32,548 nt of DNA, taken from positions 1 to 32,548 of the forward strand of contig JAPLDA010000058.1 of the NCBI GenBank assembly GCA_026391945.1. Direction: 5' to 3'. The notes under the pieces are model-generated. The model was not told the DNA's origin, did no database searches, and saw only the letters and a program-made list of their open reading frames with translations. This document shows positions 1 through 32,548 of the stretch, piece after piece. Every line of letters starts with the position of its first letter. The stretch's first letter is position 1. The stretch is from Bacteroidota bacterium (lineage in GTDB: Bacteria; Bacteroidota; Bacteroidia; AKYH767-A; 2013-40CM-41-45). Position numbers and translations under genes: made by a program.

Positions 1-14
1 TCAAAATTTATTTT

Positions 15-22
15 TACATTTG
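15..22 (+). promoter_or_regulatory. Putative -7 promoter element of the first gene
   Basis: TACATTTG matches the Bacteroidota -7 consensus TAnnTTTG exactly and lies 35 bases before the ATG at 58. The -33 TTG would fall just outside the window, so only half of the promoter can be tested here. Confidence 0.4.
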
Positions 23-57
23 GTCAACAAAATCAGGCCTTTCCAAGGAAAACAGTC

Positions 58-1581
58 ATGAAAAAATTGTCCCAAAATCACCCGGTGGTCTCCACCATTT
101 CTTTAGCCGGAATCCCGGTAGTCGGCGAAATCGGCCAGACGAAGCTCAACAAATTGTTGGTGGGCTTTAGCCAGGGGAGTTTTAAAACGGACCAGGAAGC
201 AGCGTCGGTACTGTACCGGACTTCCTCAAAAAACAAACGGTACCTGATGCTAAAGACCCGTTTGAAGGAAAGGGTGCTGGACCGGTTTTTCCTGGCCGAT
301 GAAAACTTAGTATGGAAAAGCCAGTACGGAAAATCGTATTACCAGTGCGTTCGAAATGTGTTTGCCGCGCAGATCATGATTACCAAAGACAGGAGGAAGA
401 GTGCTGTTGATCTGTTGAGAATCACCCTTCAGAAAACACGCTATTACTCCTTTACGGATTTATCGTTTATGATCACGCGGATATTACGGCATGATGCTGC
501 TCTCAAAGGCGACCAGGCCAAATGGAAATACTATGACCGGCTGACGAATCATTATTACAAATTGCAGCAGGCCGAAATATCGGCCGAAAAATATTCCGAG
601 ACGATCGTTACGGAGTTTGCACGCAAAACACCTTCTGATAAAAAAATTAGTAAAAAAGCGAAAGCCTGTTATCAGAAAATATGTGAACTGTCGGCGAAGC
701 ATAGGTCGTATGCCATTGAGATGGATAAATTCAGAACCGGCATCCGGTATTATACCATCGTCAAAGAACACCGGAAAGCGATTTACCTGTGCAGCCAGTG
801 TGAAAAGTATTTGTTCGACAATCCCCAGTTTTTACAAAACGTCCGGATTGCCGAAATGGCTTTGTTTAAAATGGATAACTACCTCGCTCTTCGCGATGCG
901 GAAAGGAGTGAACACTATGCCGCACAATGTGAAAAGTATTTCAATAGGGAACACCTCAACTGGATCATTTTTAAGGAATATGATTTCCTGCTCAGCATGC
1001 AAACGGGAAATACAGTGCGGGCATTGCAGATCTTTTATGATGTTACCGGTCACCTGAAATTTAAGGACATGAACCCGGAACGGCGGGAGAAGTGGAAGAT
1101 CTTTGAAGCGTACCTGAATTACGTTTTGCCCGATCAGCTTCCCAAGAAACAGTTCAACCTTTTCAAATTCCTGAACGAGATCAGCATCTATTCAAAAGAT
1201 AAGAAGGGATATAATTTTGCGTTGATCGTAGCGCAAATAATTTTGCTGATAGAAACCGGGAGATTTGGCAAACTGGTAAAACTGGAAGAGGCATTTGATA
1301 AGTATGTAAAACGTTACATCAGCCGGAAAAATAATCTTCGCAGTTATTATTTTTCCAAGATGCTGCTCGTTTTGTTTCGATATGATTTCGATCCGGAAAA
1401 ATCACGACAGATCGGGACCAAGTTCCTGGAAAAGCTCAGCAAAATAACGCCTGTCTATAACGGTGAACTGGAAAGCACAGAAGTCATTCCCTACGATATG
1501 CTATGGGAACTGCTGCTGAAAAAATTACACAACCAAAAAGCTGAGACGAAGAAGAACGCAACAGCATCCGGTGACCGCTGA
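58..1581 (+). CDS. Hypothetical protein, 507 aa, helical, no recognised domain
   Basis: I do not recognise this family. The protein is basic and rich in Lys, Arg, Tyr and Phe. It has no signal peptide, no membrane segment and no obvious catalytic motif. Much of the length (about residues 100-480) reads as consecutive amphipathic helices with Tyr/Leu/Ala spacing reminiscent of TPR-type solenoids, but no repeat is clear enough to call. The N-terminal stretch up to about residue 110 is more basic and could be a separate domain. A cytosolic scaffold role is only a guess. The ATG at 58 is preceded by a -7 promoter element at 15-22. The gene is convergent with dsbD, with 14 bases between the two stop codons and no clear terminator there. 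It appears to be transcribed alone. Confidence 0.8.
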   Translation: MKKLSQNHPVVSTISLAGIPVVGEIGQTKLNKLLVGFSQGSFKTDQEAASVLYRTSSKNKRYLMLKTRLKERVLDRFFLADENLVWKSQYGKSYYQCVRNVFAAQIMITKDRRKSAVDLLRITLQKTRYYSFTDLSFMITRILRHDAALKGDQAKWKYYDRLTNHYYKLQQAEISAEKYSETIVTEFARKTPSDKKISKKAKACYQKICELSAKHRSYAIEMDKFRTGIRYYTIVKEHRKAIYLCSQCEKYLFDNPQFLQNVRIAEMALFKMDNYLALRDAERSEHYAAQCEKYFNREHLNWIIFKEYDFLLSMQTGNTVRALQIFYDVTGHLKFKDMNPERREKWKIFEAYLNYVLPDQLPKKQFNLFKFLNEISIYSKDKKGYNFALIVAQIILLIETGRFGKLVKLEEAFDKYVKRYISRKNNLRSYYFSKMLLVLFRYDFDPEKSRQIGTKFLEKLSKITPVYNGELESTEVIPYDMLWELLLKKLHNQKAETKKNATASGDR

Positions 1582-1595
1582 ACAGTGTGCCGGAA

Positions 1596-3674
1596 TTATT
1601 TCGAAGAATTTCTTTTTTTGTAACGGCACAATCCCTCATCGAGGTAGTCGAGGTATGTTTTTATCGCGGGCGTGTAACCGCGCGGTTTTGCGAGCAGTTT
1701 TCCGTTGTTGTCGAGCAGCACATAATAAGGCTGCGAGTTGGTTTTATAAACGGAAGCCTGAAGGTCGCTCCATTTGTTTCCTGTAGTTTTAATTTTTCTC
1801 CCGGTCGTGGCTGAAACAGTTTGCTGATCAGCAGGAAGAAGTTCTTTGTCGTCCACGTACAGTGAAACCAGTACATAGTTATTGGAGAGACGGTTCAACA
1901 CTTTCGGATCGCTCCAGACGTTGTCTTCCATCTTCCGGCAGTTCACGCAACTCCAGCCGGTGAAGTCGATCATGACAGGCTTGCCCTGGGCTTTTGCATA
2001 GTTCATTCCTTCGGTTAAATCATGAAAGCAGTTGAGGTCATGCGGGCAATCGGTTGCATTCGTTTTCCATTCCTTGTAAAATTCAGGAGGAGGAAAGCCG
2101 CTGATCAGTTTCAACGGTGCTCCCCATATTCCCGGTGTGAGATACAAGGCGAATGAAAATGAAAACAGCGCGAATAAAAAACGGCCGATGGAAACATGTC
2201 CCGTTTCACTGTCGTGTGCAAAACGGATTTTTCCAAGCATGTAAAAACCAAGCAGGGAAAAAATGACGATCCAGATGACGACAAAAATTTCCCGTTTCAG
2301 AAATCCCCAGTGATAGGCGAGGTCCACGTTGGATAAAAACTTCAGCGCCAGCGCCAGTTCGATGAAGCCAAGAGTAACCTTTACGGTGTTCAGCCATCCA
2401 CCGGATTTTGGCAATGAATTCAGCCAGCTCGGGAACATGGCGAACAATGCAAACGGAAGGGCAAGTGCAAAGGCAAAACCACTCATACCGGCAGCCGGTC
2501 CGATGTAGCTTCTTCCGTGAGCAGCTTCCACCAGCAATGTTCCGATGATCGGGCCGGTGCAGGAAAAGGAAACGAGGCATAACGTAAAGGCCATGAAAAA
2601 TATCCCGATCAGTCCGCCGCGGTCGCTGGCATGATCGGCTTTGTTCACCCATGAACTCGGCAGCGTGATTTCAAAAGCTCCGAAGAAGGAGATGGCGAAG
2701 ATGATGAAGATGACGAAGAAGGTGAGGTTGAAGAAGCCGTTGCTGGCCAGGTCGTTCAGCGCATCTGATCCAAAGGAAACGGTGACGATCAAACCCAGGG
2801 AAACATAAATGCCGATAATGGATGCGGCATAGATCAAGGCATTCATCAGTCCTTTTTTCCTGCTGCCGCTGCGTTTGGTGAAAAAACTCACTGTCATCGG
2901 TATCATCGGGAACACGCATGGAGTGAGCAAGGCAAGAAATCCGCCGAGCATGCCGGCAATAAAAATTCCGATGTAGGATTTGTCGGCAGCGATTTCTACT
3001 TCATCAGAGCCGCAGCCTTGTTCAAGCTGTGCTTCATTTCCCGGATCGGAATGGTTGAAAGAAGAATCGCCGGGAACCGGGTTCAGCACGGCATGAGCGG
3101 TATCAGGAGGATTCTGACTGGATTTTTTTAAAGTATCCGGATCCGCATTTACCGGGGAGAGTTTCGATGTTTTTATTTTTCCAAAATCAAAAACAAAACT
3201 GGTGTCACTGAAAATGCATGACTCTTTACAAGCCTCGTAATCGACGGTTCCCTGTATCCTGCAGCCCTCTTTCTTTAACTTTACTTTCTGTTTAAACGTT
3301 GCTTCATTGGTAAACAACCAAACTTTTACACCAAAGGTCGAATCAAATTCAACATGCGGTTTGGGTTCAGTCACTTTTCCTGATAACTGGTAACAATCAT
3401 TCGGTTCGAATTTATAAACCATTGGCAGCGGCCCGCCATCGGGCGTGAACTGCGAATAAATATGCCAGGCCTTATCCAGCTTTACATTAAAAACAAGCGT
3501 TGCTTCTTCTTTGGATGATTGCTCAATGGAAAAAGTCCATTTGGCGGGGTTGAGGATCTGGGAAAATGAACTGCTGCCGATGAATAAAAGCAATGCGAAG
3601 ACGGCTGCTTTTTTTATTGGCAGTGAAAAGAATTTTGTAAAAATATTTTTTAGTCTGTGTATCATCCGGATCAT
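1596..3674 (-). CDS. dsbD: Thiol:disulfide interchange protein DsbD, 692 aa
   Basis: Inner-membrane reductase that passes electrons from cytoplasmic thioredoxin to periplasmic thiol proteins. All three DsbD parts are visible. After a signal/anchor segment (about 21-39) comes an alpha domain (about 44-165) with Cys149 and Cys153 (spacing C-x3-C, shorter than in the E. coli protein). A low-complexity linker leads to a CcdA-like membrane domain (about 232-520) with the redox pair Cys253 (TPCVFPM) and Cys372 (SFSCTGP). The gamma thioredoxin-like domain (about 550-680) has WSCVNC, Cys576 and Cys579. Length is typical. It lies 11 bases downstream of a gene for a second alpha-like domain, almost certainly in the same transcript. 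ATG codons at 3674 and 3665 are both possible starts. Confidence 0.93.
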   Translation of the reverse strand: MIRMIHRLKNIFTKFFSLPIKKAAVFALLLFIGSSSFSQILNPAKWTFSIEQSSKEEATLVFNVKLDKAWHIYSQFTPDGGPLPMVYKFEPNDCYQLSGKVTEPKPHVEFDSTFGVKVWLFTNEATFKQKVKLKKEGCRIQGTVDYEACKESCIFSDTSFVFDFGKIKTSKLSPVNADPDTLKKSSQNPPDTAHAVLNPVPGDSSFNHSDPGNEAQLEQGCGSDEVEIAADKSYIGIFIAGMLGGFLALLTPCVFPMIPMTVSFFTKRSGSRKKGLMNALIYAASIIGIYVSLGLIVTVSFGSDALNDLASNGFFNLTFFVIFIIFAISFFGAFEITLPSSWVNKADHASDRGGLIGIFFMAFTLCLVSFSCTGPIIGTLLVEAAHGRSYIGPAAGMSGFAFALALPFALFAMFPSWLNSLPKSGGWLNTVKVTLGFIELALALKFLSNVDLAYHWGFLKREIFVVIWIVIFSLLGFYMLGKIRFAHDSETGHVSIGRFLFALFSFSFALYLTPGIWGAPLKLISGFPPPEFYKEWKTNATDCPHDLNCFHDLTEGMNYAKAQGKPVMIDFTGWSCVNCRKMEDNVWSDPKVLNRLSNNYVLVSLYVDDKELLPADQQTVSATTGRKIKTTGNKWSDLQASVYKTNSQPYYVLLDNNGKLLAKPRGYTPAIKTYLDYLDEGLCRYKKRNSSK

Positions 3675-3685
3675 TCCCTCACTGA

Positions 3686-4141
3686 TTATTTTCCTGTGAT
3701 CTTAACCAAATTAAAATCGAAACTTGTTTCTTTAAAAATACAGGCGTCTTTGCACACCTGGTATTCGATGGTTCCTTTTATCTTACAGTTGGTTGTTTTT
3801 ACTTTTACTTGTTGACGAAAGGTGACTTCCTTGTCGAACGTGAGAACCTTGGTTTCGAAAGTAGAATCATATTCCTCATGCGGTTTGGGTTCGATGCATT
3901 TTCCCAGAAGTTCATAGCAGGAATTCGGTTCAAATTTAAAAACCATGGGCAACGGTCCGCCGGCGGGAGTATTTTGAGAATACACATGCCATCCTGCATC
4001 GAGTTTTAATGTGAAGACCAGCAGGGCTTCTCCATTGGAAGAATATTCAGTGGAGAACGTCCATTTGTCGACACGCGGCGCCTGGGCGAATGAGAAAAGA
4101 TGAAGGACGGTAAAGATAAAAACAGCGATTGTTTTTTTCAT
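3686..4141 (-). CDS. Stand-alone DsbD alpha-like periplasmic protein, 151 aa
   Basis: A signal peptide (about 1-19, ending FSFAQA) is followed by a single domain closely matching residues 44-165 of the DsbD encoded immediately downstream. Shared blocks include KWTFS, GGPLPMV, KFEPN and EPKPH. The cysteine pair is conserved (VCKDAC, C-x3-C). There is no membrane or thioredoxin part. The protein is therefore a free, soluble copy of the DsbD N-terminal domain, probably periplasmic or outer-membrane associated. It may carry electrons from DsbD to further substrates; that role is inferred from similarity and operon position. The tandem arrangement suggests domain duplication, not a broken gene, because the signal peptide and stop codon are intact. 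It could equally be named a DsbD N-terminal-domain protein. Confidence 0.85.
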   Translation of the reverse strand: MKKTIAVFIFTVLHLFSFAQAPRVDKWTFSTEYSSNGEALLVFTLKLDAGWHVYSQNTPAGGPLPMVFKFEPNSCYELLGKCIEPKPHEEYDSTFETKVLTFDKEVTFRQQVKVKTTNCKIKGTIEYQVCKDACIFKETSFDFNLVKITGK

Positions 4142-4227
4142 AGAGAAACCGGGTTGATGCGAGGGTTCACCGTTAACGATAAAACCGGGATTTTGTTATG
4201 CAAGGAGGCGACTAAAGTAAAAAAAAA

Positions 4228-5043
4228 TCACCAGCCTCCGCCTGCACCACCGCCACCGGAACCGCCGCCTCCAAAGCCGCCGAATCCACCGCCACTGCCT
4301 CCCCAACTTCCTCCTCCTGAAGAAAACCCTCCCCAGGATCCTCTGCTGCGGGCCGATGCAGCATTCAGCAAAGCCCAGGCAGCCCAAAAACCGAGGTTGT
4401 TCTGTCGGGCATAATTCTTTGTCTTTGAAATTTTGGAAACGAAGACGATGAAGAAAATCAATCCGAACAGGACAAGAAAAAACCAGGGGGCATTGTCTTC
4501 TTTGCTGTTACGCTTCATGTAATCGTCGGCGGTAAATTCTCCTTTCACAATCGACATGATGGAATTGGTGGCTGCATCGAGACCTTCATAAAAATTACCC
4601 GCTTTAAAATTCGGCCGGATGTCGTTGTTCACAATCCGTTTGCATAAGGCATCAGGGAGAACTCCTTCAATTCCATACCCTGTGGTGATCCACATCTTCC
4701 TGTCGTCTTTGGCCACGAGGATGAGCACGCCGTTATTTTTTTTCTCCTGCCCGATTTTCCATTTGTTGAAAAGCTGAACGGAATAATCGGCGATGTCATA
4801 ATTGCCCACCGATCTCATGATCACGATGGCGATCTGCGTGGAAGTGGAATCGTTGAAGGTCACTAATTTCTGTTCGAGGCTGCTGCGTTCCCCTTCGCTG
4901 AGTGTTGCCGTGAAATCAGAAACCAGCGTGCTGGGTTTGGCAGGAAAGTCATCGGCAAGCGAAAGAAAAGGAATAAGGAAGAATGAATAAGTAATACATA
5001 TCCACTTAAAAAAACTATTACGGAATTGAACTGATTTATTCAT
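4228..5043 (-). CDS. TPM-domain membrane protein with Gly-rich tail (YgcG family), 271 aa
   Basis: A signal-like hydrophobic segment near residues 12-30 ends at LSLADD. The TPM domain follows (about 35-165) with the hallmark stretch around GVLILVAKDDRKMWITTGYG and then GVLPD. One membrane helix lies near 190-212. The tail is almost pure Gly/Ser/Trp and ends GGGW, as in YgcG proteins. TPM proteins are exported or membrane anchored, and their biochemical role is poorly defined (phosphatase activity and photosystem repair have been reported for plant members). I chose the ATG at 5043. A GTG at 5049, two codons earlier, directly abuts the stop of the upstream TPM gene. It is the third gene of a lemA-TPM-TPM operon. 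A T-run follows the stop, but I see no clean hairpin. Confidence 0.9.
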   Translation of the reverse strand: MNKSVQFRNSFFKWICITYSFFLIPFLSLADDFPAKPSTLVSDFTATLSEGERSSLEQKLVTFNDSTSTQIAIVIMRSVGNYDIADYSVQLFNKWKIGQEKKNNGVLILVAKDDRKMWITTGYGIEGVLPDALCKRIVNNDIRPNFKAGNFYEGLDAATNSIMSIVKGEFTADDYMKRNSKEDNAPWFFLVLFGLIFFIVFVSKISKTKNYARQNNLGFWAAWALLNAASARSRGSWGGFSSGGGSWGGSGGGFGGFGGGGSGGGGAGGGW

Positions 5044-5049
5044 TATCAC

Positions 5050-5499
5050 TTATTCATTATTACTTCCACCAAAAACAATGTCATCCGGCAATTCATTTTT
5101 ATCATCCTTCTGATGCGGGAAATTTTTCTTCAGTGCTTCGCCGGCCATACGGATTCCTTTGCTTAACCCGGTCACAAAATCACCTTCGGTAAAATGATGC
5201 TGCATTTCGAGTTTGATGTCGTGCCAGAAATCATCCTTCACAATAGAATGAATTCCTGAATCACCAAGGATGGCGAACTGCCTCGATTCAAAAGCAAGGT
5301 AGAACAGGACTCCGTTCCGGTGTTGGGTTTCATGCATTTTCATCTTTTGAAAAATAAATGCTGCACGATCCAAAACATGATCACCGCAATCGTCTTCTAT
5401 GAAGAGGCGGATTTCACCGGAAGTATTCTGTTCCGCTTCTTTGATGGAAGAGAGGATTTTCTGCCGGTCTCTTTCCGAAAATTTTTTTTCGGCGATCAT
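5050..5499 (-). CDS. Short TPM-domain protein without membrane anchor, 149 aa
   Basis: This is a TPM-type domain (about 10-135) with the landmarks SGEIRLFIEDDC, NGVLFYLAFESRQFAILGD and FVTGLSKGIRMAGEAL. It lacks a signal peptide and membrane helices, unlike its downstream neighbour. Its ATG overlaps the lemA stop by one base (TGATG), and its TAA is followed directly by the next TPM gene, so the three are translationally coupled. The lemA/short-TPM/long-TPM trio recurs in Bacteroidota, which suggests the products work together at the inner membrane. Their substrate is unknown. Without an anchor this copy is predicted to be cytosolic unless it binds LemA. Confidence 0.85.
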   Translation of the reverse strand: MIAEKKFSERDRQKILSSIKEAEQNTSGEIRLFIEDDCGDHVLDRAAFIFQKMKMHETQHRNGVLFYLAFESRQFAILGDSGIHSIVKDDFWHDIKLEMQHHFTEGDFVTGLSKGIRMAGEALKKNFPHQKDDKNELPDDIVFGGSNNE

Positions 5500-6080
5500 C
5501 AGAATTTGCCATCAACGGAAGGAGCTTTTTCAGATCCTTTGTCCGCTTCAAAATAAGGTTTGTCGGTAAAGCCAAACAGGTTGGCAAGGATCACACGCGG
5601 GAATTTTTGTCTCGAAGCGTTGTAGGATTGAGCGGCTTCGTTGTATTGCCTGCGCGATTCGCTGATCCGGTTTTCTGTTCCTTCGAGTTGTGACTGGAGT
5701 TCAGAAAAATTTCCAACGGCTTTCAGCTGCGGATAATTTTCTGCCACGGCCAGCAAACGTCCAAGTGCTCCGCTCAACTGGCTTTGTGCCTGCTGGAACT
5801 GCTGAAGTTTTTCCGGAGTGAGGTCGTTGGCATTGATGGTGATCTGGGTGGCTTTGGCGCGTGCTTCAATCACTGCCTGAATGGTTGATTTTTCAAAATC
5901 GGCTGCACCTTTCACAGTGGCCACCAGGTTCGGAATCAGGTCAGCTCTTCGCTGGTACTGTGTCTGAACATTTGCCCATGCCTGGTTCACGCTTTCACGC
6001 GATCCGACGAGGCCGTTGTACATGCTTACTCCCCCAAGTACGATCACTCCAAGGACAATCCAGATGATGTATTTTTTCAT
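5499..6080 (-). CDS. lemA: LemA family protein, 193 aa
   Basis: Typical LemA architecture: one N-terminal membrane helix (about 3-22), then a long helical body. The family core reads ESVNQAWANVQTQYQRRADLIPNLV (quoted in part: NVQTQYQRRADLIPNLV). Further landmarks are QLSGALGRLLAVAENYP and the C-terminal FPRVILANLFGF. The length is typical. LemA proteins are anchored by this helix. Their biochemical role is not established, although the pairing with TPM-domain proteins is common and is seen here, with both TPM genes directly downstream and coupled. It is the first gene of the trio. No consensus promoter was found in the 111 bases upstream. Confidence 0.93.
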   Translation of the reverse strand: MKKYIIWIVLGVIVLGGVSMYNGLVGSRESVNQAWANVQTQYQRRADLIPNLVATVKGAADFEKSTIQAVIEARAKATQITINANDLTPEKLQQFQQAQSQLSGALGRLLAVAENYPQLKAVGNFSELQSQLEGTENRISESRRQYNEAAQSYNASRQKFPRVILANLFGFTDKPYFEADKGSEKAPSVDGKF

Positions 6081-6191
6081 AATGTAATGGTGTTTTTGGT
6101 TTTGAAATTTTTGTTTGAAGTTGCCGGCGGCATCAAAAGTCCTACCGTAAAAAATTATAATAGCATTTTGTCAGATCATTAACGCATCCTG

Positions 6192-6680
6192 TTATTTTTT
6201 TATCAGCTCATTGAGGATGCGTTCGAGTTCCATCGGGCGTTGGGTTCCGATGCGGTATGGATGGCCTTCGCGATCCGTGATTTCCACTGCCTCGTTGCCA
6301 CCCGTGTAGAAACGTACCGTTCCTTTCAGGTGCAGGTTGAAGACGGCGTTGTTCAGGTGGTAATGGCTGTATTTTTTTCTTTCCACTTTGGCAATGTCGC
6401 TGATGTCTATTTTCACTCTTCGCGTAGTCCACAAGCCGTCCAGCACAAGTGTTTTGCTGAAGACACTGATCCTGATGTGAAGAACGAAAAGTAAAACGAT
6501 GGAAATAAAAATGATGCTCATGCCCAGCCAGAAGAACAGGTCGCCGTTCATGTTGTTGTGAATTTTCCACCAGTAAACGGCAAAGCAAAACATGCCCAAC
6601 AGCAACCGGCGAAACGTGGAAAGCTGGTTGTACCCGATGTATTGTTTCTCTTCGAAGAGTGGCTTTTCCAGTGAACTCAT
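6192..6680 (-). CDS. Small membrane protein with bacterial PH-like domain, 162 aa
   Basis: Two hydrophobic segments (about 25-41 and 47-70) form a short hairpin in the membrane. The remaining 90 residues alternate in a beta-rich pattern ending with the helix ELERILNELIKK. That layout (two helices, then seven strands and a helix) resembles bacterial PH-domain membrane proteins, but the match is by shape only and no catalytic motif is present. The ATG overlaps the tilS stop by four bases (ATGA), so it is translated from the tilS transcript. Its function is unknown. The link to tilS may be one of expression only. Confidence 0.75.
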   Translation of the reverse strand: MSSLEKPLFEEKQYIGYNQLSTFRRLLLGMFCFAVYWWKIHNNMNGDLFFWLGMSIIFISIVLLFVLHIRISVFSKTLVLDGLWTTRRVKIDISDIAKVERKKYSHYHLNNAVFNLHLKGTVRFYTGGNEAVEITDREGHPYRIGTQRPMELERILNELIKK

Positions 6681-8017
6681 TTCAGTTTGCTAAGGTAAGC
6701 AATGCGAAACACTTTTTTTGTGCGCCCCGTAACTTTATAACGGTCGTCGATACGATGTCCCAAGATACACACAATGTCATTCCCTGACACAAGGACATGA
6801 ACATTTTCTTTTTCCGGCACCGACCATTTGGAATCAATCATAAAATCGCTCAGCCTTTTCCTGTGGGTCATTCCAAGCGGATAGAAGAAGTCGCCCGCTT
6901 TCCATTTCCGAAGTTCGAGAGGGAAGCGGAGCATGTCCATGTCGAGGCAGGAAATGGAAGCATCGTTGGGAAGGCTGAATTTTTTTTCTTTTTCAAGAGG
7001 AATGGTTTTTATCGTCAGCCTGAATACCGTGCTGTTGAAAGATTTCATCGTGGCTGCAATGAAGTGTTCGGGTTCATTTTCTTTTTTCAGTATTGAAAAA
7101 ATAATTTTATCACGATCGCAGACGATGCGAAAATTTTTGGTGTAAAATATTTTCCCAGACTGTTTACATTCCCAGATTTCCTTCACCTGTGCAGCATTAA
7201 AATGGAACGGACTGAGAAATTCATACAGGTATTCCACCGGGAAATCGAGTTGCTTCAGTTCTTTTCTCGAAAAATAAGGAAGCCCGTTCACGTGGTGCGT
7301 CAGCCTCATTGTCGTTTCGATGATGGTTTCATTGAAGACGTGTTCGGCAAAAAAAATGTTCTGTAAATTTTTCGCCATCGTTTTTTCAAACGATGGATTC
7401 AGCTTTTCAAACAATGGAATAAGATGATGCCTGATTTTATTTCGCAGGTAATGGTCTTCCTGGTTGGAACTATCCTCGCAATACCTGAGTTTGCTTACGC
7501 TGAGGAAAGTTTCTATTTCTTTCCTCGAAGCAAACAGGAGCGGACGGATGACGCCGTCATCCGTATCCGGGTTGATGCCGGAAAGCCCGTTGATGCCGGT
7601 ACCTCTCAGCAGGTTGATAAAAAAAGTTTCGATGCTGTCGTTCAGGTGATGCGCCGTAGCCACCGATGGATACTGATGCAGCAGGCTCAGTTCGCGGAAC
7701 CAGTCGTACCGGAGTTCCCGCGCGGCTTCCTGGATGGAAAGTTTATTTTTCTTCGCATACGATTCTGTTTGGAATTTTCTGGTGTGAATCTCAGTCTTGT
7801 ATTTTTTCGCCAGCGCCCTGACAAATTTTTCATCCCGGTCGGATTCCTTTCCTCTCAACCCGAAATTGCAATGTGCCAGGTGGAAGTTTATTCCGGCGCG
7901 GTGAAACAATTCAGCCATGGCTACGGAATCAGCGCCGCCGCTTACTGCCAGCAAAACCGTTTTCCCCGGGGAGACCAGGTTTTTTTCTTTGATGTATTCT
8001 TTGAATCGCTCCAGCAT
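6677..8017 (-). CDS. tilS: tRNA(Ile)-lysidine synthase TilS, 446 aa
   Basis: TilS joins lysine to C34 of the AUA-reading tRNA(Ile) using ATP, changing both its codon and amino-acid identity; it is essential in most bacteria. The N-terminal N-type ATP pyrophosphatase domain carries the P-loop SGGADS at residues 26-31, followed by HLAHCNFGLRG and the conserved ATAHHLND and RGTGINGLSGI stretches. The C-terminal part (about 370-446) has the TilS-C pattern with RKWKAGDFFYPLGM and KRLSDFM. Length is normal for the family. It is followed by an overlapping gene for a PH-like membrane protein. An 86-base gap separates it from pabB upstream, with no clear promoter. Confidence 0.95.
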   Translation of the reverse strand: MLERFKEYIKEKNLVSPGKTVLLAVSGGADSVAMAELFHRAGINFHLAHCNFGLRGKESDRDEKFVRALAKKYKTEIHTRKFQTESYAKKNKLSIQEAARELRYDWFRELSLLHQYPSVATAHHLNDSIETFFINLLRGTGINGLSGINPDTDDGVIRPLLFASRKEIETFLSVSKLRYCEDSSNQEDHYLRNKIRHHLIPLFEKLNPSFEKTMAKNLQNIFFAEHVFNETIIETTMRLTHHVNGLPYFSRKELKQLDFPVEYLYEFLSPFHFNAAQVKEIWECKQSGKIFYTKNFRIVCDRDKIIFSILKKENEPEHFIAATMKSFNSTVFRLTIKTIPLEKEKKFSLPNDASISCLDMDMLRFPLELRKWKAGDFFYPLGMTHRKRLSDFMIDSKWSVPEKENVHVLVSGNDIVCILGHRIDDRYKVTGRTKKVFRIAYLSKLK

Positions 8018-8103
8018 AAAAGAAGATCAGCGGCCTTCAGTGTTCAGTTCATTTGCAGAGGGAAGATACAAAAAATCTGAATCATTCATACCGGGTTCTG
8101 ATA

Positions 8104-9429
8104 TTAAATTCCGGGAGATGCCGAAGGATGATCCGCATTTTTTAAAACGAGTAGCATAGCGCCCGCTTTCAGCAAACACTCTTCATATTCTTTTTCGGGA
8201 TCCGAATTGGCGGTGATGGCGCTGCCCACCATGAACGATACATATTTTTTTTCAGCATCATAAAGAATGCTGCGGATCACGACGTTGAAATCAAAATCTC
8301 CATTGGGTGCAACATAACCGGCACTGCCGGAATACAATCCTCTTTTTGTTTTTTCGAAATGCTCAATCAGTTGCATAGCCCTGGTTTTCGGAGCGCCGGT
8401 CATCGATCCCATCGGGAATGTACTCATGACGATGTCGGTGACGGTGGCGCCCTCTTTTTTTTCTGAACTAACCGTGGAAATCATCTGGTGCAACCGGCGG
8501 TACGTGTAAATGCCAAACAATTCATCCACCCTTACGCTTCCTTTCTTAGCCGTTTTCGACAAATCATTTCTCACGAGGTCAACGATCATCACATTTTCCG
8601 ATTGTTCTTTCTCATCCTGCATCAACTGTTGTTTCAGACATTCATCCTCTTCCGGATTTTTACCTCTCCGGATGGTTCCTTTCATCGGCTGCGATATGAT
8701 TTTTTCATTTCTTCCGGATAGAAATCTCTCAGGACTTGCACAGATAAGATATTGATGGTGCAAGCGGAAGAAACATGAAAATGGCATCGGGGAAAGTTCA
8801 TCGAGATCGAGGTATAGTTTCAATGGATGGGCTTCCACCTGCTCTGCGAAAAATTCCACGCAGTAATTCATCTCGTAAACATCGCCGCGCTGAATGTGTT
8901 CCTTGATTTTTTTTACCGTCGAAATATATTCTTCTTTTGAAATCCGCTGTTGGATATCGACATTTCTTTTCTGACGGCCGGGGATTTTAGTTTTTTTTAT
9001 TTCATGAATAACCTGGACGATGGAGGATTCGCTGATGGAAGAGGGATGAAATAATATTTCAAGCACGGAATTCGTTGGTTCATATTTCAAAACCAGTTCC
9101 GGCTGAAAAAAATACAAAGCCGGAAAGCCAAGCCCATCGTGGTTTTCAGAAGAGATAGCTTCGGTTTCGTTTTTCAAATCATACGTAAAAAAACCGAAGA
9201 GCCAGTCGCCTGACTGTTCCGAAAGTCCCCTGAAGGATTCGTATCCGTTTTGTGCTTCGCGCATCACACCGGTACCGATGAGCAGGTCAAACTGCGAATA
9301 CGGATCTTTGAAAAACTGCTGGCCGGTATGGCTGTTCAAAATGCAGGATACTTCCTGCCCGCTTGCCCATGCCAGCAACCGAAGTTGAAAATCCGGATCA
9401 TTGATTTGAACGGTATGGGATTGCCTCAT
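8104..9429 (-). CDS. pabB: Aminodeoxychorismate synthase component I (PabB), 441 aa
   Basis: This chorismate-binding enzyme aminates chorismate to 4-amino-4-deoxychorismate for folate synthesis, normally with a PabA glutaminase that is not in this window. The C-terminal chorismate-binding domain (about 170-430) shows GDVYEMNYC, PMPFSCFF, SPERFLS, MKGTIRRG, the metal-binding region MIVDLVRND, and FPMGSMTGAPK followed by RGLYSGSAGY. The GDVYEMNY and RGLYSGSAGY forms favour PabB over anthranilate synthase TrpE, and no trp genes are nearby. ATG at 9429 is preferred over the adjoining GTG at 9432. The length is typical of a non-fused PabB. Confidence 0.88.
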   Translation of the reverse strand: MRQSHTVQINDPDFQLRLLAWASGQEVSCILNSHTGQQFFKDPYSQFDLLIGTGVMREAQNGYESFRGLSEQSGDWLFGFFTYDLKNETEAISSENHDGLGFPALYFFQPELVLKYEPTNSVLEILFHPSSISESSIVQVIHEIKKTKIPGRQKRNVDIQQRISKEEYISTVKKIKEHIQRGDVYEMNYCVEFFAEQVEAHPLKLYLDLDELSPMPFSCFFRLHHQYLICASPERFLSGRNEKIISQPMKGTIRRGKNPEEDECLKQQLMQDEKEQSENVMIVDLVRNDLSKTAKKGSVRVDELFGIYTYRRLHQMISTVSSEKKEGATVTDIVMSTFPMGSMTGAPKTRAMQLIEHFEKTKRGLYSGSAGYVAPNGDFDFNVVIRSILYDAEKKYVSFMVGSAITANSDPEKEYEECLLKAGAMLLVLKNADHPSASPGI

Positions 9430-9504
9430 CACAAGGATAAAGATAGAAAAGAGAAGGCTGACACGTGCGGTGAGACGGGATTTTTACAGTGAAAAAAGTG
9501 AAAA

Positions 9505-10512
9505 TTAGTTCGCAGAAATAATTCCTGCCATCGCCTCTATCCACGAAGGCTGATCGTTCAGGCTTTCCACCAGCTGAATTTTTTCGCCGCCGTGTTGTTT
9601 GAAAAGATGGTCGTATTCCATTCCAATTTCGTAAATTGTTTCGAGGCAGTCGCTGGTGAAGGCAGGAGCAAAGACAAGAATTTTTTTATCTCCTTTGGCA
9701 GCACGGTGTATGATCGTTTCACTGGCATAAGGTTTTATCCACTCAGCGCGTCCAAGCCGCGACTGAAAACATACCGTGTATTTTTCAAACGGCAACTGAA
9801 GCCCTGCTGCCAGCAGCCTCGCTGTTTCAAAGCATTGTGCACGGTAACAATAATTATTTTTTTCGCCCAGCGAAGCGCAGCAATTGTCCTTGAGACAATG
9901 ATCAAACGTGTCGGCTTTCGTAATTTGTCTTTCAGGTAACCCATGAAAACTAAAGAGCACATGATCAAAATTTTTCGGGTGATGTTTTCTTCCGGCTTCT
10001 GTGAAAGCATGGATGAAACCGGTATCGTTGCAATAACTGTTGATGAATTTTATTTCCGGGATCACCTGCCAGTGTTGTATGACCGACATGATTTTTTCAT
10101 GCACGGAACCCGTCGTGGCGGAAGCATACTGAGGAAACAGTGGCAGCACGATGATCTTTTTCAAATCCTGTTTTGCGAAATCATTCATCACCTTTCCGAT
10201 GCCGGGATTCCCGTACCGCATGGCCAGTTCCACCTGGTACCCGTTGCCAAGTTTTTCCTGCAGCAGTTGTTTTTGCCTGTTGCTCAAATGAAGAAGGGGA
10301 GAACCATTTTCTGTCCAGATGTGTTTGTACAATTTCGCCGACTTCGGCGAACGAAACGGTGCGATGATGAGGTTCACCAGCATCCATCTTCCAACCGGGT
10401 TGATGTCGATGACTCTCGGGTCACTTAAAAATTCCCTCAGGTATTTTCTTACATCGGGAGTAGAATAACTGTCGGGAGTGCCAAGATTGACCAGTAAGAT
10501 GCCTGTTTTCAT
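9505..10512 (-). CDS. hemH: Ferrochelatase HemH, 335 aa
   Basis: Inserts Fe(II) into protoporphyrin IX (or coproporphyrin III) in the last steps of heme synthesis. The N-terminus GILLVNLGTPDS, the metal/porphyrin site FSFHGLPER (His190) and DCLETIYEI (Glu292, Glu296) are diagnostic. The segment 207-228 is Cys rich, with Cys207, 212, 213, 223 and 228, as in ferrochelatases reported to hold an internal [2Fe-2S] cluster. I chose the ATG at 10512 because the protein then begins MKTGILLVNLG, as in homologues; an in-frame ATG at 10548 adds 12 unconserved residues. A small hairpin with a TTCG loop (10531-10544) lies between lnt and this start. It is probably co-transcribed with lnt, 39 bases upstream. 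Confidence 0.95.
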   Translation of the reverse strand: MKTGILLVNLGTPDSYSTPDVRKYLREFLSDPRVIDINPVGRWMLVNLIIAPFRSPKSAKLYKHIWTENGSPLLHLSNRQKQLLQEKLGNGYQVELAMRYGNPGIGKVMNDFAKQDLKKIIVLPLFPQYASATTGSVHEKIMSVIQHWQVIPEIKFINSYCNDTGFIHAFTEAGRKHHPKNFDHVLFSFHGLPERQITKADTFDHCLKDNCCASLGEKNNYCYRAQCFETARLLAAGLQLPFEKYTVCFQSRLGRAEWIKPYASETIIHRAAKGDKKILVFAPAFTSDCLETIYEIGMEYDHLFKQHGGEKIQLVESLNDQPSWIEAMAGIISAN

Positions 10513-10551
10513 TTGAAAAATTATTCCTGGTGCAGCGAACTGCAGCATTTG

Positions 10552-12186
10552 TTATGTTGATTTTAATGTACGGATGATTTTTCCTGCGGGGATGGCGATG
10601 AGGAAAAGAACCGACAGGTAAGCAGCAAGCACACCGAAGTAATCGCCATGTTTTGCGTAAAATGTTCTGATGTCATTTTTGAACAAGGTTTGTTTGATGG
10701 CATCTTCTTCCCACCATGTTGTATGTTGGATGACATCGCCACGCTGGTTGATGAAACAGGAAATTCCGGTGTTGGCGCTGCGTGCAATGCTCTTCCTGAA
10801 TTCGATGGCCAGCAGCCGCGCATAGTTCATGTGCTGCCTGTATCCCGGCGTATCGCCCCACCAGCCGTCGTTCGTGATCACGAAAATCAGCTGCGCTCCG
10901 TTCTGCATGTAACCACTCATAAAACCTCCGTAGATCGATTCATAGCAAATGGCAGGAGCAACACGGGTTCCGTTGGGTGATGTAAAAACAGTCCGCTCTT
11001 TTTGTATGCCGAGGCTGCCTGTTGTTCCGCCGAGATCGATGGAAAATTTGTCGAGGAAACCGAAGATGCTCCTGTACGGCATGATTTCAACTCCCGGAAC
11101 CAGCCTGGATTTATGATACACCTGGATGCTGTCAAACTGATCGATCTGCAGCGCCGTGTTGTACGCATCATAAAAATTTTCACTGTCGTGGAATTTATGA
11201 GCGGTGACGCTTGGTTTCTCCCCGTTGTTGTATGCTTTGTACGTGGAAGCGCCGGTGATGAAGGTGGCTGCCGGATAAACGTTCAGAATTTTTTCAATGG
11301 TTTTTATTTGCTTGTGGTCGCGCAGGTTTTCTTCCCAGATTCCGTCAGGCAAAGCAGTTTCGGGCCCGACAATATAATCGGTGGTGCTGTCGGCCACGGT
11401 GGAAGCAAGACGCAGCAGTTTGGCAAGCTGGTCACTTCCTGTTCCGTTGAATTTTTCACTATACGGATCAATGTTCGGCTGCACCACCACCACGCTTACA
11501 GGAGTTCCTTTATCCACATGGCGGTGATAAAGCCAGAGAGAAAAAATCATCGGGAAGATGATGACGGCCGCGGAAGCACTCAGCCCGACAATCGAATTGA
11601 TCTTTCTCATCACCACCAGGAGGTCATGATTAAAAATATTTTTGATGACCACGAAAAAGAAAAGATTGGCCGCGAGGATCCACACCGATCCGCCGAGAAC
11701 TCCCGTGAATTCATACCATTGAACATACTGCGGATGGGTTGCAAATGCGTTTCCAAGCGTCAGCCACGGCCAGGAAATTTCCCAGTTGAGATGGAGGTAT
11801 TCAAAGCCGATCCAGTACACAAAGAGTGAAACATAACCGGGCGCCAGTCCAAGATTTTTTTTGGTGATGTGAAAAAGCTGCCAGACGATGGCCATGAAAA
11901 AACTGTTCAGCCCGAGTGCGACAAAACTTCCGACATCGGTGGAATTGTAAATCCACCAGGTAGTGAGCGTGTTCCACACCATCAGCGACAGGAAAAAATA
12001 ACCAAAAAGTTTCCACCGGCCACGCCTGATTTCATTGGTGTGGAATAAATATTCGATCCATAACATCGGAACGAAGGCGATGAAGATGAAGGGTGCGAAT
12101 CCTCTTTCAGGCCAGGCAGCCCATAAAAGAAAACCACTTAACAGAGAACAAAAAAAGTAAGAGGTGATCCTTTTAGTCTTCGACAT
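10552..12186 (-). CDS. lnt: Apolipoprotein N-acyltransferase Lnt, 544 aa
   Basis: Transfers an acyl chain from phospholipid to the N-terminal Cys of lipoproteins in the inner membrane, completing triacylation. The N-terminal 220 residues hold about six to seven membrane helices. A periplasmic nitrilase-like domain (about 228-510) contains the catalytic triad Glu276 (GPETALPDG), Lys359 (YHKSRLVPG) and Cys414 (PAICYESIYG). A final helix (about 515-535) returns to the membrane. All catalytic residues and the family length are present. The ATG at 12186 gives a normal N-terminus. It is the first gene of the lnt-hemH pair, with no consensus promoter evident in the 135 bases upstream. Confidence 0.95.
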   Translation of the reverse strand: MSKTKRITSYFFCSLLSGFLLWAAWPERGFAPFIFIAFVPMLWIEYLFHTNEIRRGRWKLFGYFFLSLMVWNTLTTWWIYNSTDVGSFVALGLNSFFMAIVWQLFHITKKNLGLAPGYVSLFVYWIGFEYLHLNWEISWPWLTLGNAFATHPQYVQWYEFTGVLGGSVWILAANLFFFVVIKNIFNHDLLVVMRKINSIVGLSASAAVIIFPMIFSLWLYHRHVDKGTPVSVVVVQPNIDPYSEKFNGTGSDQLAKLLRLASTVADSTTDYIVGPETALPDGIWEENLRDHKQIKTIEKILNVYPAATFITGASTYKAYNNGEKPSVTAHKFHDSENFYDAYNTALQIDQFDSIQVYHKSRLVPGVEIMPYRSIFGFLDKFSIDLGGTTGSLGIQKERTVFTSPNGTRVAPAICYESIYGGFMSGYMQNGAQLIFVITNDGWWGDTPGYRQHMNYARLLAIEFRKSIARSANTGISCFINQRGDVIQHTTWWEEDAIKQTLFKNDIRTFYAKHGDYFGVLAAYLSVLFLIAIPAGKIIRTLKST

Positions 12187-12270
12187 AAATGGGACGCAAG
12201 ATGCTGAAAATTCAGGAAAGGAAATTTATCTTAACGTGAATTAACAAAAAGATTTTGGTGCTGCAAAATA

Positions 12271-12303
12271 AAAAAAGGTGAGCACTCAGTACCCACCTTT
12301 TTT
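12271..12303 (-). terminator. Intrinsic terminator of the porV-like/porU-like operon
   Basis: A perfect 10-bp stem (12271-12280 with 12294-12303, core AAGGTG/CACCTT) encloses a 13-base loop and has A/T tracts on both sides. It sits 19 bases after the stop of the minus-strand PorU-like gene. It could work in both directions because both flanks give U-runs. Confidence 0.8.
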
Positions 12304-12321
12304 TTTCCGGCAAAAAATAAC

Positions 12322-15300
12322 CTATCGCATCAGGTACATTTTTCCCCAGCCTTTCTTAAAGAACTTATCAGCCTCGGTTTCCCGGTGTTCGATGATGTCG
12401 CCGTGGAGATTGGTGATCACACGGTAGAGGTAAATGCCGTTTGCAAGCTGGTCGCCGAATTCATCTTTTCCGTCCCATGCATAATCGGTGATGTTACGAC
12501 CGATGTGAATGTTTCCCAGTTCTTCCTGAGTGATCTCGCGGACTATTTTTCCCGTAACGGTCATCACCTGGATTTTCATGTACGTTGGAATTTCATTGCC
12601 GGTGAGCAGGAATACAAAACGGGTAGAGGTGGAGAATGGATTCGGGTAATTCAGCACTTCCGTAATGGTGGAATGGTTGACGACTTCGAAGGAGATTTTA
12701 TAATTGTACCGTCCCGATTCATTTTTGGATTTGTCGGCAGCTTCCACTTCTAAAATGTAAACTCCATCTTCGGTAAAGACCGGGTTCCAGTCGATGCGGC
12801 AACTGTTTTTCGGAAGCACGGCCGGTGTGAAGCGCATCATGTTTCCAAAATTCTGAGCGCTGAAAAAGATGCGCTGTTCCGCATTGCCCGTAGGAGTTTT
12901 CAGGTACAACCTGAAATCGGCTGTGTCGTTGAGTGCAAGAAATTTATTTTCGTCGTGAAGCTGGATCGTGATGGTCGGTTTCCCGGAAACAATGTCGCCA
13001 TCAAGAATGTGTATGGCATCGAAGGTAACGTCGAGGATCGGGTTCACCACATCACGGGAGATGTTGAATTTCATTTCCGCGAGGTTGTTGAAATGATATT
13101 GTTCCTTCTGGTGATGCGTTCCGTATGGATTGGCTTCCACCCACAAACTGTTGTTTCCGGCTAGCCCGAACGTGGTGTCAATTTCAACGTTGGCAAGCAA
13201 CGACTGTCCGACACGCAGCGAATCCAGTTTCACCGATTTGATGTTGTGACGGATCCTGTTGTGATCGTACATGTAAAAATCCACCGTCAAACTGTCCAAC
13301 GGTTTGTTTGCAATGTTGTCGATGGCTATGCTCATCCGGATGGTATCGCCTTCCGCCATCGGGCTTCCGTGGAAACTGAAATGGTTGTTCGCGTTCACGG
13401 CACATTCAGGAGATTCATCAAAATAAATCTGCCACTTGTCCATGTGAGGAGGCGTGCGGAGCGTTTCATCTTTCAGGAATACTTCCATTTTCAAATAAGG
13501 ATATTGTGAAGCAGGAATCCAGCTCAGCGTCGTATCGAATGAATTGGTCTGCATTCCGTAACGCAGCGTATCAAAAGTTCCGGTTCCCTGGTTGAAACCA
13601 TAAATGTTCAATGCAGAACTGTCTTTCGTAGTACCGGTTTCATACGGATGATTTTTCCAGTGCAGTTCATGCCATTGTGTTGCGGGGCCGATGAGTTCGG
13701 TTGCAATGGTTCCCCGATCCCACACACTGGTCATCAGCATTGTAAGATTCACCGAGTCCAGGCTGCTTTGACCGATGATGTTGGTATCTACGGTCGGATC
13801 TCCTTTTTTCATGAAGAAAATATACGGATCAAGATCCTGTAAGAATGGTGTCTGGAAACCGACTGAACTCAACGCTGCTGAAAACGCCGGGTAATTGGAA
13901 TAGGTGTCGTTGAACCAAGAATAAGCGAGGATGTAATCTCCGTTTGGAATGCTGTTCAGCATGGTGTTTAATGCTGTCATCTGCGACGGATCGTTGTAAC
14001 GGAAGATGAAATAATTTTCAGGACGGCTACGGCAACTGCCGCTTCCAGAAGGATATTGTGTACAACTTCCATTCGTGAGAGTAAACGTATTCGCCTGTCC
14101 CCAGCTATTTCCGCAGGTCGTCCATGGTTCAAGGGTGATCGAATCAAATACGGCAATCATCACGGCAGGTGTTCCTCCGCATCCGTTGTATTCGCCAACG
14201 GTATTATTCAATGTGTACCCGGTTTGATTGAACATGTAAGCCTGCGACGGAGTTCCATACGATTCAACGCGCAGACTTTTATGATTCACAATGAAGTTGA
14301 ATTTCCGGTTGGTGCTGTCGGGAACAACGTTGTTATAAGCATCGTTGTTAAACTGGTAAAAATGTTTTTGCGACCATCCGGTTTTTGCAGGGATGTGGAT
14401 GAACGAACTTTCCTGCCACTTGTATTTAGCCGGGTCAATGAAAACGGAGTCGTTGGCAACGCGCCAGTAATAAACTACGCTGTCCATCAGCGGAATGTTG
14501 TTGTTCCATGTAATCACGCCGCCGCTGTCGGTGAGCGTGGTGAAATGAAATGCCGGACTTGGCTGTGGCGGATTTCCGAAGGCCTGGTACGATGTATCCA
14601 TTTCAAAACGATACGTTCTGATGCCCACCAGCGGATCGGATGTGCTTGCTTTCAGAGCAGTAGTGCTGTATGGAACGATGGCGAACTTTTGCGGATATAC
14701 GGGCAGGATATCATGTGATGTGATAAACAAAGTTGTTGATGCTGTGTTGTTGAAGTGGTCATCAATTTCGGGAACAGAATCTTCGGGCAAATCAACATCT
14801 ACGCGGATGGTATTGATGCCGGCCGAATTGAACCCGCTTACATTCATGGTGAGTTGCAGCGTATCGCCGTAGTTGCAGTGAGCAATTCTCCGGATGTACA
14901 CCGAATCAATACCATTCGGGAATGTGCGTGTGATGATTACGTTGAAGGAATCGGGTACTGCCTTCGCAATGTTCCTCACAATTACGTGTACCGTAAAGGT
15001 GTCGAGATCGGTGGTGATGTTGTTCGGGGAAAAGAAAATGTTCGACTGGAGCATCAGGTAATCCGGTTTCTTCCAGCTGTTCATTTTCAGGATGGGATCA
15101 CCTTCCAGTGTCATTTCCTGGCAAACGGTTTTCTTTCCGAGTTCATTCGAATCCTGCACCTGCAGGATCGTTTGCTGCATCAGCTTACCGACGGGTTCGC
15201 CGTAAAATTTGTGGGAGATGTTGTGGTAGAGACTGTCGCAATAATAATAGAGGTAACCAGCATCACCTAAGCCAACGCTGGCAATAAAGGCGACAGAACC

Positions 15301-17361
15301 TTTGTTATCAAGTGTGACAAACCGTTCGCTGATGCTCTGTGACGACGTATGAATGTCGCCGGCAAAGCAGGAGTTGGCAATGACGACGGGATAACGTCCG
15401 TGGTTTCCGTAATTCTCCGGCACATCGGTGCTCTGATCGAATCCGGCTCCGGAAGCATGGCCGAAGAATGTCATCAGCGCCACACCCGTATCCACCTGGT
15501 GTTGCAAACCAATGGAAGGGTCAATCACCATCGGGGCGCTGCTGGATTTAAAATAAGAAGTGACGTGGCCTCCGAAAAGCGTGTCTTCAATAATCGTTTT
15601 AAATTCATTCAGGAATCCCTGGATCATCAGTTGTTCGCCGGTGTTCGATCCGCCTCCGAAGTGAAGCACTTCTTTCATCCATGGCTGTGGCGGCCCGTTC
15701 TGTGCCGTTTCATAATCCTGGACTTTCTGAAGATAATCGGTTACATGTGTTGTATTCTGTGCGCTCAGGCGGCCGGTGGGAACTTTCGGATCGTAGATGG
15801 AACCGTTGATTCCATTGGTGAGTAATATGTCAGAAGGGGGATTTCCATACGAAGGCACGAGGTTGTTCATGAAATTCTGCCCGCTGTACCTGCAGTCTCT
15901 TGCTGCAATCGATTTGCCAATGAGAAACAAGGCCTGCGGAGGATGAACGCCGGTCCAGTTATCGAGAAGGAATTTGACAAAATTTTTGATAGCAAGCGGA
16001 TGCTTTTTTATTCCATACGCAAACTGGTCGTACAGTTCATCAATGTCAACAAGCACCACTTTGTTGTTGGTGGTGAGGTCGCGGTGTGCTTTGTAAAACC
16101 CAACCTGGTTCCATAAACTCCGGTGCGTGATGATGATGTATGCTGAATCAACCGGGGCAGAAAGGAAGTTATTGAAAATCGAAGGGTTGTTATTCACATA
16201 GGTAAAACTGCTGATGGCAGAAGTCGGGACGCTGGTTACCTGGCTGCCGGAAGCGAGGAAACAGTTTTTGGGATTGCTCTGTCCGTCGTTGTCAACCAGG
16301 GCGTGAAACGTATTCCCGCTTTGAACGACAGGATAACGTTTGTGATTCGTCAGGTCATACAAAATAATTTCACCGGAACCTGCAAGGTTGAAATTCGTGA
16401 TGTCCATTCTTGTTTTTAACTGGGACCCATCATCAGGAACCAGCATTTTAAAAGAGGAAGTGTTTTCAAGATTGTAGGTATGCGGATATTTTACAGAGAG
16501 GTAAACAAAACAATCGTGGTCGTTTGAATAAAGCGCCGTATAGGTAAAGTTGGTCGTAGCCGAAGTAAACGCCGCCGGTGATACTGAAAAGTTGTATCGT
16601 TTCATGGCGTAACCTGTATAGGAGTCGGAAAAATTCACCCCGGGAAAATTAATCAGCAGGCTGTGCGGGTTGCTGTTGGAGCCAACCACGGCTGTATTGA
16701 TTTCAAAATTCGGTCCGCTGCTGTAAACGTTTTGGGTGTTGAGCGTTTTCGTCACAGGGCTTCCGTTGTAAAAAACTCCGTCGACCCATCCTTCTGATTC
16801 GGTATAATCCACTTCTGTTCCGCCGCCATACGTGGTTCCGGCATTGTAATAACCGGTTTCTTCCTTGTATGAATTTTTAATAAAATAATTCGCGGAGTTA
16901 TACGAGGTATAGGCCGTGTCGGTACGGACGGTAAATCGTTTATTCAGAAGCGAAGAATTGTAAGTCAGGAAATAAACGGAGGTATCAGTGAACAGGCTGA
17001 AGTTGGCATTGGGCTGCCAGTCGGGATCCCTGTACATTTTAGCATCCAGTGATCCGTCGTTCCGTTGTCCGTAAAATTCAATGTAATCATTGCCGTTGAT
17101 GTGATGGTCGCCATTCTGGTCATAGACGTACAGGTATTGTTCCTGCCCGTTGTGAAAAATCTGGATGTTGCGGTGATCGAGTACAGAAACAGGAATTCCG
17201 GCAAACATCATCGTGTTGGCCTGGAGGCGATACACCCCATCCTGCCATACTTTTATTTTGTAATAGGACTGGGAATAGTTGATCCAGGAATTTTCGGATG
17301 GCTGTGCCTGGGTCCCTGTACCGATGAATGCTGCAATCAGAAATAGGTAAAGTCGCTTCAT
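12322..17361 (-). CDS. porU2: PorU-type C25 (gingipain-family) peptidase, PorU2-like, 1679 aa
   Basis: Secreted cysteine peptidase related to PorU, the T9SS sortase that removes C-terminal sorting domains at the cell surface and attaches cargo. A signal peptide (1-20) precedes a beta-rich region, then the C25 domain (about 405-770) with catalytic His635 (FFGHAS) and Cys665 (IANSCFAGD). Several Ig-like segments follow. The last ~95 residues start at YPNPFS and hold a FlgD-like stretch with YAWDGKDEFGDQLANGIYLYR. It is about 500 residues longer than P. gingivalis PorU. That length and the FlgD-like end fit the variant called PorU2; I assign this from memory of the family, so plain PorU remains possible. 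Its ATG overlaps the upstream stop by one base (TAATG). Confidence 0.82.
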   Translation of the reverse strand: MKRLYLFLIAAFIGTGTQAQPSENSWINYSQSYYKIKVWQDGVYRLQANTMMFAGIPVSVLDHRNIQIFHNGQEQYLYVYDQNGDHHINGNDYIEFYGQRNDGSLDAKMYRDPDWQPNANFSLFTDTSVYFLTYNSSLLNKRFTVRTDTAYTSYNSANYFIKNSYKEETGYYNAGTTYGGGTEVDYTESEGWVDGVFYNGSPVTKTLNTQNVYSSGPNFEINTAVVGSNSNPHSLLINFPGVNFSDSYTGYAMKRYNFSVSPAAFTSATTNFTYTALYSNDHDCFVYLSVKYPHTYNLENTSSFKMLVPDDGSQLKTRMDITNFNLAGSGEIILYDLTNHKRYPVVQSGNTFHALVDNDGQSNPKNCFLASGSQVTSVPTSAISSFTYVNNNPSIFNNFLSAPVDSAYIIITHRSLWNQVGFYKAHRDLTTNNKVVLVDIDELYDQFAYGIKKHPLAIKNFVKFLLDNWTGVHPPQALFLIGKSIAARDCRYSGQNFMNNLVPSYGNPPSDILLTNGINGSIYDPKVPTGRLSAQNTTHVTDYLQKVQDYETAQNGPPQPWMKEVLHFGGGSNTGEQLMIQGFLNEFKTIIEDTLFGGHVTSYFKSSSAPMVIDPSIGLQHQVDTGVALMTFFGHASGAGFDQSTDVPENYGNHGRYPVVIANSCFAGDIHTSSQSISERFVTLDNKGSVAFIASVGLGDAGYLYYYCDSLYHNISHKFYGEPVGKLMQQTILQVQDSNELGKKTVCQEMTLEGDPILKMNSWKKPDYLMLQSNIFFSPNNITTDLDTFTVHVIVRNIAKAVPDSFNVIITRTFPNGIDSVYIRRIAHCNYGDTLQLTMNVSGFNSAGINTIRVDVDLPEDSVPEIDDHFNNTASTTLFITSHDILPVYPQKFAIVPYSTTALKASTSDPLVGIRTYRFEMDTSYQAFGNPPQPSPAFHFTTLTDSGGVITWNNNIPLMDSVVYYWRVANDSVFIDPAKYKWQESSFIHIPAKTGWSQKHFYQFNNDAYNNVVPDSTNRKFNFIVNHKSLRVESYGTPSQAYMFNQTGYTLNNTVGEYNGCGGTPAVMIAVFDSITLEPWTTCGNSWGQANTFTLTNGSCTQYPSGSGSCRSRPENYFIFRYNDPSQMTALNTMLNSIPNGDYILAYSWFNDTYSNYPAFSAALSSVGFQTPFLQDLDPYIFFMKKGDPTVDTNIIGQSSLDSVNLTMLMTSVWDRGTIATELIGPATQWHELHWKNHPYETGTTKDSSALNIYGFNQGTGTFDTLRYGMQTNSFDTTLSWIPASQYPYLKMEVFLKDETLRTPPHMDKWQIYFDESPECAVNANNHFSFHGSPMAEGDTIRMSIAIDNIANKPLDSLTVDFYMYDHNRIRHNIKSVKLDSLRVGQSLLANVEIDTTFGLAGNNSLWVEANPYGTHHQKEQYHFNNLAEMKFNISRDVVNPILDVTFDAIHILDGDIVSGKPTITIQLHDENKFLALNDTADFRLYLKTPTGNAEQRIFFSAQNFGNMMRFTPAVLPKNSCRIDWNPVFTEDGVYILEVEAADKSKNESGRYNYKISFEVVNHSTITEVLNYPNPFSTSTRFVFLLTGNEIPTYMKIQVMTVTGKIVREITQEELGNIHIGRNITDYAWDGKDEFGDQLANGIYLYRVITNLHGDIIEHRETEADKFFKKGWGKMYLMR

Positions 17362-18434
17362 TACTTGTGTTTATAGATGTCGAGCTTAAGGGAAAAGATG
17401 TTGGAGTATAAGGTTTCCTGGCTTCCTACATTCGAGAGCGCATATTCGATGCTGAAATTTTTCAACCGGATCCCGATACCCATGTTAGGTTGATAGATGG
17501 TGGAAGATCCTCCGCCTACATTTTTTACTTTCTGAATGTTCATCACGCCGCCCCGGAGGAAAATAAAATCATCGTAACCGATTTCCAGTCCGATGTGCGG
17601 ATCCACGCTCACGGGATTGGAACTGATCACTTCATTGCGTTGTCCGTCGAACGTCATGTCGTTGTCGAGTTCAGCGAGCAGGGAGAATTTTTTGGACAGG
17701 TTGGTTTTGTAAGCTGCTGCGAGGATAAGTTTCGGCAGTGTGATCTCCATGGAGTTCTTTGGGATTTCATTGTTGGTGAGTGCGAAAGTTTCTGCGAACT
17801 GATCGGTGTTGTAACTCCATGCGTTGAAGGTGGAGGTGACATCTTTTCCCAGCACGCCGAAATTCCAGTTTCCTCTTTCGTATTGTGCGCCGAGATCAAA
17901 ACCAAATCCCCATGCTTTTCCGAAATCACCGATCACGCGATGAATGATTTTAGCGCTGCCACCGTAACGAAGCCCGGCGAGTTTCGCTTTTTTTGCATAG
18001 GAGAAATAAAAGGCATAATCAGCCGCTGCAAAGGATTTCAGCTTGTCGTAGTTGATGTTGCCGGAAGCATCGATGAGGTCAAGTGTGTTCGGGATATCAT
18101 CCACCGAAAAACGAACGATGGAAAAACACAAGGCACGGGAGTCGTCAATCCGTTTTCCGATGGCGCCATAATCAAACTTGGCGATGCCGGCAAAATACTC
18201 GGAGTGCATGGCTGTCACCTGAACGTCGCTTTTGATAAGCGTTAAGCCGGCGGGATTCCAGAATCCTGCCGTCACATCATTCACGGATGCAACCTGTGCG
18301 TCCGACATTCCCAAAGCGCGTCCGCCTACGCCGATGGAAAGAAATTCATTGCTGTACTTCGGAGCCTGGGCTGAAACAAATTGGATGCTGGCTAAAAGTG
18401 TAAAGGATGCGATGGTTTGGGTAAGTTTCATCAT
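17361..18434 (-). CDS. PorV/PorQ-family outer-membrane protein (PorV2-like), 357 aa
   Basis: A signal peptide (MMKLTQTIASFTLLASIQFVSA) precedes an FadL-like beta-barrel. The family signature is near the mature N-terminus: FLSIGVGGRALGMSDAQVA and then DVTAGFWNPAGL. Later strands alternate, and the chain ends in a hydrophobic strand (NIFSLKLDIYKH). PorV shuttles T9SS cargo from the translocon to the PorU sortase complex, and PorQ is a paralogue. Coupling with the C25 peptidase by a one-base overlap suggests a PorV-type partner of that particular peptidase. I cannot separate PorV, PorV2 and PorQ by eye. ATG at 18434 is preferred; the open frame extends to a TTG at 18455, but that would put charged residues before the signal peptide. 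Confidence 0.82.
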   Translation of the reverse strand: MMKLTQTIASFTLLASIQFVSAQAPKYSNEFLSIGVGGRALGMSDAQVASVNDVTAGFWNPAGLTLIKSDVQVTAMHSEYFAGIAKFDYGAIGKRIDDSRALCFSIVRFSVDDIPNTLDLIDASGNINYDKLKSFAAADYAFYFSYAKKAKLAGLRYGGSAKIIHRVIGDFGKAWGFGFDLGAQYERGNWNFGVLGKDVTSTFNAWSYNTDQFAETFALTNNEIPKNSMEITLPKLILAAAYKTNLSKKFSLLAELDNDMTFDGQRNEVISSNPVSVDPHIGLEIGYDDFIFLRGGVMNIQKVKNVGGGSSTIYQPNMGIGIRLKNFSIEYALSNVGSQETLYSNIFSLKLDIYKHK

Positions 18435-18694
18435 GTTTTTTTTGTCATCAGGCAAACGACAGAAGGCGGGCTTTATTGTTTGTCGAACGTTTTACTTTCC
18501 AGGTACTTGTAAAGTTAAGAATAAATCTCGCCGGTTATTCCGGGTATCCAATCAAGTTACAATTTTATGATTTCCAGTCTGAATTTATACCTTGTTTTCA
18601 CGCGAAAGGATACAAGTTATACACCTCTTTTTGAAGATTAAAATTGACCTGGAAGCCCAAAAGTCAAAACATCCTTACAGTTTGAGATTCTTCG

Positions 18695-18724
18695 TTGCTG
18701 ATTGGACAGGAAACTTTACTTTTG
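18695..18724 (+). promoter_or_regulatory. Housekeeping promoter of pssA-purS
   Basis: TTG at 18695-18697, exactly 19 bases, then TACTTTTG at 18717-18724. This fits the Bacteroidota consensus TTG-N19-TAnnTTTG at every fixed position. Transcription would begin near 18731, only about 14 bases before the TTG start codon of pssA. Confidence 0.65.
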
Positions 18725-18744
18725 ATCCTGGAAATTTCTTTCTC

Positions 18745-19476
18745 TTGAAAAAACACATCCCAAATTTTCTTACCTGTCTCAACCTGTTTTGCGGCTGTGT
18801 TGCAGTGGTAATGATTTTTCATGATCACCTCGACCGGGCTGCCTACCTTGTTTTTATCGCCGCCATTTTTGATTTTCTCGATGGATTTGCTGCCCGTATT
18901 TTCAACGTTCATTCCGCCATGGGAAAGGAACTGGATTCTTTGGCTGATGTGATCACATTCGGATTGGTTCCGGGAGCAGTCATGTACAAACTTTTCCTGC
19001 TGAGTGATTTCTCCATGGTAGCTTCCGGTGGAGTTTTTCAAAAAACGTTTCAGTTTTTTCCGTTCATCGTCACCGTCTTTTCAGCGTTAAGACTGGCGAA
19101 ATTCAATATTGATACAAGGCAATCCGAATCGTTCATCGGCTTGCCGACTCCTGCGAATACGTTATTCATCGTATCGCTGCCGCTCATCCTTCAGAACGAT
19201 GATTTTCATTTATCGGCACTCATCCTGAATCCCTATTTTCTTGTCATCACCACGGTGGTGCTTTCTTTCCTGATGGTTGCCGGGCTCCCGCTTTTTTCCT
19301 TGAAGTTTAAATCGTTTGACTGGAAGAAAAACAGGTACCAGTTTCTTTTGCTGGGTTCGGCCGTTGTCCTGGTTGCCATTTTTTATTTTGTAGCCATTCC
19401 GCTGATCGTGTTGCTATATTTACTTTTGTCGTACATAAAAAATGTGAGTATCAATTCCCGTAAACTAAAATCATAA
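18745..19476 (+). CDS. pssA: CDP-diacylglycerol-serine O-phosphatidyltransferase PssA, 243 aa
   Basis: Makes phosphatidylserine, the precursor of phosphatidylethanolamine, from CDP-diacylglycerol and serine in the inner membrane. The CDP-alcohol phosphatidyltransferase motif is complete: DGFAAR at 46-51, then Gly60, Asp64 and Asp68 (GKELDSLAD). About seven hydrophobic segments follow the family layout. The frame is open from an ATG at 18592, but those 51 codons are unlike PssA. A consensus promoter lies inside that stretch, and the family N-terminus KKHIPNFLTCLNLF begins right after TTG at 18745, so I use the TTG. The gene is followed after six bases by purS. Confidence 0.92.
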   Translation: MKKHIPNFLTCLNLFCGCVAVVMIFHDHLDRAAYLVFIAAIFDFLDGFAARIFNVHSAMGKELDSLADVITFGLVPGAVMYKLFLLSDFSMVASGGVFQKTFQFFPFIVTVFSALRLAKFNIDTRQSESFIGLPTPANTLFIVSLPLILQNDDFHLSALILNPYFLVITTVVLSFLMVAGLPLFSLKFKSFDWKKNRYQFLLLGSAVVLVAIFYFVAIPLIVLLYLLLSYIKNVSINSRKLKS

Positions 19477-19482
19477 ACCGAA

Positions 19483-19734
19483 ATGAAATTCATTGCCGAA
19501 ATAGAAGTCATGCCGCTGAAAGCCCTGCTGGACCCGCAGGGGAAAGCTGTTACCCACGGACTGAAAAACATGGGTCTTGGTGAATTGGAAAATGTGAGAA
19601 TCGGGAAACACATCACATTGGAAGTGGAGGCTGATTCAAAAGAAAACGCAAAGGAGAAAGTGGAAACGGCGTGCAGGAAACTCCTGTCGAACCCGATCAT
19701 GGAGAGTTTTCATTTTACCCTTTCAGAAAATTGA
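19483..19734 (+). CDS. purS: Phosphoribosylformylglycinamidine synthase subunit PurS, 83 aa
   Basis: A small subunit of the FGAM synthase of purine synthesis. In PurS-type systems it bridges PurQ and PurL and helps channel ammonia. The sequence shows the family pattern: a first strand KFIAEIEVMP, ALLDPQGKAVTHGLKNMG, the segment VRIGKHITLEVEAD, and the end LLSNPIMESFHF. The length (about 80) is normal. Neither purQ nor purL is in the window. It is co-transcribed with pssA, six bases away, which is a positional and not an obvious functional link. It converges with lptB, 21 bases away. Confidence 0.93.
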   Translation: MKFIAEIEVMPLKALLDPQGKAVTHGLKNMGLGELENVRIGKHITLEVEADSKENAKEKVETACRKLLSNPIMESFHFTLSEN

Positions 19735-19755
19735 TTTTTATACCAGCCGGTAAAT

Positions 19756-20481
19756 TCATCTCCTCAATTCAAAATTCTGGCCGAGGTACACTTTTCTCAC
19801 TTCTTCATCATTCGCCAACTCCTCGGCAGTTCCGGCTTTCAGGATTCTTCCTTCAAACAACAGGTAAGCACGGTCGGTGATGGAAAGTGTTTCATGTACA
19901 TTGTGATCGGTGATGAGTACACCGATGTTCCGGTCTTTCAGATGTGACACGATGCTTTGAATGTCTTCTACGGCAATCGGATCCACGCCGGCGAATGGTT
20001 CATCGAGTAAAATGAATTTCGGATCCACGGCCAGTGCGCGTGCAATCTCCGTCCTTCTCCGTTCGCCGCCTGATAAAAGATCTCCGCGGCTTTTTCGGAT
20101 TCGCTGCAAACCATATTCATCGAGCAGTGATTCCAGTTTTTTATTCTGTTCTGCCTTTGAATAATCCGTCATTTCCAGAACCGCTTTGATGTTGTCTTCC
20201 ACGGTGAGCTTCCTGAAAACAGAAGCTTCCTGGGCGAGGTAACCGATTCCCATCTTCGACCGTTTGTACATCGGCGTGTTTGTAATGTCAGTGTCATCGA
20301 GAAAAATTTTTCCTTCATTCGCCTTGATCAGCCCGACAATCATATAGAAAGATGTGGTTTTCCCTGCGCCATTCGGACCGAGCAAACCTACAATTTCTCC
20401 TTGCCCGACCTGTATGCTCACATGGTCAACAACGGTGCGGCTTTTATAACGCTTAACTAAATTTTCAGATCGAAGGTTCAT
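19756..20481 (-). CDS. lptB: LPS export ABC transporter ATP-binding protein LptB, 241 aa
   Basis: ATPase of the LptB2FG complex that extracts LPS from the inner membrane and drives it along the Lpt bridge to the cell surface. ABC motifs are complete: Walker A GPNGAGKT (35-42), Q-loop Gln84, signature LSGGE (136-140), Walker B FILLDE (156-161) and switch His193. The segments [18 protein letters not shown] and [13 protein letters not shown] are characteristic of LptB and not of branched-chain amino-acid transporters. Length is typical. It appears monocistronic, with no lptC or lptA beside it. No strong promoter is seen; the best -7 match upstream has one mismatch (20504-20511). Confidence 0.95.
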
Positions 20482-20554
20482 GAGTTTACCTGGTAACAGG
20501 ACACAATATTAGGCCTTTCTATTCAATATTTTTCATTAACAGTTTGAACGGTCA

Positions 20555-20654
20555 TGTCTCAGTTTGATTTATTTCGCGCAAAGTCGCATAGTTGCAAAGA
20601 TTTCTTCGCGTTCTTGGCGAGAACCATTTTGACAATTTTATTCAAAGTGAGACA
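20555..20654. repeat. Possible MITE-like element with 13-bp terminal inverted repeats
   Basis: Imperfect inverted repeats TGTCTCAGTTTGA (20555-20567) and TCAAAGTGAGACA (20642-20654), with one mismatch, bound a 100-base stretch between lptB and the DUF5686 gene. The interior holds near-repeats of CGCAAAGT/CGCATAGT/TGCAAAGA (about 20577-20600) and a small hairpin GTTCT-TGGCG-AGAAC (20610-20624). No coding potential or clear target-site duplication was found. It could be a non-autonomous element, a decayed intergenic repeat or a structured RNA. The remaining bases of the gap (20482-20719) show nothing else. Confidence 0.35.
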
Positions 20655-20719
20655 CTATCGTCTTACCTGGTATTTATTTTATTTCGCCCTCTCCTTCAAC
20701 AGCCGACAACGGGATGTCA

Positions 20720-23227
20720 TCAGATGATCACCTCGAAGCCGAACCGGATTCCGAATTTCGAAATGTTCGGGTGATCGAGGTAGCTGAACCGTTTGATGAA
20801 ATCAATGCGCCCGAACTTCAGGATGTTTTCAATTCCCAACCCCGCTTCGATGTAAGGTTTCCGAATGGTGAAAAATGAATTCGGTTCGAGGAGGATGTTC
20901 CTGTTGGCATCGGAAACATTTCCGATGAGGCAGTTCGCCGTGACCAGTTCACGGAGTTTCAGTTTTCTCAGCAAAGGAAATTTATCCAGGAAGAAACCGT
21001 TGAAACGGTGTGTCGCCATCACCGAAACAAACTGGTCGCTCACGAATTCGTAATAGTTCATCAGGTTGAATGTGCTTCTGTCGTAGGTGTACGTTTCATT
21101 TCCTTTGTGCACTTCCAGCAATGGGTATGGAATCACGTTCCAGGTTTTTCCGGCTTCAATTTCATAATCCGTTTTTCCCAACACACCGAAATAAATTTTA
21201 TCTCTTAATTTCAGGGCAAGCTTGTGATAAGTCAGGGTACTTCCGAAAAGATTTTTCAACCCATAGGAATAAGCAACACGTGTTATCGGGTAAATACTTC
21301 CCAGGCTGATTCTCCCGTTTTTTCTTCCGACAGCTTTTTTCCGTTCGATGAATCGTTCGTTCACGGCAAACCGGAGCGCGAACGTAAATTCCGCAGAGTT
21401 GATCACGTTGCTGGTGTCATGGTGCGAAGCATCGGTGTAATACGTAAACCGCAGTTCTTCCAGCGGCAGCAATTTACGGTGAGCCAGGGAAAAGTTGGCC
21501 GTCAGCCCTTTTATAAAATCAGTTTCATAAAAAACTTTTTCTTCGAGGATGGTGTTGAACTTGGTGCTTTGTATCCGACTCAGCAACGTAACGAGCACAT
21601 TGTCGCGTGCAAACGTAGTGGCGCCTTGTCCGAGCTGTTCCACATCATTCTTATAAGCGAAGCCGAACGACGTGTTGTGTTTCCCGGTAAGATAATATTC
21701 GGCTGTTCCGCTGTACTTGAATTTTTTATCGCGCGTACCATACGCACCGTAGCCCCTGAACTGGATGGCTTTGTCGAAATTCAGATTGGTGCGTCCGCCG
21801 AATTTGAACCGGTTGCCCTCGTAGTTGTTGTAGCTGTAAAAGGAAAAAATCTGCCCGACGTCAAAAGACCCTTCCTCCAGGTAGCCTGTGGCCAGCACGT
21901 TCAGCACATCGAGGTAGGTCTGGAAGGCAGGAAGTTTCCGGATGGTATCCACCATCGCATAGATCTTCCGTTCCTGGATTGACAGTGTATCATGCCTGTT
22001 GTCGATCCAGAATTTTTCCGTCTTGCCGGAGGCATCATCGAGGACCGTTACACTTTGGTTGTTGTCTGCATAAAACTCTTCCGGCTTGGGCTGATTGAGT
22101 ACAATGTCTTTGTACGTCGTTGTTTTCCTGGCGATGAATCCCATTTTTTCCTTCGACTTTGTTTCCGTCGGGGCAATGTTGATCACCAGGATATCTTTTC
22201 GAAGCATCCACTGTCCGTCGATCTTTTCATAATCATCCACCAGCACGAGGTCTTCCACGAAGTTGATGTTGGCATCATCGGCGATCCTCATGTTGATTTT
22301 TTTAACCGCCCACGTGGTGTCGTTGATCCACATGTCGCCGATGAATGTGAGTTCCTGTTTTCTCCTCGGCTTGAACTTCAGTTTGTAACACCATTTGTCA
22401 CCGATGAAGGCGCTGTCGAGCAGGTAGAATTTATAAAACAAACTTCCGCCGTCGGCCAGCGGACTTTCAAATCCTTTCCCGAAAAGATAAATGTTGTTGT
22501 CGTAAATGTTGATGTTCTGGTAAAAGTCGCCGAGAAACTGCTGGATGCTGGAGTTCTCGATGCCGGATGCCTTCACCGCTTTGATGACTTCCTTTTTTTT
22601 CTCCGGGCTCTTTTGATAATACACATCGGAAAGGGATTCGGAAATGAAGACAGGCAAAAACGGTTTCTTGTTGGTTTCGTTGCTGTCGACATTATCAAAA
22701 ATAAATTTAAACGGCTTGAAGATTTTCCTGTTCTTGAACTTGTCGCTGATGTTGTTCACGTCCATCTCCAGCTTGTTGTAAGCTTCGTACTGGTAAGCGT
22801 TCACGTGAGTCTTGTTGTTGTTGTCTTTGTTGTCCCTTACATGCCGCATGATGATGTCGGCCGGATTCTCCCCCGCTTTCACATGCACTTCCGGCAAATC
22901 GAATTTGTTCACGCGCAAGGCAAAATTGATCTCCTGCGTTCTTCCTTTTTTCACGCGGATGGTTGCAGGGAGATAACCAATGAAAGAAGCCGAGATGCTG
23001 TCGACATCTTTCAGGGTTTCCAGCGTGTAGCGGCCGTTCATGTCGGTGTTGGTTCCAATCGTAGTTTTTTTGAAAACCACGCTGGCAAAAGGAATCGGTT
23101 CATTGGTAAGAGGGTCGTACACACGGCCCGTCACCTTCGTCACCTGTGCAAGGGTAGAAACGGAAAGAAAGAAAACGAAAAAAATAAAAATCACCGGCAG
23201 GAATGTGCGGCTTGTCATTTTGGTCAT
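20720..23227 (-). CDS. DUF5686 family outer-membrane protein with carboxypeptidase-regulatory-like domain, 835 aa
   Basis: A signal peptide with a Phe/Val-rich core (about 10-28) precedes a carboxypeptidase-regulatory-like domain (about 32-115; GRVYDPLTNEPIPFASVVF, then NGRYTLETL). The DUF5686 region occupies the rest, with NAYQYEAYNKLEMDVNNI, and ends in a long series of alternating strands (about 440-835) that looks like an outer-membrane beta-barrel. The N-terminal domain is shared with SusC/TonB-dependent receptors, but I see no TonB plug. The function of the DUF5686 family is not established. The ATG at 23227 is chosen over a TTG at 23236. A -7 element ends only six bases before the ATG, so the transcript may be leaderless. 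Confidence 0.85.
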   Translation of the reverse strand: MTKMTSRTFLPVIFIFFVFFLSVSTLAQVTKVTGRVYDPLTNEPIPFASVVFKKTTIGTNTDMNGRYTLETLKDVDSISASFIGYLPATIRVKKGRTQEINFALRVNKFDLPEVHVKAGENPADIIMRHVRDNKDNNNKTHVNAYQYEAYNKLEMDVNNISDKFKNRKIFKPFKFIFDNVDSNETNKKPFLPVFISESLSDVYYQKSPEKKKEVIKAVKASGIENSSIQQFLGDFYQNINIYDNNIYLFGKGFESPLADGGSLFYKFYLLDSAFIGDKWCYKLKFKPRRKQELTFIGDMWINDTTWAVKKINMRIADDANINFVEDLVLVDDYEKIDGQWMLRKDILVINIAPTETKSKEKMGFIARKTTTYKDIVLNQPKPEEFYADNNQSVTVLDDASGKTEKFWIDNRHDTLSIQERKIYAMVDTIRKLPAFQTYLDVLNVLATGYLEEGSFDVGQIFSFYSYNNYEGNRFKFGGRTNLNFDKAIQFRGYGAYGTRDKKFKYSGTAEYYLTGKHNTSFGFAYKNDVEQLGQGATTFARDNVLVTLLSRIQSTKFNTILEEKVFYETDFIKGLTANFSLAHRKLLPLEELRFTYYTDASHHDTSNVINSAEFTFALRFAVNERFIERKKAVGRKNGRISLGSIYPITRVAYSYGLKNLFGSTLTYHKLALKLRDKIYFGVLGKTDYEIEAGKTWNVIPYPLLEVHKGNETYTYDRSTFNLMNYYEFVSDQFVSVMATHRFNGFFLDKFPLLRKLKLRELVTANCLIGNVSDANRNILLEPNSFFTIRKPYIEAGLGIENILKFGRIDFIKRFSYLDHPNISKFGIRFGFEVII

Positions 23228-23233
23228 AACGGC

Positions 23234-23241
23234 CAAAGATA
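23234..23241 (-). promoter_or_regulatory. Putative -7 element directly before the DUF5686 gene
   Basis: TATCTTTG on the minus strand matches TAnnTTTG and ends six bases before the ATG at 23227. No TTG is found at the usual distance upstream, so the promoter is only half supported. If used, the mRNA would start at or within a few bases of the start codon. Confidence 0.33.
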
Positions 23242-23261
23242 ATTGAAAAGAAAAACCTTCG

Positions 23262-23957
23262 CTACCGGCCCTTTTTGTTTTTCACATTTTTTTTACCGGC
23301 GGGGGAATTGGGTTTTACCGGCGGCTTTTGAGCAAAAGATATTTTCGGAACCGGTTGGATAAATTTTCCGGTCAGCGTCAGCCACTGTGTTTTGCTGAAA
23401 CTCACAGCGAGCCATACGATGAGAGCGAAATAATAACTGTTGGTATTTGACCGGGCAAAAATTTCATTCCAGAATTCTATTTTTTTTATTTCGCCGGCAT
23501 CCAGGTGCAATCCTACCCAATTCGAAATCGTATAGTGATGAAGGATGATGATCCTTAGTTTGACCATCACGAAAACAGTCATCCATAAATAACCAAAGAA
23601 TAATGCAAAAAACTTTCTTCTTTTCGAGGTGGGTGTAGCGAGGATCAGGGCGATTAAAAAAGCAGTGGCGATAAAACCAATTCTCCGGAGTTTCAACGGG
23701 TAAACGGCTCCTTTGAAATCATTGCCATTCACCCGCAGCGATTTGTTCGAGAGATAAAGTTTCGTGTCATGGTCCTTGCGCTGTTCATCTTCGAGAAAAA
23801 TGACTTCCTTGTCTGTGAGCCGGTTGAACACCTGGTTGACCGATGTCCGGATAAATTTTTCATACGCACGGTCGATACCGGTTTGAGGAAGCAAAAAGAA
23901 AATATACACGGCCGCGAAGATGGCCAGGAACTTCAGCAGAGGTTTGTAATGGATCAT
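23262..23957 (-). CDS. Unrecognised four-helix membrane protein, probable exosortase partner, 231 aa
   Basis: I do not recognise this protein with certainty. Hydrophobic segments lie near residues 7-24, 91-110, 115-140 and 173-193. A soluble loop of about 65 residues sits between the first two helices, and the tail is very basic and Pro/Lys rich, ending KKNVKNKKGR. No catalytic Cys/Arg/His arrangement like that of an exosortase is present. Its ATG overlaps the exosortase stop by four bases (ATGA), so the two are translationally coupled and probably interact. Exosortase-associated membrane proteins are known beside several exosortase types in Bacteroidota (for example an XrtX-associated family); membership here is an inference from position and topology. 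Confidence 0.75.
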   Translation of the reverse strand: MIHYKPLLKFLAIFAAVYIFFLLPQTGIDRAYEKFIRTSVNQVFNRLTDKEVIFLEDEQRKDHDTKLYLSNKSLRVNGNDFKGAVYPLKLRRIGFIATAFLIALILATPTSKRRKFFALFFGYLWMTVFVMVKLRIIILHHYTISNWVGLHLDAGEIKKIEFWNEIFARSNTNSYYFALIVWLAVSFSKTQWLTLTGKFIQPVPKISFAQKPPVKPNSPAGKKNVKNKKGR

Positions 23958-24493
23958 GCGGGCTTTACTTTATTTGTGATACCCCGGGCCCAAAGAATCC
24001 AATACCCCGTTCCCAAAATAATAAAGATGATTTGCCAGACGTCGATGTGCATGGTTTCAAAAAGATCGTGGTTGTAAATGCCAACCAGGAACAACGATAC
24101 AATACGAATGATATTAAGCAGGAACAAAAAGGACAAGCCGATGATCAGACCTTTTATTTTCGATCTCCATGAAGCAGGAAATGCAAGCATGCCGGCCGTC
24201 ACCAGGGCCATGGGCTCCAGTGCATCGCAGCCTTTTTTGATGCCCACCGAAAATTGCGAAGAGGAAATCGTATCATTCAATACGGTGGTTCCATAACCCA
24301 ACACATTTAAAATTTTTGAAGACAGGCTTGCATATAAATTCACCACGTGAAAAAAAATCGTATCCTGTAAAGCTGCATTGTAGTAAAGGATGTAAAATAA
24401 AATCATCTGCAGGATAACACCTGCCAGGAAAAGAATAAAAGGGTGACGGATGCGCCACCCTTTTATTTTTGAAAATTGAGAACCGGTATTCAC
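23954..24493 (-). CDS. Exosortase/archaeosortase family protein, 179 aa (XrtH- or XrtX-like)
   Basis: Small membrane transpeptidase-like enzyme predicted to cleave a C-terminal sorting signal and transfer the protein to an acceptor. The three family residues are present in order: Cys89 (KKGCDALEPM), Arg130 (LLNIIRIVSL) and His149 (FETMHIDVW). About five hydrophobic segments are visible (near 18-38, 45-66, 93-106, 115-138 and 152-170), fitting the short core-only exosortases. The neighbour directly upstream carries an IPTLxxWG C-terminal signal. By established knowledge exosortase H handles IPTL-CTERM proteins, so XrtH is the first guess; an XrtX assignment cannot be excluded by eye. The start is a GTG at 24493, 25 bases after the substrate gene, and a terminator-like hairpin lies in codons 10-20. 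Confidence 0.85.
   Translation of the reverse strand: MNTGSQFSKIKGWRIRHPFILFLAGVILQMILFYILYYNAALQDTIFFHVVNLYASLSSKILNVLGYGTTVLNDTISSSQFSVGIKKGCDALEPMALVTAGMLAFPASWRSKIKGLIIGLSFLFLLNIIRIVSLFLVGIYNHDLFETMHIDVWQIIFIILGTGYWILWARGITNKVKPA
24434..24467 (-). terminator. Terminator-like hairpin inside the 5' end of the exosortase gene
   Basis: A perfect 12-bp stem (24434-24445 with 24456-24467; core AAAAGGGTG/CACCCTTTT) has a 10-base loop and a T-rich exit on the minus strand. It is within the first 20 codons of the exosortase gene and 52 bases after the stop of the IPTL-CTERM gene. It could reduce read-through from substrate to enzyme. Confidence 0.5.
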
Positions 24494-24518
24494 AATGTTG
24501 TTACCTGTTTGCTGAAGT

Positions 24519-25541
24519 TTATGCCATTCTTATTTTTTGCCGTTTGCTGATCAACCATGCGCCTGTAGCAAGAAGCAAAAGTGCAAAAATGATCAGACCC
24601 CACTGCGAAAGTGTTGGAATCGGAGACGTTGTAGCAACCGTATCCAGGTACATATTCGTTGAAGAACCAGAAGGTGTCCAGCTTTGACCGCCATCCGTAG
24701 TTAATTCAGTAAAGATATCAAAGAAACTGTCGATCATATACCCTCCTGTAACCTGTGTGATGCTAGTTTGTCCCAAACTCTGTAACGTTGGACTTTCACG
24801 AATCATGACTCCGCCTGGCAAGGTGCCGCCGGAAATATCCAATTGCAGCATTTCAGTATCAAAGAAACCGGTAGATCCACCGGCGCCGTTGTTATGAACC
24901 CTGACCGTCACATTTGCATTCGCCGACATCGGCTGCCAGGAAGATCCTCCGTTGGTGGAAACTTCCATGTGAATGCTGCTGCTGAATGACTGCACATAGG
25001 TTCCACCCGGAGGTGGAGGGGCTTGTTGCGAAGAAAAATTATCATGCGTGATGTTCCTCAGCAAAAAACCATTGGAGTAAGAAGTAATGTCTCCGGCCAA
25101 ACTTTTATACGGGCCATTCGACGGAAGTGAATTCGATATGAAAGTAGAAACCGGAAGGTAGGTCACCTTCGTGGTTAAAGGAACACCATTCAGCGTGAGG
25201 TAACAACTGTCTTTGTTAATTCCTCCCCATGGATCCATAAATTCAACGGGTAGTACAATGGAACCTCCCGGCGGTATAGGTGTTACATTTTGTGCTGAAG
25301 TCCAGTCCAGGTTGTGAGAGCCGCCGGCTGGTGCCTGGCTGGCCGGATTAAAACCGGGAGCCGTGCCGCTTTTAAATGACTTGCCTGCCGCTGCCGTCAG
25401 GTGCACATCATTGGCTGCTGCAGCACTGGTATTTTTAAGGGTAACTTTTGCCAACTGTCCGGCTTTAACCGGGATTGAGTTCGCCAGGACAATGGCAAGG
25501 ATCATTACCAATCCCAAAATAAATTTTATCATGTTTCTCAT
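24519..25541 (-). CDS. IPTL-CTERM sorting-domain surface protein, 340 aa
   Basis: Predicted exported substrate of the adjacent exosortase. It has a signal peptide (about 1-28, MRNMIKFILGLVMILAIVLA then VKAG), a Gly/Ser/Thr/Pro-rich beta-type body with two similar phrases, STNGGSSWQPMS and TTDGGQSWTPSG, and the C-terminal tripartite signal. That signal starts at residue 308: IPTLSQWG, a helix LIIFALLLLATGAWLI, then the basic tail SKRQK. This is the IPTL-CTERM layout. The body has no recognised enzymatic domain; a stretch around GGVMIRESPTL and GYMIDSFFDIFTELTTDGG recurs, as I recall, in other sorted surface proteins. I use the ATG at 25541; the frame is open to 25637, but those residues are not signal-like. 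It is first in a three-gene operon. Confidence 0.85.
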   Translation of the reverse strand: MRNMIKFILGLVMILAIVLANSIPVKAGQLAKVTLKNTSAAAANDVHLTAAAGKSFKSGTAPGFNPASQAPAGGSHNLDWTSAQNVTPIPPGGSIVLPVEFMDPWGGINKDSCYLTLNGVPLTTKVTYLPVSTFISNSLPSNGPYKSLAGDITSYSNGFLLRNITHDNFSSQQAPPPPGGTYVQSFSSSIHMEVSTNGGSSWQPMSANANVTVRVHNNGAGGSTGFFDTEMLQLDISGGTLPGGVMIRESPTLQSLGQTSITQVTGGYMIDSFFDIFTELTTDGGQSWTPSGSSTNMYLDTVATTSPIPTLSQWGLIIFALLLLATGAWLISKRQKIRMA

Positions 25542-25667
25542 TTTTGATTTTTTTATTCCTGATTTCTCAGGGATGATTAAACTAAATATTTCTGCTGATC
25601 GTTTTACGTTCTCATGCGAGCAGTTGCGGGAGAACAAGTCTGGTTCATGTGCAGGATGACTGCCATT

Positions 25668-25692
25668 CCGGTTATACAGACTTCATAACCGG
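25668..25692. promoter_or_regulatory. Hairpin in the leader of the IPTL-CTERM gene
   Basis: A perfect 8-bp stem (CCGGTTAT with ATAACCGG) with a 9-base loop. On the plus strand it is followed by GGTTACGGG and a T-rich run, so it could act as a weak plus-strand terminator. On the minus strand it would fold in the 5' leader, 127 bases before the start codon. Confidence 0.35.
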
Positions 25693-25760
25693 GTTACGGG
25701 TTTTTGTTTTGTTTCATGCTGATGGGTTTTGAGTGAGTAGTTTATGGTGTTGATGAAATT

Positions 25761-25792
25761 ATGATCATAGTTATAGAGATGATATTCATCTC
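25761..25792. promoter_or_regulatory. Adjacent palindromes, possible operator
   Basis: ATGATCAT (25761-25768) is followed eight bases later by GAGATGA-TAT-TCATCTC (25776-25792). Two palindromes sharing the GAT/ATC core, in front of a surface-protein operon, are what a dimeric repressor site or RNA fold would look like. No regulator gene is adjacent. Confidence 0.3.
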
Positions 25793-25914
25793 AACTTTCC
25801 TGATAAATATGACGGATAAAAAAAGAACTCCAATCTTACTCTAATCTTAATGGCACCGGAACAAAACCTGTTTTTACAACTGCCTTTTTGCAGGATCTTT
25901 CCTGAGGTTTAGCA

Positions 25915-25947
25915 CAAAGTTATATGAAAAAAAAACTGATAAGTCAA
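25915..25947 (-). promoter_or_regulatory. Candidate promoter of the IPTL-CTERM/exosortase operon
   Basis: On the minus strand, TTG (25947-25945), a 22-base spacer and TAACTTTG (25922-25915) fit TTG-N19..22-TAnnTTTG, the spacer being at the long end. It would give a 5' leader of about 365 bases containing the palindromes at 25761-25792 and the hairpin at 25668-25692. Confidence 0.3.
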
Positions 25948-26108
25948 GAGGTAATGTGAAACGGTTGAAAACTTTTTTCAAACCTTTAAAATTGAATTAA
26001 AATCAAGGATCAATTCGTCATGCAAACCGCTGTGATGGCCCGATTAGCAGTCATTCGGGAGTCATCACTCCAGGAAAAAGGGGAACCTAAAGAACGACAT
26101 CCTGTTTG

Positions 26109-26942
26109 CTAAGAATTTTTTTCTTTCTTCTTCACCACGTATGCACTCACGAAAATACTGATCTCGTAAAGGATATAAAGAGGGATGAAAACCAGCATCA
26201 GCGTAGTGGCATCGGATGTAGGAGTGATGATGGCTGCCACGATCAGGATCACCACCACGGCATGGCGCCTGTACGTGCGCATGAATTTAGGCGTGAGCAT
26301 CCCGATCTTGGTAAGGAAATAAACAACGATCGGCAACTCGAACACCACGCCGGTAATCATCGTCATCGTGGTCACCGTGGAGATGAACGAATCGAGCGTG
26401 ATCGTATTTTTCACTTCTTCACTCACCTGGTAGGTGCCGAGGAAGTTCACCGACATCGGTGTGATCACGTAATAGCCGAACAGCACGCCGGTGATGAAAA
26501 GAAAAGAAGTGTAGAACACGATTCCTTTGGCGTAGCGTTGTTCATTCTGATGCAAAGCCGGTTTGATAAACCGCCACAGTTCCCACACGAGGTATGGAAA
26601 GCCGACTACGAGTCCGCCAATGAAAGCAACCATCATGTGCGTGGTGAACTGGGCCGATATGTCGGTGCTGATGAGGATGAAATTAATTTGTGTCACGCAG
26701 AGGTCGTCGCTGAGATGAAATTTATGGGCGAGGTAACACATGGCGCGGTACGTAAAGAAGTGCGGGTTCTTGGGAGCGAGCAGTACGCCATCAAATAAAA
26801 ATTCCTTAAAACAAAAGAGCACGACGGCCAGCACCATGATCACCGACACCGCACGAACGAGGTGCCAGCGAAGCGCTTCGAGGTGACCGAGGAACGACAT
26901 TTCCCCAGCCGTACCATCCTTATTTCCAAAAAGTGCTGCCAT
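26109..26942 (-). CDS. tatC: Sec-independent protein translocase TatC, 277 aa
   Basis: The receptor component of the twin-arginine pathway, which exports folded proteins across the inner membrane. The N-terminal EMSFLGHLEALRWHLVRA matches the family start. Six hydrophobic segments follow, with the conserved FPYLVWELWRFIKPAL (cytoplasmic loop) and FELPIVVYFLTKIG. Near the fifth and sixth helices RTYRRHAVVVILIVAAIITPTSD is the expected TatC end. The extended C-terminus ends in Lys/Glu. TatA/B genes are not in the window. A TAGTTTTG -7 element ends only five bases before the ATG, raising the possibility of a leaderless transcript. It is transcribed alone, divergent from recQ. Confidence 0.95.
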   Translation of the reverse strand: MAALFGNKDGTAGEMSFLGHLEALRWHLVRAVSVIMVLAVVLFCFKEFLFDGVLLAPKNPHFFTYRAMCYLAHKFHLSDDLCVTQINFILISTDISAQFTTHMMVAFIGGLVVGFPYLVWELWRFIKPALHQNEQRYAKGIVFYTSFLFITGVLFGYYVITPMSVNFLGTYQVSEEVKNTITLDSFISTVTTMTMITGVVFELPIVVYFLTKIGMLTPKFMRTYRRHAVVVILIVAAIITPTSDATTLMLVFIPLYILYEISIFVSAYVVKKKEKNS

Positions 26943-26947
26943 GCGCG

Positions 26948-26955
26948 CAAAACTA
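26948..26955 (-). promoter_or_regulatory. Putative -7 element directly before tatC
   Basis: TAGTTTTG on the minus strand matches TAnnTTTG and ends five bases before the tatC ATG. No TTG lies at the usual distance, so support is partial. Confidence 0.33.
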
Positions 26956-27351
26956 CGAATTAGGAATTAAGTACCAGCTATAGCAAAAACAGAATCGTTT
27001 TTAAAGTCAGTGAAATTTTTTTTAGGCTGGCGAGATTGAAAATTTAAGAGAGAATATTGAAGAAGGTAGGAGTCATAATGAATAAGGAATAATGTGAGAA
27101 GTTGAACTCCTCTGCTTCCCTACGAACACTGCCTGAAACAATGTTGATTGAATATTAACTCTACTCCAAAATCCTCAATCGAAAATCCTGAAATCCTAAA
27201 TTGAATGGAACAAGGAATCATGTTGAGCGCGATGTTTGAACTCTAAACACTGCTTGAAATAATTTTCCAGCTTCCTCAACACCAGTACCTTAATAGCAGC
27301 AGGCGTTTCAGAGCGTTCACAATAATTGAAACCCGCTCACGTTTATCTCAC

Positions 27352-27381
27352 TTGCAGATTCAACAAATTTGTTTATTTTTA
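27352..27381 (+). promoter_or_regulatory. Putative promoter of recQ
   Basis: TTG (27352-27354), a 19-base spacer and TATTTTTA (27374-27381) match the Bacteroidota consensus except for the last base (A for G). The predicted start near 27388 leaves a leader of about 20-30 bases before recQ. Confidence 0.38.
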
Positions 27382-27416
27382 TCAAAAAATTTAATTAAAG
27401 TAGAGTTTTGAAGAAT

Positions 27417-29606
27417 ATGTTAGTTGCGGAAAGACCATTAAGCGAATATTTACAAAAGTATTTCGGTTTCGATAAGTTCAAGGGTGACCAGGAAGAAATC
27501 ATCAAAAATGTTTTAGCGGGGAAAGACACCTTTGTCATCATGCCGACAGGCGGTGGCAAGAGCATGTGTTACCAGCTTCCTTCACTCATCATGGAGGGAA
27601 CAGCCATCGTTGTTTCTCCATTGATTGCCCTCATGAAAAACCAGGTGGATGCCATGCGCGGATTCAGCAGTGAAGACGGCATCGCCCATTTCCTGAATTC
27701 ATCTCTCAACAAAACCGAAATGGCGGCGGTGAGGAACGATGTGAAAAACGGGAAGACCAAACTGTTATACGTGGCGCCGGAGTCCTTAACCAAGGATGAG
27801 AACGTGGAGTTCCTCAAAGGAATCAATATTTCTTTTTTCGCCATCGACGAAGCGCATTGCATCAGCGAATGGGGACATGATTTCCGTCCGGAATACAGGA
27901 GGCTTCGCCCGATCATCGAAGCGATCGGAACAGTTCCCATCATCGCACTCACGGCAACGGCCACACCGAAGGTTCAGCTCGACATACAAAAAAACCTGAC
28001 GATGATGGATGCTACGGTATTCAAAGCATCGTTCAACCGCGCCAATCTTTATTATGAAGTCCGCCCCAAAGTGGATGTGATCAAAGAGATCATCCGTTTT
28101 GTGAAACAGAACATGGGCAAGTCGGGAATCGTGTATTGCCTGAGCCGGAAGAAAGTGGAAGAAGTGGCACAAACGCTCTCTGTGAATGGCATCCGTGCTC
28201 TTCCATATCACGCAGGACTCGAAGCTCCCGTCCGTGCGGCCACGCAGGATAAATTCCTGATGGAAGAAATTGAAGTGATCGTTGCCACCATCGCTTTCGG
28301 AATGGGAATCGATAAACCGGATGTCCGTTTTGTGATTCACCACGACATACCAAAAAGTTTAGAAGGATACTACCAGGAAACAGGACGTTCAGGGAGAGAC
28401 GGCCGCGAAGGAAAATGCGTGACGTTCTACAGTTACAAAGACATTGAGAAGCTCGAGAAGTTCATGAAAGGCAAACCGGTTGCCGAACAGGAAATCGGGA
28501 AACAACTCCTTCTTGAAACGGTCGGCTATGCTGAGACTTCCGTGTGCAGGAGAAAAGTGCTGCTGAATTATTTCGGTGAGCGGTATGAAAAAACAAATTG
28601 CGGCAACTGCGACAACTGCCTGCATCCGAAAAAGAGTTTTGACGGGCAGGAAGAAATCTGCTCCGTACTCGAAACCATCAAAGCGATCAAAGAAAAATTT
28701 GCTGCGGAACATGTGGTGAATGTCATCATCGGTAAAGCGGAACAGGCAGTGAAACTGCACGGTCACGATAAACTGGAAAACTTCGGTGAAGGCTCCGACC
28801 ACGAGGCGAAATTCTGGACGGCCATGATCCGCCAGGCATTGCTCGCCGGTTTTCTCTCGAAAGACATTGAAACCTACGGTACCTTAAAACTCACCGATAA
28901 AGGAAAAGCATACCTGAAAAAACCGACCAAGATCCAGGTGGTGGAAGACAACGATTATGGTAACGTGGAAGCGGATGATGATGATGATATGGCTGGCGGC
29001 GGTACGGCTGCTGCTGACGCGGAATTGTTTGCATCGCTGAAAGATCTCCGGAAGAAAATTGCGAAGCAGAAAAATGTTCCGCCTTTCGTCGTGTTCCAGG
29101 ATCCGTCATTGGAAGAAATGGCGATCCAGTACCCGATCACGATGGATGAACTGAAAAACATCACCGGTGTCGGATCAGGAAAAGCAGCCAAGTTTGGAAA
29201 GCCGTTCATCGATCTCATCTCCAAGTACGTGGAGGAAAATGAAATCGACCGCCCGATGGATATGGTGGTGAAATCGGTCGTGAATAAGTCGGTATTGAAA
29301 GTGTACATCATTCAGAACATCGACCGGAAAATATCGCTCAACGATATGTCCGTTGCAAAAGGTTTGAAGATGAGTGAACTTATTTCAGAAATAGAATCCA
29401 TCGTCGCTTCCGGAACCAGGATCGACATCAACTATTACATCAACGAAGTGATTGATGAAGACAGGCAGAAGGAAGTGTTCGACTACTTTAAAACCGCCGA
29501 CAGTGATTCTGCCGAAGATGCACTCGCAGAATTAGGTGAGAATGATTACACGCTCGATGACATCCGCCTGATGCGGATCAAATTCATGTCGGATTTTGGA
29601 AACTGA
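27417..29606 (+). CDS. recQ: ATP-dependent DNA helicase RecQ, 729 aa
   Basis: A 3'-5' helicase for recombination and replication-fork repair. Numbering here is from the TTG at 27408; subtract three for the ATG at 27417. Helicase core: motif 0 near FDKFKGDQEE, Walker A MPTGGGKS (45-52), DEAH (147-150), ALTATATP, YHAGL and QETGRSGRDG. The RQC zinc site has Cys380, 398, 401 and 404, then a winged helix ending TLKLTDKGKAYL. After an acidic linker (about 519-533, DDDDD) comes HRDC (about 545-620) and a further ~110-residue helical end. That is about 120 residues longer than E. coli RecQ; the extra end resembles the helix-turn-helix extension seen in RecQ of Bacteroidota. The TTG is a possible alternative start. 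Confidence 0.95.
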   Translation: MLVAERPLSEYLQKYFGFDKFKGDQEEIIKNVLAGKDTFVIMPTGGGKSMCYQLPSLIMEGTAIVVSPLIALMKNQVDAMRGFSSEDGIAHFLNSSLNKTEMAAVRNDVKNGKTKLLYVAPESLTKDENVEFLKGINISFFAIDEAHCISEWGHDFRPEYRRLRPIIEAIGTVPIIALTATATPKVQLDIQKNLTMMDATVFKASFNRANLYYEVRPKVDVIKEIIRFVKQNMGKSGIVYCLSRKKVEEVAQTLSVNGIRALPYHAGLEAPVRAATQDKFLMEEIEVIVATIAFGMGIDKPDVRFVIHHDIPKSLEGYYQETGRSGRDGREGKCVTFYSYKDIEKLEKFMKGKPVAEQEIGKQLLLETVGYAETSVCRRKVLLNYFGERYEKTNCGNCDNCLHPKKSFDGQEEICSVLETIKAIKEKFAAEHVVNVIIGKAEQAVKLHGHDKLENFGEGSDHEAKFWTAMIRQALLAGFLSKDIETYGTLKLTDKGKAYLKKPTKIQVVEDNDYGNVEADDDDDMAGGGTAAADAELFASLKDLRKKIAKQKNVPPFVVFQDPSLEEMAIQYPITMDELKNITGVGSGKAAKFGKPFIDLISKYVEENEIDRPMDMVVKSVVNKSVLKVYIIQNIDRKISLNDMSVAKGLKMSELISEIESIVASGTRIDINYYINEVIDEDRQKEVFDYFKTADSDSAEDALAELGENDYTLDDIRLMRIKFMSDFGN

Positions 29607-29634
29607 TTTTTTCCGGATGTGAATCAAAAAATCA

Positions 29635-29666
29635 AAAAGACCTCTGAAATTTCAGAGGTCTTTTTT
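29635..29666. terminator. Bidirectional terminator between recQ and the SprB-repeat gene
   Basis: A perfect 32-base palindrome (two 16-base arms meeting at 29650/29651; core GACCTCTGAAA) with A-runs on one side and T-runs on the other. It lies 28 bases after the recQ stop and 28 bases after the stop of the convergent minus-strand gene, so it can end both transcripts. Confidence 0.9.
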
Positions 29667-29694
29667 TGCGTATGGGTCAGACAGGAAAAAATTT

Positions 29695-32548
29695 TTATCT
29701 CACGAGCGTGACGTGGCCGATGTACTTACGCGGCTTCCCGGATTTATCATGAACTTCAATGATGTATTCATACACATCACTCTGGCAAAGATTGCTGTTG
29801 TAGTAAGAACCGTCCCATGGCTGGTCCTTGGCAGTGGAATGGAATATTTCTTTTCCCCAACGGTCGATGATCCACATGTTATAATCCACATAGCCGACTC
29901 CAAGAGCAATGAAACCATCATTCACTCCGTCGCCATTCGGCGTGAAAGCATTCGGGATGTAAATGGCGAATTCATCTTCAACAATTAATCTTCCGTAAGT
30001 CGTATCAGCACACCCATGCATCGTATTTACCATAAGCCGGATTTCAAAATATCCTGTGTCGGCATAGATGTGCGACGGGTTTTGATCGTACGACAGGGGA
30101 GAGTGGTCACCGAAATTCCATGTCCAGTTATAGGCATTGATGCTGTTATCGGTAAAATCAATGGTACTGTTCGGAGTGACAACGGATGATGATTGAAAGA
30201 AAGCGGCAGTCGGCAACGGATAAACCACCACGGCCTGTGGAACCGTTAAACTGGCAAGGCAACCCGGAGGAGTCTGAATGACGAGTGAAACAGTGTAACT
30301 TCCGGGAATGACATATTCATGCGAAGGATTCTCCGCATTGGAAAGTGTGTTGTCGCCTAAATCCCAGTAATAAGATGAGCCGGCAGGAGTGATGGAATTA
30401 TCAAGGAAGTTGGCAAACACCGGGGTGCATCCTTTGATTTGTGCAGGAAGGAATGAAACAACCGGAAGCGGATTTACCAGCAAGGTCACAGAATCCTTTG
30501 CAGCCGGTGTTCCGCAGCCATCCGTGACGGTAACCACAAATATGGAATCACGAACCGGCGCAACGGTAACGTTAGGGCCAACGATCATCCCGCTGTTCCA
30601 TGAATAATAATATGGTCCGCCGTTACCACCAGAAGCCAGCGCTGAAATGTTTACAGCATTTCCTTCGCAGATAGGAGGCGCCCCGGTGGCGTTTACCTGT
30701 AACGGAGGATTCACGGTAACCTGTACCGATTGCTGAGCCGTGGTACAACCATGAGCATCGTGAACGTTGACTGAATAAACAGCTGTAACAACAGGAGAAA
30801 CATTTTGTGATGCATTCGTATTTGCATTACTCCATACGTAACTGTAAGGAGTTGTTCCGCCCGTTACGTTGGCAGAAATTGTCGCTGACTGGCCAATGCA
30901 AATGGTAGCGGCGCCGGTAACTGTCATCGCGACAACTGGCGGTTCAGCAACAAACACAGTAGCGGAAGAGGTACATCCGTGATCATCGGTGATGGCAACC
31001 GTATAATTTCCGGAAGAAAGTCCTGTTGCATTTACATTCGTACCACCGGATGGGCTCCATGAATAATAGTAAGGAGAAGTTCCTCCATTCACAATGGCTG
31101 TTGCCGTTCCGTCAGTACTTCCAAAACAGGAAGCGGGAGTGCTGTTGGCATTGGGTTGAATAGCCGTTGGTGCGGTTACCTGTACCGATGAAGTATCGGT
31201 GCATCCGTGATCATCGGAAACGATGACCGTATAATTTCCGCTGTGCAGCCCGGTAGCCGTCATGTTGATTTGTCCAGATGGTAACCAATAATATTGGTAA
31301 GGGAATGTTCCGCCGGCGACAATTGCTGTAGCGCTGCCATCGCTGGAACCGTTACACAAAGCAGGGTTCATACTCATGATCGTATTCAAAGCAGTCGGTT
31401 GCCCGACACTTGTTGAGTTTGAAGAAATACATTGGTGTGCATCCGTAACAGTAACAGTATAGCTTCCGAAAGCAAGTCCGGTTGCATTTGCATTGGTACC
31501 GCCTGAAGGAGACCATGAATAGGAATAACCCGGTGTGCCGCCGTTTACGATCACTGAAGCGGAACCGTTGGCGGAACCAAAACATCTGGCAGGGATGGAT
31601 GATAAGTTCAGGTTTAACAGAGCCGGTTGATTCACAACAGTAGCTGCATTCGTTATGCAACCGTTTGCATCGGTAACGGTGACTGAATAATTATTGGCTG
31701 CAAGCCCTGTTGCATTTGCATTCGTGCCGCCGGAAGGTGACCAGAGATAAGAATAAGGAGGTGTTCCTCCTCCTGGTGCAACAGTGGTAGTTCCATCAGA
31801 AGATCCATTGCATAACGCATTCGTTGCAGAAGCATTGGCAGAAAGAACAGTTGGCTGAGTTACAGTGATTGAATCTGCAGCGGCGCAGTTGTGTGCATCT
31901 GTCACGGATACACGGTAATTTCCGGCGCTTAACCCCGATGCCGTTGCATTGGTTCCTCCCGAAGGCGACCATGAATAAGAATAATTTTGAGTTCCTCCGG
32001 TTACAATAACAGAAGCGGAGCCGTTCACAGAGCCGTTGCACCATGCAGGTGATGAAGCCATCACAAGATTTAATGCCGCTGGTTGATTGACAACCGTTGA
32101 TGTATTGATGGTGCATCCATGTGCATCTGTAATATGCACGTTATAGGTATTGGCAACTAAGCCGGTGATGTTTGCTGTTGTTGCTCCGCCCGGTGACCAC
32201 AGGTATTGATAAGCTGATGTTCCTCCGCCGACATTCACGGTTGCAGTTCCGTCTGCTGACCCATGACACAAAGCATCCGTTGAAATCGTATTGGCTACAA
32301 GCGGTGTAGGTTGATTAACCAAAATAAAATCAGAAGCAGAACAGTTGTGAGCATCGGTCACAGTGACGGTGTAGTTACCAGTTGCAAGTCCTGTTGCATT
32401 GCTGTTTGTTCCGCCGGAAGGCGACCATGAATAAGCATATCCTGAAGTTCCACCTGCAGCAACCACAGAAGCCGAGCCATCACTGCTTCCGTTACAAAGA
32501 GCAGGAGTTGATGTCATTACAAGATTCAAAGGTGTTGGTTGATTGACA
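29695..32548 (-). CDS. SprB-repeat / PKD surface adhesin with T9SS type-B C-terminal domain, 5'-partial
   Basis: Large cell-surface protein, probably secreted by T9SS; related proteins act as gliding or attachment adhesins. The frame stays open through the window edge, so the N-terminus and signal peptide lie outside. In the window are seven SprB-type repeats of exactly 76 residues (each with CNGS-like start, GGT, SWSPSGGTN, ATGL and TDAHGC), two diverged relatives, two PKD domains (near YYWDLGDNTLSNAENPSHEY and WTWNFGDHSPLSYDQNPSHIY; each 20 or so residues) and the type-B sorting domain. The last starts IPNAFTPNGDGVND and contains RWGKEIF and WDG, ending in VTLVR. Cysteines recur at fixed places in each repeat. 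The apparent first codon at 32529 is a TTG inside the reading frame. Confidence 0.9.
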   Translation of the reverse strand, partial: VNQPTPLNLVMTSTPALCNGSSDGSASVVAAGGTSGYAYSWSPSGGTNSNATGLATGNYTVTVTDAHNCSASDFILVNQPTPLVANTISTDALCHGSADGTATVNVGGGTSAYQYLWSPGGATTANITGLVANTYNVHITDAHGCTINTSTVVNQPAALNLVMASSPAWCNGSVNGSASVIVTGGTQNYSYSWSPSGGTNATASGLSAGNYRVSVTDAHNCAAADSITVTQPTVLSANASATNALCNGSSDGTTTVAPGGGTPPYSYLWSPSGGTNANATGLAANNYSVTVTDANGCITNAATVVNQPALLNLNLSSIPARCFGSANGSASVIVNGGTPGYSYSWSPSGGTNANATGLAFGSYTVTVTDAHQCISSNSTSVGQPTALNTIMSMNPALCNGSSDGSATAIVAGGTFPYQYYWLPSGQINMTATGLHSGNYTVIVSDDHGCTDTSSVQVTAPTAIQPNANSTPASCFGSTDGTATAIVNGGTSPYYYSWSPSGGTNVNATGLSSGNYTVAITDDHGCTSSATVFVAEPPVVAMTVTGAATICIGQSATISANVTGGTTPYSYVWSNANTNASQNVSPVVTAVYSVNVHDAHGCTTAQQSVQVTVNPPLQVNATGAPPICEGNAVNISALASGGNGGPYYYSWNSGMIVGPNVTVAPVRDSIFVVTVTDGCGTPAAKDSVTLLVNPLPVVSFLPAQIKGCTPVFANFLDNSITPAGSSYYWDLGDNTLSNAENPSHEYVIPGSYTVSLVIQTPPGCLASLTVPQAVVVYPLPTAAFFQSSSVVTPNSTIDFTDNSINAYNWTWNFGDHSPLSYDQNPSHIYADTGYFEIRLMVNTMHGCADTTYGRLIVEDEFAIYIPNAFTPNGDGVNDGFIALGVGYVDYNMWIIDRWGKEIFHSTAKDQPWDGSYYNSNLCQSDVYEYIIEVHDKSGKPRKYIGHVTLVR
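30931..32526 (-). repeat. Tandem array of seven 228-bp SprB-type repeats
   Basis: Units run 32526-32299, 32298-32071, 32070-31843, 31842-31615, 31614-31387, 31386-31159 and 31158-30931. All are exactly 228 bp (76 codons) and in frame, and the pattern continues past the window edge. Units 1, 3 and 5 resemble each other more than units 2 and 4. Confidence 0.9.

Follow-up and report, generated by a model that had tools for sequence, protein, structure and literature searches.

Organization of the locus

The window analysed here is a stretch of 32,548 nucleotides of DNA from a Bacteroidota bacterium. It contains a genuine three-gene operon on the minus strand, encoding a substrate with a C-terminal IPTL-CTERM tag, an exosortase and a membrane protein referred to below as the partner (Table 1). 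The exosortase starts 25 nt past the substrate stop codon, and the partner and exosortase genes overlap by ATGA. The coordinates, strand and overlap given in a preliminary description of these three adjacent genes were all confirmed, and its interpretation of them as substrate, enzyme and accessory is supported by the analyses presented here. A DUF5686/carboxypeptidase-regulatory-like gene starts about 26 nt past the partner, and the transcript may be common.

Components of the type IX secretion system (T9SS) are encoded in the same window, including PorU2, PorV2 and a SprB-repeat protein, and SprA (2680 bits) and about 150 type-A T9SS tails were matched in the genome. PorU2/PorV2 is a second sorting route and is not part of the cassette. 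The existence of two C-terminal sorting routes to the surface, as first suggested, holds to the extent that exosortase and T9SS coexist, but this is not special, given that Flavobacterium johnsoniae has both (PMC10936215), and no mechanistic link between the two was found here.

Table 1. Positions of the genes, motifs and candidate elements discussed in the text (window coordinates unless a locus is named).
Feature	Position	Strand	Description
Substrate	24519..25541	(-)	340 aa from ATG, secreted, IPTL-CTERM tag at C terminus
IPTL-CTERM motif	24552-24620		Substrate residues 308-329
Exosortase, XrtH type	23954..24493	(-)	179 aa, GTG start; Cys89, Arg130, His149
Partner, putative pseudo-exosortase	23262..23957	(-)	231-aa membrane protein; remote NF041730 relative
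DUF5686/carboxypeptidase-regulatory-like gene	20720-23236	(-)	
PorU2 and PorV2, T9SS	12322..18455	(-)	NF052324 704 bits (cut-off 450), NF052325 497 bits (cut-off 325)
SprB-repeat protein	29695-32529		Type-B T9SS tail
RNA hairpin, 15-bp stem	24434..24467	(-)	Candidate intragenic terminator/attenuator, inside exosortase 5' coding region
Hairpin copies	window 24434-24467 (-); L042 6540-6573; L072 ~4997-5033		Same codons, two paralogues and one relative
Carriers of the pre-tag domain	window 24519-25541; L005 133-1593; L007 1477-3027; L040 4725-6848		
IPTL proteins with two-helix tail	L061 1382-2617; L070 3520-4839, 6559-7725; L071 3101-4954; L073 2478-3950		
Stand-alone 73-aa ORFs	L091 5525-5746; L088 7602-7823		
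Broken exosortase of genome G006	L041 6663-7190 (= L072 4965-5490)		

The substrate and other IPTL-CTERM proteins

The substrate has an N-terminal signal peptide, as judged by eye, and its C terminus consists, as first described, of an IPTL motif (PIPTLSQWG), a hydrophobic helix and a basic tail (SKRQKIRMA). It passed the cut-offs of both TIGR04174 (IPTL-CTERM; 27.6 bits, cut-off 20.5, above chance) and PF18203 (26.7 bits, cut-off 20.8). It failed that of the Midcut-by-XrtH model NF033207 (23.5 bits, cut-off 45), only the IPTL part of which was matched; in the window substrate the basic tail is the last element, and the further tail of NF033207 is missing.

The operon had been presented as a self-contained cassette of one enzyme and one substrate. 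A whole-genome search retrieved three IPTL tails over the cut-off and one sub-threshold tail. A second exosortase, on contig C8, sits directly behind an NHL-repeat-like IPTL protein, and unlinked IPTL proteins are encoded on contigs C65 and C28, the former scoring above and the latter below the cut-off. The claim of one enzyme for one substrate is, thus, refuted, and the label "self-contained" is likewise unsupported. Between 1 and 34 IPTL tails per genome were counted in 12 genomes with related loci, so the presence of many substrates per enzyme is common. No PEP-CTERM tails were found in the window's own genome, in a search whose control likewise matched nowhere and which does not, therefore, prove their absence.

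Residues ~196-315 of the window substrate form a domain common to the C65 IPTL protein (49% identity), and the same domain, upstream of the tag and over similar ranges, occurs in the IPTL proteins of C28 and of the relative L040. IPTL substrates with differing upstream parts have this domain of ~120-150 aa (DTEMLQLDLSGG...RESPT...FFDVFTELSxDxGxSW) in common, just before the tag (Table 1). Some Bacteroidota IPTL proteins bear a two-helix tail of ~75 aa after the IPTL helix, which is Midcut-like yet below the NF033207 cut-off. In two further genomes, a model of these fused tails matches stand-alone 73-aa ORFs (E ~1e-9) immediately upstream of the exosortase gene, and the two-helix tail is a candidate accessory, either fused or free.

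Family and subtype of the exosortase

The enzyme scored twice the cut-off of the exosortase superfamily model TIGR04178 (51.1 bits, cut-off 23; 53.1 bits in the genome search). By bits, the subtype models ranked in the order XrtH (TIGR04177; 82.8, cut-off 86), XrtX (NF046081; 67.4, cut-off 170) and XrtM (61.4, cut-off 125). The choice between XrtH, XrtX and a new type had been left unsettled in the preliminary description; XrtH is the best model, yet strict membership failed by 3 bits, and the enzyme is therefore labelled XrtH-type rather than XrtH. Of the two outcomes named in that description as refuting it, a score under the exosortase cut-offs and relatives with no CTERM protein nearby, neither occurred where the superfamily model is concerned. 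An XrtX or XrtF identity was rejected on scores and tree. The catalytic set Cys89, Arg130 and His149 was correctly recognized from the outset and is fully invariant across the related exosortases (25/25). The AlphaFold2 model of the enzyme has a pLDDT of 85.9.

In a maximum-likelihood tree, the exosortases linked to IPTL proteins and partners lie on one side and the XrtX/F-type enzymes of other Bacteroidota lie apart (support 100/99); the latter often adjoin short PIDGG-motif proteins and a ~160-aa membrane protein unrelated to the window partner. The C8 paralogue, which is 51% identical to the window exosortase and exceeds the XrtH cut-off (95.9 bits), groups with the enzyme of locus L061 (99/87) and not with the window exosortase, so the two enzymes of this genome do not stem from a recent duplication within it. 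The L061 locus has a partner, and the C8 locus may, for this reason, once have had a partner that has since been lost. A third candidate exosortase of the same genome, on contig C88, was rejected (20.8 bits, under the cut-off); by eye, it is an SdpI-like DUF1648-type protein. In a partner-linked sub-branch (L086, L087, L089, L092 and L093), the GCDA of the active site is replaced, mostly by GCEG and in one case by GCDG, and L092 has four tandem IPTL proteins upstream of the exosortase.

A hairpin in the exosortase coding start

The RNA hairpin in the 5' coding region of the window exosortase (Table 1) has a z score of -4.5 relative to dinucleotide shuffles, and its U tract is poor (CUUUUCC). 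At these codons (GWRxxHPxI), the C8 paralogue and L072 form stems of 10 to 11 bp with a run of eight U behind them, and these two genes, otherwise diverged, have an identical block of ~36 nt; no stable stem was found at this position in L060 or L061. Of 2000 synonymous recodings, only 5, 25 and 30 were equally stable for the window, C8 and L072 copies, respectively, in three tests that are not mutually independent, so the hairpin is not readily accounted for by the protein motif alone. The W..P..F residues of the block are conserved in exosortases without the hairpin, which supports translation of the block. The hairpin is possibly a terminator or attenuator giving more substrate than enzyme; a terminator at this position would truncate most transcripts just past the substrate gene.

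Co-occurrence of exosortase, partner and IPTL tails

Genome contigs were queried with an exosortase profile built from an alignment, which yielded 14 loci, an earlier single-protein query having yielded none. One of the loci is from Phycisphaerales, and the other 13 are from Bacteroidota or unnamed organisms. A partner of ~200 aa lies directly 3' of the exosortase at 14 of these 14 loci, mostly with an overlap of 4 to 16 nt, and an IPTL-type protein is encoded within ~4 kb at most of them. An IPTL protein is absent from the flanks read of L067, L068 and L069, the genomes of which have IPTL tails elsewhere. Among all XrtH-type loci found without using the partner, the partner is directly 3' in 18 of 19 (14/14, 3/3 and, in the window's own genome, 1/2), the exception being C8, which has no partner alongside in a genome in which a single partner gene was found. 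In the reverse direction, the partner adjoins an exosortase in all seven other genomes found by a partner search.

A sample of 395 Bacteroidota genomes was also surveyed, a clear IPTL tail being defined as a match from the first motif position with E <= 1e-4. Such tails were found in eight genomes, all eight of which have an XrtH-type exosortase with an adjoining partner, as would be expected from the pairing of IPTL-CTERM with XrtH put forward in the preliminary description. Partners were detected in 10 genomes of the 395, eight by profile and two more by inspecting the two IPTL genomes that had escaped the profile. The probability of the IPTL/partner overlap arising by chance is ~3e-15 in the whole sample and 8e-11 when only the 115 exosortase-positive genomes are counted. 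Both values are too favourable, because the calculation assumes independent genomes and the search for the two additional partners was confined to genomes already known to have IPTL tails. No match was found in a plasmid collection, and a search of Planctomycetota gave only two weak matches, with no exosortase recognized near them. In genome G006, a single exosortase was found, and its gene is disrupted near the region of the catalytic Cys, through either decay or an assembly error; the IPTL gene and partner of this genome are open.

The partner as an exosortase homologue

The best model matches of the window partner are weak (heimdallarchaeosortase, 17.8 bits; XrtH_assoc, NF041730, 16.1 bits; XrtY, 11.7 bits), and no Pfam family was found over its cut-off. 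All three matches fall within residues ~87-143 and overlap the exosortase core, and for this reason the partner and exosortase profiles were compared directly. With hhalign, 19 partners matched 19 exosortases with a probability of 97% and an E value of 9.5e-11 over 149 columns, and 25 partners matched 25 exosortases with an E value of 3.6e-10. Partners also matched 13 independent XrtX/F enzymes (E 1.3e-7 with the 25-partner set and 7e-7 with the 19-partner set). Reversed profiles gave E >= 0.02, comparison of the partner with the XrtX/F-associated membrane family gave E 0.29, and the best of 100 column-shuffled and 100 block-shuffled exosortase profiles scored 26, versus 68 for the real one. 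The XrtH model was itself matched by 7 of 19 partners (best 8.9e-6).

The alignment places the partner motif GYLPTxxxxALxLAxPxxWKRKLxALxxG on the exosortase motif GCDAxEPMALFxAxxLAFPxxWxxKLxGLxxG. No Cys is present in the catalytic column in any of 25 partners, the column of the His shows gaps or variable residues, and an Arg at the Arg130 column is found only in the window partner and its closest relatives. The AlphaFold2 model of the partner (pLDDT 82.3) has an order of elements in common with that of the enzyme (two helices, three strands, a helix of ~16 residues, one of ~32 residues and a C-terminal helix), in a comparison of element order only. The C-terminal helix of the enzyme runs unbroken and that of the partner is split; the strand region is larger in the partner, with a beta-strand insertion at residues ~51-88. 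Both models gave only middling helical-bundle matches and no named exosortase in a comparison with PDB structures, which does not indicate a new fold, and no solved exosortase was found by a sequence search of a PDB copy. Mean column identity is 27% for the partner and 44% for the enzyme, and their distance matrices are correlated (r 0.78, 0/2000 permutations).

At the level of sequence profiles, the partner can, thus, be shown to be an exosortase homologue that lacks the catalytic Cys, has no conserved His or Arg and is kept directly behind an active enzyme. This homology of the third gene is the new point and was not seen in the preliminary description. The partner is probably a catalytically dead exosortase paralogue forming a subunit of the XrtH complex. 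NF041730 is the nearest named family, although the window partner failed its cut-off of 35; the best relative, the partner of genome G004, matches it near full length (33.6 bits, E 2.9e-8), and none of those tested reaches 35. Given this match, the window partner family is, on profile scores, a remote branch of NF041730 or a sister to it. In an incomplete coverage of the literature, we came across no description of NF041730 as homologous to exosortases, and an equally incomplete search, which does not establish absence from the literature, found no paper on an exosortase as a pseudoenzyme or catalytically inactive protein.

Proposed mechanism and alternative explanations

We favour, with fair but not high confidence, the reading that this operon encodes an XrtH-type exosortase system in which active enzyme and inactive partner form a hetero-oligomer, the partner being its non-catalytic half. 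By analogy with the family, the IPTL protein would be exported by Sec and its C-terminal helix would park in the inner membrane; Cys89 of the exosortase would then cut near the IPTLxxWG motif, generating an acyl-enzyme that would hand the protein to an acceptor. The dead partner might pair with the active exosortase and hold or gate the tag or the acceptor, perhaps via its enlarged beta-strand insertion. A tripartite tag has been described for the superfamily (PMC12188702, PMC7157517). Surface delivery of IPTL-CTERM proteins has a precedent, as the S-layer protein of Methylomirabilis lanthanidiphila is one (PMC8671808).

Several observations fit such a hetero-oligomer less well. The C8 exosortase has no adjoining partner, which would imply use of the single partner in trans or a partner-free mode of working; adjacency and correlated trees can also arise from joint inheritance alone; the partner is far less conserved than the enzyme, which would be unusual for a tightly fitted subunit; and the partner is open in G006 next to a broken exosortase, if this is not an assembly error.

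It is conceivable, though rather unlikely, that the partner is homologous to exosortases without being a subunit of the complex and acts separately, for instance by chaperoning the tag, anchoring the product or serving as an adaptor to T9SS or to a route of export across the outer membrane. Other exosortases do adjoin partners of different families, such as the XrtX/F-associated proteins, which show no homology, and the CrtB-associated protein (PMC12188702). In F. johnsoniae, deletion of XrtF or of its adjacent partner, which belongs to another family, abolished the same surface phenotypes (PMC10936215), a result that fits any cooperative role. The present results fit this reading and a hetero-oligomer alike; given the common fold, a dimer-like arrangement is the simpler guess.

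An assignment of the window enzyme to a new subtype, which would be compatible with any reading of the partner, is improbable. It would account for the score below the XrtH cut-off and for the fact that only 2 of 395 Bacteroidota genomes pass this cut-off, but no subtype model scores higher than XrtH, the C8 paralogue (51% identical) exceeds the XrtH cut-off, the substrates bear the IPTL tag and the enzymes form one tree group apart from XrtX/F. It is very improbable that the partner is a polytopic membrane protein of separate origin that resembles exosortases in hydrophobic composition only, since, despite its weak single-sequence scores and the lack of a Pfam match, the reversed, column-shuffled, block-shuffled and unrelated-membrane-family controls all fail, the independent exosortase set still matches and the order of helices and strands agrees with that of an exosortase.

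Returning to the hetero-oligomer reading, the pattern suggests that the XrtH-type class of sorting enzymes works as an active/inactive pair. In its fullest form, to which we give slightly less than even credence, XrtH-type exosortases would be obligate complexes of an active and a dead exosortase from tandem genes, with the "XrtH-associated membrane protein" lineage supplying the dead half and, in some members, a terminator in the exosortase coding start keeping substrate in excess over enzyme. Such a dead half would be, to our knowledge, the first pseudoenzyme subunit known in the exosortase/archaeosortase superfamily. If the partner is indeed a dead exosortase, the role of exosortase partners would become directly testable for the XrtH class, and there would be reason to check other sorting enzymes for active/inactive pairing.

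Comparison with known systems

For archaeosortase A, a member of the same superfamily, we know of no paralogous partner of this kind. This enzyme differs from the window exosortase in recognizing a PGF tag and in belonging to another domain of life, but a speculative model for it, in which an acyl-Cys intermediate is followed by transfer to a lipid amine (PMC7157517), resembles the steps proposed here. XrtF with Fjoh_1449 (PMC10936215) and CrtB with TIGR04533 (PMC12188702) resemble the window in that a short membrane protein is encoded directly behind the exosortase; the role of the CrtB-associated protein has been stated as unknown (PMC12188702). Unlike the window partner, the ~160-aa proteins directly behind XrtX/F-type exosortases are of an unrelated family, as the hhalign control indicates. 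NF041730 has the same genomic role beside XrtH and is matched near full length by the G004 relative, whereas the window partner itself scores far below its cut-off. Also close is XrtH (TIGR04177) with IPTL-CTERM (TIGR04174), with which the window has in common the best subtype model, a dedicated IPTL tag and the conserved Cys, Arg and His, and from which it differs in its slightly sub-threshold score, its Bacteroidota lineage and its linkage to a partner throughout.
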